NCBI GenBank assembly: GCA_021773975.1
Contig: JAJFJN010000038.1
Coordinates: 1-64,000 of the forward strand
Direction: 5' to 3'
DNA from: Gammaproteobacteria bacterium
GTDB lineage: Bacteria > Pseudomonadota > Gammaproteobacteria > Chromatiales > Chromatiaceae
DNA length: 64,000 bases
Shown piece after piece: positions 1 through 64,000 of this stretch. The position numbers and the translations under genes are program-made. Under the pieces are notes generated by a model that did no database searches, had not been told where the DNA came from, and saw only the letters and a program-made list of their open reading frames with translations. Position 1 is the first letter of the stretch. Every line of letters begins with the position of its first letter.

Positions 1-113
1 TTCAGGTAAGCCGCATAATCTTCTTGGGCAGCAAAACAGATTTGTCGATTATTCCCTCTTTGGATGATATGGACGGGCATTCCAACCGGGGAGATTCTGG
101 GTAAACGAGCCAT
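1..113 (-). CDS. REP-associated/IS200-like Y1 transposase, N-terminal part (runs off window)
   Basis: The reverse strand from position 113 reads MARLPRISPVGMPVHIIQ followed by RGNNRQICF. This is the characteristic start of the Y1_Tnp (HUH tyrosine) transposases that act on REP-type repeats or IS200-like elements. Only about 37 residues are inside the window, so the HUH metal site and catalytic Tyr cannot be checked, nor whether the gene is intact. It is preceded on its own strand by a 39-bp direct repeat at 151-238. Family assignment rests on this N-terminal signature alone. Confidence 0.72.
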   Translation of the reverse strand, partial: MARLPRISPVGMPVHIIQRGNNRQICFAAQEDYAAYL

Positions 114-150
114 TGGAGGGGTAAGTCACACTCTTATGTGGAGTTGGATC

Positions 151-255
151 TGAATTATAGCATTTAATTTGTATCTGACCCCAGTTGTTTCAGTTGTTTT
201 GAATTATAGCATTTAATTTGTATCTGACCCCAGTTGTTCTTGACCCCAGTTGTTC
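151..255. repeat. 39-bp direct repeat, two full copies plus a partial third, upstream of transposase
   Basis: Positions 151-189 and 200-238 are identical over 39 bases (period 49). A third, partial copy of the GACCCCAGTTGTT end lies at about 241-255. Read on the transposase strand, each full copy contains GGGGTCAGATAC and then TATAAT, so each could carry a -10 element for the transposase. Short arrays with a GGGGTCAGA core next to Y1 transposase genes are common in Gammaproteobacteria. That link is from general knowledge; the duplication itself is read directly. Confidence 0.8.
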
Positions 256-285
256 TGTTGTTCTTTAATTATAAGGTTATCTGCC

Positions 286-777
286 TCAATCTACATCATC
301 ACAATTTACAGCTCGTTGTTTTTCATCCGCCAAAGATGATGCAACACATCCCGCTGGATAGCTTGAAAGAGAATCCAACGATTTTTTTGAGCATTCAATC
401 TTAGAGTTGGGCAATAGTGACCCTGCATAGTATCGACAGCTAAATGATCTTCCCGCCTCCATATGTTGCTGCACTTTTATCTCACCATTCTCAAAATAGA
501 GTACCAATATCCGCTCTAATTTATGCATGCGCTGTATATCAAGCCACAGCGTTTGACAGCCTGTATAATTTTCTCCCATCTGTTTTCTTCTGGGAAAAAC
601 CTTCATTAACCGACCATTTAACGCACTATCACCAGACGCTTTTGGAGGCTGTATGATGTTACAGTTATTTGCATCTTTTGGTATCAAATCATTAGCTATT
701 GATGCTGAAGAAAATAGCATTAAAACCAAACAGGTGAGCAACCATGCCTTTAAATATGGGTTATTCATAAATATCAT
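286..777 (-). CDS. Small exported Cys-containing protein of unknown function
   Basis: This is a 163-residue protein that I do not recognise. Residues 5-28 form a hydrophobic signal peptide ending in SASIA before ND, so it is predicted to be exported and cleaved there. The mature part is about 135 residues with six cysteines, compatible with disulfides in the periplasm. The ATG at 777 overlaps the stop codon of the upstream dehydrogenase by four bases (ATGA), which suggests translational coupling. A second in-frame ATG (MNNPYL) nine bases later could also be used. No enzymatic motif is visible. Confidence 0.6.
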   Translation of the reverse strand: MIFMNNPYLKAWLLTCLVLMLFSSASIANDLIPKDANNCNIIQPPKASGDSALNGRLMKVFPRRKQMGENYTGCQTLWLDIQRMHKLERILVLYFENGEIKVQQHMEAGRSFSCRYYAGSLLPNSKIECSKKSLDSLSSYPAGCVASSLADEKQRAVNCDDVD

Positions 778-2072
778 TTTTTGCCATTCTTAAAATATTC
801 CCGTGTACCATGAGCAGCAACGGCATCGCCAATTCTGCGCAGCGCAATTGTATAGGCTGAACTGCGCAGGCTACGCTCTTCATGCATGCTGGTATGCCAT
901 ACTTCATTAAATGCTTTTACTATCATCTCCTCTAAACGCTCCCTGATCTCCTCCAGTGACCAGGCATAACCTGATCGATTCTGCACCCATTCAAAGTAGC
1001 TAACAATCACACCACCTGAATTTGCTAACACATCAGGCAATATAATTTTATTATCACCCAACAATATATTTTCCGCTTCAGTCAAAATTGGGCCATTAGC
1101 CACTTCAACAATATAGGGCGCTTTAATATTGGCGGCATTCTTTGTGGTAATAACACCCTCTAGAGCTGCAGGAATAAGCAGGTCAACATCCAGCTCTAAC
1201 AACTCTTTATTACTAATTTTTTTGTGCTCTACCAACTCACATACAGTATGCTCACAATATACCGCCTGAATCTGACGCACCTTTATCTTCTGCGTCCAGA
1301 CACTCTCTATATCAAACCCCCCTTCAGAATAGATGCCGCCTTTTGAATCACTAATCGCCACAATACGGTAACCATCTTTCTGCAATAGACGGGCGACATG
1401 GTAACCGGCATTACCAAACCCTTGGATAGCCACTCGAATCTCAGGTGAAACCCAACCCAGCCGATCCGCCATTTCACGGATACAGAGATAAGCACCACGG
1501 CCGGTAGCCTCATCACGCCCCAAGCTGCCCCCCAGGCTAATGGGTTTTCCGGTGATAACCGCTGGTGAACGCTGTCGTTTGATGGTTTCATATTCGTCCA
1601 CCATCCATCCCATAATACGGGCATTGGTGTAGACATCTGGTGCTGGAATATCAATATCCGGACCAATAAAGTCAGCCATGGCACGCACATAGGCACGCGA
1701 GAGTCGCTCCAATTCCATTGGCGATAGCTCTTTAGGATTTACCTCTACACCACCTTTGGCACCACCATAGGGCAGCCCTGCAACGGCACATTTAATGGTC
1801 ATCCAAAGTGCCAATGCTTGCACTTCAGAGCGGTTAACTTGGGGGTGAAAACGTATGCCTCCTTTGGTTGGACCAAGCACATTGTTATAGTGGCAACGAT
1901 AGCCCGTAAAATACCGTGTAGACCCATCATCCATTCGGACTGGCAGAGAAGCCGTCACCAGCACTTCGGCATGCATCAATAAATCCACTACCTCCGGAGA
2001 GACATCGGCACCCTGCCCCATCTGCTGCAACCGGGCTAAGGCATCCTGATAGATATCATTTTGTTTATTCAT
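774..2072 (-). CDS. gdhA: Glu/Leu/Phe/Val dehydrogenase (probable glutamate dehydrogenase)
   Basis: This 432-residue cytosolic enzyme has the usual length of hexameric glutamate dehydrogenases, which interconvert glutamate with 2-oxoglutarate and ammonia. The conserved PYGGAKGG segment carries the catalytic lysine. The dinucleotide-binding fold shows GFGNAG near residue 218, and GGSLGR.EATGRG precedes the nucleotide domain. The start at 2072 has a strong AGGAGG ribosome site 5 bases upstream. The 3' end overlaps the start of a small exported protein. Substrate (Glu versus Leu/Val) and NAD versus NADP preference cannot be settled by eye. The family is certain and glutamate is most likely. Confidence 0.88.
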   Translation of the reverse strand: MNKQNDIYQDALARLQQMGQGADVSPEVVDLLMHAEVLVTASLPVRMDDGSTRYFTGYRCHYNNVLGPTKGGIRFHPQVNRSEVQALALWMTIKCAVAGLPYGGAKGGVEVNPKELSPMELERLSRAYVRAMADFIGPDIDIPAPDVYTNARIMGWMVDEYETIKRQRSPAVITGKPISLGGSLGRDEATGRGAYLCIREMADRLGWVSPEIRVAIQGFGNAGYHVARLLQKDGYRIVAISDSKGGIYSEGGFDIESVWTQKIKVRQIQAVYCEHTVCELVEHKKISNKELLELDVDLLIPAALEGVITTKNAANIKAPYIVEVANGPILTEAENILLGDNKIILPDVLANSGGVIVSYFEWVQNRSGYAWSLEEIRERLEEMIVKAFNEVWHTSMHEERSLRSSAYTIALRRIGDAVAAHGTREYFKNGKK

Positions 2073-2431
2073 TTAACCCTCCTATCGCGACAACCATTAA
2101 TAATGGATCACACAAAACCCAAGAAATTGCAGCATTTTATAGTCAAATTAAAGCAGATATAGCCTGGTTTTGTATGGCACTAAAGCAAAGGCAACACAAT
2201 ATCAATGACTGCAATGCAAGAGTGGCACCTATATATTATACTTAGGGTTCCAAAGCCAAGTTTTACGGCAAAAGGATGTCCCAATAACTGTGGCTATTAC
2301 TCATCAGTAATTGAGACATAGAAGTACGGTTATGCAAACTACAGCTCCACCCATCCACCCCTTCCAACACTGCATCTCTTTTTTCTTTAAGCTTTACACC
2401 TCCCTTGCACAGCCAACAAGCGGAGGTTGTG
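2073..2431. other. Divergent intergenic region, no gene recognised
   Basis: This region separates the leftward dehydrogenase from the rightward sensor kinase, so both promoters should lie here. A 13-base dyad (CCATTAATAATGG, 2094-2106) sits just upstream of the dehydrogenase ribosome site. An open frame on the minus strand over 2263-2505 overlaps the kinase start and looks spurious. I see no RNA gene or terminator. Confidence 0.5.
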
Positions 2432-5400
2432 ATGCCTAACAGAATAAAACGCCGCCTGCTTATTCCATTAGCTATCGCCCTATTAGTTCTGCTGGGAACA
2501 ACCATTGCTGGGCTTTACCAACATGACCAGCATTTTCTTGACCAAGAGGTCAGGACTCAAATCACCCGGGCAAAAGAGCTGTTTCACTCTAATCTAAAGA
2601 AAGATGCAGAGCTGATGAGTGGGTTGATTACTTTTTTGAAGCGTGAACCCTGCCTGCAACCACGCTTTCTAGCAGCTGATAGAGAGGGCTTATTAAACTG
2701 CACCAAATCTCTATTTGAGAAGATCCGCCGAGATCATCGCATCACACACTTCTATTTCCATACCGCCGACCAAGTCAACTTCCTGCGCATACATAATCCA
2801 CCCCGCTTTGGGGATCATATTGGACGCTTCACCATGAAGGAGGCGGTAAAAGAGGGCAAAAACGCATACGGAATAGAGCTTGGCCCCTTTGGCACCTTTA
2901 CGCTGCGCACAGTTTCGCCCTGGTATGTTAATGGTGAGATCATCGGCTATATCGAGCTGGGCGAAGAGATTGAGCACATCACTCCAGAGATCAAACATGT
3001 TGTTGGCGTTGATCTAATACTACTCATCGACAAAAAATATTTAGCCCAAAAAAGCTGGCAAAAGGGCTTACAGATGATGGGTAAAACAGGGGATTGGGAT
3101 CAAATCCCAGACCTTGTCATCATTGATCGCACACTAAATATTTGGACTCCAGAACTCGAAACCTTTACCCGCAGCTCCCACCACCACAATATTGCCAACA
3201 ATACCGTCGAACTAGAAAGCAATGGTCAACAATATCTAGCCTTAGGAACACCACTGACCGATGCAGGAGATCGCCACTTGGGGCACTTTTTAATTCTCAA
3301 ACAAATTACTGGAGCAGATGCAGCACGCTGGGCGCTACTCGCCCCCACGGCTATCACCGCGCTGACCATTGTCACACTGCTGTTTATCTTTTCCAGCATC
3401 TATCTTGGCCGCATCCAGCGAATGCTGATACAGACCCACACACAACTGCAAACCAAGCTAAAAGAACATGAAGAGGCTGAACAGCTATTACTGGAAAATG
3501 AACAGAAGTTATCAACAGAAATCACTCATCGTAAAAATGCAGCACGGGAAGAGAAGGCTTTAGGAGATATTTTAGGCTTCGCACTCCAGCCACTCACGAT
3601 GAAAGAGTACCTTCAGCAAACCCTTAACACCCTAACAAGCTCTCTGCTTCAACTGGATGCCCACCTCATGGGGGCTATATTCCTCACTCAGGATGAAGGA
3701 CAAGGCGATGCGCTGGAGTTAATTGCCACACACAGCCTATCCCCTGAGCACCAATCACAATGCCGCCTTATTCCATTTGGCATCTGCCTCTGCGGAAAAG
3801 CGGCTGCCAGTGGCGAGCAATCATTCAGTGACTGCCCCAACAAACAGCATTCAATCAAGGTTGAAGGCCTAGAACCACACAGCCATATCATCACGCCCAT
3901 CATTCATGGCAGCACTGTTCTTGGCGTCATCAACCTCTACCTGCCACCAGACTACAAACAAACAAAAAAAACAGCCGCTTTTCTAGCGCGGGCAGCCAAT
4001 GCACTGAGTGTAGGTATCCTACGTCGGTATACCGACAGGAGCCTGCAAGCTGCCATGACGCAAGCAGAGGCCGCCTCCAAGGCTAAGAGTGATTTTTTAG
4101 CCACCATGAGCCATGAGATACGCACACCCATGAACGGCGTACTGGGCATGGCTGAGCTCCTACAAGACACCTCATTAAACCCAGGGCAGCGGGAGTTTGT
4201 GGATATCATCAACAGATCAGGACACGATCTACTGACCATCATCAATGACATCCTTGATTTTTCAAAAGCAGAGGCTGGACATTTAGCACTTGAAATCATC
4301 CCATTCGATCTTGAAAACTCAGTCTATGAGATTACTCAACTGCTCTCAGCCCAAGCTGAAGAGAAAGGGCTAGAGCTGATTTTGCACTATGGCTATGACT
4401 GCCCCCGGCATCTCATGGCCGATGCCGGACGCGTCCGTCAGGTTTTACTTAACCTAATCACTAACGCCATCAAATTCACCAAAGAGGGGCACGTGCTCAT
4501 TGAAGTTCGTAGCCTGGAACAGATAAAAGGCAACGCAACAATTCGGGTCTCTGTACAAGATACAGGCATCGGCATCGCTCCAGAGAAACAGCATCTACTA
4601 TTTGATTCATTTACTCAGGCTGATTCATCGACAACTCGAGAGTATGGCGGCACCGGATTAGGGCTAGCAATCTGCAATCAGATTATTAATCTAATGGATG
4701 GCGACATCGGGATAGACAGCACGCCTGGCAAGGGATCTACTTTCTGGTTCACCGTAACACTGCCAATGGCCGTTGCACCACAACCACTACCCCAAGCAGA
4801 ACTAAAAAACGCACGGATACTGGTAGTTGATGACAATCAAACCAATCTGCATATGCTGCATGAGCAACTCAGTAATTTTGGTATGCGGGTAGAGACCACA
4901 GCAAGCCCACAGCAAGCGCTCAATATGCTGCGCACGGCAGCAAAAGCGGGCGCACCCTACTCACTGGCGCTACTGGACTACCTGATGCCTGGTATGGATG
5001 GTGAGCAGTTAGGGCGCACCATCCTGGCGGATGAGGATATATCCTCCGTATCACTGCTGCTTTTTACCTCCGCAGCAAGAAGAGGCGATGGTGAACACTT
5101 TAAAGAGCTCGGTTTTAGTGCCTACCTTTCCAAACCGGTACTGCAAGACACCCTACGCCGTACATTGGCCAGCATGCTGGCGACAAGAGAACAAGAAGAT
5201 AAAAAGGCCCCATTTATAACCCGCTACCAAGTAGCTGAGACACTCGTAAAAACAGATGCCACATCACAACAATTCAGTGGCCGTATCTTGTTAGCTGAGG
5301 ACAATATAGTAAATCAAAAGGTAGCACTCTCCATGCTGCGTAAACTTGGATTTTATATAGAAACTGCCAACGACGGTCAGGAGGCCGTTGAATATTGGTT

Positions 5401-5650
5401 ACAAGGTGGATACGACTTAGTATTAATGGACTGTCAGATGCCAAAACTAGACGGTTACAAGGCCACCCAACTAATCCGTGAAAAGGAACAAGAGCAAGGA
5501 GAGGGGCAGCACATCCCCATCGTTGCATTAACAGCCAATGCCATGGTGGGGGCAAATAAAAAATGTCTGGATGCCGGTATGGATGACTACATTGCCAAAC
5601 CCTTCAAGCAGAGCGACTTAATCAATACTCTGCAAAAATGGCTAACCTAA
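2432..5650 (+). CDS. Membrane hybrid sensor histidine kinase (Cache-like sensor, GAF, HisKA, HATPase, two receivers)
   Basis: The ATG at 2432 is chosen because CGGAGG lies five bases upstream; an in-frame ATG at 2405 has no such site. The 1072-residue protein has a TM helix near residues 8-28, an extracytoplasmic Cache-type sensor domain up to about 300, and a second TM near 305-325. A coiled coil and a GAF domain (about 370-540) follow. The HisKA H-box ATMSHEIRTPMNG has the phospho-acceptor His near 561. The ATPase boxes are NAIKFT, DTGIGI and GGTGLGLAI. Two receiver domains carry Asp near 849 (LLDYLMPGMDG) and near 1000 (LMDCQMPKLDG). No Hpt domain is fused. The ligand is unknown and no output regulator is adjacent. 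Its GAF region resembles the decayed gene at 17.4-18.5 kb. Confidence 0.9.
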   Translation: MPNRIKRRLLIPLAIALLVLLGTTIAGLYQHDQHFLDQEVRTQITRAKELFHSNLKKDAELMSGLITFLKREPCLQPRFLAADREGLLNCTKSLFEKIRRDHRITHFYFHTADQVNFLRIHNPPRFGDHIGRFTMKEAVKEGKNAYGIELGPFGTFTLRTVSPWYVNGEIIGYIELGEEIEHITPEIKHVVGVDLILLIDKKYLAQKSWQKGLQMMGKTGDWDQIPDLVIIDRTLNIWTPELETFTRSSHHHNIANNTVELESNGQQYLALGTPLTDAGDRHLGHFLILKQITGADAARWALLAPTAITALTIVTLLFIFSSIYLGRIQRMLIQTHTQLQTKLKEHEEAEQLLLENEQKLSTEITHRKNAAREEKALGDILGFALQPLTMKEYLQQTLNTLTSSLLQLDAHLMGAIFLTQDEGQGDALELIATHSLSPEHQSQCRLIPFGICLCGKAAASGEQSFSDCPNKQHSIKVEGLEPHSHIITPIIHGSTVLGVINLYLPPDYKQTKKTAAFLARAANALSVGILRRYTDRSLQAAMTQAEAASKAKSDFLATMSHEIRTPMNGVLGMAELLQDTSLNPGQREFVDIINRSGHDLLTIINDILDFSKAEAGHLALEIIPFDLENSVYEITQLLSAQAEEKGLELILHYGYDCPRHLMADAGRVRQVLLNLITNAIKFTKEGHVLIEVRSLEQIKGNATIRVSVQDTGIGIAPEKQHLLFDSFTQADSSTTREYGGTGLGLAICNQIINLMDGDIGIDSTPGKGSTFWFTVTLPMAVAPQPLPQAELKNARILVVDDNQTNLHMLHEQLSNFGMRVETTASPQQALNMLRTAAKAGAPYSLALLDYLMPGMDGEQLGRTILADEDISSVSLLLFTSAARRGDGEHFKELGFSAYLSKPVLQDTLRRTLASMLATREQEDKKAPFITRYQVAETLVKTDATSQQFSGRILLAEDNIVNQKVALSMLRKLGFYIETANDGQEAVEYWLQGGYDLVLMDCQMPKLDGYKATQLIREKEQEQGEGQHIPIVALTANAMVGANKKCLDAGMDDYIAKPFKQSDLINTLQKWLT

Positions 5651-5659
5651 ACAACACAA

Positions 5660-6403
5660 CTACTCAGAGGGCTTTTTAAACTGACCAAATAACCCATATT
5701 TCCACTGGCGCATCGCCAGAACAACGGTAGTGCCATGACGCTCTTCAAATGGCAGACTGGTATCATCACTGTTAAGCCCATCAAACTCCTGCGCAATCCG
5801 TTCCAGCTTGCGTTGAAATAGAGCATTTGAACTGACACTCAGCATGCCATTAATAACCAACAGCTGCTCATGCTCTTTATTAAATCTTGAGCTGAAAAAA
5901 TCAGACTCCAGTTTTTCCATAAAGAAGCGTTGAATTGGCCCATTTTCCTGCCACCTAAAATTAGGTGCGACCAACAGCTTTACCCGGTTTTTTGGCAACA
6001 ACTCAATGAGCTTTAGCCGATCCAAATGTGCCAAGTGATTGATACAACGTAGTTCAGTGATATTGTAATACTTAACAATCTGATCCAGCGTCCAACGATT
6101 AAGCACACTAACCGTCACCAGCAACAACTCCAGATCTGAAACAATCTCACCCTCCTGCTCCCGTGTCAGCTCTGACAAACGGTGGCAAGCCCCTTCATTA
6201 AGCATCTGCACTAAATCAGAGATCTCAATCTCCAACATCTGACAGACCTGATCCAGTCGCTGTAAGGTGAAGCTCTTGTGTGAAAACAACCGTTTAACAC
6301 TGGCTTCTGAGAGCTTAAGGTGGCTGGCCACATCAGCATAGGTCTTGCCATGTGCCTTGAGTGTCTGCTTTAGTGCAACAATAAGCTGAGTTGTTTGAGC
6401 CAT
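5660..6403 (-). CDS. XRE-family transcriptional regulator
   Basis: This 247-residue protein begins with a Cro/CI-type helix-turn-helix (about residues 7-62): ADVASHLKLSEASVKRLF, then TLQRLDQVCQMLEIE. The remaining 180 residues have no recognised ligand domain and are probably for dimerisation or sensing. It converges with the sensor kinase (9-base gap) and diverges from the lipid-remodelling gene at 6538, so that gene is a candidate target. The start has only a weak AAAGGA-like site. Helix-turn-helix assignment is firm; the regulon is unknown. Confidence 0.82.
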   Translation of the reverse strand: MAQTTQLIVALKQTLKAHGKTYADVASHLKLSEASVKRLFSHKSFTLQRLDQVCQMLEIEISDLVQMLNEGACHRLSELTREQEGEIVSDLELLLVTVSVLNRWTLDQIVKYYNITELRCINHLAHLDRLKLIELLPKNRVKLLVAPNFRWQENGPIQRFFMEKLESDFFSSRFNKEHEQLLVINGMLSVSSNALFQRKLERIAQEFDGLNSDDTSLPFEERHGTTVVLAMRQWKYGLFGQFKKPSE

Positions 6404-6537
6404 ACAAAATCTTTATAAAGGATTAAAATACAATACTAAAAGCCGTATTATCTACGACTACAAGAACACAGTAGCATTTTTAAATACCCTAATCTAATCT
6501 GCACAGCACTATCAATTAATAAAATAAGCGACAAACA

Positions 6538-9500
6538 ATGGATAAATTACTAAGGCTAAAAGGATTCATCCCCTTTATTCTGATCATCTTTCTCAATGCC
6601 TTTATCGATCTGGGGCATAAGATACTGATCCAGAATACGGTCTTTAAGATCTACGATGGTCAAACCCAGATCATTCTGACCGCCATTGTGAATGGCCTGA
6701 TTCTGCTGCCTTTTATACTGCTCTTTAGTCCCGCCGGTTTCTTTTCAGATCACTATCGCAAACCGGTGATCATAAGATTTACCGCTGCTCTAGCCGTGGT
6801 GCTGACACTGATCATCACCCTCTCTTATTACAATGGCTGGTTCCAACTCGCCTTTGCCATGACCTTTCTGCTGGCGGTACAGAGCGCCTTCTACTCGCCA
6901 GCAAAGTATGGCTACATCAAAGAGTTGGTGGGTAAAGGCGGGCTAACCGTTGCCAATGCCGTGGTGCAGGCGCTGACTATTGTCGCCATTCTTGCGGGTG
7001 TGTTTATCTTTTCAATACTGTTTGAGCAGTATTTGACCGGCGTTGACTACAGCAATGAAGCAGAACTCATCCAGGCTATTGCCCCCATCGGCTGGGTACT
7101 GGTCGGCTGTGCACTCCTACAGCTTGGCTCCACACTTCTTTTACCGGCAGGTGGATTGGAGCAGCCAGATCTGCGCTTTGATTTCAGACAGTACACCTCC
7201 GGCCATTATCTACGGGATAACTTTGGACGACTGATGGCCAACCGGGTCATCTGGCTCTCTATCATCGGTCTCTCACTCTTCTGGGGTATCGCCCAGGTGG
7301 TGCTTGCCGCCTTCCCCGCCTTTGCCAAGGAGACACTCAATGAGACCAATACTATCGTTATCCAGGGGCTACTGGCCTGCAACGGTCTCGGCATTGTTCT
7401 GGGTTCCACCCTGGCAGGCAAAGCCTCTCGCGGGCATATTGAGACGGGACTGATCCCACTGGGCGCACTGGGTATTGTTACAGCTCTTTTGTTAATCCCT
7501 CACATGGCTTCTGCCACTCTGTTGGGGCTGCTCTTCGTCGGCCTGGGGTTGGCTGGCGGCCTGTTTATTGTGCCGCTCAATGCGCTGATCCAGTTCCACG
7601 CCAAAGATGAGCAGTTAGGCGCCATTCTGGCTGGCAACAACTGGGTGCAAAACGTAGTCATGCTCAGCTTCTTGGGCCTGACGGCACTGTTTGCCATCTA
7701 TGGTCTTAGCAGCGTAGGGCTATTTTATATACTCACCATTGTGGGGTTGGTCGGGGCCAGCTACACGGTCTACCAACTGCCACAATCCCTGGTACGCTTT
7801 CTCATCAACCGCATTATCGCCAGCCGCTACAACATCCAGGTTTTGGGTTTTAATAACCTTCCCAGCCAGGGCGGCGTACTGATGCTGGGCAACCATATCA
7901 GCTGGCTCGATTGGGCCATCATCCAGATCGCCTGCCCCCGCCCGGTTCACTTTGTAATGCATCGTGAGATCTACCAACGCTGGTATCTAAAGTGGTTTCT
8001 GGATGCCTTTGGCGTCGTGCCCATTGCTTCAGGCTATAGCAAGGCCGCACTACAGCAGATTAATGATCTGCTTAAGGCAGGCAAAGTGGTCTGTCTTTTT
8101 CCCGAAGGATCCATCAGTCGCAATGGCCAACTGGGTGCGTTTAAATCAGGTTATGAGCGCACGGTTGAAGGGGTTGATGGCGTCATCCTGCCTTTTTATC
8201 TACGCGGACTTTGGGGCAGCCGCTTCTCCCGCTCCAGTGAAAAACTACAGGAGAAGCGCAGCAGCCACATGCGGCGCGATGTCATCGTTGCCTTTGGAAA
8301 ACCACTGACCATGCAGACACCGGCCCATGAGCTAAAGCAGCATGTGTTTGATCTCTCTATTGATGCCTGGGATGAGTACACCAAAACCCTGGAGCCTATT
8401 CCATTGGCCTGGATACGCGCTGCCAAACAGACAGGACGCACACTCTCTATTGCTGATGCCAATGCAGGCACATCACTCACTGGCTATAAGATGCTCACCG
8501 CCGTGCTGGCCTTTTCACGCCTGATACGAAAACGCAGTCCGGAGCAAAACATCGGTCTGCTACTCCCCACAAGCACAGCCGGCATGATCACCAATATGGC
8601 CACTCTGCTACTGGGTAAAACAGTGGTTAATCTAAACTACACCGCCAATCTGTCAGCCCTGCTATCAGCAGTCGATAAAGCAGAGATCAAAAGCATCTAC
8701 ACATCCAGGCGTTTCTTAAAAAAACTACAGCAACGCGGTATAAATCTGGATGAGCTGCTGGCTAAAGTAACAGTGCATTACCTGGAGGATATGAAGGATG
8801 AGATCAGCAGCTTCAGCAAAGTCTCTTTCATGACTCTTTCCGCACTATTGCCAGCCAGGCTGCTCTATCAACTGTTTGGAAAACAGTGTGGTCTTGAGCA
8901 GCCCGCCGCCATTCTCTTCTCAAGCGGCAGCGAAGGTGAACCTAAAGGGGTTATGCTCAGCCACCGCAATATCATGGCTAATATCAAACAGATTTCCGAT
9001 GTGCTGGATACAAAGGATGATGACAAAGTGATGGCTACCCTACCGCTGTTTCACGCCTTTGGCCTTACCGTTACAGGATTGATGCCACTGGTTGAAGGCG
9101 TACCCGCCATACTGCATCCAGATCCTACAGACACCCTGGTTATTGCAAAGGCCATTGCCAAAAACAGAACCACGCTGTTTTTCGGCACCTCCACCTTTTT
9201 ACGGCTATTCAATCGCAACCAACGTATCCACCCCTTGATGCTGGAATCCCTGCGACTGGTTGTTGCAGGTGCAGAGCGGCTCAACCCTGAAGTACGCAAT
9301 GCCTTTAAACTTAAATTTAATAAAGAGATCTACGAAGGCTATGGCGCAACCGAAACCACACCCGTTGCCAGTGTCAATGTGCCAGATCGGCTTGCATTAG
9401 ATGATCTCTCTACACAGTTGGGCAATAAACCGGGAACCGTTGGCATGCCGCTACCCGGAGGAAGCTTCCGCATCGTTGACCCAACAACACTGGAAACATA

Positions 9501-9993
9501 TCCAGCAGGTGAAGATGGGCTGATTCTGTTTGGCGGCACGCAGATTATGTTGGGCTATCTTAATCAGCCTGAAAAAACAGCAGCGGCCATTATTGAACTG
9601 GATGGCAGGCGCTGGTACAAAACAGGCGACAAAGGCCACCTGGACAGAGATGGCTTTCTGATTGTTGTTGATCGCTACTCCCGCTTTGCAAAAATCGGCG
9701 GTGAAATGGTCAGCCTCAGTGCCATTGAACATGCCATCCGCAAACTACTAACCGAAGAGATAGAGATATTGGCAACGGCCATACCCAATGAAAAGAAAGG
9801 TGAAAAGGTTGTATTGCTGGTTGCTGGTGGAATAAAAACAGAAGTAATTACAAAAGCCATCAACCAATCAGAACTCAATCCATTGATGCGCCCTGCATCA
9901 CTGATAGCGATTGATGAAATCCCCAAATTAGGCAGCGGCAAAAGTGATTTTAGCCGTGCAAAACAACTGGCATTAGAATCATGCGCACCGTAG
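6538..9993 (+). CDS. aas: Three-module LplT-PlsC-Aas lysophospholipid transport/acylation protein
   Basis: This 1151-residue protein joins three functions for recycling lysophospholipids in the inner membrane. Residues 1 to about 410 are an MFS transporter like LplT, which flips lysophospholipid inward. Residues about 430-610 are a PlsC acyltransferase, with NHISWLDW near 452 supplying the catalytic His and Asp and FPEGSIS near 521. Residues about 640-1145 are an acyl-AMP ligase/acyl-ACP synthetase, with SSGSEGEPKG near 794, YGATETTP near 934 and YKTGDKGHLD. In E. coli LplT and Aas are separate; triple fusions are known in other Proteobacteria. The gene overlaps the following amidohydrolase by 13 bases, so they are probably co-expressed. 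Confidence 0.9.
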   Translation: MDKLLRLKGFIPFILIIFLNAFIDLGHKILIQNTVFKIYDGQTQIILTAIVNGLILLPFILLFSPAGFFSDHYRKPVIIRFTAALAVVLTLIITLSYYNGWFQLAFAMTFLLAVQSAFYSPAKYGYIKELVGKGGLTVANAVVQALTIVAILAGVFIFSILFEQYLTGVDYSNEAELIQAIAPIGWVLVGCALLQLGSTLLLPAGGLEQPDLRFDFRQYTSGHYLRDNFGRLMANRVIWLSIIGLSLFWGIAQVVLAAFPAFAKETLNETNTIVIQGLLACNGLGIVLGSTLAGKASRGHIETGLIPLGALGIVTALLLIPHMASATLLGLLFVGLGLAGGLFIVPLNALIQFHAKDEQLGAILAGNNWVQNVVMLSFLGLTALFAIYGLSSVGLFYILTIVGLVGASYTVYQLPQSLVRFLINRIIASRYNIQVLGFNNLPSQGGVLMLGNHISWLDWAIIQIACPRPVHFVMHREIYQRWYLKWFLDAFGVVPIASGYSKAALQQINDLLKAGKVVCLFPEGSISRNGQLGAFKSGYERTVEGVDGVILPFYLRGLWGSRFSRSSEKLQEKRSSHMRRDVIVAFGKPLTMQTPAHELKQHVFDLSIDAWDEYTKTLEPIPLAWIRAAKQTGRTLSIADANAGTSLTGYKMLTAVLAFSRLIRKRSPEQNIGLLLPTSTAGMITNMATLLLGKTVVNLNYTANLSALLSAVDKAEIKSIYTSRRFLKKLQQRGINLDELLAKVTVHYLEDMKDEISSFSKVSFMTLSALLPARLLYQLFGKQCGLEQPAAILFSSGSEGEPKGVMLSHRNIMANIKQISDVLDTKDDDKVMATLPLFHAFGLTVTGLMPLVEGVPAILHPDPTDTLVIAKAIAKNRTTLFFGTSTFLRLFNRNQRIHPLMLESLRLVVAGAERLNPEVRNAFKLKFNKEIYEGYGATETTPVASVNVPDRLALDDLSTQLGNKPGTVGMPLPGGSFRIVDPTTLETYPAGEDGLILFGGTQIMLGYLNQPEKTAAAIIELDGRRWYKTGDKGHLDRDGFLIVVDRYSRFAKIGGEMVSLSAIEHAIRKLLTEEIEILATAIPNEKKGEKVVLLVAGGIKTEVITKAINQSELNPLMRPASLIAIDEIPKLGSGKSDFSRAKQLALESCAP

Positions 9994-10973
9994 ACATCCA
10001 TAGCCACCTGCTCAATCCCAATGTCAGATTTGACCGTCTGTATGACAAAGTCACCATCCGCTTTTTTGCAAAAAAACTGGGGGCAGATCCTGCACAACTG
10101 CAGACCGATCCATACGGTACTTTTGTCTCATCCATGGCGCAAAACATTGCCCAATCGAAATATCTTGAAAACGCCTGTATCTTTGGCGTGGACAGCCGGC
10201 TTGATGAACAGGGCAGAGAGATAGATCGAGACAATACCGTTTGCGCCATGACCTCTGATGTACTGGAGGTTGCAGCTAAACATCCGAAACAGTTCATTCC
10301 CTTTATGTCAATCAACCCCCGGCGCAGCAATGCACTGGATCTGATTGATGAATATGTTGCACAAGGCTGCCGCGGTGCAAAGTTTCTACAAAACTACTGG
10401 GGAGTTAATCTCAATGATGAACGCTTTACCCCCTATTACGAGAAACTAAAGTCACACAACTTACCACTGATCATACATATAGGCAGTGAATACAGTATCG
10501 ACTCCGATGCACGCTATGAGAGAGCCAACATGCTCAAGCTGCCTCTGGCAACAGGTGTAACGGTCATTGCAGCGCACATGGGGTTGGGACGTATTAACCA
10601 CAAGCTCTGTTTTTGGCGCAATCTTAGCAAAAATCCAAAATACTTTGATGAAGATTACTTCACCATTCTAGCGATGCTACAACAACACGATAACCTCTAC
10701 GCTGACATCTCCGCCATTCTCGTCCCACTCAGAGCCAGAGCACTTCGGCACCTTTCACAGCAAACAGGTATCCACCATAAGCTACTGTTTGGAACTGACT
10801 ACCCTGTACCTTATACCATCCGCTTTAACACCCATGATCTCTCTTCAGCAGAGAGCCAACACATCGACAGCATTATCAATCCTTTTGATCGTTATACCGA
10901 AGCTATATTGGCCTACTTTCCCAAAGAGAATCCACTCTACACAAACTACAAAAAAGTTTTGATTAATCAATAG
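9981..10973 (+). CDS. Amidohydrolase-family metal-dependent hydrolase (TIM barrel)
   Basis: This 330-residue protein shows the amidohydrolase-2 layout. Near the start VDIHSH gives the paired metal-binding His, PLIIHIGSE and VIAAHMGLG supply later His residues, and FGTDYPVPY near residue 272 supplies the conserved Asp. Such enzymes hydrolyse or decarboxylate small cyclic or amide substrates, but the substrate cannot be read from the sequence. Its ATG lies inside the last codons of the lipid-remodelling gene (13-base overlap in another frame), so translation is probably coupled. A role in lipid-headgroup or acyl metabolism is a guess from context only. Confidence 0.78.
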   Translation: MRTVDIHSHLLNPNVRFDRLYDKVTIRFFAKKLGADPAQLQTDPYGTFVSSMAQNIAQSKYLENACIFGVDSRLDEQGREIDRDNTVCAMTSDVLEVAAKHPKQFIPFMSINPRRSNALDLIDEYVAQGCRGAKFLQNYWGVNLNDERFTPYYEKLKSHNLPLIIHIGSEYSIDSDARYERANMLKLPLATGVTVIAAHMGLGRINHKLCFWRNLSKNPKYFDEDYFTILAMLQQHDNLYADISAILVPLRARALRHLSQQTGIHHKLLFGTDYPVPYTIRFNTHDLSSAESQHIDSIINPFDRYTEAILAYFPKENPLYTNYKKVLINQ

Positions 10974-11170
10974 CAACCCATACTTCAATTTATTAAAGAT
11001 GGCCTCAGTTCATGGATAACAGCTTTCATCTCCTATATGCTATTTCTATCGACTCTACCCAGCTACTGGGGATTAATTACCCTAAAAGCACCCAGCCAAA
11101 GGAGGGGATATTAAAGTTCTACCTGTGTGAGACGAACTAATTAACAATAGACTTTATCTATCAGCATATT

Positions 11171-12037
11171 ATGCATAAAACCCAACAGCTATTTACACTC
11201 ATAGGCCTGCTTATAGCTTGCAACTCATTCAGTGCAGAGGTCGTGCGCTATGGTGCAACCCTGCATGAGTCACAATGGGGATCAACCAGTTCACGCATGC
11301 GGTGTGCCTTAATCCATGAAATACCCCAATATGGCAAGGCACTATTCATCCAAAACGCAGGAGAAGAGATCACCTTTAGCCTACGGCCAAAAGCTCAACT
11401 GCCAAAGGTGGATGAGCTGCAGCTTGTCAGTATGGCTCCGGCTTGGAAGCATGATAGAAAAGATGAGATTCTATGGAACATCCCCACCATAAAAAACCAA
11501 AAAAGAGTTGAACTTAATGGCGAATACTCATTGCGGGTTTTCACTGAATTAACACAGGGGATGGCTCCCACATTCAATTATGTTGACCCTGTTGATGGCA
11601 AGACAAAAGTGCTAACCACCCTCTCCCCTGTATGGCTAACTCCTGCACTCACTGAATTTACAACCTGCATCACCAACCTCTTCCCCTACAATTTTCAACA
11701 GGTCCGCCAGAGTCGGTACTTTTTTGATTTTGGCAGTAGCATCCTATTGCCCGACACCCTAGAAAGCGCCGATCTTTTGGCTGAGTTTATTCTGGAAAAC
11801 AAACACATCCGTCGAATAAAGATTGATGGCCATACCGACAATATAGGCCGCACACGCTATAACCGCGAACTAGGACAGCTTCGCGCCGAAGCCTTTCTTG
11901 GCTATCTAATAGAAAAGGGCATTGATGAGAAGCGGATCTCAATCAGATCTTATGGCGAACGAAAACCTGAGGCCAGCAACAAGGACCCTGAAGGGCGCGC
12001 ACTCAACCGGCGCATTTTTGTCACCCTAGAGCAATAA
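11171..12037 (+). CDS. motY: MotY-like OmpA-family protein
   Basis: This 288-residue exported protein has a signal peptide ending FSA before EVV near residue 22. The N-terminal half (about 22-165) resembles MotY, the T-ring component of sodium-driven polar flagellar motors: VRYGATLHESQW at the start, an EFTTCITNLFPYNF segment later, and Cys residues likely forming a disulfide. The C-terminal half is an OmpA-like peptidoglycan-binding domain (FDFGSS, DGHTDNIGRTRYN, LGQLRAEA, NRRIFV). No other flagellar gene is nearby, which is common for motY. A general cell-wall anchor is the alternative. It ends one base before the convergent comF. Confidence 0.75.
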   Translation: MHKTQQLFTLIGLLIACNSFSAEVVRYGATLHESQWGSTSSRMRCALIHEIPQYGKALFIQNAGEEITFSLRPKAQLPKVDELQLVSMAPAWKHDRKDEILWNIPTIKNQKRVELNGEYSLRVFTELTQGMAPTFNYVDPVDGKTKVLTTLSPVWLTPALTEFTTCITNLFPYNFQQVRQSRYFFDFGSSILLPDTLESADLLAEFILENKHIRRIKIDGHTDNIGRTRYNRELGQLRAEAFLGYLIEKGIDEKRISIRSYGERKPEASNKDPEGRALNRRIFVTLEQ

Positions 12038-12038
12038 T

Positions 12039-12755
12039 CTATTGCTGACCAGCTCGGCGAGCTACTGCCCAGACATCCACCCTTTCAGCCCCCCCTCGAC
12101 GTAATACCGTTGCCATCTCATTGACGGTATTACCGGTAGTGACCACATCATCAATAATCACAACATGCTGGGGCAGCCGCTCACCCTTGAGTTCAAAAGC
12201 ACCTCGAATATTTTTACGCCGTGCCTTCTGATCCAACCCCATCTGCGGTGATGTTGCACGATGGCGTATCACCGCCTGGTTATCAATGGGAAGATCAAAG
12301 CGTTTTGCCAGCGGACGAGCCAGCTCTAAAGCCTGATTGAAACCGCGCGCTCTCAGGCGTGATGCATGTAGCGGTACGGGGATGATCAGGTCTGGCAGCT
12401 CACACTGCTGCTGCACTAAAAAATCACCCAGCAACCTTGAAAGAAGACGCCCATGTGCCAGTTTACTGCGGAACTTCAAGCTACTCACCAGATGGTCTAA
12501 CGGATAGGCATAGCGTAGCGGCGCATAGCACCGATCAAATTTTGGCCGCTGTTTCTGGCAATGCCCACAAACAGCCCCCTTCGGCACTACATCTGGCAAC
12601 GGCAAAGCACACTGCTGGCAAGCAGGGTGATTGAACGGCAGATCATCTCTACAGCCCTGACAAAGATCCAAATCATCATGACCCTCAGCACCACAGAGGC
12701 TGCAAACATCAGGATAGGTTAGCTTCTGTATATTTTTAAGCCAGTTGTAAACCAT
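12039..12755 (-). CDS. comF: ComF-family phosphoribosyltransferase-like protein
   Basis: This 238-residue protein has an N-terminal zinc-binding double-zinc-ribbon region (CSLCG, CQGC, CQQC, CGHC within the first 75 residues). A type I phosphoribosyltransferase domain follows, with the PRPP motif VVIIDDVVTTGNT near residue 195. The ComF/GntX family is linked to DNA uptake and recycling, but the biochemical reaction is unclear. It diverges from the biotin operon, a neighbour arrangement seen in many gammaproteobacteria. The start ATG at 12755 lacks a strong ribosome site. Confidence 0.85.
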   Translation of the reverse strand: MVYNWLKNIQKLTYPDVCSLCGAEGHDDLDLCQGCRDDLPFNHPACQQCALPLPDVVPKGAVCGHCQKQRPKFDRCYAPLRYAYPLDHLVSSLKFRSKLAHGRLLSRLLGDFLVQQQCELPDLIIPVPLHASRLRARGFNQALELARPLAKRFDLPIDNQAVIRHRATSPQMGLDQKARRKNIRGAFELKGERLPQHVVIIDDVVTTGNTVNEMATVLRRGGAERVDVWAVARRAGQQ

Positions 12756-12770
12756 AAGAAAAGCTTGAGG

Positions 12771-12798
12771 TTGACAGCAGATTCCCTTCCATTAAGAT
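12771..12798 (+). promoter_or_regulatory. Predicted sigma70 promoter of the bio operon
   Basis: TTGACA at 12771-12776 is a perfect -35 hexamer. It is followed after 16 bases by TAAGAT at 12793-12798 as the -10. The bioB ATG is 36 bases downstream. No clear BirA operator dyad is visible. Prediction from sequence only. Confidence 0.55.
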
Positions 12799-12834
12799 GA
12801 TCCCGCTTTTTTGCTGCTGATAAAAGAATCTATT

Positions 12835-13803
12835 ATGACTGACTCCCCTCTGCGACACGACTGGTCTCTGGATGAAATCCAGGCACTGTTGGATCAACCC
12901 TTCAATGACCTGATATTTCAGGCTCAAACTGCACACCGGGCGCAATTTGAGCCCAACACCGTGCAGGCCTCCAGCCTGATCAGTATCAAAACCGGTGCCT
13001 GCTCTGAAGATTGTGGCTACTGCTCACAAAGCAGCAAATACACCACCGAGCTGGAACCCGAAAAGCTATTACCCGTAGAAGAGGTAGTAAAGGCTGCCAA
13101 TATCGCTAAAGAGAAGGGAGCCAGCCGTTTCTGTATGGGCGCTGCCTGGCGCAACCCCACCAACAAAAATCTGGATCATGTGATCGAGATGGTCGGCGCC
13201 GTGCATGATCTCGGCATGGAGACCTGCCTTACCCTGGGCATGCTGACTGATGAGCAGGCGGCTAAACTCAAGAAGGCCGGGCTGGACTACTACAACCACA
13301 ACCTGGATACCTCCCCAGAATTTTATGGCGAAGTGGTCACCACCCGCACCTATCAGGATCGCCTCGATACCCTGGCTCGCATCCGCAAACAGGAGATCAA
13401 CATCTGTAGCGGTGGCATCCTGGGGCTGGGCGAGAGCCGCAAGGACCGCGCCTCCATGTTGCAGCAGCTGGCCAATCTGCCACAGCATCCACAATCTGTA
13501 CCGATCAATATGCTGGTGCAGATCGAGGGCACGCCACTGTTTGGTGCCGAGGATCTCGACCCCTTTGAATTTGTACGCACCGTAGCCGTTGCCCGCCTGA
13601 TCATGCCGCACTCCCATGTACGCCTCTCCGCGGGCCGCAGCAACATGAGCGATGAACTACAGGCGCTCTGTTTTCTAGCCGGTGCAAACTCTATCTTCTA
13701 CGGTGAGCGATTACTTACTACCGATAACACCGAGGCCGATGAAGACCGCCAGCTATTCAAGCGCCTGGGCATTCGTTTTGCCGAGACCGCAGCCAGCGCC
13801 TGA
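12835..13803 (+). CDS. bioB: Biotin synthase
   Basis: This radical-SAM enzyme inserts sulfur into dethiobiotin, the last step of biotin synthesis. The CSEDCGYC motif (Cys 56, 60, 63) binds the catalytic [4Fe-4S] cluster; conserved segments include [13 protein letters not shown] and [10 protein letters not shown]. The 322-residue length is normal. The ATG at 12835 ([10 protein letters not shown]) is preferred over an in-frame TTG at 12811, which would add eight residues unlike the family. First gene of bioBFHCD, five bases before bioF. Confidence 0.96.
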
Positions 13804-13808
13804 TTGGC

Positions 13809-14957
13809 ATGAAAGATCTCGCAGCTGAACTGGACAAACGACGTGCCGCACATCTCTATCGCTCACGTCGACAGCTCTCCTGCGCTCAATCGCCAGAGAT
13901 ACAGATAGATGGCCAGCCCCTGCTCAACTTTTGCAGTAACGATTACCTGGGGCTAGCCGCACACCCACAAGTTATCGCGGCATTACAACAGGGAGCCGAA
14001 CAATATGGCGTAGGCAGTGGATCTGCCCACTTGGTTGTTGGTCACAGCAGCGCACACCATGCGCTGGAAGAGGAGCTGGCCGACTTTACCGGCCGTTCCC
14101 GCGCCCTGCTCTTCTCTACCGGCTACATGGCCAACATGGGGGTGATCTCAGCACTACTGGGACGAGGTGATACCCTTTATGAAGATCGCCTTAATCACGC
14201 CTCTCTGATTGATGGCGGCATCCTCTCCCGCGCACGGCTCAAGCGCTACACCCATGCTGATACCCAACACCTGGCTAATCAACTTGGCAAAACCCAAGGT
14301 GAACAGATGATCGTCACCGACGGGGTTTTCAGTATGGATGGCGATATTGCCCCACTCACAGAGTTAGCCCATACCGCCAAACTACATAACGCCTGGCTGA
14401 TGGTCGATGATGCTCACGGTTTGGGCGTGCTGGGAAAAGAGGGTGGCGGCAGCCTCTCTCACTTTGACTTAAACCAGGATGATGTGCCGATACTGATGGG
14501 CACACTGGGCAAGGCATTCGGCACCTTTGGTGCTTTTGTTGCCGGTTCAGAAGCGCTGATCGAAACACTGATTCAGCAAGCACGTAGCTATATCTACACC
14601 ACTGCCCTCCTCCCCGCGGTAGCAGAGGCAACACGCGCCAGCCTAAAACTGGTACGCAAGGATGAGTGGCGGCGTGAACAATTGCAGGCGCTGACACAAC
14701 GCTTTCGTAACGGTGCAACAGAGCTGGGGTTACCCCTGATGGACTCCATCACCCCTATTCAGCCACTACTGGCCGGCTCTGCGGAGCAAGCACTGGCCTG
14801 GAGCCAACAGCTGGAAACCCAGGGCATTATGGTGAGTGCCATTCGTCCACCCACCGTACCGGAAGGCAGTGCTCGCCTACGCATTACCTTCTCTGCCAAT
14901 CATCAGGATAAGCATATTGACCAACTGCTAGATGCGCTGGGCAAATGCACAACATGA
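13809..14957 (+). CDS. bioF: 8-amino-7-oxononanoate synthase
   Basis: This PLP enzyme condenses pimeloyl-ACP with alanine. The 382-residue length is typical of BioF. The Schiff-base lysine is in TLGKAFG (Lys 235), and [11 protein letters not shown] near 199-209 supplies the PLP-contacting Asp and His. [10 protein letters not shown] is the usual conserved loop. The stop codon overlaps the next ATG (ATGA), so bioF and bioH are translationally coupled. Confidence 0.95.
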
Positions 14958-15751
14958 ATAAGCCAAATCAAAAAATAGCACTGCACACAGAAACCACTGG
15001 CACTGGAGCAGATTTGGTTCTACTACACGGCTGGGGAATGAACGGTGGTGTTTGGGAAGCGCTGGCAGAGGCGTTAAGCCGCCACTATCGCGTAACCACA
15101 ATCGAGCTTCCAGGGCATGGCCACAGCCCTTATGCTGATAATTTGCACAGCCTTCAGGATTGGGCAGATGCCTGCCTGGCTGCTGCACCGGAACAAGCCA
15201 CTTGGATCGGCTGGTCACTGGGCGGATTGATCAGCACACAAGCGGCATTGTGCAAGCCACAGCGCGTCAACAAGCTGGTACTGGTCACATCTACCCCGCG
15301 TTTTATTCAGGCTGATGACTGGCCACATGCGGTGGTTCGAGGAACACTATCCGGCTTTGCCGACACCTTGCGTAGCGATCCACAAAAAACACTGGAACGG
15401 TTTTTAGCATTACAGGTAAGAGGCTCCACAGAAGCTAAATCCACACTGCGGCAACTACGGCAAAACCTTCATCAGCGCCCTGCACCTAATCCAGCCGCCC
15501 TAGATCAAGGGCTGCATCTGCTTCGAGAGAGTGATCTGCGGCACCAACTCTCACAGCTGCAATGCCCCAATCTGTGGCTATTGGGTGGACGCGATACCCT
15601 GACACCTGCCAGTGTGGCAGATGACATCTGCCAACTACTGCCCACAGCAGAGATTCTGCTACTGCCTGACGCGGGCCACGCCCCTTTTCTATCACACCGT
15701 GCTGAGTCAATAAGCGCTCTGCACACATTCCTGGAAACACCGGATGAGTGA
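14954..15751 (+). CDS. bioH: Pimeloyl-[ACP] methyl ester carboxylesterase
   Basis: This alpha/beta hydrolase removes the methyl group from pimeloyl-ACP methyl ester, ending the BioC/BioH disguise step. [12 protein letters not shown] is the oxyanion loop. GWSLGG carries the nucleophile (Ser 88), GGRDTLTP the Asp and DAGHAPF the His. The ATG at 14954 overlaps the bioF stop as ATGA and is chosen; an ATG three codons upstream (14945) is also in frame. Its place between bioF and bioC supports the BioH role over a general esterase. Confidence 0.92.
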
Positions 15752-16607
15752 TCAACCACTACCCATCGATAAACAACAGGCAAGACGCGCCTTTGAGCGC
15801 GCAGCCGCCACCTATGATGATGCGGCCATACTGCAACGCCAGACCGCTGAATGTATGCTGGAACGACTGGATGTCGTTAAGCTGCAACCTGAAGTAGTAC
15901 TGGATATTGGTTCAGGTACAGGCGTAGCCACAGCCGCCTTGGCCAAACGCTATAAAAAGGCAAAAATCATAGCGCTAGATTTTGCTTTGCCTATGCTACA
16001 TCAAACCCGTAAACGTGGCGCCTGGCTACGTAAACCTGCCTGTGTCTGCGGTGATGCTGAGCAGCTTCCCTTTATCGATAACAGTGTCGACCTTATCTAC
16101 TCCAATGCCGCCATCCAGTGGTGTACTGATCTTGAGGGCACATTCCGGGAGTTTCTACGGGTACTGCGCCCGGGTGGTCTACTCATGTTTACCACCTTTG
16201 GGCTAGACACACTGAAAGAGCTACGCCAAGCCTGGGAGGCTGTAGATGGCCACAGCCACGTCAGTCCCTTTCCAGATATGCATGATGTGGGGGACGCCCT
16301 AATTCGAGCCAGATTTGCCGACCCCGTCATCGATGTTGATCGACTGACCCTAACCTATGACGATGTATCAGGACTTATGCGCGATCTCAAAATGATCGGC
16401 GCACACAACGTCACAACCCATCGTCAACGCGGCCTCACCGGCAAAGGGCGCATGCAAGCCATGATCAAAAGCTACGAAGCATTTCGTCGAGATGGCCTGC
16501 TACCCGCCAGCTACGAAGTAGTCTATGGTCATGCTTGGGTACCCGAGTTGCATAAGAGTCCAAAGAGAGAGGTATCCATCGATGAACTCATGCGAAGCCG
16601 CTTATGA
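15744..16607 (+). CDS. bioC: Malonyl-[ACP] O-methyltransferase
   Basis: This 287-residue SAM-dependent methyltransferase primes pimelate synthesis by methylating malonyl-ACP. Class I motif I is LDIGSGTGVATAAL near residue 53. CGDAEQLPF and YSNAAIQWC are typical of BioC. It starts eight bases inside bioH and its stop overlaps the bioD start. Family and context agree. Confidence 0.93.
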   Translation: MSDQPLPIDKQQARRAFERAAATYDDAAILQRQTAECMLERLDVVKLQPEVVLDIGSGTGVATAALAKRYKKAKIIALDFALPMLHQTRKRGAWLRKPACVCGDAEQLPFIDNSVDLIYSNAAIQWCTDLEGTFREFLRVLRPGGLLMFTTFGLDTLKELRQAWEAVDGHSHVSPFPDMHDVGDALIRARFADPVIDVDRLTLTYDDVSGLMRDLKMIGAHNVTTHRQRGLTGKGRMQAMIKSYEAFRRDGLLPASYEVVYGHAWVPELHKSPKREVSIDELMRSRL

Positions 16608-17278
16608 TGAATGGTCTCTTTATTACCGGCACAGATACTAACTGCGGCAAGACCGAGGTTACCCTTGGCTTGATGCAACTGCTACAAAATCAAGGGAAAA
16701 TTGTACTTGGCATGAAGCCCGTGGCATCAGGCGCCACACCCACAGCAGAAGGTCTGCGCAATGAAGATGCTGTCCGAATACAAGCCCAAAACAGCATTCA
16801 ACTACCCTATGCTGAAATCAACCCCTACGCCTATGAACCGCCCATTGCCCCGCATTTAGCCGCAGTGCAAGCCGGTGAAACCATTGACCTTAATGTAATC
16901 AGCAGCCACTTCATGTCACTGCAGGCACAGGCTGATTACGTCATTGTTGAAGGGATTGGCGGGTGGAGAGTGCCTTTTAATAAGCAGCAATCTGCAGCTG
17001 ATTTTACATGCATGCTAAAGATGCCCGTCATATTGGTTGTCGGACTCAAGCTGGGCTGCATCAATCATGCCCTGCTCAGTGCCGAGAGCATACTGGCCAG
17101 TGGAACTCAGCTGATCGGATGGGTTGCTAACGAAGTAGAGCCTGATATGCCTGCCAGAGATGAGAACATTGCAACACTACAAGCAGCAATTGCTGCCCCC
17201 TGCCTGGGAGCAATACCTCATATGGCGTTACCGTCTGTAGAAACAATTGCTGGCAGCTTGGGGCTACCACTATTCTAG
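16604..17278 (+). CDS. bioD: Dethiobiotin synthetase
   Basis: This 224-residue ATP-dependent carboxylase makes dethiobiotin from diaminopelargonate and CO2. The P-loop GTDTNCGKT covers residues 9-17, and VEGIGGWRVP is the conserved loop near residue 115. ATG at 16604 overlaps the bioC stop; the next codon is also ATG. It is the last gene of the operon. No bioA is seen in the window, so the aminotransferase must be elsewhere. Confidence 0.94.
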   Translation: MMNGLFITGTDTNCGKTEVTLGLMQLLQNQGKIVLGMKPVASGATPTAEGLRNEDAVRIQAQNSIQLPYAEINPYAYEPPIAPHLAAVQAGETIDLNVISSHFMSLQAQADYVIVEGIGGWRVPFNKQQSAADFTCMLKMPVILVVGLKLGCINHALLSAESILASGTQLIGWVANEVEPDMPARDENIATLQAAIAAPCLGAIPHMALPSVETIAGSLGLPLF

Positions 17279-17431
17279 AAAAATCAATTAGACAGGCCAG
17301 ACCTACCCCCCACTCTTAACTTCACCTTTATCATCAAACCTCCTTACATGCGCCACTCTATTACAGCGGCGATCTAATTTTTTACGCTGCAAAATAAAAC
17401 TGTAGTTATATTCAGTATTCACATGTTTTAG

Positions 17432-18510
17432 CTGAGAAATAGCATCTTTATATTGAGCCTGATATTGAGCCTGATCGTCATCATCATCACCTTTTTGATC
17501 AGCAGTGCACTTTTACGCTACTTTACCCACCCCATTCTCCGGCTGACTCATGAGACTAATCGATTAGCCGCTGGAGAGCAGGGTATTGAAGTAACTGTAA
17601 GCGGCAATGATGAGATTACGCACCTTGCCAGCTCCCTATCACCCACACCAGCACACCTATCAAAAAGGGTGATACCACTGTAGGTGCCGTAGTCACCTTC
17701 AGTGATATTAGTGAACGTCTGCTTGCCGAGCAGGAGATGCGCCTGGCGGCCTGTACCTTCAACACCCATGCACCCATTTTGATTACCGACTGCAACGGCC
17801 TCATCATCCGTGCCAATGAGGCGCTTACCCGTATTACTCACTACAGTGCGCAGGAACTACAAGGCTGCAAACCCAGCATATTTAAATCTGATCGCCACGA
17901 TCAGGATTTTTTTAGTAATCTCTGGCAGGTATTGCAAGCGTCCGGCCATTGGGAAGGTGAAATCTGGAACCATTCCAAGGATGGTCACGACTTCCCAACA
18001 CATCTCATCATTAGTGCCGTATATGATGACAAAGGCAACGCCACCCATTATGTCGGAAGCTACATTGATCTCACCGAGATCAATGAAAAGCGCGAGGCAA
18101 TGGCCTATGTCGCCACAAAAGAGCATGCATTAAGCCGTATTTTGCAGCTCTCTCTACAACCCACAGCCATGCAGGGTTATCTACAGCAGGCGCTAGAGCT
18201 AATGATTGACTCAGTGCCCTGGCTATCACTACTGCCTCTGTGGGTGTGCAGCTCAAGAAAAAAAGGTACCGTTTGCCGCCTGCATCGATGACCGCCATGA
18301 CGTACTGTTTGATGGCATGAAGCCACATGGTCACTACAACATCCCCATACTCTCCTCCGACGGTGAGATATTAGGTGTCATCGTCCTTTATCTGCCGCAT
18401 GGACATGAGCGCAGTGAGATAGAGATCGATTTTTTACAACAGATGGCGGATGTCTTTAGCATGGGCATATCCCTACGCTATACCACCCAGGCACTGGCTA
18501 AGCACGGAAG
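17432..18510 (+). pseudogene. Decayed sensor gene (TM-HAMP-PAS-GAF remnant)
   Basis: Fragments in different frames line up as one former protein. A TM helix and HAMP linker (RYFTHPILRLTHETNRLAAG) run in frame to about 17683. A PAS domain with PAC tail (NTHAPILITDCNGLIIRANE to YVGSYIDLTEINEKR) reads from about 17665 to 18190. A GAF remnant is split, its N-terminal part ending near 18240 and its C-terminal part (PHGHYNIPILSSDGEILGV) continuing in another frame to about 18500. HAMP and GAF both look internally shortened. No kinase or cyclase output survives. A 12-base tandem duplication (TATTGAGCCTGA, 17451-17474) lies in the TM region. The GAF is similar to that of the intact hybrid kinase at 2.4 kb, suggesting a relic paralogue. 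Confidence 0.72.
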
Positions 18511-18614
18511 ACTTACACACCACCAACACCTAAATTTAGCGCGAATCGATATAATGCGCGATGCGCTTGATAGAGGTTTTATATCACTTATCCTAAACTA
18601 CCTCCAAGCCACTT

Positions 18615-19904
18615 TTATTCTTTACTCTGCTTCACATCCTTTAGTTTTTCAATGCCCAATAACTTAAGCACCACATGTTCAGCATAAGAATTAATTTTGC
18701 CTTTCTTTACTTTGCGTAAAAAATATTTTTCAAAGGCAACCTTGGCAACATGCACCCATTTACCTGATTTTGCCCAAGTAACATTTCGTGGTGGAATCTG
18801 AGGCATCGCCACAAAAGCAATGCCGGTATCCCCCATATCTGCCAAGCAGACAGCATTCCAGGTAGCCTCGTAGGTTGCCTCTTTACCATCCATGCAGTCA
18901 TGAATATTATGCGCTGTGGCCGTAACCATAGACTCAATCATATAACCTGTTTTTGGAGCACCTGTTGGAACAGGTGTCTGCTCCACCGGAGGAATGGCAA
19001 CACAGACGCCCACAGCAAAGATGTTTTTGAAGGTAGGGTTACACTGATGCTTGTCAATTAGGATAAAACCACGTGGGTTCACCAACCCTTCTACTTTTAG
19101 AAAGGGTTCAATGCCGGTAAAAGCAGGCAGCATCATAGAGTAACTAAAAGGCAGCTCATGGCGCTTCTTCTCTTCGCCATTCTCATCCACCTCCAGCACA
19201 TGCATCACCCCCTCTTCAACCTTCTCAATTTTAGCATTGGTGATCCAGTTGATATGAGCATTGCGTAGCGCACTCTCCAACATTCCTTTTGAGTCACCAA
19301 CCCCACCCAAGCCCAAGTGACCAATATAAGGTTCCGGTGTAACAAAGGTCATTGGCACTTTATCCCGGATATAACGTTTACGCAGATCTTTGTCTACAAT
19401 AAACGCAAATTCATAGGCTGGGCCGAAACAGGAGGCCAGTTGAGCCGCCCCAATAATCACAGGGCCAGGATTACCTACAAATTTATTCCAGGTATTTGAG
19501 GCATTATGAGCATGATCAACATGGCAAATAGATTCCGTAAAACCATCCGGCCCTAAGCCTGGAATCTCATCAAAAGCCAATCGAGGGCCAGTAGCAATAA
19601 CCAGGTAATCATAGTTAAGCTGAGTGCCATCCATAAGCTCTAGCTGATCATCCGCAGGCTTAATCTCTTTAAGAGCAGAGACAATAAAGTCAATGCCCTT
19701 ACGCTTCAAGTAAGGTGCCAACTCTATTTTGATATCCTCAGGCGTACGCCAGCCCACCGCAACCCAAGGGTTTGAGGGTACAAAATGAAAGTAGGAGGTG
19801 TTGGATACAACAGTAACCTGATCCCCTGGCCTTGCTAACTCTTTCATTTCATAGGCCATCGGAATGCCACCGATACCTGCACCTAATATCACAATATGAG
19901 CCAT
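18615..19904 (-). CDS. sqr: Sulfide:quinone oxidoreductase
   Basis: This 429-residue FAD flavoprotein oxidises sulfide to zero-valent sulfur and passes electrons to the quinone pool at the membrane. The N-terminal HIVILGAGIGGIPMAYEM binds FAD. Cys 127 (ESICHVDH), Cys 159 (LASCFGP) and Cys 353 (NAVCLADMG) fall at the positions of the three catalytic cysteines of characterised SQRs. The C-terminal 40 residues are basic and amphipathic, suited to membrane binding. It is the last gene of a leftward run with RND, LolA-like, outer-membrane and CoA-binding genes. SQR subtype is not resolved by eye. Confidence 0.87.
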   Translation of the reverse strand: MAHIVILGAGIGGIPMAYEMKELARPGDQVTVVSNTSYFHFVPSNPWVAVGWRTPEDIKIELAPYLKRKGIDFIVSALKEIKPADDQLELMDGTQLNYDYLVIATGPRLAFDEIPGLGPDGFTESICHVDHAHNASNTWNKFVGNPGPVIIGAAQLASCFGPAYEFAFIVDKDLRKRYIRDKVPMTFVTPEPYIGHLGLGGVGDSKGMLESALRNAHINWITNAKIEKVEEGVMHVLEVDENGEEKKRHELPFSYSMMLPAFTGIEPFLKVEGLVNPRGFILIDKHQCNPTFKNIFAVGVCVAIPPVEQTPVPTGAPKTGYMIESMVTATAHNIHDCMDGKEATYEATWNAVCLADMGDTGIAFVAMPQIPPRNVTWAKSGKWVHVAKVAFEKYFLRKVKKGKINSYAEHVVLKLLGIEKLKDVKQSKE

Positions 19905-19973
19905 TACAAAAACCTCCTGGAAGCTATTTTAAGTAGCCAACAATTAAGCATCAATATCCTTTGTGTTTACCTG

Positions 19974-20408
19974 TTACAACTTTTCATGTTCAATCTTTGT
20001 GCACTTGGATTGCACAACAACCAAGCCCGCGTGACGCGCTTTTTCAGCTGATTCATGATGCGCTAATCCTAACTGCATCCAAACGGCTTTTGCTGAAATT
20101 TTAATTGCTTCATCAACAATTTGAGGAATAACATCAACCTTACGAAAAATATCAATAATGTCGACAGGCTCAGGTATTTCTGACAATGTTGAATAACACT
20201 TCTCACCCAATATTTCGCTTTTCGTTGGGTTAACTGGGATGATTTTATACCCCTGTTTTTTTAGATAGGTCGCCACCCTGTTACTGGCTCGCTCTGGATT
20301 ATCCGACAGCCCTACAATAGCGATTACCTTTGCCTCTAACAGCAATTTACGCATCTCTTCTGTTGGTGGATTAGAATCGGGTAACTCACAATTGACATCA
20401 TCACTCAT
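19974..20408 (-). CDS. CoA-binding domain protein (YccU-like)
   Basis: This 144-residue single-domain Rossmann protein resembles the CoA_binding_2 family: AIVGLSDNPERASNRVATYL near residues 30-50, then IIPVNPTKSEILGEKCY, and WMQLGL later. The ATG at 20408 is chosen because AGAGGAAG precedes it by four bases; an upstream in-frame ATG at 20432 lies inside the preceding gene. It lies 69 bases before sqr. Family members bind CoA, but the reaction is unknown. Binding of CoA persulfide would suit the neighbourhood but is speculation. Confidence 0.8.
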   Translation of the reverse strand: MSDDVNCELPDSNPPTEEMRKLLLEAKVIAIVGLSDNPERASNRVATYLKKQGYKIIPVNPTKSEILGEKCYSTLSEIPEPVDIIDIFRKVDVIPQIVDEAIKISAKAVWMQLGLAHHESAEKARHAGLVVVQSKCTKIEHEKL

Positions 20409-20421
20409 AACTCTTCCTCTA

Positions 20422-21867
20422 TTAGAAACCATATTTCAGTGCTGTATAGACATTGTCGTTATTCTGAAACTGCCCAAGAAATGTATACTCATCATCACCC
20501 CAGAAAAGATTACCTCCCGCCTCGACAGATAGATGGTCATCATATTTATAACGTAAATTTGCCCGCAGATAGCCGTCATCATCTGACGGGGAATAGAAGG
20601 TAAAAAGTGACCAGATCAGGTTTTGATTCATGGTCAGCCATGTCAATCGCGCTGTGTACTCATGCCTACTCCGATGAGCCGCTGACATACCTGCCGGGAG
20701 CGCACGGCGATAATCACCATAGTCCTCCATGCGTTCAAGGTAATACTGCAAGCCAAGGGTTAGATTAGTGGCAAGCTCCTGTTCATAGCCTAAAATCAGG
20801 CGCTGCTCACTATTATTAATCATCAGATCATGGCCATCGCGATCTTCTCTTGAGTCATAATAGCCCCATTCCATATTGGCAATACCATTAAAAACCGGCC
20901 CACGCACACTAGCACCGTATGCCGTTAAATCCGGGAACAGCGCATCTCCAGTAACTGTATCTGCCCCCCCCGGGCTTTTCCAAAAACCATCATAACCATA
21001 AAGCGCCAATTCATATGCACCTATATTTTTATATAGCCTTAAAGAAAACTCATCGTCATGGAATAGATCATTTGGTCGATCAACTTTCGTAATTGCATCT
21101 GTGCCTGTTATACGACCAAGGATTGAATTAAAATAGGCGGCACGTGAACCATCAATATAACGATCCGCATCAAAACGCGGCATATAAATAAGATCTAAAT
21201 TAGCAATCTCATGAAACAGGGAAACCTTTAATGCATCTGATGGAGCTTTAAGGTACTCAACGTTACGGCCAACAAGGAAGGCATTCCAATCCTTAGCAAA
21301 TAGATCATTGATAAAAACAAGATCACCCGTTCCCCAAGTCAGCGTTTGACGACCTAGGCGAACATCCATAAAATCAGCCGGTGAAAAAACAATATTGGCC
21401 GCACGAAGATCAAGCCAGCCCTGACCACGCTCTAAAGCAACAGTGCGGTCGGCTGCAACATCGTCATAAATAAAATCTGCTGTTACTGCGACAGTAAAGC
21501 CTGAATACTCTTTTTCCAATTCAATTTGTAACCGGGCTTCATTAAGCGGCCTACTCTTTTGGTAACGATGCTGATCAACCCATAACCCACTTCTCAACTC
21601 TGCAAAACCATCTACTGTCCAATCCTGGCCTGATAGATTGTCTCCCTCAAATTCAGCAGCATCATCCAGGCCTGCTGGAAGATCAGGCTCTAAATTGCCA
21701 TAATCAAGACCACTGGGAAGTGCGGACTCGCCAAGCCCCATAGGCACATCTGGTTCCGGTGAGAGATTTTCAAGCCCACTGGGAAGCACAGGCTCTTCCG
21801 CAGATACCATCATTGAATATGAGACAAGTGTCCATAAAAAGATGCTACGAACCACTCTTTTATCCAT
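20422..21867 (-). CDS. Predicted outer-membrane beta-barrel protein
   Basis: This 481-residue exported protein has a signal peptide ending MMVSA before EEP. Residues about 25-75 form an unusual low-complexity segment with repeated P-x-GL units (LPSGL, PMGL, LPSGL, LPAGL) and PEPD/LEPD spacers. The rest has alternating aromatic and polar strands typical of porin-like barrels (VDGFAELRSGLWVDQHRY, DVRLGRQTLTWG, YYLERMEDYG) and ends in phenylalanine (ALKYGF), the classic outer-membrane assembly signal. The ATG at 21867 is preferred over a GTG at 21879. It lies between LolA-like and CoA-binding genes and probably forms the outer-membrane part of the RND module. Confidence 0.75.
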   Translation of the reverse strand: MDKRVVRSIFLWTLVSYSMMVSAEEPVLPSGLENLSPEPDVPMGLGESALPSGLDYGNLEPDLPAGLDDAAEFEGDNLSGQDWTVDGFAELRSGLWVDQHRYQKSRPLNEARLQIELEKEYSGFTVAVTADFIYDDVAADRTVALERGQGWLDLRAANIVFSPADFMDVRLGRQTLTWGTGDLVFINDLFAKDWNAFLVGRNVEYLKAPSDALKVSLFHEIANLDLIYMPRFDADRYIDGSRAAYFNSILGRITGTDAITKVDRPNDLFHDDEFSLRLYKNIGAYELALYGYDGFWKSPGGADTVTGDALFPDLTAYGASVRGPVFNGIANMEWGYYDSREDRDGHDLMINNSEQRLILGYEQELATNLTLGLQYYLERMEDYGDYRRALPAGMSAAHRSRHEYTARLTWLTMNQNLIWSLFTFYSPSDDDGYLRANLRYKYDDHLSVEAGGNLFWGDDEYTFLGQFQNNDNVYTALKYGF

Positions 21868-21904
21868 TTTTAAATTCACTTAATTAACACCTTGTAACAG
21901 TGCA

Positions 21905-22726
21905 TCATCTCAGCTGTTGTCGTGGTGCTTTTCGAAGATAGCGTTCGGTAAACAATGCATCATCCAGTCCAATATCATATTCAACATCAGTGTATTCCAT
22001 CACCGTTTTACTTCCAATTTTTAGGTTATCAATTGAAGCTTTCGTAACCGTAGGATAGCCCTGAATGGTCTTTACTCCCAGCGCCTTGGCTACACGGTAT
22101 TTAACGCCTGCCTTATCGTAATACTCTACCTGCACAGGGATATAGCTCTGCTTGTGAATAAACATTGTATAGTAGGAAAACTCAACACCCGCCAGGTCTT
22201 TTGGTGTGTTTTTTATTACATAATAGCTATTTGTTGTTTCAACCAGCTCATGATTATCTTCATCCAAACGACGACCAGAGACATCTTCATAAAAGAAATC
22301 TGACCCAACAAAGCTGGTGCGCTTATCAGTGGCCGCAATACGTTTTACCAAGTCCAATGCTGGCAGATAGAGCCAGCGGTCATCATCCTGCTCTAGGTGC
22401 TTCCAGACCAGAAAGGCCATCTTACTAACATCAGCAGGGCGATGAAAATAGACATAAAATTTCTGGCCACCTTGATAAGCCTGCCCTTCTACTACATCAC
22501 TTTTAGCCTCATCAATACGCAGAATGGTCAGCCTTCGCTGCCGCTCACGCCCCTGGCTATCAGTAATCATCATCTCAACCTGGACACGCCCATCTTGCCC
22601 TTGGTAGTAGGTTGTCATATTACTGCGCTGCACAATTTCATCTACTGTTGGTACGGCGCTTGCCATAAGTGGCAACAGAAAAAACAGCGGCAACAATAGT
22701 GTAGCTATTTGTCTAAAAATACGCAT
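21905..22726 (-). CDS. LolA-like outer membrane lipoprotein-sorting protein
   Basis: This 273-residue exported protein has a signal peptide ending ASA before VPT. It matches the LolA-like family annotated as outer membrane lipoprotein-sorting proteins: VDEIVQRSNMTTYYQGQDG at the start, a central KMAFLVWKHLEQDDDRWLYL segment, and SFVGSDFFYEDVSGR. Members typically sit next to MMPL/RND transporters and are thought to carry a hydrophobic ligand across the periplasm. The RND gene ends four bases upstream, and the outer-membrane gene follows after 37 bases. The ligand is unknown. Confidence 0.86.
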   Translation of the reverse strand: MRIFRQIATLLLPLFFLLPLMASAVPTVDEIVQRSNMTTYYQGQDGRVQVEMMITDSQGRERQRRLTILRIDEAKSDVVEGQAYQGGQKFYVYFHRPADVSKMAFLVWKHLEQDDDRWLYLPALDLVKRIAATDKRTSFVGSDFFYEDVSGRRLDEDNHELVETTNSYYVIKNTPKDLAGVEFSYYTMFIHKQSYIPVQVEYYDKAGVKYRVAKALGVKTIQGYPTVTKASIDNLKIGSKTVMEYTDVEYDIGLDDALFTERYLRKAPRQQLR

Positions 22727-22729
22727 AAT

Positions 22730-25411
22730 TCAGCCTCCTACTTTTTTGCGAAACAGATAAGGTTCAAGCAGCGTAATTAGTGCTGGTAATATCAACAGTG
22801 ATGTAATGCCGGCCAGTATCAAAATAGCTGCGATAAAAATACCTACCGTTTGATATGGCACCAGCGGCGCTGCAAGTAACGGCAGAAACCCAACACCCAC
22901 AACAATTGCATTACGTGTAATTGCCCGTGCGGGTTCAGCAAATACATGTGCAACCGTGTCACGCCAATTGCCATACTGCTCTAAAAGCTGACGGGATCGC
23001 GATAAAAAGTGAATCGCATAATCCACTGAAAGACCAAGACTTAGCGCGCTGAGCACGGCTACCGGCATATCATAATCCTTACCAATCAATCCGATCACCC
23101 CATAAATAATCCACACCGTCACCGCCAATGGAATCATAGCCAAAAAACCCCATAGGAAAGATCGAAATAGCACGGTCATCATAACCAGAACCACAACAAA
23201 ACTTCCGGCAAGTGCTACCGCCATACCTGCCACCATCTCCTCTTGCCAGATAACATTAATATAAGTGAGTCCAAACCAACGATGAGTTAGTGCAAAGGGG
23301 GCGGGGTGATCCTGAAAATACTGTTTTACCCGCTGCTCTACAGCAGCCATGTCCTGATTATCACCACTGGTTAGCTGCACCAGCACCGTGCCTTTTCGAT
23401 AATCCGGTGTAATAAAATGCCACAGATCATGCGGACGATGGCTGTTCTGATAGGTAATCAAACTTTGCGCCACTGCATTGGCACTATCGGGAATACGAAA
23501 CGCCTCATCCTTGCCCATCAGCAATTCCCGATAGACTGTCTTTACCACATCAGCAACTGAGCTTGATTTACCCACTACATCCAGTGAGACCAAATAAAGC
23601 TGAAGATCACTGATATAACGTAATACCTCTGGTTGTTTAAAGATCTCATCACGCTGTCGCTCACTATCAACAAACAGCTGAGCTTCATCCCAAACAACAA
23701 ACGTTTCATCACTCACATTATTTAGCTGTTCATTTATATAGTCATTTAACACGCGCAATAAAGCATCTTTATTTTTTACTGCCGATACTGCCTGCCCCAC
23801 TTGGTTAGACAACTGTCCAAAGATACCATTACTATTAGAAACACCCTCTTTAGCCAGCACACTGCCCTGTATCTTTAGTCGCTGCTGCATTCCTTGAGCA
23901 TACTCAGCCACTGTCTCTGTTGAGTCACCAGGGGCAAGCTGTAAATAGGCCAAATAGGTTCCCCCAAAATGCTCATTCAGCACCTTGTCTGCAATCCGAA
24001 TCGGATGATCTGTATCAAACCATTTGATCGGATTATCATTGATATTGATCTGGCTGATACCATACATGCCCACTACCATTGCCACCCCTGTACCCACCAA
24101 AACCAATCGGGCATTGCGATAGATTACCTGGCCAGTAGCACTCAGCAGCCGACTCATCAAACCACTGTCTTGAGCATCACCTGTTTGATGGCCAAAATTG
24201 GCCAGCTTCTCTTCAGGAATAAACATGATGAAGGCGGGAATAAAGGTGATAGTCCAAAACCAGGCCAAAAACACACCAATCGCGATAAACAGCCCAAACA
24301 CCTGCACCGGTGGAATCGGCGTCATCAGCAGCGAGGCAAAACCGGCTATGGTGGTCAGGGTGGTGAAGAGCATGGGGGTATAGAGGTGCTGCATTACGTA
24401 AAGAATGGTCTCGCGTCGATCTTTACGCTTCTGATACTCATCAAAGAAATCTGACAGGATGTGAATCGCATCCAACACAGCAATCGGCATAATAAAAATA
24501 GGGATCATGGAACTCATGATGTGGATGGTATTGCCTGAGATAATCAGCAAACCCATGGTTGCCAGTGAGCAAACCATCGCCAGAATCATCGGAGCCACAA
24601 TCAACGATAATTTTTTAAAAAACCACCACAACAGCAGAAAAATCACCAGCATTGCCAATGGAGCTGAGATAGCCATCTGGTAGAACATCTCCACCCCAAA
24701 GGTATCTTCCGCCACTGGCAGACCCGTGATATGAAACTCATCACCTGAGCCCTCCCATTCAGCAATCTTCTCCAGCAGCGCCTCTCGCACTTGATAGCTG
24801 AGATGCTTATCCGTTAATGGCAGATAGAGAGCAATAGCCAAACCATCCTCACTGACCACTGTGCCATTCAGTAAAGGAATACGCTGTGCCTTTTTCCGCA
24901 CAGCCAGCGCCTCTTCCTGAGTAGTGGGCGGCTTGGGCATCAGCCAGCTGAAGTTCACTACTCCCATGCCACCCTGTTCAATATTATCCACCACTGAAGG
25001 GGCTAGGATATCTACCTCAACTACACCTACCTGCTTTTCGGGGTTTTTTGGATCAGCCCAGGTGAGGGTTTTAGCAAATTCTGTTAACTCATGGATATGC
25101 TTTAAAGAAGCCGGATTGAAGACACCCTCTGGATGGCTTGGATTTACAACACCAACCACAACCATGTCGCGTAACGTGAAGATCTGCTTATTCTCATTAT
25201 GAAAAACCCGCACTGACTCATCAGCAGAGAGCATATTTTCTGGATCTGTATCCACCCTGAGTGGATTCAATGTATTAAAGGTAGCAGGCCAGAGGCTGGG
25301 CAAGAGTGCCAGCAATATCAATAGCAGGGTAGACAGACCCATCACCCAAGCTACTATTCCTGGATGATCCACCGAGTAAAGAACAAGAGGATTACTTCTG
25401 TGCTTATTCAT
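22730..25411 (-). CDS. RND superfamily (MMPL-type) transporter
   Basis: This 893-residue inner-membrane protein has the two-fold repeated RND layout. TM1 (about 18-40) and a large periplasmic loop are followed by a helix bundle with IMPIAVLDAIHILSDFFDEY near 310-330. A second half follows with another periplasmic loop and LGLSVDYAIHFLSRSR near 795-810. Such MMPL/HpnN-type pumps move lipids or other hydrophobic molecules, driven by proton flow. It is first of a leftward five-gene run and begins 26 bases from the symmetrical palindrome at 25438-25477. AAAGGAT is a suitable ribosome site. The substrate is unknown. Confidence 0.87.
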   Translation of the reverse strand: MNKHRSNPLVLYSVDHPGIVAWVMGLSTLLLILLALLPSLWPATFNTLNPLRVDTDPENMLSADESVRVFHNENKQIFTLRDMVVVGVVNPSHPEGVFNPASLKHIHELTEFAKTLTWADPKNPEKQVGVVEVDILAPSVVDNIEQGGMGVVNFSWLMPKPPTTQEEALAVRKKAQRIPLLNGTVVSEDGLAIALYLPLTDKHLSYQVREALLEKIAEWEGSGDEFHITGLPVAEDTFGVEMFYQMAISAPLAMLVIFLLLWWFFKKLSLIVAPMILAMVCSLATMGLLIISGNTIHIMSSMIPIFIMPIAVLDAIHILSDFFDEYQKRKDRRETILYVMQHLYTPMLFTTLTTIAGFASLLMTPIPPVQVFGLFIAIGVFLAWFWTITFIPAFIMFIPEEKLANFGHQTGDAQDSGLMSRLLSATGQVIYRNARLVLVGTGVAMVVGMYGISQININDNPIKWFDTDHPIRIADKVLNEHFGGTYLAYLQLAPGDSTETVAEYAQGMQQRLKIQGSVLAKEGVSNSNGIFGQLSNQVGQAVSAVKNKDALLRVLNDYINEQLNNVSDETFVVWDEAQLFVDSERQRDEIFKQPEVLRYISDLQLYLVSLDVVGKSSSVADVVKTVYRELLMGKDEAFRIPDSANAVAQSLITYQNSHRPHDLWHFITPDYRKGTVLVQLTSGDNQDMAAVEQRVKQYFQDHPAPFALTHRWFGLTYINVIWQEEMVAGMAVALAGSFVVVLVMMTVLFRSFLWGFLAMIPLAVTVWIIYGVIGLIGKDYDMPVAVLSALSLGLSVDYAIHFLSRSRQLLEQYGNWRDTVAHVFAEPARAITRNAIVVGVGFLPLLAAPLVPYQTVGIFIAAILILAGITSLLILPALITLLEPYLFRKKVGG

Positions 25412-25437
25412 TTTCAGAATCCTTTATAAAAATAGTG

Positions 25438-25477
25438 CTTGATAAGTATATTAGTATTATCTAATATACTTATCAAG
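25438..25477. promoter_or_regulatory. Perfect 17+6+17 palindrome forming symmetrical divergent promoters/operator
   Basis: 25438-25454 is the exact reverse complement of 25461-25477, with a six-base centre TATTAT. On the plus strand TTGATA (25439-25444), a 17-base spacer and TAATAT (25462-25467) make a promoter for the DUF2892 gene. By symmetry the same elements occur on the minus strand for the RND gene. Predicted leaders would be about 36 and 30 bases. A homodimeric repressor binding this site could close both promoters. AT-rich palindromes are used by ArsR-type sulfide sensors, but the regulator is not identified. Confidence 0.7.
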
Positions 25478-25509
25478 TCTTAGGCACATAAAACATTTGG
25501 AGACACACC

Positions 25510-25710
25510 ATGAGTATAGAACGAATTGTATTAGCTTTTGCCGGAACAATGATTTTAATCAGCCTTACGCTTTCTCACCTATATTCACCTAACTGGCTAT
25601 GGCTGGCTGCTTTTGTGGGTGCCAATATGTTTCAAGCTGCATTTACCCGATTCTGTCCACTAGCAAAATTTTTAGCTAAGTTAGGCAAAAAGCCTGGAAC
25701 AGCATTTTAA
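25510..25710 (+). CDS. DUF2892 (YgaP-like transmembrane) protein
   Basis: This 66-residue inner-membrane protein has two hydrophobic helices (about 6-24 and 28-45). It shows the family pattern ERIVLAFAGTMILISL and FTRFCPLAKFLAKLG. The domain occurs alone or fused to rhodanese in YgaP and is often linked with sulfur metabolism. Its ATG follows GGAGAC and sits 32 bases from the palindrome shared with the RND gene, so the two are probably co-regulated. Confidence 0.85.
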   Translation: MSIERIVLAFAGTMILISLTLSHLYSPNWLWLAAFVGANMFQAAFTRFCPLAKFLAKLGKKPGTAF

Positions 25711-25778
25711 TACCGCTTCTTCCCGCATAATTTAATCAACTTCACTCTTAAATCCACACTATCGAAAAAGGATACACT

Positions 25779-26345
25779 ATGAAAAAAATAGCGTTATTAA
25801 CCTTAGCCGCCTGCCTCTCCGCTACCCCTGCCATGGCAGAAGACCTCACTCCACGCGTTAACGCCAGTCGGGCAGCGATCAAAGGTTTTTTTGGTGAACT
25901 AGGCGGGCAACTGAAAGGTGCATTGAAGAAGGGTGGTCCACTGGAGGCCATTAAGGTCTGCAACACTAATGCCATGGGCATCACCAGCGCACATTCTGAG
26001 AAAAATGGCTGGCAGATCGGTCGCACCAGCTTAAAACCACGAAATATGGCTAATACTCCTGATGCATGGGAGGCATCTGTATTAGAAAAATTTGAGGCGC
26101 GTAAAGCCGCAGGCGAAGACACCAAAAAAATGGAGCATTATGAGGTGGTTACACAGAATGGCAAACAGGTTTTTCGTTATATGAAAGCCATACCTACCGC
26201 TGAAAAACCATGCCTTGCTTGTCATGGCTCCAAGATTAAACCACAAGTTATTGAGGCGTTAGACAAGCTCTATCCTCAGGATAAAGCTCGCGGCTATAAA
26301 GCGGGTGACATTCGCGGTGCATTCACTATTTCACAGCCAATGTGA
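25779..26345 (+). CDS. DUF3365 c-type heme protein, periplasmic
   Basis: This 188-residue exported protein has a signal peptide ending AMA before EDL (residue 20). The DUF3365/Tll0287-like fold carries one c-heme site, CLACHG (Cys 145, Cys 148, His 149). Such domains often act as heme sensors; alone, as here, it may be a small electron carrier or redox sensor. It follows the DUF2892 gene by 68 bases and may share its promoter. It converges with a multiheme cytochrome across a hairpin. Confidence 0.85.
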   Translation: MKKIALLTLAACLSATPAMAEDLTPRVNASRAAIKGFFGELGGQLKGALKKGGPLEAIKVCNTNAMGITSAHSEKNGWQIGRTSLKPRNMANTPDAWEASVLEKFEARKAAGEDTKKMEHYEVVTQNGKQVFRYMKAIPTAEKPCLACHGSKIKPQVIEALDKLYPQDKARGYKAGDIRGAFTISQPM

Positions 26346-26352
26346 TTTAAAT

Positions 26353-26387
26353 CTTCTGGGTCTGACCATAAGGGTTAGACCCAGAAG
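26353..26387. terminator. Bidirectional hairpin between convergent genes
   Basis: A 15-bp stem (26353-26367 with 26373-26387, one G-U pair) and a five-base loop lie between the convergent heme-protein genes. It has no good T-tract, so termination strength is uncertain. Confidence 0.55.
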
Positions 26388-26405
26388 TTACGGCAACAAA
26401 ATTGA

Positions 26406-27080
26406 CTACCAGTCGAAAGGCATATCAATGTATTTGATATCGTGACGATGGGTTCCACTGGCCTTTCTATCTTCAAACTTAAACTCAAAGCCTGAGCTAA
26501 TAAAAGGGCTGTTTTGGTTGTGACACTGTTGCGTGCAGACATTGTTATCAGCTGAGGGCATGGTCATGCCGCCTACTTTCATAAAATCGTTCCGCGTGTA
26601 GGTGCCACGTTTTTTCAGCATCATTTCAGCATAGAGACTGCCAGGCCCGTGGCACATCTCACACTGCACATCAATCATCTCTGGCGTCTTTTCGACACTG
26701 ACAAAGCCCCCAGGCTTACCATAACCGGTGGTATGACAATGGATACACTCCGGCGCCTTGGTATAGTCACGATTAGGATCCAGGCCTACCTCACGTTTTG
26801 CTTTGGTGCGCACACCCGGCTTCAGCAGATCAAAGGCCTTTGACATCCGGGTTGTTACCCACGAATCAAAGTGCGGCATATGACAGACTTTACAATTATC
26901 AATGCCAATATAAGTTGGCATTTTAGCTTTAAGCTGCTCAAGCGCTGATTGCTCATCACCAGCAATAACGGAGGACTCCGCGCTAGCCCAATGCTTTTTA
27001 ATATCACTTTTTTCAGCCATGCTCATACTGGCTGAGCAAAGAAAAAACAGGGGTATCATGGAAATGATGATTTTTTTCAT
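26406..27080 (-). CDS. Cytochrome c554-like tetraheme cytochrome
   Basis: This 224-residue periplasmic protein has a signal peptide ending SMA before EKS. Four heme-attachment sites are visible: CKVCH (63-67), CIHCH (112-116), CEMCH (140-144) and CTQQCH (182-187). The fourth has three residues between the cysteines instead of two. Layout and the KTPEMIDVQCEMCHGPG segment resemble the cytochrome c554 family, which shuttles electrons in nitrogen or sulfur metabolism. The gene stands alone between a DUF3365 gene and pckA. Its redox partner is unknown. Confidence 0.83.
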   Translation of the reverse strand: MKKIIISMIPLFFLCSASMSMAEKSDIKKHWASAESSVIAGDEQSALEQLKAKMPTYIGIDNCKVCHMPHFDSWVTTRMSKAFDLLKPGVRTKAKREVGLDPNRDYTKAPECIHCHTTGYGKPGGFVSVEKTPEMIDVQCEMCHGPGSLYAEMMLKKRGTYTRNDFMKVGGMTMPSADNNVCTQQCHNQNSPFISSGFEFKFEDRKASGTHRHDIKYIDMPFDW

Positions 27081-27173
27081 TTTAGCCTCAAGATCTATTT
27101 AGGCAATTATATTCACAATATCTCATCACTACGATCATTAAACTGCCAAAAAAGAAACCTTTCTTATACGGCA

Positions 27174-27206
27174 TAAAAAAGGCACCTTGAGAAGCTCAAG
27201 ATGCCT
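27174..27206 (-). terminator. Intrinsic terminator of pckA
   Basis: On the minus strand a 12-bp stem with one mismatch (27180-27191 with 27195-27206, three-base loop) is followed by TTTTTT, 30 bases after the pckA stop. This is a textbook rho-independent terminator. Confidence 0.85.
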
Positions 27207-27235
27207 TATCACATACCGCCCATCTAAACCAACAA

Positions 27236-28837
27236 CTAACTCACGCGTGGGCCAGCAGCATTTACTTCAGGCGAAACCATATCTGCATATTCAAGAAAAT
27301 TCTCATGGAAAGCTTTAGCCAATTCTGTCGCTTTTGCCTCATAAGCAGCCTTATCTTCCCAGGTATTAGCTGGATGCAGCACATCTGACGGCACACCCGG
27401 GCAGGTTTCTGGCACAGGCAGACCAAAGATTGGATCTTCAACAACCACCGCATCATCCAGATCACCCGACAGCGCCGCATTTAGCATGGCTCTGGTCAAA
27501 CTAATGTCCATCCGTTTGCCCACACCATAAGGACCTCCAGACCAGCCGGTATTGATCAGCCAGCAACGGACACCGTGCTTTTTGATCTTGTCACCCAGCA
27601 GCCGACCATAAACACTTGGGTGCAGTGCCATAAAAGGTGCACCAAAACAGGTACTAAAAGTCGCTTGAGGCTCAGTCACACCGCGCTCGGTTCCTGCCAC
27701 TTTAGCGGTATAACCTGATAGAAAGTGATACATCGCCTGTTCAGGTGTAAGACGTGAAATAGGTGGAATTACACCAAAGGCATCACAGGTCAGCATGATG
27801 ATATTTTTGGGGTGCGTGGCAATGCCCGGGTAGATAGCATTAGGGATATGCGTAATCGGATAGGCTGCCCGGGTATTTTCAGTCAGCTTATTATCATCCA
27901 GATCAAGCTGGCGGGATTTAAAATCCATCCCCACATTTTCAAGGACGGTACCAAAGCGTCGTGTGGTCTCAAAGATCATCGGCTCTTTCTCTTTAGAAAG
28001 ATTGATCACCTTGGCGTAACAACCGCCTTCAAGATTAAAGATGCCGTTCTCACCCCAACCATGCTCGTCATCACCCACCAACTTACGCTTGGGATCAGCA
28101 GAGAGGGTGGTTTTACCGGTACCTGACAGACCAAAAAATACGGCCGCATCACCCGCTTCACCCACATTTGCTGAAGCATGCATCGACAGTACCTCACGTT
28201 GAGGCAGCAGGTAGTTCATCACGGAAAAGATAGATTTTTTGATCTCACCCGCATATTGAGTGCCGCCAATTAAAATCTGGCGTTTTGCAAAATGGACAAT
28301 AATGAAGGCTTCAGAATTGGTGCCGTCTACACTCGGCACAGCATTTAGGTGCGGTACATGTAGCACGGTAAAACGCGGCTCATCTACATCTAATTTACGC
28401 CCGAAATTTCCAGGACGGATAAACATATTACGCGCAAAAAGCGAATGCCAGGCATCCTGAGTAATGACCCGAATCGGCAACTCATACGCCTTATCTGCAC
28501 CGACCAGAAGATCCTGCACAAAGATATTGCGCCCTTCCAAATAATTGCAGGCACGCTGAAAAAGCCTATCAAACTGCTCTTCAGAAAAAGGCTTATTGAC
28601 CTTACTCCACCAGACCTGTTTTCTACTTTCTGGCTCATCAACAACAAATTTGTCATTCGGAGAGCGCCCAGTAAAACAGCCTGTACGGGTAACCAACGGC
28701 CCTAGGTGAGCCAGAAAACCTTCGCCACGGCGAATTGCATCTTCATATAGTTGACTTGTGGAAGAGTTCCAGTGAATGTCGCCTATATTGTTGAGGCCCA
28801 TCTCATTAAGTACACCTTCAAGGGCATCAATTGTCAT
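27236..28837 (-). CDS. pckA: Phosphoenolpyruvate carboxykinase (ATP)
   Basis: This 533-residue cytosolic enzyme converts oxaloacetate and ATP to PEP, CO2 and ADP. The P-loop GLSGTGKTTLSADP and the metal-binding GDDEHGW are intact. TGRSPNDKFVV and RTRP-like substrate segments are recognisable, and length matches the ATP-type family. GGGGAAG precedes the ATG. In an autotroph it may work in either direction. The gene has its own terminator and upstream gap, so it is probably monocistronic. Confidence 0.96.
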   Translation of the reverse strand: MTIDALEGVLNEMGLNNIGDIHWNSSTSQLYEDAIRRGEGFLAHLGPLVTRTGCFTGRSPNDKFVVDEPESRKQVWWSKVNKPFSEEQFDRLFQRACNYLEGRNIFVQDLLVGADKAYELPIRVITQDAWHSLFARNMFIRPGNFGRKLDVDEPRFTVLHVPHLNAVPSVDGTNSEAFIIVHFAKRQILIGGTQYAGEIKKSIFSVMNYLLPQREVLSMHASANVGEAGDAAVFFGLSGTGKTTLSADPKRKLVGDDEHGWGENGIFNLEGGCYAKVINLSKEKEPMIFETTRRFGTVLENVGMDFKSRQLDLDDNKLTENTRAAYPITHIPNAIYPGIATHPKNIIMLTCDAFGVIPPISRLTPEQAMYHFLSGYTAKVAGTERGVTEPQATFSTCFGAPFMALHPSVYGRLLGDKIKKHGVRCWLINTGWSGGPYGVGKRMDISLTRAMLNAALSGDLDDAVVVEDPIFGLPVPETCPGVPSDVLHPANTWEDKAAYEAKATELAKAFHENFLEYADMVSPEVNAAGPRVS

Positions 28838-28982
28838 ATCGTCTTCCCCATATTGTCGGGATTATTAACATCAAACCGGGCATTCCTGGACAATCTCACA
28901 GAAATAAGGATTTCCGTGCCTTAATGCCCCCATATAAAGATTGCATCTTTCAGATGCCATTATGATAACACTAACAGCCCGC

Positions 28983-29213
28983 CTAAATTAAGGGCAGCCT
29001 TTCAAGATTAATCAATTTATTATTCTGATCCAGCTCAAGCTCAAACCGACCTTCAATACCTTGCTGGCCTACAAAAGGACGAAAACTATTGGCTGGAATC
29101 TGTATGTGGCGACCATCGTCTGCCTGCACAACCACCACCGAGGCGACTCCCTGATAATGCCGCAGAAAAGCCTCAGATGAAATACTCAGTGAAAAACGTA
29201 TGTATTGTGCCAT
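28983..29213 (-). CDS. DUF2835 family small protein
   Basis: This 76-residue protein matches DUF2835: a central GRHIQIPANSFRPFV, then GIEGRFELELDQNNK and LERL at the C-terminus. It is soluble, and its function is unknown. It follows the short G3P dehydrogenase by 19 bases on the same strand and is probably the last gene of that operon. Confidence 0.8.
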   Translation of the reverse strand: MAQYIRFSLSISSEAFLRHYQGVASVVVVQADDGRHIQIPANSFRPFVGQQGIEGRFELELDQNNKLINLERLPLI

Positions 29214-29232
29214 TTTGATAGATTATATGAGG

Positions 29233-30387
29233 TTATGGCAGAGGTAACGACTTAACATCTACCCGCTGTTTTCGCTCTGGCAACTGCTGTTTTACGAGGT
29301 TAATAACCTGTTCTCCGGTTGCCCGGTAGGCCGTTAATTTCCCACCGTACACCGTAAACACCTGAGGATTAGCCGCATCATTATGAATCATAATATCCCT
29401 TGATCGGCTAAAGGCATCACCACCAGTGGGCAGAACTCGCAAGCCAGCAAAGGCTCGCTTAACATCCGAGCGAGCAATCCTGTTTTGAAAATAGTGATTA
29501 TAAACCTCAATCAGGTATTCAATATCTGATTCAGGTGGAATAACCTGATCAGGTGAAGCATGAAACTCTGTTTCCGTTGTGCCGATCATAATGCCTTCAT
29601 GCCAGGACAAAACAAAAACCGCTCTTTGATCTTGTGGTGCCTCCAAGTAATACATGCCCTGTTGTAAAGAGCCAGGGACAATAATATGTGTACCCAGCAC
29701 CAGATCCATATCAGTCAATGGCGGCTCTGGTGTGATTTTTTGCAGCACCAAATTAGCCCAAGGACCTGCTGCATTTATAATGACTTTTGCTGTTAGCGGC
29801 TTTTGCTCACTGCCTTGCTGATAGACAGCATTACATAAACCTGATCTGCACTCAGCAGAGAGCAACTCTGCATCAGCTATAAATTTAGCACCCAACTGCT
29901 GAGCAGATTGCATAACCGATTCAGTCAGCCGCTGATCATCAGCCTGACCATCAAAATACTGAAATACCATAAGCAAACCTTCAGTATTAAGGCCATCCAA
30001 CACACCCCACTGATTCTTGGGGACAACCTTAAATCTTTTACCACTCAGCAAGAAATAGATAGCCAGACCCAACCAGATAAGCCACGGTTTGCGAATGCTG
30101 TTTTTATAGACAGGTATATGAAAGGGTTCGAGCTTCACTAAATGTGGGGCATTTTTCAGTAGTAGTTTACGTTCTCGCAAGCACTCGTAGACCAGTTTAA
30201 GCTGCGCTGTTTCCAAATAACGCAACCCGCCATGAATCAACTTACTTGATTTGCATGATGTCCCTAATCCCGGTCGTTCAAACTTATCCAACACAACAAC
30301 AGAGTATCCTGCAGCGGCAGCCGCCTGAGCACACCCTGCACCCTGGATGCCCCCACCCACTATAAGAATGTCATATGGCTCACTCAT
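29233..30387 (-). CDS. Short FAD-dependent glycerol-3-phosphate dehydrogenase
   Basis: This 384-residue flavoprotein has an N-terminal DILIVGGGIQGAGCAQAAA FAD motif and the GlpD-specific TSCKSSKLIHGGLRYLE segment, so it should oxidise glycerol 3-phosphate to dihydroxyacetone phosphate with quinone. GlpD is usually about 500 residues; this one lacks the C-terminal helical domain. The end appears natural and the upstream overlap is tight. It overlaps the phosphodiesterase gene by eight bases, fitting a route from phosphodiesters through G3P. A related FAD oxidase is the alternative. Confidence 0.83.
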   Translation of the reverse strand: MSEPYDILIVGGGIQGAGCAQAAAAAGYSVVVLDKFERPGLGTSCKSSKLIHGGLRYLETAQLKLVYECLRERKLLLKNAPHLVKLEPFHIPVYKNSIRKPWLIWLGLAIYFLLSGKRFKVVPKNQWGVLDGLNTEGLLMVFQYFDGQADDQRLTESVMQSAQQLGAKFIADAELLSAECRSGLCNAVYQQGSEQKPLTAKVIINAAGPWANLVLQKITPEPPLTDMDLVLGTHIIVPGSLQQGMYYLEAPQDQRAVFVLSWHEGIMIGTTETEFHASPDQVIPPESDIEYLIEVYNHYFQNRIARSDVKRAFAGLRVLPTGGDAFSRSRDIMIHNDAANPQVFTVYGGKLTAYRATGEQVINLVKQQLPERKQRVDVKSLPLP

Positions 30388-31123
30388 TCTTTTGAGTAAA
30401 TAGTGGATGCTTCAATAGTTTGCAAATATCCCGGGTTTCTATGAGTGCGGCATCATTTGCATACTCAAGGCAGCGCTTGGGGTCTGCAATATCATAAAGC
30501 ATCCACTTCCAGCCACCGACCCAGGGCGCTTTGCCTTCAATAAGTTTTGTGTGATTTACAATAAGATAATCTGGGTTCAATGCCTGCGCATACTCATGGT
30601 ACTGCGCATCATATTTTTCTAACACATAACCCGTTTTAAATGCGCTGTTATCCTTTATATATTGAATGGCTTCTTTATGAAAAGAGATAACAACAGACTG
30701 CTGTTGTATTGGTTTAATCTCTCTTAACAGCTGCTCGCAGATTGTTTCCACACCAAATTGATTAACAGACTCATCTTTTATCTCTACAAAGGCCGTTGCT
30801 TTGGGATAACGTAGCAGCAAATCAACAACATCCGTGAGTGCCGGAATCGGTTCACTGAATTCATTTTTTTGAAATCGATCAGGTTCAGATACTCGAATAG
30901 ATTTAAGTGCATCAAATGGCATCTCAAACAGACTGCCTGGCACACCGGTTACTCGCTCTAACTCCACATCATGAAACACGACCAGCACACCGTCTGCTGT
31001 GCTTTGCACATCAAACTCAACATAAACCGCGCCACACTGTAGCGCAGCCTCAAGGCCAATCAAGGTGTTTTCTGGGTAGGTTTCCATTTGCCCTCTATGG
31101 GCAACAAGTGCAGGAATTTTCAT
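30380..31123 (-). CDS. ugpQ: Glycerophosphodiester phosphodiesterase
   Basis: This 247-residue TIM-barrel enzyme releases glycerol 3-phosphate from deacylated phospholipid headgroups. The signature VAHRG (His 9), ENTL, EFDVQSTADG and VFHD carries the catalytic His pair and metal ligands. It has no signal peptide, so it acts in the cytoplasm. Placed between an FGGY kinase (18-base gap) and a G3P dehydrogenase (overlap), it feeds G3P to the latter. Confidence 0.9.
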   Translation of the reverse strand: MKIPALVAHRGQMETYPENTLIGLEAALQCGAVYVEFDVQSTADGVLVVFHDVELERVTGVPGSLFEMPFDALKSIRVSEPDRFQKNEFSEPIPALTDVVDLLLRYPKATAFVEIKDESVNQFGVETICEQLLREIKPIQQQSVVISFHKEAIQYIKDNSAFKTGYVLEKYDAQYHEYAQALNPDYLIVNHTKLIEGKAPWVGGWKWMLYDIADPKRCLEYANDAALIETRDICKLLKHPLFTQKNE

Positions 31124-31141
31124 AATCAGCTTAATAGATAA

Positions 31142-32551
31142 TCAAATACAAATGGCTTTAATTTCATTAGTAAACTGCTCATATCTTTTCTTTAATTTAT
31201 CATTTTTATTAGGCTTAAAATATTTTTCTACTGGCGATTTTGACCATTTTTTAGAACCCCCTAAAGCCAACCACGCTGCACCTTTAGCCGTACTTTCAAA
31301 CTCCTGAAACCGAACAACCCGTAACCCACTGAGATCGGCAAGTCGCTGACAAAGCCCATCCAACCTTGAGAGACCACCCCCCACCTGCAAAGTGGTTAAT
31401 GGCTTTGTTTTCTGCATTTGCTCCAGATTATGCTGAAGAAGAAAAACAATACTCTCAATTATAGCCACGTATTTGCTTTCAGTTGATGCATCTGGCAGAT
31501 CTATAAAATAGGGGGCACAACCACCTTTCCACCAGGGTGAACCCAGCCCGCCCACTGTATTAATAAAGAGTGGCGGTGATTGAATCTCCACAAGCCAGTC
31601 ATCCAAATGCTCAAACAGATCATCTATTGGCCATTGCTGCTGCATCCACAGCAACGCCGATCCAGCTCCATTTACTGTGCCTTCCATTAAATAAAGGCAC
31701 TTTCTCTCATCACTTTTTGCTATCCCTTGAAGCAATCCCGTTGATTGAGAAGTCACCGCATTGACCGGCATCAGAATAAATGCACCCGTACCCAGGTTAA
31801 CGACCGCTGTATCTTCAGGCACTTCACCTTGAGAAAACATCGCCGCATTCTGATCACCACATACAGCCGTTAAAGGAATAGCTGTTTCATTAAGTTTGCC
31901 CCACACTCCCTGCATAGGTAGTGGGTGCGGCAAGCAAAAGCCAGGAATATCAAATAGTTCAAGTAGTGGTTTTGACCAAGAAAGCGTTGCAATATCAAAT
32001 AACAGCGTGCGATGTGCATTGCTATGATCAACCACATGCGGCGCATCTGAAAGCAGGTGATACAGGAGATAGCTTACCAACGGCCCAAAACAGAGGGATT
32101 GTTCCTTAAATGCCTGCCGAACACCCTCATTAGAGTGCAACAGCCAACGTAACTTTCCCACACCATAATGCGGGGAAAGAGGCAATCCTGTTAGGCGATA
32201 GATTTCTACCTCTTCTGATTTAAACTGCATCAGGTCACTTGATGCGCGCCTATCCTGCCAACTTAGCGCAGGGCTTAATGCTCGACCATCATTTTTATTC
32301 CAAGCAAGGACCGTAGATCTTTGCACCGCCAAGGCAGCCTGCCCAATAGGCTCATGATTTCGAGCTAAAAGAGTGGAGATTACATATTGAACTGAAGCCA
32401 GTATCTGCTGGGGATCCTGCTCAACCTGCTCATGATCAATCCGAACAAGATCAATAGGAACCTCAACCTGATCAATCAATTCACCCGAGGCAGAATAGAG
32501 TATTGCTCGCGACGCATGGGTTCCTTGATCGATTACCAGAGTGTTCCGCAT
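31142..32551 (-). CDS. FGGY-family carbohydrate kinase (glycerol kinase-like)
   Basis: This 469-residue kinase has the N-terminal phosphate loop VIDQGTHASRAIL and the second-half nucleotide motif VNLGTGAF, with VGGGLSRLDG near the C-terminus. The general resemblance and the neighbouring G3P genes favour glycerol, but GlpK normally has a DQGTTSSR loop and about 500 residues, so substrate is uncertain. It starts 13 bases after a NosL-like lipoprotein gene and is probably co-transcribed with it. Confidence 0.78.
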   Translation of the reverse strand: MRNTLVIDQGTHASRAILYSASGELIDQVEVPIDLVRIDHEQVEQDPQQILASVQYVISTLLARNHEPIGQAALAVQRSTVLAWNKNDGRALSPALSWQDRRASSDLMQFKSEEVEIYRLTGLPLSPHYGVGKLRWLLHSNEGVRQAFKEQSLCFGPLVSYLLYHLLSDAPHVVDHSNAHRTLLFDIATLSWSKPLLELFDIPGFCLPHPLPMQGVWGKLNETAIPLTAVCGDQNAAMFSQGEVPEDTAVVNLGTGAFILMPVNAVTSQSTGLLQGIAKSDERKCLYLMEGTVNGAGSALLWMQQQWPIDDLFEHLDDWLVEIQSPPLFINTVGGLGSPWWKGGCAPYFIDLPDASTESKYVAIIESIVFLLQHNLEQMQKTKPLTTLQVGGGLSRLDGLCQRLADLSGLRVVRFQEFESTAKGAAWLALGGSKKWSKSPVEKYFKPNKNDKLKKRYEQFTNEIKAICI

Positions 32552-32563
32552 GACATCCTCTAT

Positions 32564-33028
32564 CTAATGCTCACCACGCTGATACAGATACTTATCCACC
32601 TTAAATATATGTACACGAGCCGCCTCAAAATCCATACTTTCTGGAACAGCATCCAACCAAGCACCCAGCCCATACTGCATGGGCGTTTGATGACCTGCTA
32701 CATAAAAAGCCTTTCGCGCATCTATCCAATTGCCCGTTTTATATTCATTAACCCAGATTTCAATCGTAGGGTCACCTTTCCATGATTGCCCCTCCAGCCA
32801 GACTACCGCGCAACCAATATCATCAAAAATGTATATCTCAGAAGGAGCATCCAGAGGCTTATAACGTACCTGAGCCGCATGAAACTGATCGCTTAAAATC
32901 ATATTGCAACGCCGGCAGCCATCCTGTTCCCACTGCACTATTACCGCACCCGTCCCTGGATCATCTGAGCAAGCAAAGAGTAACAACAGCATCAGCGGCA
33001 ACAATAATTGGCGTAGTATTTTTTTCAT
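32564..33028 (-). CDS. NosL-like copper-binding lipoprotein (second copy)
   Basis: This 154-residue protein has a lipobox, LLFACSD, so it should be an anchored lipoprotein after cleavage before Cys 20. The NosL-type copper motif is GCRRCNMILSD near residues 37-47, followed by FDDIGCAVVW. NosL delivers copper for nitrous oxide reductase maturation. It is divergent from nosZ with FNR-like box 33097-33112 between them, yet heads the glycerol operon. A separate nosL closes the nos operon at 40.9 kb. Other copper chaperone roles are possible. Confidence 0.8.
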   Translation of the reverse strand: MKKILRQLLLPLMLLLLFACSDDPGTGAVIVQWEQDGCRRCNMILSDQFHAAQVRYKPLDAPSEIYIFDDIGCAVVWLEGQSWKGDPTIEIWVNEYKTGNWIDARKAFYVAGHQTPMQYGLGAWLDAVPESMDFEAARVHIFKVDKYLYQRGEH

Positions 33029-33096
33029 CTATGCATAATCCTACATGCCACAACAAAAATATAGCACCTGACCAGAAGCAATTTAGTGTGCGACAA

Positions 33097-33139
33097 TTTG
33101 ACGCAGGTCAAACGATATAATAGGGTAGCGTATTAGCAT
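33097..33139 (+). promoter_or_regulatory. FNR/DNR-like box and class II promoter of nosZ
   Basis: TTGAC-GCAG-GTCAA at 33098-33111 is a perfect dyad of the FNR/CRP-family type, flanked by one more T and A on each side. TAGCAT at 33134-33139 lies 32 bases from box centre to hexamer centre, the distance for an activator at -41.5. The predicted nosZ leader would be about 240 bases. The box could also serve the divergent nosL-like gene. Confidence 0.65.
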
Positions 33140-33206
33140 ACTTTCATGATCGCGCCAGTAAGGGGTAGTCTCCATAAATAAAGAGATTTGTCTTGTTACC
33201 CAAATA

Positions 33207-33221
33207 GATATGCGACATATC
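33207..33221. promoter_or_regulatory. 15-base dyad in the nosZ leader
   Basis: GATATG-CGA-CATATC is a perfect 6+3+6 inverted repeat, between the predicted nosZ promoter and its start codon. It might bind a further regulator. Chance occurrence in AT-rich sequence is possible. Confidence 0.35.
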
Positions 33222-33383
33222 AAAACCAAAAATCACTAATTGTCGTCATCGCAACTAAATAAATACAGTACCACTTTAAAAAGAGCTGATTATTCCCAGG
33301 CAAGCAAGCTGGAAACGGATAATTAACTTTAGAAATAAGACCTAACGGCTACACCTAAATTTCACTAACAAACTGAGGTTACC

Positions 33384-35261
33384 ATGACCGAGAAAAAAGA
33401 CGATCATCAGGACGAAATCAAGAGCGGTGAAGTGCAGACTTCACGCAGAGACTTTTTTAAGACCACCGCCATGGGTATGGCGGGTGCTGGTGCCGTTACC
33501 ATGGGCATACTGCCCTTTGGCGCTGCTAAAGATGCAGAAGCCAGTTCAGCCGCTGGCCCTAAAGAGCATGTAGGCCCGGGTGAACTGGATGAGTACTACG
33601 GTTTCTGGTCTGGTGGTCAATCGGGCGAAGTCCGCATTATCGGTATTCCTTCCGGTAGAGAACTAAAACGTATCCCCGTCTTCAACTGGGATGCTGCCTA
33701 TGGCTGGGGAACAACCAACTTCAGCAAGAGCCAGATGAAAGGCCGGATTTCTGGTGACACCCACCACTTTCACCTCTCTTATAAAGATGGCACCTATGAT
33801 GGCAAGTACGGCTTTGTAAACGACAAGTCCCAGGCCCGTCTGGCACGTATCCGCCTGGACATGCTGGTTACCGACAAGATTGTCGATATCCCAAATGCTG
33901 CGGGCACACACGGCATCTTCCCATCACGTAACGAGATAAATGCTGTTTACTGTAACTCTGAGTTTCGTGTTCCACTGCCTTATGATGGCAGCGGTGACCT
34001 GGAAGATGTATCAAAATATGGCTGTCTGCACAGCTGTATCGATGCCGAGAGCATGGAAGTACGCTGGCAGATTCAGGTTGATGGTAACCTCGATCTCTGC
34101 GCCACTGATTACGAAGGCAAGTACTCTATGGCTTGCTGCTACAACTCTGAAGAGGGTGCAACCCTTCCAGAGATGATGGGTAAGGATCGTGACTGGCTAG
34201 TTATTTTCAACCTGGAACGCATCGAAGCTGCCATCAAAGCAGGCAAAGGCACCACCATCGGCAATTCCAAAGTGCCTGTACTGGATGGCCGCGGCGGCGC
34301 CAACTCTGAGTACACCCTCTACATCCCGGTCCCTAAGAGTCCACACGGTGTAAACGTTGACCCTACCGGTAAATACGCCGTCTGCTCCGGCAAGCTCTCA
34401 CCTACCGTATCTGTTGTTGAGCTGAGCAAGGTTGATCAAGCGTTTGCTGGCAAGATCAAGCCACGTGACTGTGTCATCGCTGAGCCTGAGGTAGGCCTGG
34501 GTCCACTGCATACCGCTTTTGACAACAAAGGCAACGCCTATACCTCTATCTTCCTGGACTCTGTTGTCACCAAATGGAACATCGCCAAGGCTATCGCCGG
34601 TGAGAACCCAGTCCTTGAGAAGGTTGACGTTAACTACCAGATCGGTCACATCAACGCCTCCATGAGTGAGACCAAAGATGCGGATGGTAACTGGATGGTT
34701 GCACTGTGCAAATTCTCCAAGGATCGCTTCCTGCCTGTGGGCCCTTTCCGCGCTGAGAACGAGCAACTGTTCAATATCTCTGGCAAGAAGATGAAGATGG
34801 TTCATGAGGGTGCAGCCCACGCTGAGCCGCATGATGCGCTGATCGTTTCACGCGACCTGATCCGCCCTGAAAAGGTATGGCCTCGGGATGACCGTCGCTT
34901 TGAGATTGAACGCGCTATGGCCAAAAAGCATGGCGTTACCCTTGAAGCTGCTGCCAACGTCATCACTGAAGGCAACCACACCTATGTCTACATGGTGGGT
35001 ATCGCTCCTGCATTCTCACTCTCCAAGTTCAATGTGCCACTGGGCAATACGGTAACGGTTGTATTGACCAACATGGACGGTGTAGAGGATCTCTCCCACG
35101 GTTTCTGCCTGACCCAGCACGACATCAACTTCGGTGTTTCACCTAAAGAGACCGCTTCGGTCACCTTTAAGGCCGATAAGAAAGGTGTCTTCTGGTACTA
35201 CTGTCCATGGTTCTGTCACGCCCTGCATCTTGAGATGCGCGGCAGAATGATTGTCTCTTAA
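33384..35261 (+). CDS. nosZ: Nitrous oxide reductase, Tat-exported (clade I)
   Basis: This 625-residue periplasmic multicopper enzyme reduces N2O to N2. The Tat signal SRRDFFKTT is at residues 20-28, marking the Tat-dependent clade. CuZ histidines are recognisable in GDTHHFH, GCLHSC, SPHGVN, GPLHTAF, QIGHIN and AEPHDA. The C-terminal CuA site is CPWFCHALHLEM with the upstream SHGF histidine. GAGGT lies upstream of the ATG. It is followed by a hairpin and then nosRDFYL on the same strand. Confidence 0.97.
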   Translation: MTEKKDDHQDEIKSGEVQTSRRDFFKTTAMGMAGAGAVTMGILPFGAAKDAEASSAAGPKEHVGPGELDEYYGFWSGGQSGEVRIIGIPSGRELKRIPVFNWDAAYGWGTTNFSKSQMKGRISGDTHHFHLSYKDGTYDGKYGFVNDKSQARLARIRLDMLVTDKIVDIPNAAGTHGIFPSRNEINAVYCNSEFRVPLPYDGSGDLEDVSKYGCLHSCIDAESMEVRWQIQVDGNLDLCATDYEGKYSMACCYNSEEGATLPEMMGKDRDWLVIFNLERIEAAIKAGKGTTIGNSKVPVLDGRGGANSEYTLYIPVPKSPHGVNVDPTGKYAVCSGKLSPTVSVVELSKVDQAFAGKIKPRDCVIAEPEVGLGPLHTAFDNKGNAYTSIFLDSVVTKWNIAKAIAGENPVLEKVDVNYQIGHINASMSETKDADGNWMVALCKFSKDRFLPVGPFRAENEQLFNISGKKMKMVHEGAAHAEPHDALIVSRDLIRPEKVWPRDDRRFEIERAMAKKHGVTLEAAANVITEGNHTYVYMVGIAPAFSLSKFNVPLGNTVTVVLTNMDGVEDLSHGFCLTQHDINFGVSPKETASVTFKADKKGVFWYYCPWFCHALHLEMRGRMIVS

Positions 35262-35283
35262 AACAATCTAGCAGCCCCTAAAC

Positions 35284-35320
35284 CCGCCCCTTCTTCCTAA
35301 GAAGAAGGGGCGGTGTTGTA
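35284..35320 (+). terminator. Hairpin after nosZ
   Basis: A perfect 12-bp GC-rich stem (35284-35295 with 35302-35313) and six-base loop are followed by a weak T-rich stretch. It probably terminates or attenuates nosZ transcription before nosR. Confidence 0.7.
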
Positions 35321-35507
35321 TTAGAATATAAGTAAATGCTAAAGTATGAGGGTAGCAATTAATATCAGACTCCCTTAATATTCTGCCTGATTGATTTGAG
35401 ACTTACTCCCTTGTAGCCTGCAGCGGCTCATCACCGTAACTCAAAAACAGTTATGTATAACGAATTCCACTGATTCGTCAGGCTATTAGAGACAGACTTC
35501 TACCACC

Positions 35508-37760
35508 ATGCCAAAAAACATACCCTTTCAGCCACTTGCGTCCCTGTTTTCAGCCATTTTTAGCACCGCCAAAAAAACCCAGCATCTCCTACTGCTGCTA
35601 CCTATTTTACTACTGCTTAGCACCACAAGCTGGGCAACCAGTGGACTCACCCTAAAGGATGGCAAACCTTTCTGTGAGACCTATAAATGCAGTCATATTC
35701 TGCCAAACGCCGACAGCTTTCAGCAATCAAAGACCATCTCTCTGCCCGTTATTGAAGCGCTAAAAGGAGGCAAGGTCTTCGCCTATATTTTCCTCTCAAC
35801 TGATCTGGTTGATATTCCCGCCTATTCTGGCAAGCCAATGGTGACGCTCATCGCCATTGACCCCAAAGGCGCCATCCTCTATGCCGAGATCGTCCACCAC
35901 AGCGAACCCATCCTGCTGGTTGGCATCCCAGAGTCTGTACTTGAGGTCTTTATGGAGCAATACATCGGCAAGAATGTTGCCGATGTATTTGAAATCACCT
36001 CTGGCGGAGCACTCAGCCAGGGCGCAGCTCAAAGTGAAAGTAGTTCGCAACATAGTGAAGCTTCAGCGGTTGGCGGAAATGTCCCTATTGATATGATTAC
36101 GGGTGCCACAGTAACCGCTCAAGTAATGGATCAAACCCTAATTGCCTCTGGTCGCATGGTGGCCCAGACCCTCGGGATTCTTCCACCGGATGACACGCGC
36201 ATCGTCACCTGGCACGCAGACTTTCAGTCCAAAACCTGGGATGAGCTGCTGGCAGAGGGGAGCATCGGCCATCTTTTTGTACCCACTGCTGATCTCGTCC
36301 CCACCGCAGACAAAAGCGAAGCCTGGGTAGACATCTATTTTGCCGATGTCACACAGCCCGTTGTGGGCATAAATATGCTGGGCGAATCTGGCTACACGTG
36401 GGCTAAAAAGCGCGCAGGAGAAAATGGCAAGATCTTCATTGTCGTCTCCAATGGCAAGGACAGCTATAAGGGGTCAGGTTTTGTCCGCGGCGGTATATTT
36501 GAGCGCTTCTATTTTCAACAGGGTTTTAATAAGTACGTTTTTCGTGATCTTAGCTACGAACACCTCTATGGAATCAAGATAGAGGGGGCGCCTGATTTTA
36601 AAGAGAGCGGCCTCTTTTTTCTAAAAGAGGAGCAATTTGACTCATCCAATCTCTGGCAGTTTTACTATATTGCCAGCCACCTGACCGGTGAGACCGCCAC
36701 ATCAAAAATCTTCAAGACCTACAGCGCCGACGTCCAGTTTCCTGAAAAATATTTTGATCTAAAGATCATTGAAAAGGAAAAAGGCCCCACGGTGATTGAG
36801 AAGATGTGGAAGATGAAGCTTGGGCAGGTCACTCTGCTGGTGCTTTTTCTGGCTTTTACATTCTTCCTGTTTATCAGGCGCGATCTGATCAGAAGCTCAG
36901 CCAAACGGCTAGATACGGTACACATCACCATCCTGGTGCTCTCTGTTGTCATCATTGGCTTCACATTGAAGTCACCACCTTCGATGACCCATATCTACCC
37001 GCTGCTACATACCTTTGAGGATGGCTTCCAACTGGACCTCTATCTCTCTGACCCCATCCAGTTTGTCTTCTGGATTACTATTGCCATAAGTCTTATCTGG
37101 TTCGGACGCGGTTGGTTTTGTGGCTGGATCTGCCCTTACGGCGCGCTGCATGAGCTGAGCCACCGTCTGTCACGGAGCATACTGCCCAAAAAGTACAACT
37201 ATAATTTTCCACCAAAGGTACATGATGTACTGCGAAAGCTACGCTATGTGATCCTCTTCGCCTTGATCGGCATCTCCATGTTCTCTATCGAGATGGCAGA
37301 GCGGCTAACTGAGGTGGAGCCCTTCAAGACAACCTGGTTGGTAGGCATCTTCTCACGCGAATGGTATCTAACCCTCTACTGGTTTGCCCTGTTTGGCATC
37401 GGCCTCTTTATCTATCGTTTTTTCTGCCGTTATCTCTGTCCGCTGGGCGCCCTCTTCTCACTCGCCAGCTTCTTCCAGATTGACCGGATCAAACGTTATG
37501 ACTTCTGTGACACCTGCAATGTCTGCGAAGTAAACTGCGATTCCATGTCCATCAATCGCAAGGGAGAGATCAACCGCTATGAGTGTTACTCCTGCTTCGA
37601 ATGTGAACAGGCCTATCACGATAATGAGGTTTGTCCTCCCCTCGTCTACCTGGAGAAAGGTAAGCTAGAGAGGATAAGTGAGGCAGACCTGAAAACAATC
37701 CAAGAGCGATTGAAAAACTCAACAAAACCGCAGGGCGGTTGCGGGAAAGGTAATACTTGA
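35508..37760 (+). CDS. nosR: NosR, FMN-binding membrane polyferredoxin
   Basis: This 750-residue inner-membrane protein is needed for nosZ function and electron supply. It has a signal/TM segment (about 27-43) and a periplasmic flavin domain with the covalent FMN motif TGATVT (198-203). Several TM helices follow (about 440-470, 480-500 and more), then CGWICPYGAL and CRYLCPLGAL, two NapH-type Cys motifs. A C-terminal pair of [4Fe-4S] motifs (CDTCNVCEVNC, CYSCFEC) completes it. The gap from nosZ is 246 bases with no obvious FNR box, so it may have its own promoter. Its stop overlaps the TTG start of nosD. Confidence 0.95.
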   Translation: MPKNIPFQPLASLFSAIFSTAKKTQHLLLLLPILLLLSTTSWATSGLTLKDGKPFCETYKCSHILPNADSFQQSKTISLPVIEALKGGKVFAYIFLSTDLVDIPAYSGKPMVTLIAIDPKGAILYAEIVHHSEPILLVGIPESVLEVFMEQYIGKNVADVFEITSGGALSQGAAQSESSSQHSEASAVGGNVPIDMITGATVTAQVMDQTLIASGRMVAQTLGILPPDDTRIVTWHADFQSKTWDELLAEGSIGHLFVPTADLVPTADKSEAWVDIYFADVTQPVVGINMLGESGYTWAKKRAGENGKIFIVVSNGKDSYKGSGFVRGGIFERFYFQQGFNKYVFRDLSYEHLYGIKIEGAPDFKESGLFFLKEEQFDSSNLWQFYYIASHLTGETATSKIFKTYSADVQFPEKYFDLKIIEKEKGPTVIEKMWKMKLGQVTLLVLFLAFTFFLFIRRDLIRSSAKRLDTVHITILVLSVVIIGFTLKSPPSMTHIYPLLHTFEDGFQLDLYLSDPIQFVFWITIAISLIWFGRGWFCGWICPYGALHELSHRLSRSILPKKYNYNFPPKVHDVLRKLRYVILFALIGISMFSIEMAERLTEVEPFKTTWLVGIFSREWYLTLYWFALFGIGLFIYRFFCRYLCPLGALFSLASFFQIDRIKRYDFCDTCNVCEVNCDSMSINRKGEINRYECYSCFECEQAYHDNEVCPPLVYLEKGKLERISEADLKTIQERLKNSTKPQGGCGKGNT

Positions 37761-39124
37761 TAACCCTGCTCCACCCTCACCACCAAACCTCAAGGCTCAA
37801 TAGTGACACACTGACCAGCCCTTATTTAAACAGGCTGGTCAGTATTGTCTCATTCCTGTTGCTGTTTTTTGCAGCCACCGCTCTACCGCGCAGCCTCATC
37901 GCAGCTGACCTCCATATTCCCAGCGAACAGTTCCCCACTATCCAAGCAGCCATATCTGCCGCCAATAAGGACGATAGCCTCTATATCGCACCTGGCATTT
38001 TTCAAGAGAGCCTCACTATTGATAAGGCGCTCTCTTTGATTGGCAGTCCGGATAAAAAAACCATCATTGATGGATCAGGAAAGGGCAAAGTCATCACCAT
38101 AACCAGTCCAAACGTCCATATTTCTGGATTAGAGGTGCGTCACAGCGGCGACATTATTGAGGACTCTGATGCCTGCATCTATGTCACCAAAAAGGCGGCC
38201 AATGTGAAGCTGGATGGCAATTCACTCAGCCAATGCGCCTTTGGCATCTGGGTCAACGGCAGCCACAGCCCCATCGTGACAAACAACACAGTCACCGGAT
38301 ATCAGAAAAAATTCCTCTCCGACCGAGGCAACGGCATCCATATCTGGAACATCGAAAGTGGACTGGTAAAGGGAAACAAGGTGTTCGGAGTTCGCGACGG
38401 CATCTATCTCTCAAACACCGGGAAATCTTCCATTGAAGATAATGTGATGGATAATGTGCGTTTCGGCATTCACTACATGTATAACGACAACAACCGGGTA
38501 ACCGGGAATACCACCTGTAACTCCATGGTTGGGCAGGCCATGATGTTTTCAAAACGGTTGGTTGTCAGTAACAATGCGGTCATCAATAATCGAGATCACG
38601 GCATCATGCTGCGCGCCATTTACGACTCTAAGATTGATGGCAATATTGCCTATGGCAATAATAAGGGGATCTTCAGTAACGACTCCGACTTTAATGAGAT
38701 AACCAACAACTGGGTTGAGAATAATGCCATTGGCATCAATGTAATGGCCAGCGGTGAAGATACCAAATTCATAGGTAATAACTTTATCGCAAATCCCGTG
38801 CAGGTGCTCTTCTCCTGGCGTTTTTCACTTTATTGGCACAATGAAGAACAAGGCAACTACTGGAGCGACTATCTAGGCTGGGACTACAATAGCGATGGGG
38901 TAGGTGACAAGATATACTATGCCTCAAATCGAATGGACTATCTTATGCATCGCCATCCAAAAATGAGACTGCTTGCATTGAGTCCGGTTATTCAGCTTCT
39001 ACAGAACCTTGAATCCCGCTTCCCCGTACTACGGTCGGCCAGCGTTATTGATAAAAAACCAGCTATGCGACCAACGATGCCAATACCCAGTCAAATTGCC
39101 TCTCCAGAAACGGCATGCCTGTAA
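37757..39124 (+). CDS. nosD: NosD, periplasmic beta-helix maturation protein
   Basis: This 455-residue protein assists assembly of the CuZ site. After a signal peptide (about 28-50) come carbohydrate-binding/sugar-hydrolase (CASH) type beta-helix repeats rich in Asn turns (VTNNTVTG, IEDNVMDN, VTGNTTCN, ITNNWVENN), then NYWSDYLGWDYNSDGVGD. The only start leaving the signal intact is TTG at 37757, which overlaps the nosR stop and has GGGAAAGG about six bases upstream. nosF follows with a 10-base overlap. Confidence 0.92.
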   Translation: MITLLHPHHQTSRLNSDTLTSPYLNRLVSIVSFLLLFFAATALPRSLIAADLHIPSEQFPTIQAAISAANKDDSLYIAPGIFQESLTIDKALSLIGSPDKKTIIDGSGKGKVITITSPNVHISGLEVRHSGDIIEDSDACIYVTKKAANVKLDGNSLSQCAFGIWVNGSHSPIVTNNTVTGYQKKFLSDRGNGIHIWNIESGLVKGNKVFGVRDGIYLSNTGKSSIEDNVMDNVRFGIHYMYNDNNRVTGNTTCNSMVGQAMMFSKRLVVSNNAVINNRDHGIMLRAIYDSKIDGNIAYGNNKGIFSNDSDFNEITNNWVENNAIGINVMASGEDTKFIGNNFIANPVQVLFSWRFSLYWHNEEQGNYWSDYLGWDYNSDGVGDKIYYASNRMDYLMHRHPKMRLLALSPVIQLLQNLESRFPVLRSASVIDKKPAMRPTMPIPSQIASPETACL

Positions 39125-40071
39125 AGATGTCATCATCTCAATCAGCACCCATTCTATCTCTATCCAAGGTACGCAAAAGCTTCCCTGGCAAAGAGGTTTT
39201 AAAATCTATTGACTTGCAGATTGCAGCGGGAGAATTGGTTGCACTAGTAGGAAATAATGGCCAAGGCAAAACAACGCTGATGAAGTTGGTTCTTGGTCTG
39301 CTAGCACCAGATGAAGGCAAAATTCTAATCCATGGTGAAGCAGCAACCTCATCACGCACAACAGAGCAAAAAGCGCTCTTTGGTTATCTGCCAGAAACTA
39401 CCGCCTTCTATCCAAACCTAACCGGCCAAGAGACATTGCGCTATCTATCATCCCTCAAACAGGGAGCACCATCCAGAATAGATGAAGTGTTCGCAATCGT
39501 AGGTTTGGAAGATGCAAAACAATACCGCGTAAAAACCTATTCAAAAGGAATGAAGCAACGTCTTGGACTTGCCCAAGCCTTACTTGGTAATCCAAAATTA
39601 CTACTGCTGGATGAACCCACTAATGGACTGGATCCTTCCGGCATTCATGAGTTTTACCAAATTCTAAGTCGACTTAAAACAGAAGGTGTCGCTATTTTAA
39701 TGTCCAGCCACCTGCTTGCTGAAATAGAATCAAGAGCAGATGCGCTGGCATTGCTTAAAGGCGGGGTAATTAGCGCCCATGGCTCTATAGATGAACTTAT
39801 TGGTACGGCTGAGCTGCCTAGCATTATCCGATTTCAAAAAGGACAAAAATTCAACCTAAAAACATTAGATCAGATACTTAAACAACACACGGTAGAAAAA
39901 AAATATATTGAACACAGTGAAACATTTGTACTCACATGCCAACCTACCAATAAGCAAGCACTACTACTCGCACTGCTCTCTACTGATGGGCTGATTAACA
40001 AACTTATTGTTAACGATCCAGGACTTGAGCAACTATTTCTACAGTTAAATAGCGGCCTGGAAATTACTTAA
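39115..40071 (+). CDS. nosF: NosF, ABC transporter ATP-binding protein
   Basis: This 318-residue cytoplasmic ATPase pairs with NosY in the transporter needed for CuZ assembly, thought to supply sulfur or another factor. Walker A is GNNGQGKTT, the signature YSKGMKQR and Walker B LLLLDEPTNGLDP. An alternative ATG at 39127 removes four residues. It lies 12 bases before nosY. Confidence 0.94.
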   Translation: MPVKMSSSQSAPILSLSKVRKSFPGKEVLKSIDLQIAAGELVALVGNNGQGKTTLMKLVLGLLAPDEGKILIHGEAATSSRTTEQKALFGYLPETTAFYPNLTGQETLRYLSSLKQGAPSRIDEVFAIVGLEDAKQYRVKTYSKGMKQRLGLAQALLGNPKLLLLDEPTNGLDPSGIHEFYQILSRLKTEGVAILMSSHLLAEIESRADALALLKGGVISAHGSIDELIGTAELPSIIRFQKGQKFNLKTLDQILKQHTVEKKYIEHSETFVLTCQPTNKQALLLALLSTDGLINKLIVNDPGLEQLFLQLNSGLEIT

Positions 40072-40083
40072 AAAAACACCTCA

Positions 40084-40899
40084 ATGTCTACATTTAACAT
40101 CTTATTTTCAATTGCACGCAAAGAGTTTATCGACCATCTACGCAATGGCTGGATCATTGCTGTAGGCATGGCCTTTGCCATTTTCTCACTGCTCATTACC
40201 TTTGTTGGCTTTGGATTTACTGGCGCTGTTGGCATCGGCCAAGAGCAGAGCACCCTCTTCAGCCTGATCAACCTGGTCATCTATCTTGTTCCTCTACTTG
40301 GACTGCTGCTAAGTTATGACGGGATAGCCGGTGAACATGAGAGAGGTACGCTTGACCTATTAAAAAGCTATCCATTTAATACCCCGCTTTTACTCTATGG
40401 CAAATGGCTTGGGTTATTTATGGTGCTCGCTACCACCCTGATAGTGGGATTAACCGCTCCAGCAGCTGTGTCTATTTACAGCGGGCACACCTTGCAAGCC
40501 TGGACACTACTACTCATCACCTCAGTTTGGCTTGGCGCTGTTTTTATCTCCATTGCTATTCTATTCTCTGTTTTAATCCTGGATCGCGGCAAACTTATCG
40601 CCATCGCCATTGGCGTCTGGCTGCTATTTGTAGTGCTATTTGATCTCAGCGTTATCGGTATTTTGGTATCCACAGAGGGTGATGTGCCCATGAATTTGGT
40701 CAACCTTCTTTTTTACCTCAACCCAACTGCACTCTATCGTCTTCTATCCATTGATCTAATGATGGATGAAGCCATGATCCAGCAGCTGGGATTAATGGGG
40801 CAAATACCTCCGACACCCACACTTATTGCCGCCATTACAGCCTGGACAATCATCCCTACAACCATAGCGGGATGGTGCATTCGCACTTCAGAAAAATAG
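40084..40899 (+). CDS. nosY: NosY, ABC transporter permease
   Basis: This 271-residue inner-membrane permease has six hydrophobic helices (first about 20-42) and the ABC-2 type segment GEHERGTLDLLKSYP, conserved in NosY. It works with NosF and NosD in nitrous oxide reductase maturation. The nos operon order and spacing support the call. Ribosome site is weak, as for nosF, suggesting coupling. Confidence 0.93.
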   Translation: MSTFNILFSIARKEFIDHLRNGWIIAVGMAFAIFSLLITFVGFGFTGAVGIGQEQSTLFSLINLVIYLVPLLGLLLSYDGIAGEHERGTLDLLKSYPFNTPLLLYGKWLGLFMVLATTLIVGLTAPAAVSIYSGHTLQAWTLLLITSVWLGAVFISIAILFSVLILDRGKLIAIAIGVWLLFVVLFDLSVIGILVSTEGDVPMNLVNLLFYLNPTALYRLLSIDLMMDEAMIQQLGLMGQIPPTPTLIAAITAWTIIPTTIAGWCIRTSEK

Positions 40900-40914
40900 A
40901 ATCGGACCACAAAG

Positions 40915-41493
40915 ATGAGTAAACACCACATCACTGCAGCTTCATCCCTATTAATAGTACTAGCTCTCTCTAGCGGCTGTAGTGAAAAGCACAATACAAA
41001 TGCCTTGACCACCCCCACTGATTTAACACGGGATGAGGTCTGCATGTTGGATGGCATGATATTAGTTGATCACCCTGGCCCAAAAGGACAGGTTATTTTC
41101 AAAAACAACGAACAGCACTTTTTTTGTGATACCAAAGGATTGATCGCTACCCTCTACGATCAGAACTACAAAGCGAAAATCAAACAGGCGTTTGTGCAGG
41201 ACTTTGGAAAACGCAAGTGGGGCAGTTATAACGATAACTGGATCGATATAAAACAGGCTTTTCTTGTAATGGATAGCAGCCGGTTTGGTGCAATGGGGCC
41301 GACACTGGTCACCTTTGGCGCCCGTGCTGATGCCAACAGCTTCGCAAAAGAATTTGGAGGAAAGGTATTACCCTTTAGCCAATTAAATGAAGAAAAGTTT
41401 GAAGCTTATCAAAAACGCATCCGCCAACAGTTGCGGGACACCATTAGCAATATTTCAGCCGCTAATAATGCGGCAACACATCAGCATAATTAA
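40915..41493 (+). CDS. nosL: NosL, copper chaperone lipoprotein
   Basis: This 192-residue lipoprotein has lipobox SSGCSE with lipidated Cys 22. The NosL motif is diverged: EVCMLDGMIL retains one Cys and the Met pair, with FFCDTKG later. The C-terminal FGARADANSFAKEFGGKVL is typical of NosL. It closes the nos operon, 15 bases after nosY. Compared with the copy at 32.6 kb, it lacks the CxxC pair. Confidence 0.87.
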   Translation: MSKHHITAASSLLIVLALSSGCSEKHNTNALTTPTDLTRDEVCMLDGMILVDHPGPKGQVIFKNNEQHFFCDTKGLIATLYDQNYKAKIKQAFVQDFGKRKWGSYNDNWIDIKQAFLVMDSSRFGAMGPTLVTFGARADANSFAKEFGGKVLPFSQLNEEKFEAYQKRIRQQLRDTISNISAANNAATHQHN

Positions 41494-41541
41494 AGGCAGT
41501 TGAAGCCTATCCAGCAGCAACCTCAACCACCCTACTTTGAA

Positions 41542-42096
41542 TTACTGATTATGTGGAACATTCTCTTTGGGCGGCTCATGATTACCATTGCGCCACTCCC
41601 AAGGCATCACGAATTTCGCACGCCATAATCCCTGCCTCAGCTGGCGCGCAACAGCCTGCACACGCTTATATCTATTACTTTGCGCGGGATCATATACAGC
41701 CCAACCACCCAATACAGCCTGCTCACCAATATCAATCCGCTGAGGCGGCTCACCAACCCAGCAAGTTGCTAATAAAAGTCCCTTATCATTAACCTTATTA
41801 CCTTCGCAACTCAATGGATTATGAGCAATTAATTTTGCCAGTTTATCCACTGCAACTACACCACAGCGAAACTTATAATATTCCTTTTTTGTGAAACAGA
41901 CCTGATCCAGATCTGGCGCGTCCATCTCCTGTATCACAACCTGCCGACCATTGATCTCCACTGTTTTACCATCAATAACTTTAGCTTCACCCTTAACAAT
42001 TTGAAGCTCACCTTCCGAAGAAGCCGCAAATGCCATACTAGGAATAAGCAGCAAAGCTACCATATTAAATAGCGTTACTCGTAATAATTGAGCCAT
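41542..42096 (-). CDS. Exported SNase-fold protein with degenerate active site
   Basis: This 184-residue protein has a signal peptide ending AFA before ASS. The ATG at 42096 is chosen because AGAGG lies seven bases upstream; an in-frame ATG at 42120 overlaps the ctaA stop. The body follows the thermonuclease (SNase) pattern (AKVIDGKTVEI, MDAPDLDQVC, FRCGVVAVDKL, LATCWVG, GLWRAKFVMPWEWR). However, the catalytic Arg, Glu and second Arg are Val 54, Asp 62 and Leu, and the calcium Asp is Lys 44. It is therefore unlikely to be a nuclease. It is coupled to heme A synthase, so a role in oxidase or heme assembly is possible. Confidence 0.7.
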   Translation of the reverse strand: MAQLLRVTLFNMVALLLIPSMAFAASSEGELQIVKGEAKVIDGKTVEINGRQVVIQEMDAPDLDQVCFTKKEYYKFRCGVVAVDKLAKLIAHNPLSCEGNKVNDKGLLLATCWVGEPPQRIDIGEQAVLGGWAVYDPAQSNRYKRVQAVARQLRQGLWRAKFVMPWEWRNGNHEPPKENVPHNQ

Positions 42097-42119
42097 TATC
42101 AAACCTCTAAAATAATTCA

Positions 42120-43157
42120 TTACGCCCTGGAGACAGTTAACTGCTGCAAGACAAAAAGCGATGCCGTAAATAATAAAAGTGCGCCACCCTGATGGGCTGA
42201 GGCCAAAGGAATTGGAACATGAAGCAATAAGGTTGAAATACCCAATGCAACCTGAAGCAAGAGCGCACCTAACAGTAAATGCACCCCTAAACGCAACCTT
42301 GGGGTTAATTCAAACTGCTTAGAGCGCCACCAAAATATTGGAATTATAAAAAACAGTAGCGTTGCCAACACTCGATGGTCAAATTGCACTGTAGCAATAT
42401 TCTCAAAAAAGTTTGCCCAAAGAGGCGTCAGTCGAAAGATACCATCGGGTATAATCTGCCCGTTCATCAACGGAAAAGTATTATAAGCGAATCCAGCCTT
42501 CAAACCTGCAACAAAACCACCCGATAACAACGTAATAAAAACCAAGAGGCTAATAATTTGCGAATACCCGAGCACCTGCTTTATATCACCAGGCGAAGAT
42601 GAAGGTTCAGTCTTAAAAAAGAGTCCCAACGCCACCCAGAAAATATAACCGTAAACCAGCACAGCTAATCCAAAATGGGCGGTTAAACGATATTGACTCA
42701 CATGAGGGTTGCTAACCAAGCCGCTTTTTACCATGTACCATCCCAGTAAACCTTGCAAGCCCCCCAGTACAAACATTGCGACCAACTTGGGCGTAAGTGT
42801 ACGGTCAACGCGGCGTGTCGCAATAAAAAACAACATGGGAATAAGAAAGAGCACTCCAATTAGTCGCCCTAAAATACGGTGCGAATACTCAAACCAGAAA
42901 ATCGACTTAAACTCTTCCAGATTAAAATGGGAATTTTTCTTTATGTACTCTGGTGACTGCTGATAGAGCTGAAAGACCGAATCCCACTCAACTGTGCTCA
43001 TTGGAGGAAGGACACCGGTTATTGGCTCCCATTTTACCATTGAAAGTCCAGAGCCTGTCAGACGCGTAACCCCACCAAGCAAGACCATAGCAAAAATCGC
43101 GAGACAACAGATAAACAACCATATCGCAATAGGTCGCTGGTTCGTGGTGGATTTCAT
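42120..43157 (-). CDS. ctaA: Heme A synthase (COX15/CtaA)
   Basis: This 345-residue inner-membrane enzyme oxidises the heme O methyl group to make heme A. It has eight helices and the conserved VLLGGVTRLTGSGLSMVKWEP, EFKSIFWFEYSHRILGR and QFDHRVLA histidine segments. The ATG at 43157 (MKSTTNQ) is preferred; a TTG extension to 43196 is less likely. It diverges from the CuA-oxidase cluster, which contains ctaB, so the two probably make heme for the same enzyme. FNR-like box 43285-43298 lies between. Confidence 0.92.
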   Translation of the reverse strand: MKSTTNQRPIAIWLFICCLAIFAMVLLGGVTRLTGSGLSMVKWEPITGVLPPMSTVEWDSVFQLYQQSPEYIKKNSHFNLEEFKSIFWFEYSHRILGRLIGVLFLIPMLFFIATRRVDRTLTPKLVAMFVLGGLQGLLGWYMVKSGLVSNPHVSQYRLTAHFGLAVLVYGYIFWVALGLFFKTEPSSSPGDIKQVLGYSQIISLLVFITLLSGGFVAGLKAGFAYNTFPLMNGQIIPDGIFRLTPLWANFFENIATVQFDHRVLATLLFFIIPIFWWRSKQFELTPRLRLGVHLLLGALLLQVALGISTLLLHVPIPLASAHQGGALLLFTASLFVLQQLTVSRA

Positions 43158-43284
43158 AACTTCAGCTCTGCCCTTTGAACCGGGCTTAAACGACAAAGAG
43201 CATGGATGTTACCAAATAGAGCCACAATCGCAAATACAACTTACTAGCAATCCGCATAAAAAGCAGGTTAAAATCTGCGACAAA

Positions 43285-43326
43285 TTGACACAGGTCAAAA
43301 ACAAACACTACGACCGATGATCTAAT
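43285..43326 (+). promoter_or_regulatory. FNR/DNR-like box and class II promoter of the NorSY-like cluster
   Basis: TTGAC-ACAG-GTCAA at 43285-43298 is a perfect dyad. TCTAAT (43321-43326) lies 32 bases away centre to centre, correct for activation at -41.5. The bases around it (TGCGACAA before, AA after) match those at the nosZ box, so both genes probably answer the same activator. The rest of the region up to 43620 shows no gene. Confidence 0.65.
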
Positions 43327-43620
43327 GCCAGAGAACCTAAAAATGGGTCGCTGTGACGATAATCCCCCTTCGGATTCTAGGGGCTTTTCAGGCACTTACG
43401 AGACATAAGAAACTCTTTATCACACGCCGATCAACGGCAAAATGGTCAGGAGGAGATGTCATTTTCTTTGAGGTTTAGACTGAAAACTAGTTATGAATCA
43501 ATAAGCACCTGATGAGAACGCCATACTTGATATCAAAAAGTAAGGCGACGTATTAGAAGAAACAGCGAAGAAAAATTGCCGGTTTACACCATTTCGTAAC
43601 AACACATAAGGAGACAGCCA

Positions 43621-43791
43621 ATGGCTGAAGAAAATAAACCCGATGAGCAGGAAGATGAAAACATCTCCCCGTGGCAGCAAATCATCGACAACCCATTTCT
43701 ACTACTTTTTATTTGCGTAGCAATGCCTACAGTTTTTTACACACTATGGGGAGTCATGGAGGTCGCAACAATACCAACCGCTCCATACTAA
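43621..43791 (+). CDS. 56-residue single-TM protein of the oxidase cluster
   Basis: This short ORF begins MAEENKPDEQEDEN, has one hydrophobic helix (about residues 24-48, NPFLLLFICVAMPTVFY) and ends TIPTAPY. AGGAGA precedes the ATG by five bases, and it lies 50 bases before the CuA subunit on the same strand. Tiny membrane subunits (CbaX-like) commonly open B-type oxidase operons, so it is likely an accessory subunit. I recognise the type, not a named family. Confidence 0.72.
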   Translation: MAEENKPDEQEDENISPWQQIIDNPFLLLFICVAMPTVFYTLWGVMEVATIPTAPY

Positions 43792-43841
43792 GCACAGCGG
43801 CTAAGCTGCAACATTTTTCATTAATAAGAGGGGAGTAACGC

Positions 43842-44384
43842 ATGACTTCATTTATGCCTCCAGCCCAGAAGAATTGGTGGGCCGTGCCGGTAGGCCGCCA
43901 AGAAATCGTCTGGATTGCAATCGCGCTGGTTTGGTGTCTGATTATGTTTTTCATGATGCCGTTTTGGCACATGTATGGTGATCAGAACATCTCGAACGAA
44001 GGATATCGGGTCACACCGATCAAATATCAAGCAAAAGTCAATGAAATGATCGAGAAGTACAAGGTGCGCGAAGTAGGGGCCATGAAAACCCCCGTAGTCG
44101 CACCACCCGACGGCGGTGATATCTACCTGATGGCACGTCTTTGGTCGTGGTATCCAATGCTGGAGCTCAAGAAGGACGTAACCTATCGCCTTCACCTGAC
44201 CTCCATTGATTGGAATCACGGCTTTTCTTTGCAGCCTGTTAATATCAATCTACAGGTCGTCCCAGGATATGAATTTGTCCTAAACATAACTCCCAATAAA
44301 GCGGGTGAGTATACGATTGTCTGCAACGAATATTGCGGCATCATGCACCACACCATGCTGGGCAAGATCTGGGTGAAGGAGTAA
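43842..44384 (+). CDS. CuA subunit II of heme-copper oxidase/NO reductase (NorY-like)
   Basis: This 180-residue membrane-anchored protein has an N-terminal TM (about 21-41) and a periplasmic cupredoxin domain. CuA ligands are complete: His 126 (WNHGFS), Cys 161, Glu 163, Cys 165, His 169 and Met 172 (CNEYCGIMHHTM). GAGGGGAG precedes the ATG. It accepts electrons from cytochrome c. Its partner at 44391 lacks the oxidase tyrosine, so this pair resembles NorY-NorS (sNOR). A standard ba3-like oxidase subunit is the alternative reading. Confidence 0.85.
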   Translation: MTSFMPPAQKNWWAVPVGRQEIVWIAIALVWCLIMFFMMPFWHMYGDQNISNEGYRVTPIKYQAKVNEMIEKYKVREVGAMKTPVVAPPDGGDIYLMARLWSWYPMLELKKDVTYRLHLTSIDWNHGFSLQPVNINLQVVPGYEFVLNITPNKAGEYTIVCNEYCGIMHHTMLGKIWVKE

Positions 44385-44390
44385 TTGATA

Positions 44391-46127
44391 ATGGCACAAT
44401 TTAGACAATGTCCTGATACAGGGCTATTTTTCCACAAAGAAGCAGAAAACCTGATGAAGGCTAACGCCGTCGCTGGTGTTGTATGCTTACTCATTGCTGG
44501 CGTCCTCGCGTTGCTAGTTGTTCTTACACGTTGGCCTGCCGTCCATTTGCTACCAGCTGATGCCTTTTATATGGTATTGACTGCTCATGGTATCTGCGCG
44601 TTGATCTTCTGGGTCATCTTCTTTGAAATGGCCATTCTCTACTTTGCAGGTTCAACCCTGCTACGCAGCAGACTGGCAACGCCTCGCTGGGCATGGGCTG
44701 GCTTTGTGCTGATGATCGTCGGCGCTGTCATGACACTGGCTGCGGTCTTCGCAGGCAAATCCAGCGTAATGATGACCTCATACGTGCCTATGCGTGCAGA
44801 GCCTAGCTTCTATCTGGGTCTGGTTATATTCGCTGTTGGCGCACTGATCGGTTGCTTTGTCTACCTGGGCACCCTGGTTGTCGCCAAGAATGAGAAGACC
44901 TATGAAGGTTCTGTTCCATTGGTTACCTTTGGTGCCACAGTAGCCTGCGTCATCGCTATCTTCACCATCGCTTCTGGTGCTGAGATCCTGATCCCAACCT
45001 ACCTTTGGTCTATTGGCTATATCAGCCACATCGATCCAGCTATGTACCGCGTCATCTGGTGGGCACTGGGTCACTCCTCACAGCAGATCAACGTAGCTGC
45101 TCACGTAGCCGTTTGGTATCTGATCGCTGGTGTTATTTTTGGCGCTCGCCCAATGTCAGAGAAGGTCAGTCGTGCAGCATACCTGCTCTACATCTTCTTC
45201 TTGCAGCTAGCTTCTGCTCATCACCTGATGACCGATCCAGGTATCAGCTCCGAATGGAAGATCTTCAACACCTCATACGCCATGTATCTGGCTGTATTGG
45301 CTTCCATGATTCACGGTCTGACCGTTCCTGGTGCCATCGAAGTAGCGCAGCGCAAGAAAGGCCTGACCAACGGTTCTTTCGAATGGCTGCGTAAAGCACC
45401 ATGGGGCAACCCAGTCTTCTCCAGCATGTTTATCTCTCTAGTAGGCTTCGGCTTCTTGGGCGGTATCTCTGGTGTAGTTATGGGTACAGAGCAGATCAGT
45501 ATCATCATCCACAACACCATCTATGTACCAGGTCATTTCCACGCTACCGTGGTAATTGGTACAACAATGGCATGGATGGGACTAACCTATCTGCTGATTC
45601 CAGTACTGTTCCGCCGCAAGATGATCCTGCCACAGGCGGCTAAACTACAGCCGTACATCTTCGGTCTTGGCATGTCACTGGTTGCTGTTTTCCATATGGC
45701 TGCTGGCACCTTGGGTGTTGCTCGTCGCCACTGGGACATGGGCTTTGCAGGCAACCCACTGGGCTTCGAATATCCAGCGACCGCTTACCTATTGATGGGT
45801 ATCGCCGGTATTGGTGGTGTTATCGCTGTAGCAGGTGGTGCTCTGTTCATCGCCATCGCTGTTGGCTCTCTGGTATTCGGTGAGAAACTGCAAAAAGAAG
45901 CTGGCCTATTACAGAGCTTTGGCTTTCCTCTTGCTGATTCAGCCTACACCAATGAAAAGCCAGCGCGCTTGCCTATGGCTCCGGCTGAGGCTGTCGAGGC
46001 CGATCATGGTGAAGCCGGCTTTGAGGCTCCAGGAACATTTATCCTGGCTATGGTCTTGCTGGTAAGCTTCGTGATTTACTACTTCATTAACTGGAAGTAT
46101 CTGTCTGAAGTTTGGGGGCTTTCTTAA
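44391..46127 (+). CDS. Heme-copper catalytic subunit I lacking the active-site Tyr (NorS-like)
   Basis: This 578-residue protein has about 12 or more TM helices. The six metal ligands are all present: His 66 (LTAHG), His 228 (ALGHSSQQ), His 277/278 (SAHH) and His 382/384 (PGHFHA). In oxidases the helix with His 228 reads HPEVY, and the Tyr four residues on is cross-linked. Here that position is Gln 232. Loss of this Tyr is typical of NO reductases. The cluster order (subunit II, I, ctaB, SCO) and a DUF420 gene nearby match what I know of NorSY-SenC (sNOR). The ATG at 44391 follows GAAGGAG. Function as NO reductase is inference. Confidence 0.8.
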   Translation: MAQFRQCPDTGLFFHKEAENLMKANAVAGVVCLLIAGVLALLVVLTRWPAVHLLPADAFYMVLTAHGICALIFWVIFFEMAILYFAGSTLLRSRLATPRWAWAGFVLMIVGAVMTLAAVFAGKSSVMMTSYVPMRAEPSFYLGLVIFAVGALIGCFVYLGTLVVAKNEKTYEGSVPLVTFGATVACVIAIFTIASGAEILIPTYLWSIGYISHIDPAMYRVIWWALGHSSQQINVAAHVAVWYLIAGVIFGARPMSEKVSRAAYLLYIFFLQLASAHHLMTDPGISSEWKIFNTSYAMYLAVLASMIHGLTVPGAIEVAQRKKGLTNGSFEWLRKAPWGNPVFSSMFISLVGFGFLGGISGVVMGTEQISIIIHNTIYVPGHFHATVVIGTTMAWMGLTYLLIPVLFRRKMILPQAAKLQPYIFGLGMSLVAVFHMAAGTLGVARRHWDMGFAGNPLGFEYPATAYLLMGIAGIGGVIAVAGGALFIAIAVGSLVFGEKLQKEAGLLQSFGFPLADSAYTNEKPARLPMAPAEAVEADHGEAGFEAPGTFILAMVLLVSFVIYYFINWKYLSEVWGLS

Positions 46128-46142
46128 GCGACCCTTTTGAAG

Positions 46143-46177
46143 TGGGGCGAACTCTTTTCGAGTTCGCCCCATTTTTT
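46143..46177 (+). terminator. Terminator after the NorS-like gene
   Basis: A perfect 12-bp stem (46143-46154 with 46160-46171) and five-base loop are followed by six T. It ends the subunit II/I transcript before ctaB. Confidence 0.9.
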
Positions 46178-46281
46178 CTAGCTTTTTAGCGCAGACCTAC
46201 AGATAAAGCAGTATAATTATCTGCCACTGTGCAAAAGCAGTAGATAAATTCTTGTAAAGCAGGCAGCATTTCAATCCTCAT

Positions 46282-47142
46282 ATGGTCAAGCAACTTATAA
46301 ACCTATTCAAACTACGTATCGGCATTATTATGTCCGTTACCGCTGTTGTTGCGCTGGCCGTTACCCCAGGGCAACCCGTGACTGGCTGGGAAATAGCAAT
46401 TCTTGCTTTTACCGTGCTTATTGCTGCTGGTGGTGCAGGTGCCTTTAATCAATATTACGAAATTGACCTCGACATCAAGATGAAGCGAACTCAGGGTCGC
46501 CCATTCATTAACGGCGACTTCCAACATAATCGCCTCTGGTTATTTTTAATCTCTGGCTTGGTATTAGCCGGAGTAGCTGGCGCTGGCTTTGCACTCAATG
46601 GCCTGGCAGCCCTATTTATCTTTCTTGGCGCGTTTTTTTACGCCATTGTATATACCGTCATACTCAAGCGTCGGACATGGCTCAACATCGTAATCGGTGG
46701 AGCATCCGGGAGCTTTGCTGTGCTGGCTGGTGCAGCCGTAGTCGACCCCAGTGCCATAGGTCCAATCCCGGCTCTACTCGCCGTTGTTCTTTTTCTTTGG
46801 ACACCCTCACATTTCTGGAGTCTGGCTATCGCCCAGCATGACGATTACGCTGCTGCTGGCGTACCAATGCTTCCTGTTGTGGTTGGTGACAAAACTGCGG
46901 CTAAAGCTGTGCTTTTCAACACATTAGCTCTGGTCAGTGTATCCATATTACCCTTCTTTTTTGGACTGAGTTGGATCTACCTTTTTGGCGCCATAACCGG
47001 CGGCGGTTATTTTATTTATCGCAATGTCCAGCTAGTCAACGACACTTCCCGCAAGGTAGCAATGACCAGCTTCTTTGCATCACTCGTTCAGCTGGGGCTA
47101 TTGTTACTATGCTCTGTACTGGATGTCAGCTTGCTCGGTTGA
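46282..47142 (+). CDS. ctaB: Protoheme IX farnesyltransferase (heme O synthase)
   Basis: This 286-residue UbiA-type membrane enzyme farnesylates heme B. The prenyl-diphosphate motif NQYYEIDLDIKMKRTQ.RP is near residues 55-75, with FLWTPSHFWSLAIAQHDDY later. It sits between the NorS-like gene and an SCO gene. Together with ctaA at 42.1 kb, it suggests the neighbouring enzyme carries heme O or heme A. Confidence 0.93.
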   Translation: MVKQLINLFKLRIGIIMSVTAVVALAVTPGQPVTGWEIAILAFTVLIAAGGAGAFNQYYEIDLDIKMKRTQGRPFINGDFQHNRLWLFLISGLVLAGVAGAGFALNGLAALFIFLGAFFYAIVYTVILKRRTWLNIVIGGASGSFAVLAGAAVVDPSAIGPIPALLAVVLFLWTPSHFWSLAIAQHDDYAAAGVPMLPVVVGDKTAAKAVLFNTLALVSVSILPFFFGLSWIYLFGAITGGGYFIYRNVQLVNDTSRKVAMTSFFASLVQLGLLLLCSVLDVSLLG

Positions 47143-47160
47143 GCCTGATTTTATGTACTC

Positions 47161-48000
47161 ATGCAATCAATTAAACTTATCTTCGGTGCACTTTTACTTA
47201 CTCTGACCCTTTTATCCTCTGTACAGGCAGAACTGCCTACCATAACCTCTCTACCCAGCACTGCCGACTCAAACACGCCTGAGTTTGATTATAAAACGGC
47301 TTTAAGAAGCAGCCAGCAGGCTATTGGCAATAAACTCAGCAACCACAGGTTTATGACCAGCAAAGGTAGTGTGCTGGTCATGCAGGAGCTGCTAGGCAAG
47401 CCACTGGTCATCAGCTTGGTCTATACCAGCTGCTTCCACACCTGCCCCATGACCACTCGCAATCTAGCTAAGGTTGTCGAAAAAGCCAGAGATGTATTAG
47501 GCGATCAGAGCTTTAATGTAGCCCTGATTGGCTTTGATGTTGCGAATGACACACCGAGTACCATGCGCTATTTTGGCCGACTGCATGATGCCGATGGTGA
47601 AGGGTGGTACCTGCTCAGCACAGATGAGGCTACCAGAGATAAGCTGGTCAAAGAGCTGGGATTCCTCTATTTCCCGTCAATACGCGGCTTTGATCATCTT
47701 GTACAAACCACTGTGGTTGATGCTGATGGCGCTATTTACCGACAGGTTTATGGGGAGGTATTCAGCACCCCACTTCTCATGGAACCGTTGAAAGAACTCG
47801 TATTTGGACAGCCCTCATCAGCACAAACATTCATCGGCGATCTGGTAAACAGAGTTAAGCTCTTTTGTACCACTTACGACCCCATTCGAGACACTTACTC
47901 TTTCGACTACTCTCTATTTATTAAGATTTTTGTCGGCTTCTCTATCATCGGCTATGGGATTACCTTTTGCATACGCGAATGGAAGCGGGCTATTCGATAG
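47161..48000 (+). CDS. SCO1/SenC-family copper chaperone with C-terminal TM
   Basis: This 279-residue protein has a signal peptide (ends VQA before ELP) and a thioredoxin-fold SCO domain. The copper-binding CFHTCP (Cys pair) is near residue 90, with the conserved His near residue 180 in GFDHLVQT. A C-terminal TM (about 258-274) anchors it, which is unusual since most SCO proteins are N-anchored. It should load CuA of the adjacent subunit II. Position 18 bases after ctaB matches SenC in NorSY clusters. Confidence 0.88.
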   Translation: MQSIKLIFGALLLTLTLLSSVQAELPTITSLPSTADSNTPEFDYKTALRSSQQAIGNKLSNHRFMTSKGSVLVMQELLGKPLVISLVYTSCFHTCPMTTRNLAKVVEKARDVLGDQSFNVALIGFDVANDTPSTMRYFGRLHDADGEGWYLLSTDEATRDKLVKELGFLYFPSIRGFDHLVQTTVVDADGAIYRQVYGEVFSTPLLMEPLKELVFGQPSSAQTFIGDLVNRVKLFCTTYDPIRDTYSFDYSLFIKIFVGFSIIGYGITFCIREWKRAIR

Positions 48001-48258
48001 AATAATGCTCGGGAGCAACATAAATACGGAAATATGCTATTCAATATTCACACACAATATGGCATTAACATCTATTCAATACTTACCCCATCCAATGCAT
48101 ATTCATCACTAACTAAAGAATTCTTCTATGAAATGAAATCAATGACGGATACATCAGCAGATGGTAATATAGCCAACATTATACTTGACTGAATTAGTCG
48201 ACAATAGTTGGCGACTAACTACCCCAGCATTCACATCGATACCGCGAGGACCAATTCA

Positions 48259-49827
48259 TTGAAAGCAAAATCAAACCCTATTAAGCGCGGCTATCTCTAC
48301 CTGGAGGAGTGGTTCAATGCCTCCTTTGGGGAAGCCTGGAACCCACTCTATCACCTTGGGCCACTTACCTTCTTTTTCTTTTGGATAGCGCTGGTTTCTG
48401 GCCTCTACCTCTATATTTTCTTCAATACCACTGTTGATAATGCCCACGCATCACTTGAAGCCATTGTTCATGGGCATGTGCTTGGGATTGGCAGCCTTAT
48501 GCGCAGCCTGCATCGGTATGCTTCTGATGCGGCCATCTGCACCATCATTCTGCATATTTTCAGGGAATTCTCGCAGGACCGCTATCGAGGTACGCGTTGG
48601 TACTCCTGGTTCACAGGCATTCCCACGCTCTGGATGGTTGTACTTCTTGGTATAACAGGGTACTGGATGGTCTGGGATGAGTTGGCGCTGTATGTCTCAA
48701 TGGGGGCCTCTCATCTGCTCGACGTTATACCCATCTTTTCCGACTCAATGGCTCGAAACTTTTTGCCTGGCAACCTGAGTGATCGTTTCTCCACACTGCT
48801 TGCCTTCTTGCACCTGCTTGGGCAACCCATGATTTTGATATTTATGCTCTGGTTTCATGTCAAACGCCTGACTCATGTTGAAATCAGCGCCCCGAGAGGC
48901 CTAGCCGTCGGCTGCTTTATTGCTTTAACAGCACTCTCTATATACAAGCCTGCTCTCAGTCATGCCCCAGTCAACCTTTCAAAAATCCCCACTGAACTCC
49001 AGCTGGATTGGTTTTATCTCAATATCTTTCCTCTTTTACAGTATTGGTCTCCTGGTGAAGTTTGGCTGCTGGTTGCTGGCGTTACTACCTTTATGCTGTT
49101 CATGCCCTGGCTGCCAAAGAAGGATGAGGGAATTCCAGCCGTTGTTAACTTGGAACACTGTAATGGCTGCGGCCAATGTGCTGTCGATTGCCCCTTTGAT
49201 GCAATCAGCCTGCAACACCGCACCGACGGCGCAAAATGGGAGAGTGAGGTCGTCGTACATCCTGAACTATGCGCCGCCTGCGGCATCTGCACCGGCTCAT
49301 GCCCCTCATCCACACCATTCCGCAAGGTGAAAGATGGTGAAAACCTGAAAACCGGCATAGACATGCCCGGCCTAACCCTTGACAAATTTAAGCAGCAGAC
49401 GGATGAAGTGCTGGCAAAATTAACCGGTGAGAACAAGATCATGGCCTTTGGTTGCACACACGGTTATGACATTGGCACCTTTAGCGCGCCCAATGTTGGC
49501 ACCCTGGATCTCTTTTGCACAGGAATGATGCCCGCATCACTTGCCGAGTACGCACTCAAGAATGGGGCCGATGGAGTCGTTATATCTGGCTGCCGCCATG
49601 GCGATTGCTACTATCGTTTTGGCAACCACTGGATGGATCTCAGGGTCCATGGTAAACGAAAGCCTGCTCTTCGCGCAAAAGTTGATAGGGAACGAATCAA
49701 AATTCTTGGTGGCGCTGATGTTGATGGCAAAAAACTCCACAAACAGTTCTCCGCCTTCCATGATTCTCTTGGGCAAAAAACGGCCACACCCTCTGCGGCC
49801 GCAACCCGGGAGGTAAGTCATGACTAA
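48259..49827 (+). CDS. Cytochrome b / 2x[4Fe-4S] ferredoxin / MvhD-type fusion
   Basis: This protein joins three redox modules. An N-terminal di-heme cytochrome b has His 84 and 98 on one helix and His 185 and 200 on another. A two-cluster ferredoxin has CNGCGQCAVDCP at 301-312 and CAACGICTGSCP at 338-349. A MvhD/FlpD-like domain has FGCTHG, FCTGMMP and SGCRHGDCYYRFGN with Cys 399, 420, 445 and 450. TTG at 48259 is taken as start since GAGGA is nine bases upstream; TTG at 48208 would add 17 residues. The next two genes overlap or abut it, including a heme-copper subunit, so it probably supplies electrons to that enzyme. Confidence 0.85.
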   Translation: MKAKSNPIKRGYLYLEEWFNASFGEAWNPLYHLGPLTFFFFWIALVSGLYLYIFFNTTVDNAHASLEAIVHGHVLGIGSLMRSLHRYASDAAICTIILHIFREFSQDRYRGTRWYSWFTGIPTLWMVVLLGITGYWMVWDELALYVSMGASHLLDVIPIFSDSMARNFLPGNLSDRFSTLLAFLHLLGQPMILIFMLWFHVKRLTHVEISAPRGLAVGCFIALTALSIYKPALSHAPVNLSKIPTELQLDWFYLNIFPLLQYWSPGEVWLLVAGVTTFMLFMPWLPKKDEGIPAVVNLEHCNGCGQCAVDCPFDAISLQHRTDGAKWESEVVVHPELCAACGICTGSCPSSTPFRKVKDGENLKTGIDMPGLTLDKFKQQTDEVLAKLTGENKIMAFGCTHGYDIGTFSAPNVGTLDLFCTGMMPASLAEYALKNGADGVVISGCRHGDCYYRFGNHWMDLRVHGKRKPALRAKVDRERIKILGGADVDGKKLHKQFSAFHDSLGQKTATPSAAATREVSHD

Positions 49828-50329
49828 CAATCCAGCAGTTCGCTATCTTTTACAGGCCGTTAACCTTTTTCTTTTTATGGCGCTGATTGCTGCATTCTCC
49901 TCTGGCCCTACCGTCAGGCAACTTGAAGAAGGTATGGCTGTAGTGACCCTGGCCTTTGGTCATGCAGGCCAACCTGTACGCGCCTGCCATAAACGCACAC
50001 CTGAAGAGCTGGCGGCACTGGCCCCCAATATGCGCGCACCGATGGACTGCCCTCGTGAACGCTCTACGCTTCGAGTCGAGCTTTTTATGGACGGCAAACT
50101 CATTCACGACCTTACCGCACCACCCCCAGGTGCCTTTAAGGACCAAGGCGTGGATATTTACGAAAATGTCACAGTCCCTATTGGTCGCCATACATTTACT
50201 GTACGGATGAAAGATAACGATCAGAGCGAAGACTTTATCTACAGCAATGACTACTCCGTCAATTTGGCAGCTGCTCAGCTGCTGTTTATTGACTTTAGCC
50301 AACAAGAAAACGGTTTCATCTTTAACTAA
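49820..50329 (+). CDS. Small membrane-anchored accessory protein of the second heme-copper cluster
   Basis: This 169-residue protein has one N-terminal TM (about residues 10-28), then an extracytoplasmic domain with two Cys (VRACHKR, MDCPRE) and a predicted beta-sandwich (LRVELFMDGKLIHDL, VPIGRHTFTVRMKD). GGGAGG precedes the ATG, which overlaps the fusion gene by eight bases. The stop directly abuts the next ATG. I do not recognise a family. Position suggests a structural or metal-handling subunit of the adjacent reductase. Confidence 0.72.
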   Translation: MTNNPAVRYLLQAVNLFLFMALIAAFSSGPTVRQLEEGMAVVTLAFGHAGQPVRACHKRTPEELAALAPNMRAPMDCPRERSTLRVELFMDGKLIHDLTAPPPGAFKDQGVDIYENVTVPIGRHTFTVRMKDNDQSEDFIYSNDYSVNLAAAQLLFIDFSQQENGFIFN

Positions 50330-51697
50330 ATGACTGATCACTTCACTCTCGATATCTCTGCTGATCGCACGATCCGCAGACAAGCCACCGCCTGGCTTAT
50401 CCTCGCCCTTGGCTCTTTGGTCATTGGCGGCCTATTTGTCATCCTTATTGTTCTATCTCGAACACCCGGCATTCAAGACATCATCCCCTGGGTGGATTTT
50501 TTTAAAACGGCCCTCGTAATACATGTCGACATGACGGTACTGGTCTGGTTTCTCGCCTTTGCCGGTATTTTCTGGAGCCTGAACAGCAACGACAACTGCA
50601 CCAGCTGCGGATGGCCGCCTATCTTTCTAGCCGCACTGGGAATGCTGGGCATAACAGCATCACCATTCCTCGGGGCTGGAAACCCACTGATGAACAACTA
50701 TGTTCCCGTACTACAGGATCCCATATTTTTTGTAGCACTCGGCATCTTTGGGCTTGGCTTCACGCTACAGATTTTGAATGGCCTAATCCATTCCAAGCCT
50801 GTTGGCAAATTCATGGATGGCAGCGCTACGCTACGTTTTGGGCTGTACACAGCTCTGATTGCAGCCCTTCTCTCCATGATGTCGATTGGCTGGTCTTACA
50901 GCATGATGCCGGAAGAGATAGAGGGGCAGCACTACTATGAGCTGCTATTCTGGGGTGGCGGACACGTCATTCAGTTCACGCATACCCAACTCATGTTTGT
51001 GGTCTGGTTATGGCTGGCAACCGTTTCCGGTGTCACCATTAAGGCCAATCCACGCCTAATCCTCATACTATTTGCCTTAGGCGCAATGCCAGTCCTATTT
51101 GCGCCGGCCATCTATCTCACCTACCCAGTAGAAGACCCAGGCTATGCCATTACCTTTACCTGGCTGATGAAATACGGTGGCGGCCTCGCAGCATTGCCGC
51201 TGGGCCTCATCCTCATCACCTCTCTCATCAGCGCTGGCAAGGCATCTGATGTCTACCGAGCTGAACGCTCTGCATTGATCTTCTCAATACTGCTGTTCGG
51301 TACCGGTGGAATAATTGGCTTTATGATTACAGGTAGTAACGTACGCGTTCCTGCACACTATCATGGCTCGATCATTGGCGTCACCATGGCATTTATGGGC
51401 ATCACCTATTACCTATTGCCACGGCTCGGCTTTCGCAAGCCTATGGGGAAATGGGCGCTACGACAGCCTGCTATCTATGGTACAGGTCAAATGATCTGGG
51501 TATTGGCTATGGCCTACACAGGAGGGCATGGTGTTCAGCGCAAAACAGCAGGAGCAGCTCAGGCGTTAAAAACTATGGACGAATATATCGCCATGGGGTT
51601 GATGGGGATTGGCGGGATCATCGCCATCTCTGGCGGGATCATCTATCTAGTTGTGGTTTATAAAGCCATGCGCCCTGAAAAGAGACTCACCACTTAA
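50330..51697 (+). CDS. Divergent heme-copper subunit I homologue (candidate gNOR-type NO reductase)
   Basis: This 455-residue protein has about 12 TM helices. Heme-ligand histidines appear as His 65 (VIHVDM) and the His 343/345 pair (PAHYHG). Helix VI has GGGHVIQFTHTQ (His 212, 218), but there is no Tyr at the oxidase position. The His-His pair that binds CuB in helix VII is absent, replaced by a segment with YPVEDPGY. Such ligand changes are reported for the gNOR type, so NO reduction is the best guess. The preceding cytochrome b/ferredoxin/MvhD fusion would be the electron donor. Database tools would likely label it cbb3-type oxidase subunit I. Confidence 0.75.
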   Translation: MTDHFTLDISADRTIRRQATAWLILALGSLVIGGLFVILIVLSRTPGIQDIIPWVDFFKTALVIHVDMTVLVWFLAFAGIFWSLNSNDNCTSCGWPPIFLAALGMLGITASPFLGAGNPLMNNYVPVLQDPIFFVALGIFGLGFTLQILNGLIHSKPVGKFMDGSATLRFGLYTALIAALLSMMSIGWSYSMMPEEIEGQHYYELLFWGGGHVIQFTHTQLMFVVWLWLATVSGVTIKANPRLILILFALGAMPVLFAPAIYLTYPVEDPGYAITFTWLMKYGGGLAALPLGLILITSLISAGKASDVYRAERSALIFSILLFGTGGIIGFMITGSNVRVPAHYHGSIIGVTMAFMGITYYLLPRLGFRKPMGKWALRQPAIYGTGQMIWVLAMAYTGGHGVQRKTAGAAQALKTMDEYIAMGLMGIGGIIAISGGIIYLVVVYKAMRPEKRLTT

Positions 51698-51724
51698 AGC
51701 AATACTTTCCTCGTAGAATCAAAG

Positions 51725-51767
51725 AGCCATGCAGCAACCTACTCAAGTCGCTGCATGGCTTCTTCTT
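51725..51767. terminator. Terminator between convergent clusters
   Basis: An 11-bp perfect stem (51725-51735 with 51750-51760) and 14-base loop are followed by a T-rich run on the plus strand. It ends the second heme-copper cluster. Confidence 0.75.
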
Positions 51768-51772
51768 TCTTA

Positions 51773-52063
51773 CTAGTCAATCGGAGGCAATGCTGGTGAC
51801 CGCACAAGCTCTGACTCTGGCACTGGCTCAGCTATTGATTCAGATTGCTCAGTTTCAGCAGGCCCATTAGGTAGCACATCACTAAAAATACGCTGTATGC
51901 CTTCAAATGTTACTATAGAAAGAATCATGATTATCATAAGAAAAATAATACTTCTACTACTTCCAAAACCCTTTCCCCGCCATTTTTCAAGTCCAACCAA
52001 TATCTTATCTGAGACCACATAAAGCACAATCGCAGTCACTGTATACATAAGCATTTGCTGCAT
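51773..52063 (-). CDS. Two-TM small membrane protein, unknown function
   Basis: This 96-residue protein has hydrophobic segments at about 4-22 and 39-58, with a basic loop between (EKWRGKGFGSSR), and a Pro/Glu/Ser-rich tail. I do not recognise the family. It is last in a leftward series with DUF420, SCO and small membrane genes, 90 bases after DUF420. AAAAGAAATT is a weak ribosome site. Probably an accessory gene of the neighbouring heme-copper enzymes. Confidence 0.58.
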   Translation of the reverse strand: MQQMLMYTVTAIVLYVVSDKILVGLEKWRGKGFGSSRSIIFLMIIMILSIVTFEGIQRIFSDVLPNGPAETEQSESIAEPVPESELVRSPALPPID

Positions 52064-52153
52064 AATTTCTTTTCACCTCTTTATTTAAAATCTGTAGGGT
52101 GCAGGTTCAACCTACGACCATTAATTCAATATGCGCTATGACTATTGGCTATC

Positions 52154-52594
52154 TTACGACAAACCAAGCGATGGGGGATAGAGATGGAAAGCCATAAGAT
52201 AAACGATAACACCGCTCACACTGACATAGATCCAGATCGGAAAAGTCCAGCGTGCAATCCGCTTGTGTCGCTCAAAGCTCCCTCTTAATGCATGAAACGC
52301 CGTAATAATAACCATCGGCACAATCAATGCAGCAAGAATGACGTGAGAAGCAAGAATTGTAAAATAGATGGGGCGCACTCCACCCTCTCCTGCAAATTTC
52401 ACATTACCTACTTGGCTGTGGTACGTCAGATATGAAACCATAAATAGCGCAGATACCGTCAATGCAGCAATCATGAGTTTCCGATGCACAGCACGATTAT
52501 CCTGACGAATATTATAGTAAGCCACACTAATCAGACATACCGTCAACACATTCAAGCCCGCCTGTAGGTGTGGCAATACCGCTATAATATCCAC
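52154..52594 (-). CDS. DUF420 membrane protein (CtaM-like)
   Basis: This 146-residue inner-membrane protein has four helices and matches DUF420: HLQAGLNVLTVCLISVAYYN, VHRKLMI, SYLTYHSQVG, and RIARWTFPIWIYVSVSGVIVY. DUF420 (CtaM/YozB) proteins assist assembly of heme-copper enzymes, and one accompanies NorSY-SenC clusters. The start is GTG overlapping the upstream stop (TAGTG). Located leftward of an SCO gene. Confidence 0.85.
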   Translation of the reverse strand: MDIIAVLPHLQAGLNVLTVCLISVAYYNIRQDNRAVHRKLMIAALTVSALFMVSYLTYHSQVGNVKFAGEGGVRPIYFTILASHVILAALIVPMVIITAFHALRGSFERHKRIARWTFPIWIYVSVSGVIVYLMAFHLYPPSLGLS

Positions 52595-52875
52595 TACTTT
52601 CTCTCACCCTTGGCATTAGCGTTAGCATCTACCTTAGGAACGGCCTTACGCTTATCCCACTCTTTCTTTAAAATAAACAAAATAACGATTGCCAAGGAAA
52701 CATTAAATATAACAGCTACGATTATATAGCCCGGCACTTCTCGTGGCTCATCAACACTTATAACAGGTGCCACACTCTCAACCCCACACACAAAAGAACT
52801 TACCATTGAGAGAGTAATAATAAAAAAGAGTTTTTGACAAAGACGGTATAAAGGCATATTGAAAATACGCGGCAT
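52594..52875 (-). CDS. Small protein with signal/TM helix, unknown
   Basis: This 93-residue protein has a hydrophobic N-terminal segment (about 13-30) and a second TM (about 50-70, PGYIIVAVIFNVSLAIVILF), then a basic tail. The ATG at 52875 is favoured because AAGG sits eight bases upstream; ATG at 52896 is alternative. Its stop overlaps the GTG of the DUF420 gene, so the two are coupled. Function is unknown; it is probably an oxidase assembly partner. Confidence 0.6.
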   Translation of the reverse strand: MPRIFNMPLYRLCQKLFFIITLSMVSSFVCGVESVAPVISVDEPREVPGYIIVAVIFNVSLAIVILFILKKEWDKRKAVPKVDANANAKGERK

Positions 52876-52936
52876 CAGGTTTACCTTATTTTGCATTTAG
52901 CAGGAAGCAGCCTTAATAATTAATCCTAAATAGAAC

Positions 52937-53581
52937 TCAGTCACGCAACTTAAGGATATCCAAATACTGCTCGGTGATTGCTTTTGGTATATGAGGCGGG
53001 GAGAAGGCACCATGAACCCGCTGTTTTGGCCCAATTAGGTAGATAGAGCCTGTATGATTGACTTGGTAAGCACCGTGCTCATCCGGTTCATCTTTAATAT
53101 AACCAGCACTCAGCTGTAGCGTTAGTGCGTCAATCGCCTCAATTGACCCTGTAAATCCAGCAAAGCTTTTATCAAAATATTCGACATACTCAGAGATATG
53201 CTCTGGTGTATCTCGATCTGGATCAACTGAGATAAACACAACCTGCGTTTTCGCTTGAATCTCTGGCTTTTCTGCGAGGCTATCATAGACAGCTTTCATG
53301 ACAGAAAGCGTCATTGGACAGACATCTGGACAGCTGGTATATCCAAAAAACAGCAACGTCCATTTATCTTTTAATCGGGCTAAATCTAAAGCCCCCCCGC
53401 CCGCTTCACTTAATTCAAAGGCAGTCAGCTGTCGAGGTTCAGGCCAGAGTACCGCTTGCAACTCCGCAGGAAATTTCTTTAATGTAGATGGCTTTAATAG
53501 AAAAACTGATGCAAAGAAAAGAGCAACAATGCCAATTCCAATCAGCGCCTTCATTGGACTACGTTTTACTTCAGAACTCAT
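52937..53581 (-). CDS. SCO family copper chaperone (second copy)
   Basis: This 214-residue protein has an N-terminal TM anchor (about 12-28) and a periplasmic SCO domain: FFGYTSCPDVCPMTL with the copper-binding Cys pair near residues 78-82, VFISVDPDRDTP, and the His in QVNHTGSIYLIGP. It delivers copper to a CuA site. It lies in a leftward set with DUF420, opposite to the SCO at 47.2 kb, so two copper chaperones flank the two heme-copper enzymes. Confidence 0.9.
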   Translation of the reverse strand: MSSEVKRSPMKALIGIGIVALFFASVFLLKPSTLKKFPAELQAVLWPEPRQLTAFELSEAGGGALDLARLKDKWTLLFFGYTSCPDVCPMTLSVMKAVYDSLAEKPEIQAKTQVVFISVDPDRDTPEHISEYVEYFDKSFAGFTGSIEAIDALTLQLSAGYIKDEPDEHGAYQVNHTGSIYLIGPKQRVHGAFSPPHIPKAITEQYLDILKLRD

Positions 53582-53634
53582 ACTCTGGGAATCTCACTAT
53601 TTAAGTTAACCAACAACACCTTTAGTCACCATAA

Positions 53635-53952
53635 TCAGCCATATGTTCTTGCAATATCAGCCGTTATTAAAACCAAAGCAGTAAACATCAGCGTATTTTG
53701 GATAAAGGTTTTAACCAAAATAGATTTGATGTTGGCATCCAACTTTTTAGTTGCAGCAACTCGCTCTGATTCTGGCAATTCATCAACTTCTCGATATTTG
53801 TCCTTTTTTATTCTTATCTGATCTACCCCCTGCGTTGCACAGACTACCAAAAGCGCCATGCCTATCCCTTCTGGGGTATACATAAAATAGTGTGGGCCAA
53901 AAAAACCCATCAACGCATGCATCGCAAAATTCCACAACATAATCGTTACCAC
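53635..53952 (-). CDS. Small membrane protein, unknown
   Basis: This 105-residue protein has hydrophobic helices at about 4-20, 27-40 and 82-100, separated by a charged central region (QIRIKKDKYREVDELPESER). The start is GTG at 53952 or ATG at 53940. It heads the leftward set leading to SCO and DUF420. I do not recognise a family; the layout suggests an assembly or small subunit role. Confidence 0.58.
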   Translation of the reverse strand: MVTIMLWNFAMHALMGFFGPHYFMYTPEGIGMALLVVCATQGVDQIRIKKDKYREVDELPESERVAATKKLDANIKSILVKTFIQNTLMFTALVLITADIARTYG

Positions 53953-54001
53953 TTAGACTCATTTATTGGCTAATTCTAACCTGTTTAATTAACTCAGGGC
54001 G

Positions 54002-54031
54002 AAAAAAAGCCCGCCTTTAGGCGGGCTTTTT
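54002..54031. terminator. Bidirectional terminator of the nar operon
   Basis: An 8-bp GC-rich stem (54008-54015 with 54020-54027), four-base loop, flanked by A-tract and T-tract on either side. It ends the nar transcript 18 bases after narI. Confidence 0.9.
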
Positions 54032-54048
54032 CAATGGTTACAACACCA

Positions 54049-54738
54049 TTATCTGCAAGCTTCACCCTTTGTGCGAACAACCTGGTAAGCACGCCCAAGG
54101 TAGCTGAATGGAACACTCCAGACGTGCACCATACGTGTGAACGGAAAGACCAGAACCAGAGTCATGCCAAAAAACATGTGCAGCTTATAAACAAAGCTCA
54201 CATCTTTCAGCAGGGTTGGATCTACGCTCAATGTAACGATGCTCTTAATATACTCTGACAGAGCAATCATTGTTGAGGCATCAGCATGGCTAGCATGATA
54301 CATAGAGGCAGGAATTGTCATCAGGCCAAGGAAAGCAGTAGCTGCAATCCAGATGATTACAAAGTTATCCCGACCACGGCTAACAGCCTTGATCCGCTCA
54401 ACTGTCAGGCGACGCTTGGCTAGTAGTCCAGCACCAGCCAACGCAGCGATACCAAATACTGTACCCGCATAGATGGCGATATTTTGGTGAGCCACATCAC
54501 TGATTCCAAATGCCAGGAACCAGCTATGTGGTGTCAGCAGGCCTACAAAGTGCCCAAGAAAGATACCCAAAACACCAACATGGAACAGATTGCTGTACAG
54601 ACGCATATTGGTGTTATCAAGTAACTGACTTGAATCAGCCTTCCAGGTGTACTGTTCACGGTCAAATCGAATCCAGCATCCAACCGCGAAAATGGTACCC
54701 GCAAGATACGGGTAGGCTCCAAATATAAAATCAGACAT
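54049..54738 (-). CDS. narI: Nitrate reductase gamma subunit (cytochrome b)
   Basis: This 229-residue inner-membrane subunit has five helices and takes electrons from quinol to NarH through two b hemes. Heme His residues are in SNLFHVGVLGIFLGHFVG and YKLHMFFGMTLVLVFPFTRMVH. GAGGAG precedes the ATG. Length matches NarI. Last gene of narGHJI, 11 bases after narJ. Confidence 0.95.
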   Translation of the reverse strand: MSDFIFGAYPYLAGTIFAVGCWIRFDREQYTWKADSSQLLDNTNMRLYSNLFHVGVLGIFLGHFVGLLTPHSWFLAFGISDVAHQNIAIYAGTVFGIAALAGAGLLAKRRLTVERIKAVSRGRDNFVIIWIAATAFLGLMTIPASMYHASHADASTMIALSEYIKSIVTLSVDPTLLKDVSFVYKLHMFFGMTLVLVFPFTRMVHVWSVPFSYLGRAYQVVRTKGEACR

Positions 54739-54749
54739 CTTTACGCTCC

Positions 54750-55265
54750 TCAGGCTGCCTGGGCTAAACGCCCACGGTTTTCAATGATTCGAAGTACCCT
54801 TGCATATGGGCTTTCGACTTTTTCTAGATTTTCAGCAATCACAGTAATGACCTTACTGGCATCCCCTAAAAAGACACGTGCCTGCATATCGTCCAGAGTA
54901 GATACATACTCAAGAATCAATGGCAGAAAATCTGGAATCTCTTTAGCATCAACGGCCAAACCATTGGCCTTATAATGCTCATTAAGGTCAATGAGTGCTG
55001 GACCACGTCCGCGGTCGTCGCCAAACAGGTGATGAGTCAGATGCAGATCATGCTCAGGCGTCATATCAAATGTCACCACATAATTCTGCTGCACACCCGT
55101 CACATCATGCACTTGCATCCATGCAATGAGATCCATCATGCCTTTGCGCTCTTTCTCGGTGATATCTTTATCGGTTTTAATCATTTCGATTATTGCCGGG
55201 AAATTCTCAACGAGTTCTTCCGTTGGATAATCCAACAAACGCGACAATATTGTGTATATACGCAT
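54750..55265 (-). CDS. narJ: Nitrate reductase molybdenum cofactor assembly chaperone
   Basis: This 171-residue TorD-family chaperone inserts molybdenum cofactor and clusters into apo-NarG. ILSRLLDYPTEELVEN at the start, DMTPEHDLHLTHHLFGDDRGRGPALI and LPLILEYVS are typical. It is shorter than the E. coli NarJ (about 236), mostly at the C-terminus. It lies 17 bases after narH. Confidence 0.92.
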   Translation of the reverse strand: MRIYTILSRLLDYPTEELVENFPAIIEMIKTDKDITEKERKGMMDLIAWMQVHDVTGVQQNYVVTFDMTPEHDLHLTHHLFGDDRGRGPALIDLNEHYKANGLAVDAKEIPDFLPLILEYVSTLDDMQARVFLGDASKVITVIAENLEKVESPYARVLRIIENRGRLAQAA

Positions 55266-55282
55266 TTATATACCCTCTATGT

Positions 55283-56845
55283 TTACGCTTTGGATTTAGG
55301 CCGCTTTTGTATGCCCATCGGAGTTACCGTGCGCTTACGTGGAGCCGGGAAGAGCGTGTGATCATCCTGACCAGGCTTCTCACCATGAGAGCTTGTATTG
55401 CCTGCAGAGAAGCCATTCTGACCTTGGAAGCCATAAGGGTCATCGTTACGAATCTCCTCGTGACTGGTAGGTATAACAAAACGATCTTCGTAGTTGGCAA
55501 TACCCAGGTAGCGATACATCTCTTGCGCCTGATCTTCGGTAAGACCCGCAGTTCTCAGCACCTCAAGATTAGGCTCTTTATCCACAGAAATAGAGCGCTG
55601 ATAGCTACGCATAGCCAACAGACGGTTGATTGAACTCAGAATTGGAGCCTCATCACCAGCTGTCAGCAGATTCGCCAAGTAGCGTACAGGGAAGCGTAGC
55701 GCCTCAGATTTAGGAATAATGCCATCTGCCTCAGTAGGTAGCGTGCCCTGGTCAATCTGAGACTGTACAGGTGACAGAGGTGGCACATACCACATCATTG
55801 GCAAGGTGCGGTACTCAGGATGGATTGGGAAGGCGATCTTCCAATCAATGGCCATCTTGTAGACAGGTGAATTCTGAGCCGCATCAATCCAGCTCTGAGG
55901 AACGCCATCTTCCAGTGCCTGCTCGATGATCAATGGATCATTCGGATTCAGGAAGATATCAGTTTGAGCCTGATACAGATCTTTCTCATTCTTGGTTGAA
56001 GCCACATCACTGATACGATCCGCATCATACAGAACAACGCCAACGTAACGGATACGACCAACACAAGACTCAGCACAAGCTGGAGGCATACCAGATTCCA
56101 GGCGTGGAAAACAGAGGATACATTTCTCTGATTTACCTGACTCCCAGTTGTAGTAAACCTTCTTGTATGGGCAAGCGGTGACACACATGCGCCAGCCACG
56201 ACAGCGATCCTGATCGATCAGAACAACACCGTCTTCTTCACGCTTATAGATAGCACCTGATGGGCAGGAAGCGACACAAGCTGGATTCAGACAGTGGTTA
56301 CACAGCCGAGGCAGATACATGTGAAAGGTTTTTTCAAACTCTTTATAGATCTGCTTCTGCATGCCGTCAAAGTTCTGATCCACTGAACGGTGCTCGAATT
56401 CACCGGCCAGATCATCTTCCCAGTTTGGTCCCCAATGGATCTTCTCCATGTGTTTACCAGTAATCTGAGAGACTGGGCGTGCAGTTGGAGCAGCTTCTGA
56501 CAGCGGCTTGTTCTGCAGCTTGGCATAGTCGTAATCAAACGGCTCGTAGTAGTCATCAATCTGCGGCATATCTGGGTTGGCAAAGATGTTGAGCAGCTTG
56601 CTCAAGCGATTACCCGCCTTCAGCTCCAATTTGCCATCAGAGAGCGTCCAACCACCCTTCCATTTATCCTGATTTTCCCACTCTTTTGGAAAACCGATGC
56701 CTGGCTTACTTTCAACATTGTTAAACCAAGCGTACTCAACACCCTTTCTGTTGGTCCAGATGTTTTTACAGGTCACTGAACAGGTGTGACAACCGATGCA
56801 CTTGTCCAGGTTTAGGACCATTGCAATTTGTGCACGTATCTTCAT
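55283..56845 (-). CDS. narH: Nitrate reductase beta subunit
   Basis: This 520-residue iron-sulfur subunit relays electrons from NarI to NarG. Cys motifs: CIGCHTCSVTCKN near residue 16, CNHCLNPACVASCP, CRGWRMCVTACP (with Trp in the [3Fe-4S] position) and CILCFPRLESGMPPACAESC. GAGGAAC precedes the ATG. A strong hairpin separates it from narG. Confidence 0.96.
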   Translation of the reverse strand: MKIRAQIAMVLNLDKCIGCHTCSVTCKNIWTNRKGVEYAWFNNVESKPGIGFPKEWENQDKWKGGWTLSDGKLELKAGNRLSKLLNIFANPDMPQIDDYYEPFDYDYAKLQNKPLSEAAPTARPVSQITGKHMEKIHWGPNWEDDLAGEFEHRSVDQNFDGMQKQIYKEFEKTFHMYLPRLCNHCLNPACVASCPSGAIYKREEDGVVLIDQDRCRGWRMCVTACPYKKVYYNWESGKSEKCILCFPRLESGMPPACAESCVGRIRYVGVVLYDADRISDVASTKNEKDLYQAQTDIFLNPNDPLIIEQALEDGVPQSWIDAAQNSPVYKMAIDWKIAFPIHPEYRTLPMMWYVPPLSPVQSQIDQGTLPTEADGIIPKSEALRFPVRYLANLLTAGDEAPILSSINRLLAMRSYQRSISVDKEPNLEVLRTAGLTEDQAQEMYRYLGIANYEDRFVIPTSHEEIRNDDPYGFQGQNGFSAGNTSSHGEKPGQDDHTLFPAPRKRTVTPMGIQKRPKSKA

Positions 56846-56875
56846 TTTATGTTCCTCGAAGTTCTTTCACCACCG

Positions 56876-56913
56876 GTGCTGGTTGCGAAATGTGTGTGCT
56901 TCGCAACCAGCAC
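56876..56913 (-). other. Stable intercistronic hairpin between narG and narH
   Basis: A perfect 14-bp stem (56876-56889 with 56900-56913) encloses a ten-base loop, and no T-tract follows on the coding strand. It probably protects or processes the mRNA, adjusting NarG to NarH levels, rather than terminating. Confidence 0.7.
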
Positions 56914-56934
56914 GTTGATATTTAATCGATAACC

Positions 56935-59900
56935 TTAGTTATTGATCCCCGGAGGATTAAGTTGGGCTTCACGCTCAGGTGTTAGCGGACGCTCTAACCA
57001 ATCGACATCTGCATCTTCGATCTTATGCACGATGACATTCTCGTCACGCTGACAGCCCACCGTACCGTAGTAGTTGAAGGCATATGAGAGCTGCGCATAG
57101 CCACCAATCATATTGGTCGGTTTGATGATGACCTTGGTCACACTGTTAAGAATACCGCCACGCTTACCGGTGGTGTTTGAACCCGGTACGTTTACGTTCT
57201 TCTCTTGAGCGTGATACATCATTGCCATACCGCGCGGTACACGCTGACTGACAACAACACGCGCAACGGTTGCGCCGTTGGCATTTACCGCCTCTACCCA
57301 GTCGTTATCTTTAAGACCGATAGATTTGGCATCGTCCTCAGCTACCCAGAAGTAAGGGCCACCACGGAACAGGGTCAACATACGCAGGTTATCCTGATAG
57401 GTGGAGTGAATGCCCCACTTGGAGTGCGGTGTGATCCAGTTCAGGGTCAGTGTCTTCTTACCTTGCAGCTTGCCAGCAAGCTCTTTTGGCAGATTCTTAT
57501 GTGCGCCCAGATCCTGAGGCGGACGGAAACAACAGAGACCTTCACCAAAGTCCAGCATCCACTCATGATCGAGATAGAAATGTGCACGACCCGTCAGTGT
57601 ACGGAATGGGATGTGCTCATGGATATTGGTATAGCCCGCGTTGTAGCTGACCTCCTCAGACTCAATGCCAGACCAAGTAGGTGCGGTAATGATCTTACGA
57701 GGCTGTGCAACGATATCGTCGTAGGTGATCTTATCTTCATGGCGACCTTCATAAAGGTGGCTATGATCGATACCTGTCTTCACAGAAAGCGCAGTCCATG
57801 ACTTGTGAGCAACTTCACCACAGGTCTCTGGTGCCATACGCAGAACGGTGTCACATACGGCAATGTCTTTCTCAAGCGAAGCCATCCCTTTAGAGACGCC
57901 CTCTTCCTTGATAACACCATTCAACACCTTAAGCTGTTCAATCTCAAGATCGGTATTCCAATCGATGCCCTTGATATTGTTGCCCAACTTATTCATCAGA
58001 GGGCCAAGTGCGGAGTACTTCTTGAAGGTGTTTGGATAATCACGCTCAACCACTTTAAACAGTGGCAGGGTTTTACCTGGAATTGGCTCACACTCGCCGC
58101 GTTTCCAATCTTTGACTTCACCCAGAGGTTGTGCCAGAGCTTGTGGTGAGTCGTGCTGCATAGGCAGCGCGACAACATCTTTGCGGGTACCAAGATGCGT
58201 CTCTGACAATTCAGAGAATTTCTTGGCGATAGTACGGAAGATCTGCCAATCTGATCTGGCTTCCCAGGCAGGATCAACGGCTTTGCCCAGCGGATGCACA
58301 AAAGGATGCATATCGGTGGTGTTAAGATCAGCCTTCTCATACCAGGTTGCTGTTGGCAAAATAATGTCTGAATAGGCACCCGTAGAGTTAAGACGGAAGT
58401 TGATATCAACCATCAGATCCAGCTTTCCAACTGGAGCCTCTTCACGCCACTTGATCTCTTTTGAGCGCTTGCCGTCAGTACCTTCCTGCATAACACCATT
58501 CTGAGCACCAACCAGGTGCTTCAGGAAGTACTCATGCCCTTTAGCAGAACAGCCCAGCAGGTTGGCACGCCAGACGAAGAGGTTACGTGGAAAATTCTCT
58601 TCCGCATCAATGTCTTCACAAGCAAAGGCCAGATCGCCACTCTTGAGCTGATCAACCATGTAGCTGGAAACACCCGCTTCATCGGTTGCACCCGCCTTTT
58701 CAGCCGCCTCAACAATAGCCAGTGGATTTTTGTTAAAGTGTGGCGCAGAAGGTAACCAACCCAGACGTTGTGAAACGACGTTGTAATCACCTAACTGATA
58801 ACCCTTGTATTTAGCCTTAGCCGTAGCACCCATGACGTCGTCAGCTTCAACCTTCTCATAACGCCACTGATCGGTATGGAAATACCAGTAGGTGGTGCTG
58901 TTCATGTGGCGTGGTGGACGATGCCAATCAAGCGCAAAAGCTACAGGAGCCCAACCAGCTTGTGGACGCAGCTTCTCTTGTCCAACATAGTGAGCCCAAC
59001 CACCACCTGACTGACCTACGCAACCACAGAGGTGCAGCAGATTCATGATGCTACGGTAGCCCAAATCATTGTGGTACCAGTGGTTGATAGCCGCACCCAT
59101 GATGACCATGGATTTACCCCGGGTCTTAGAGGCATTATCAGCAAATTCACGACCGGTACGTTCAAGCAGATCAGCTCTAACACCGCAGACCTTTTCACCC
59201 CAAGCTGGAGTGTAGGCAATTGAGGCATCGTCATATCCCGTAGCAAGATTGTCACCTAAACCACGGTCAATGCCGTACTGTGCAATCGTCATATCGTAGA
59301 CAGAGGTCACTAAAACCTCTTCTCCAGCGATAGTCAGCTTGCGCACAGGAACATTACGCTGGATGGTGTCAGCTTCGCCTGGGGCAAAGTGCGGGAAGGT
59401 AATCGTTACAACATCATCGCTAGCTCCAATGTTTGTCAGCTCAGCTTCGATATCAGACTGGTCAGAAGAGTTCTTAGGCAACAGGTTCCATTTGCCATCT
59501 TCGCCCCAGCGGAAACCTACTGACCCGTTAGGACAGACAAAAGCGCTGGTTTTAGAGTCATAGACAACCGTTTTCCATTCTGGATTATTGGTCTCGCCCA
59601 TGCTGTTGTCAAAATCTGACGCACGAAGGAATCGATCTGAAACGTAGCGATCGCCATCTTTGCGCAACATAACCTGCATCGGCAGATCGGTATATTTGCG
59701 CGCATATTCCAAAAAGTATGGATCTTGCTTTTGAACATGGAACTCATTTAGAGCAACATGTGTCATGCACATGAAGGCGGCCGAGTCATGTCCTTGTTTA
59801 ACCGGCATCCACAGATCAGCAAATTTTACGAACTCTGCATAATCAGGCGCCATGGATACGATCTTAGTACCGTTATAGCGTGATTCAATTGCAAAGTGTG

Positions 59901-60693
59901 CATCAGGTGTACGTGTCATCGGCAGGTTAGCACCGCAGATGATGATGTACTTAGAGTTATACCAATCGGCTGCTTCAGGTACGTCCGTCTGCTCACCCCA
60001 AACCTGTGGTGATGCAGCGGGTAGATCGCAATACCAATCGTAGAATGAACCACAGGCGCCACCGATCAAGGAGAGATAGCGAGAGCCAGCGGCATAGCTG
60101 ATCATTGACATCGCAGGAATCGGTGAGAAACCATAGATACGATCAGGACCCCATTTTTTAATGGTATAGACGTTTGCAGCTGCAATAATTTCAGTTACTT
60201 CATTCCAGTCACTACGTACAAAACCACCCAAACCACGCACAGCAGTATATTTCTTACGCTTAGCTGGATCAGCCTGGATAGCCGCCCACGCTTCAACTGG
60301 ATCCTGTCCAGCAGCACGCTCTGCACGATAAAGCTCCATCAAACGACCACGTAATAATGGATATTTAATACGGTGCGGGCTATAGAGATACCATGAGAAG
60401 CTAGCACCACGTTGGCAGCCACGCGGCTCATGGTTAGGCAAATCATCACGGGTACGTGGATAATCGGTTTGCTGCATTTCGTATGCAACCAAACCATTCT
60501 TGACAAAAATTTTCCATGAACAACCACCCGTGCAATTTACACCGTGAGTTGAACGGACAACTTTATCGTGACGCCAACGATTGCGATAGGTGTCTTCCCA
60601 GGCCCTATCATCGGTGGTCACTATTCCGTGTCCTTTAGAAAAAGTCTCGGGCGTCTTCGAAAAGAATCGTAGACGGTCAATGAAGTGACTCAT
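56935..60693 (-). CDS. narG: Nitrate reductase alpha subunit (molybdenum)
   Basis: This 1252-residue catalytic subunit reduces nitrate to nitrite at a Mo-bis-MGD site on the cytoplasmic face. The N-terminal FS0 cluster ligands lie around STHGVNCTGGCSWKIF, with CQRGASFSWYLYSP further on. YNSKYIIICGANLPMTRTPD contains the Mo-coordinating Asp region. It has no twin-arginine leader cleavage, as in NarG. GAGAGG lies ten bases before the ATG. It is preceded by narK with a terminator between. Confidence 0.97.
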   Translation of the reverse strand: MSHFIDRLRFFSKTPETFSKGHGIVTTDDRAWEDTYRNRWRHDKVVRSTHGVNCTGGCSWKIFVKNGLVAYEMQQTDYPRTRDDLPNHEPRGCQRGASFSWYLYSPHRIKYPLLRGRLMELYRAERAAGQDPVEAWAAIQADPAKRKKYTAVRGLGGFVRSDWNEVTEIIAAANVYTIKKWGPDRIYGFSPIPAMSMISYAAGSRYLSLIGGACGSFYDWYCDLPAASPQVWGEQTDVPEAADWYNSKYIIICGANLPMTRTPDAHFAIESRYNGTKIVSMAPDYAEFVKFADLWMPVKQGHDSAAFMCMTHVALNEFHVQKQDPYFLEYARKYTDLPMQVMLRKDGDRYVSDRFLRASDFDNSMGETNNPEWKTVVYDSKTSAFVCPNGSVGFRWGEDGKWNLLPKNSSDQSDIEAELTNIGASDDVVTITFPHFAPGEADTIQRNVPVRKLTIAGEEVLVTSVYDMTIAQYGIDRGLGDNLATGYDDASIAYTPAWGEKVCGVRADLLERTGREFADNASKTRGKSMVIMGAAINHWYHNDLGYRSIMNLLHLCGCVGQSGGGWAHYVGQEKLRPQAGWAPVAFALDWHRPPRHMNSTTYWYFHTDQWRYEKVEADDVMGATAKAKYKGYQLGDYNVVSQRLGWLPSAPHFNKNPLAIVEAAEKAGATDEAGVSSYMVDQLKSGDLAFACEDIDAEENFPRNLFVWRANLLGCSAKGHEYFLKHLVGAQNGVMQEGTDGKRSKEIKWREEAPVGKLDLMVDINFRLNSTGAYSDIILPTATWYEKADLNTTDMHPFVHPLGKAVDPAWEARSDWQIFRTIAKKFSELSETHLGTRKDVVALPMQHDSPQALAQPLGEVKDWKRGECEPIPGKTLPLFKVVERDYPNTFKKYSALGPLMNKLGNNIKGIDWNTDLEIEQLKVLNGVIKEEGVSKGMASLEKDIAVCDTVLRMAPETCGEVAHKSWTALSVKTGIDHSHLYEGRHEDKITYDDIVAQPRKIITAPTWSGIESEEVSYNAGYTNIHEHIPFRTLTGRAHFYLDHEWMLDFGEGLCCFRPPQDLGAHKNLPKELAGKLQGKKTLTLNWITPHSKWGIHSTYQDNLRMLTLFRGGPYFWVAEDDAKSIGLKDNDWVEAVNANGATVARVVVSQRVPRGMAMMYHAQEKNVNVPGSNTTGKRGGILNSVTKVIIKPTNMIGGYAQLSYAFNYYGTVGCQRDENVIVHKIEDADVDWLERPLTPEREAQLNPPGINN

Positions 60694-60771
60694 AATTTGT
60701 AACCTCTCATTTGACTATGCGCTTGAAGAAACATATTTTTTATGTGTGTTTATTAAACTCTAAAGCTGCGA

Positions 60772-60803
60772 AAAGCGGCAACAATCGAAATTGTTGCCGC
60801 TTT
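60772..60803 (-). terminator. Terminator between narK and narG
   Basis: A perfect 14-bp stem (60772-60785 with 60790-60803) with a four-base loop is followed on the minus strand by four T. It probably ends or attenuates the narK transcript 16 bases after its stop. Confidence 0.8.
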
Positions 60804-60818
60804 CTTCAGCAGGTAATG

Positions 60819-62429
60819 CTATGGGTTGTCATATTCCCGTTTAGGTCCTAGGTAGTACCACCAGTTCAGACATAAGCAAACAAAGTAGAAGATAGCAAAG
60901 CCATATAGTGCATTCTCAGGCGTGGTTGCCTTAATCTGCTCACCAAACACCTTCGGAATAATGAAAGCACCATAAGCAGCAACCGCAGAGGTCCAGCCAA
61001 GCACTGGTCCAGCTTGCTCCTTATCGAACACCATTGCAATGGTACGGAAGGTAGAGCCGTTACCAATACCGGTTGCTGCGAACAGAAGCAGGAAGAGCAG
61101 GAAGAAAGGCCAGAAGAACTCTTCTGGTGTTGGTGAGGCATAAGCTGCTTTCATGAAGTAAGCCACACCCAGCGCGCTACCAACCATGGTGATTGAAACC
61201 CAATGGGTTACCTTTGCACCGCCAACTTTATCCGCAATCCAACCCCCGACTGGGCGAATGAAAGCACCGATGAACGGCCCCATCCAGGCATAGGTCAAGG
61301 CGGACGGCCCATTAGGGTTCTTCGTATTATGCGTCATCGCACCACCAGCAGCATCTGCAAGGTGCTGGAAGCCGAAGACTACCTTAATAGATAGTGGGAA
61401 ACCTGCTGCATAACCAATAAAGCTACCGAAGGTCATGACGTAGATGATACTCATGATCCAGGTGTGTTTATGGTGGAAAATCTTGAACTGGCGCGCCAGG
61501 TTCGGTTTGATATCGCCTGGCACCAGCTTCATCATCATAACCACAGCAAAGAGCACACCAATAATCACGGGCCATTTAGCCCAGTTTGGAGCACCGAGAC
61601 CAACCGGAGCAGGCAGAATGATATAGAGGCCAGCAGCAGCACCAATAAAGCCTATGATCAATAGGCCGGTAATTTTACCCATAGCACCAATAGGCGAACC
61701 AATATGCGGTGAAATGTGCTCAGTACGCAGGTTATTCATCCCAAACCAACCAGCGATCGCCAGTGGAATCAGAAAAACCAGCCAGATAAAACCAGCATTG
61801 TGCAGATAGGTTTCGGTACCCGCTGGAATCTTACCAATCAACGTACCAGAGGTGCTCTGGAGTGTCATGGATTCACCACCAAAGAGCCCCATGGTCATTG
61901 CCAATGGCACTAGAATCTGCATGGTGGTTACACCTGCATTACCCAGGCCAGCATTCAAACCAAGCGCCAGACCCTGCTGCTTCTTTGGAAAGAAAAAACT
62001 GATATTGGACATTGAAGAAGCAAAGTTACCGCCACCAAAACCGGAAAGGAAAGCCAGGCATTGGAACACCCAAAGCGGGGTGTTTGCATCTTGCAACGCA
62101 ATACCAGCGCCAGCAGCCGGTATCATCAGCAACGCTGTGGTGAAAAAGATGGTATTACGTCCACCCGCAATTCGAATAAAGAAGCTACTCGGGATACGCA
62201 GTGTGGCGCCGGTAAAACCGGCAATAGCCATCAGTGTAAACAGTTCGGATTTCTGGAATGGAAACCCTAGGTTGAGCATCTGTACAGTAATAATGCCCCA
62301 ATAAAGCCATACAGCAAACCCGCAAAGCAGACTTGGTATAGATATCCAAAGGTTACGATTAGCAACCTTCTTTCCTTCCCGTTCCCAGAATGCTTCATCC
62401 TCCACATTCCATTCTTTTATATCAGACAT
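60819..62429 (-). CDS. narK: Nitrate/nitrite transporter NarK
   Basis: This 536-residue MFS protein of the nitrate/nitrite porter family has about 12 helices. Nitrate signature segments are present: GFGGGNFASSMSNISFFFP near residue 135 and ATGIGNGSTFRTIAMVF near 450. An unusually long loop (about 195-215, 355-375) is inserted relative to E. coli NarK. It moves nitrate in, probably with nitrite out. Its promoter region contains tandem FNR-like sites at 62673-62703. Confidence 0.94.
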   Translation of the reverse strand: MSDIKEWNVEDEAFWEREGKKVANRNLWISIPSLLCGFAVWLYWGIITVQMLNLGFPFQKSELFTLMAIAGFTGATLRIPSSFFIRIAGGRNTIFFTTALLMIPAAGAGIALQDANTPLWVFQCLAFLSGFGGGNFASSMSNISFFFPKKQQGLALGLNAGLGNAGVTTMQILVPLAMTMGLFGGESMTLQSTSGTLIGKIPAGTETYLHNAGFIWLVFLIPLAIAGWFGMNNLRTEHISPHIGSPIGAMGKITGLLIIGFIGAAAGLYIILPAPVGLGAPNWAKWPVIIGVLFAVVMMMKLVPGDIKPNLARQFKIFHHKHTWIMSIIYVMTFGSFIGYAAGFPLSIKVVFGFQHLADAAGGAMTHNTKNPNGPSALTYAWMGPFIGAFIRPVGGWIADKVGGAKVTHWVSITMVGSALGVAYFMKAAYASPTPEEFFWPFFLLFLLLFAATGIGNGSTFRTIAMVFDKEQAGPVLGWTSAVAAYGAFIIPKVFGEQIKATTPENALYGFAIFYFVCLCLNWWYYLGPKREYDNP

Positions 62430-62672
62430 TTATTCAGCCTCGTAAATGTTTAAAGTTCCACTCGGTTTGTAACTCAAAAACACCAATAATATAAATTGAT
62501 GCCCACTTATGTAACAGGGGGCTCACCATATTGATGAATGCAATACCATTCCACCAAACCGGGGATCCAACTGCTTAAAATGGTATCGATCTAAATAAAC
62601 TATTCAGCATGACTCTTGCCTGGTCAGTTGTAACAGCGTAGACAGTTTAAATTCAACCACACTTTACAGCCC

Positions 62673-62703
62673 ATGATCTAGGTCAAAAAATGATCTAGAT
62701 CAT
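62673..62703 (-). promoter_or_regulatory. Tandem FNR-like boxes upstream of narK
   Basis: ATGAT-CTAG-GTCAA (62673-62686) and ATGAT-CTAG-ATCAT (62690-62703) both resemble the FNR dyad TTGAT-N4-ATCAA, with centres 17 bases apart. A TAAAGT -10 candidate (62661-62666, minus strand) lies about 33 bases from the upstream box. Confidence 0.5.
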
Positions 62704-62929
62704 AAAACTTAATTTAAGCAAACAAAATACAGAACAATTTAAATACTTCCGATACCTGTAACTCAGATAATACTGTGAGTAATTAGACTAAGCTCCCCAA
62801 AGGTTATCTGAAGGAACAATTGTCTCAATGTGAAACGAAATCAACATCAGCCCTATTACTTCTGCTCCCTGCTTTTTTGCTAACTCCATCTACATAGGAA
62901 AAGGTATCACCGGGACACAAAATCAAAAA

Positions 62930-62943
62930 ATGATACAGATCAA
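62930..62943. promoter_or_regulatory. Third FNR-like box, distal
   Basis: ATGAT-ACAG-ATCAA differs from the FNR consensus by one base. It is about 500 bases from narK, so its target is uncertain. Confidence 0.35.
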
Positions 62944-63016
62944 TTCCCTCTGCTTTATAGGTTATTTTTTGCATCTTTTTTAAAACCGGCCAGATTCTGT
63001 AAATACTTGATTATTC

Positions 63017-63058
63017 TACTTATATATATACCCGACAACTGTACTTATATATATACCC
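63017..63058. repeat. 17-base AT-rich direct repeat
   Basis: TACTTATATATATACCC occurs at 63017-63033 and again at 63042-63058 (period 25). It may be a regulatory array; chance duplication is possible. Confidence 0.6.
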
Positions 63059-63196
63059 AAGCGTTTTACTGATGTAATTAACTCAGCATTTTACTTGTGT
63101 TTTTTTGCTTTCCAAACCCCCTATTCAGGCAACTCTATTACTGAATAATTTACTTATATTTTTCTTGCACTTGCTAGCTTCACACGCTCAGCCGCC

Positions 63197-63373
63197 ATGG
63201 AAAAACAATTGGCTAACTCCCCTCACCCTCTAGCACTCTTTCAAGGTGATATTGGCTTCCTCTTGCAATTGAATCTAGAAAAATCAGTTGTGCAGGGGGC
63301 AAGTTTTTTTGCCCACATGAATCTATCATTAGCTACAAAAAATCAAGCAACAATGCCAAAAGAGGGCAATTAA
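63197..63373 (+). CDS. Possible 58-residue ORF, doubtful
   Basis: An ATG at 63197 (MEKQLANSPHPLALFQGDIG) opens a 58-codon frame ending at 63373. It has no good ribosome site, no known domain and no TM. Kept only because nothing else explains this stretch. Confidence 0.2.
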   Translation: MEKQLANSPHPLALFQGDIGFLLQLNLEKSVVQGASFFAHMNLSLATKNQATMPKEGN

Positions 63374-63408
63374 AATGGTCTCTTATGTGCGGCGTGCAAA
63401 CACCCTGG

Positions 63409-63462
63409 GTACCAGCCTGTATTGAGCGCGTGGGTACAAAAAACGTACCCACCCTGCTGGTA
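63409..63462 (-). terminator. Nested hairpin after the ABC ATPase gene
   Basis: GTGGGTAC (63430-63437) pairs with GTACCCAC (63445-63452), and outside it TACCAGC (63409-63415) pairs with GCTGGTA (63456-63462). It follows the leftward ATPase stop by about 20 bases, so a termination role is likely, though no T-tract is seen. Confidence 0.5.
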
Positions 63463-63480
63463 TGAGAATTTATATCAGGG

Positions 63481-64000
63481 TCATGCAGTGTCGGTCTCCT
63501 TTGCCGCCGGCCCCTTTTCATACTCCTCTAGGAAGCCGATTAGCTGCTCGCGCAGTTTGTAGTAGTCCGGGTGTTCCAGCAGGGTCTTACGGGAGCGCGG
63601 CCTCGGTAGTGGCACCTCCATGATCTTGCCTACTCGGGCGCGTGGGCCGTTGGTCATCATTATCACTCGGTCGGCCATCAGGATCGCCTCATCCACATCA
63701 TGGGTGACCATCACAGCCGTTACCTGGGTGCGTTGCCACACCTCCATCAATACCTCTTGCAGCTCCCAGCGGGTGAGTGAATCGAGCATGCCGAAGGGTT
63801 CATCCAGCAGTAGAAGCTTAGGTGAGAGGGCGAAAGCACGGGCGATACCAACACGCTGCCGCATACCATTTGACATGTCGGAAGCATGTTTGTGGATTGA
63901 GTCCCCGAGGTTTACCCGGTGCAGGTAGTACTCAATAATATCCTGGCGTTCTGCCTTGGAGGCATGGGGATAGACCCGTTCAACGCCCAGCGCTACATTC
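63481..64000 (-). CDS. Nitrate-type ABC transporter ATP-binding protein, C-terminal part (runs off window)
   Basis: The frame is open to the window edge ([17 protein letters not shown] at 64000 inward) and includes [15 protein letters not shown] (signature), [20 protein letters not shown] (Walker B) and VTHDVDEA. The [12 protein letters not shown] form and [10 protein letters not shown] are typical of the NrtD/NasD nitrate importer ATPases. Walker A is outside. It ends [13 protein letters not shown] taurine/sulfonate or cyanate importer is less likely given the nar neighbourhood. Confidence 0.8.

Follow-up and report, generated by a model that had tools for sequence, protein, structure and literature searches.

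The membrane protein CYB, a cytochrome b6/ferredoxin/FlpD fusion, the small anchored protein SML and the heme-copper subunit HCO2, which has lost its CuB ligands, are encoded at the 3' end of a run of seven same-strand genes, 5'-CupII-NORI-CtaB-SCO-CYB-SML-HCO2-3' (Table 1). We propose that this trio is the 3' half of an operon for an eNOR-type NO reductase, with HCO2 as an accessory protein and CYB as the electron input of the eNOR system, an explanation that, taken whole, we regard as having about an even chance of being right. Gene order, motifs, fold and co-occurrence were observed directly; the activities of all proteins we infer.

Table 1. Features of the locus. Positions refer to the window, i.e. 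the whole 64,000-nucleotide stretch of DNA that was analysed.
Feature	Position	Strand	Basis or remark
Near-identical palindrome TTGACGCAGGTCAA, twin of TTGACACAGGTCAA	33098-33111		Upstream of nosZ
ctaA, heme A synthase	42120..43196	-	PF02628, 366 bits; divergent from operon
Candidate FNR/NNR-type box TTGACACAGGTCAA	43285..43298		Consensus match; ctaA-CupII gap
CupII, CuA-type subunit II of eNOR	43842..44384	+	PF00116; C-x3-C-x3-H-x2-M motif; directly 5' of NORI
NORI, eNOR-type catalytic subunit I	44385..46127	+	PF00115, 210 bits
CtaB, heme O synthase	46282..47142	+	TIGR01473, 245 bits, above cut-off
SCO/SenC copper chaperone	47161..48000	+	PF02630
CYB	48259..49827	+	Pfam domains; start set from 522-aa homologues
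SML	49820..50329	+	One N-terminal TM helix, periplasmic beta-sandwich
HCO2, 12-TM heme-copper subunit I	50330..51697	+	PF00115 and AlphaFold2 fold
Strong hairpin, 16 pairs	51725..51760		After HCO2, at convergent gene junction
DUF420 protein	52154..52594	-	PF04238, 146 bits
Second SCO/SenC copper chaperone	52937..53581	-	PF02630, 132 bits

The run is flanked by a nos cluster (TAT NosZ, NosR and NosD) on one side and by narGH and a narK-like gene on the other, and its gene order is kept across many Gamma- and Betaproteobacteria, often beside nirS and heme d1 genes; culturable relatives that have the operon include Herbaspirillum sp. ST 5-3 and Quisquiliibacterium. A link of the locus to NO reduction, as the sequence-only reading of this DNA had suggested, is supported. 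That reading had also taken the trio for a self-contained set, which it is not: it closes the longer run, and NORI starts 3.9 kb upstream of CYB. Likewise, of the gene overlaps it had claimed, one stands: SML starts at 49820, 8 bp inside CYB, whereas HCO2 (start 50330) only abuts SML (end 50329). The gap between SCO and CYB measures 258 bp and leaves room for a possible second promoter, and the operon likely ends at the hairpin behind HCO2. Exact matches to TTGACNNNNGTCAA occur at only two places in the window, one preceding nosZ and one between ctaA and CupII, and these candidate boxes are consistent with a shared FNR/NNR-type control. The ctaA gene beside the operon is the only one in the source genome. 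Convergent with HCO2 lies the DUF420 gene, whose family (PF04238) we take to be the CtaM/YozB type of oxidase assembly proteins. Beside it and the second SCO gene, also on the minus strand, are two genes for small membrane proteins of no known family (51773-52063 and 52594-52896). A secreted protein of 165 aa, for which neither Pfam nor NCBIfam gave a match, is a repeated neighbour of SCO and HCO2 (L044:8660-9154 and 15 further loci).

NORI carries the motifs GHSSQQIN in helix VI, AHH in helix VII and GHFH in helix X. Its active-site Tyr is thus exchanged for Gln, a marker of eNOR (PMC8756737), and it has an intact His-His pair, all three CuB histidines, B-type relatives (the nearest solved chains are of the ba3 type) and a cupredoxin subunit II encoded directly upstream. 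An assignment to sNOR was rejected, the residue at the +4 position being Gln and not Asn. Only three genes of the source genome carry PF00115, namely a cbb3-like gene, NORI and HCO2, with no cNOR or qNOR among them, so NORI is the sole recognisable NO reductase of this genome and, judged by its residues and clade, very likely the NO reductase of the operon. eNOR has been reported before in Zetaproteobacteria (PMC8114936). A copy on a Thermus plasmid adjoins an Rrf2 regulator and a DUF542 gene, neighbours to be expected of NO genes. Separately, an eNOR-like subunit of a Thermus thermophilus plasmid (L119:9001-10647) has GHFK in helix X where the others have HxH, with Lys taking the place of one heme His.

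HCO2 scores 39.4 bits against PF00115, barely above the cut-off, and the family profile matches all 52 of 52 aligned members. Its AlphaFold2 model (pLDDT 87.6, pTM 0.91) is a complete bundle of 12 transmembrane helices and aligns with subunits I of the aa3, ba3, cbb3 and cNOR enzymes at Z scores of about 28-31 over more than 400 residues; a search of its sequence profile against PDB chains gave no match even at E 10, which is why the folds were compared. With this COX1 fold, the PF00115 match and heme histidines in helices II and X, HCO2 belongs to the heme-copper subunits I. We aligned it with aa3, ba3, cbb3, cNOR and eNOR sequences from related genomes and plasmids. In helix VI, HCO2 reads GHVIQF where eNOR reads GHSSQQ and oxidases GHPxVY: the His is kept (H212) and the active-site Tyr is replaced by F216. 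In helix VII, I261-Y262 stand where all other aligned families carry His-His. The low-spin and high-spin heme ligands are kept (H65 and H343/H345), and H65, H212, Q215, H343 and H345 do not vary in 75 HCO2 relatives. The sequence-only reading had noted the missing helix VI Tyr and helix VII His-His pair, and both losses are confirmed, leaving no normal CuB site. M280 was considered as a replacement ligand and rejected, as it lies in helix VIII and not VII.

Position 216 is never Tyr among the 75 family members; one relative (L017) has Tyr there. Where the second His of helix VII was lost, most members carry Tyr; some carry His, and these may have a two-His metal site. HCO2 relatives are encoded in open frames at at least 580 genomic places, far more than chance would give, and the family has more than 40 invariant columns over several phyla; by the alignment, the ligand losses are a conserved family trait and not damage in one genome. 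In plasmid records no HCO2 relative was found. HCO2 thus has neither the three CuB histidines and helix VI (or VII) Tyr of oxygen reductases, nor the helix VI Glu and three FeB histidines of cNOR and qNOR, nor the +4 Gln and His-His of eNOR, and by these residues it is very probably no conventional NO reductase or oxidase. Since CuB is lost, the normal binuclear mechanism for reducing NO or O2 should not be open to HCO2; some ligand chemistry could remain, given that H212 and Q215 are strictly conserved beside the heme.

In phylogenetic trees, HCO2 and its extended relatives formed one clade, apart from C-type oxidases and cNOR, that joined eNOR in the B-type group (SH-aLRT 97-98); this grouping persisted when the active-site columns were removed (SH-aLRT 96.6). 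The trees were quick ones with long branches, built with aa3, ba3, cbb3, cNOR and eNOR references, and identity between the HCO2 relatives and solved heme-copper oxidases is just 12-17% or so, which makes the deep placement uncertain. Forcing HCO2 together with cNOR, the NorB type that was sampled, made the tree 20.4 lnL units worse (p-AU 0.065), an arrangement that is disfavoured and not formally rejected. A place within the oxidases would have told against the sequence-only reading, and this came true by half, as HCO2 lies beside eNOR within a clade of B-type oxidases and NO reductases. The earlier label "gNOR-like" we drop on the single marker used here: where HCO2 has Phe, the active-site residue of gNOR is Asp (PMC8756737, Table A4). 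Extended-clade members occur in other genomes of the phylum (L133:4242-10711, L131, L122 and L123), two of them, L133 and L131, with a C-terminal TPR domain; the L133 gene has CcsA-type and ResB-like genes of cytochrome c assembly beside it, along with one for a large multiheme cytochrome.

CYB combines Cytochrome_B, two Fer4 and an FlpD domain in one open frame (Pfam); its TTG start fits 522-aa homologues, and upstream of it the open frame extends to 48208. Its N-terminus is a cytochrome b6-type di-heme module, with two bis-His pairs at b6-type spacing on two helices (H102/H116 and H202/H217) and cytochrome b6 as best PDB matches. The C-terminus belongs to FlpD/MvhD (PF02662, 51.6 bits against a cut-off of 22.3). 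Both His pairs, the Cys of two clusters (C318/C321/C324/C328 and C355/C358/C361/C365) and the FlpD Cys (C416/C437/C462/C467) are invariant in 26 homologues, and a profile search returned cytochrome b6, polyferredoxins and MvhD. Domains and ligands alike uphold the earlier description of CYB as a di-heme b module, two [4Fe-4S] clusters and an MvhD/FlpD domain in one polypeptide. SML has two invariant cysteines (Cys56 and Cys77) and no Pfam family match; structure searches (Foldseek/VIA) gave generic beta-sandwich matches only, including the best one, the HGSNAT lumenal domain (Z 9.5), with which we do not accept kinship. The sole second CYB copy of the source genome (contig C96:17584-19077; L188:6468-8117), 53% identical, sits among housekeeping genes after a gene for a 509-aa protein, and no NO reductase, hydrogenase or Hdr gene was found near it. 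Several genomes have CYB in tandem or twice (L081, L084, L109, G136, G201, G227 and G278).

We surveyed the three genes in 398 genomes of the phylum, as raw counts that ignore shared ancestry. eNOR was present in 30 genomes, CYB in 34 and HCO2 in 58. Among the eNOR genomes, 29 of 30 carry HCO2 and 29 of 30 carry CYB; of the 29 HCO2 genomes without eNOR, by contrast, only five have CYB, all five being incomplete or contaminated, which leaves 24 genomes with HCO2 and neither of the other two. Moreover, a Defluviimonas plasmid operon reads CupII-NORI-cyoE-SCO-CYB-small protein, with no HCO2. CYB and SML, which thus go with eNOR, are parts of the eNOR operon, and HCO2 forms a module of its own, as a rule present together with eNOR and also occurring elsewhere. 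That CYB feeds HCO2, as had been suggested, is not favoured, because CYB follows eNOR and not HCO2 across genomes; CYB probably serves eNOR. The same counts bear on the strongest competing explanation, in which HCO2 is a non-catalytic subunit of a membrane redox complex with CYB and SML. In it, the b hemes of CYB and the hemes of HCO2 would relay electrons to eNOR, with quinol or a cytoplasmic Fe-S donor as their source. The contiguous, overlapping or abutting genes and the invariant heme-ligand sets of both proteins would suit such a complex, but with so many genomes holding HCO2 alone, CYB and a small protein without HCO2 in Defluviimonas, and HCO2 divergently transcribed or distant from CYB in several lineages, we consider it unlikely.

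The neighbours of HCO2 point instead to heme A and copper supply. In 24 of 58 HCO2 genomes, HCO2 and ctaA are directly adjacent, at a distance of 53-364 bp, and ctaA is present in 54 of 58 genomes with HCO2 compared to 222 of 340 without. In Nitrospirae, Nitrospinota and one further genome (G018), HCO2 is part of an aa3 oxidase operon, where it either separates ctaB from ctaA or adjoins them, and a DUF420 gene precedes that of a deep relative. One genome that is 100% complete (G041) has a cbb3-type enzyme and HCO2 as its only PF00115 proteins and nonetheless possesses ctaA, a hint at a possible use of heme A by HCO2 itself, unless an assembly gap is the cause. HCO2 is missing from the Defluviimonas operon and from most heme A makers and is therefore no general requirement. 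We tentatively read HCO2, at somewhat less than even chances, as an accessory heme protein in heme A or copper supply or assembly. A narrower version, in which HCO2 is a CuB-less pseudo-oxidase that works with CtaA, for instance as a heme A carrier or scaffold, or else a redox partner that lets heme A form at low or no O2, is less probable, even with both forms taken together. If it were true, denitrifiers and microaerophiles could assemble heme A- or heme O-type NO and O2 reductases.

Other functions for HCO2 are less probable still. As a membrane heme sensor or scavenger of NO or O2, it would bind gas at a five-coordinate heme and signal or buffer. The retained high-spin heme ligand beside a lost CuB, the TPR protein-interaction domains of the deep clade and the frequent hemerythrin and Crp/Fnr neighbours agree with this, yet the 455-aa protein has no output domain and heme/copper assembly genes dominate its neighbourhoods, and we think a sensor rather improbable. 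That HCO2 is itself an NO reductase with an altered metal site, fed by CYB, is more doubtful again: its gene setting, its sister relationship to eNOR and the kept His212 would fit, but two of three CuB/FeB histidines are gone, the +4 residue is not Glu, Asp, Asn or Gln, the operon already holds a complete NO reductase, and HCO2 also occurs in aa3 operons and, in 29 genomes, without eNOR. A decaying pseudo-enzyme without function, for which the lost catalytic residues might speak, is contradicted by the invariant columns, open frames and conserved ctaA linkage and is scarcely credible.

Under the accessory-protein explanation, cytochrome c or a cupredoxin would pass electrons to CuA in CupII and on to NORI, where, from its residues and clade, 2 NO would be reduced to N2O. 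CtaB would make heme O for NORI (heme A with ctaA) and SCO would load copper. CYB, which has three Fe-S sites, would act as the electron-input module, linking a cytoplasmic Fe-S/FlpD partner with the quinone pool or eNOR through its two b hemes, and SML would be its periplasmic companion. HCO2, presumably a paralogue of the eNOR catalytic subunit that kept both heme sites and lost CuB, would most likely serve eNOR and aa3-type enzymes by helping to make or load their heme A (or O) and copper.

A literature search found no relevant description of a CuB-less heme-copper oxidase. eNOR itself is already known; the HCO2 family, its tie to ctaA, its place in the eNOR operon and the additions of CYB and SML are undescribed in the literature covered; part of what is new about HCO2 and CYB may already be in the central eNOR paper (10.1073/pnas.2316422121), which lies outside it. 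In surveys, every gene with PF00115 counts as an enzyme of respiration, be it an oxidase or an NO reductase, and several hundred or more ctaA-tied, CuB-less members would thereby be miscounted. If HCO2 handles heme A, it would shed light on how bacteria at the oxic-anoxic border assemble their heme A enzymes and would open eNOR biogenesis to simple genetics. The cytochrome b6/FlpD fusion would add an unstudied electron route to denitrification.

Among known systems, the N-terminal half of CYB resembles cytochrome b6 (E 4e-30) and its C-terminal half the MvhD and HdrA2 proteins of methanogens (85 bits to the Fer4-FlpD part of HdrA2, besides MvhD); unlike these, CYB joins both halves in one membrane polypeptide, with neither HdrA flavin nor hydrogenase subunits. 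gNOR (norGH) is a proposed NO reductase akin to B-type oxidases; its active-site Asp contrasts with the Phe of HCO2, which also lacks the His pair of helix VII. The sNOR cluster norSY-senC-orf1 of ammonia oxidisers likewise has a CuA subunit, a B-type heme-copper oxidase and SCO/SenC in a row, but its active-site residue is described as Asn, against the Gln of NORI. eNOR is reportedly the B-type NO reductase with an active-site Gln of Hemp and Gennis and of Murali et al. NORI and CupII match it in the helix VI Gln for Tyr, the intact His-His and the gene for a cupredoxin subunit II just before that of subunit I. HCO2, as the sister lineage of eNOR, shares the Gln at His+3 and has lost the His-His and the +4 Gln.
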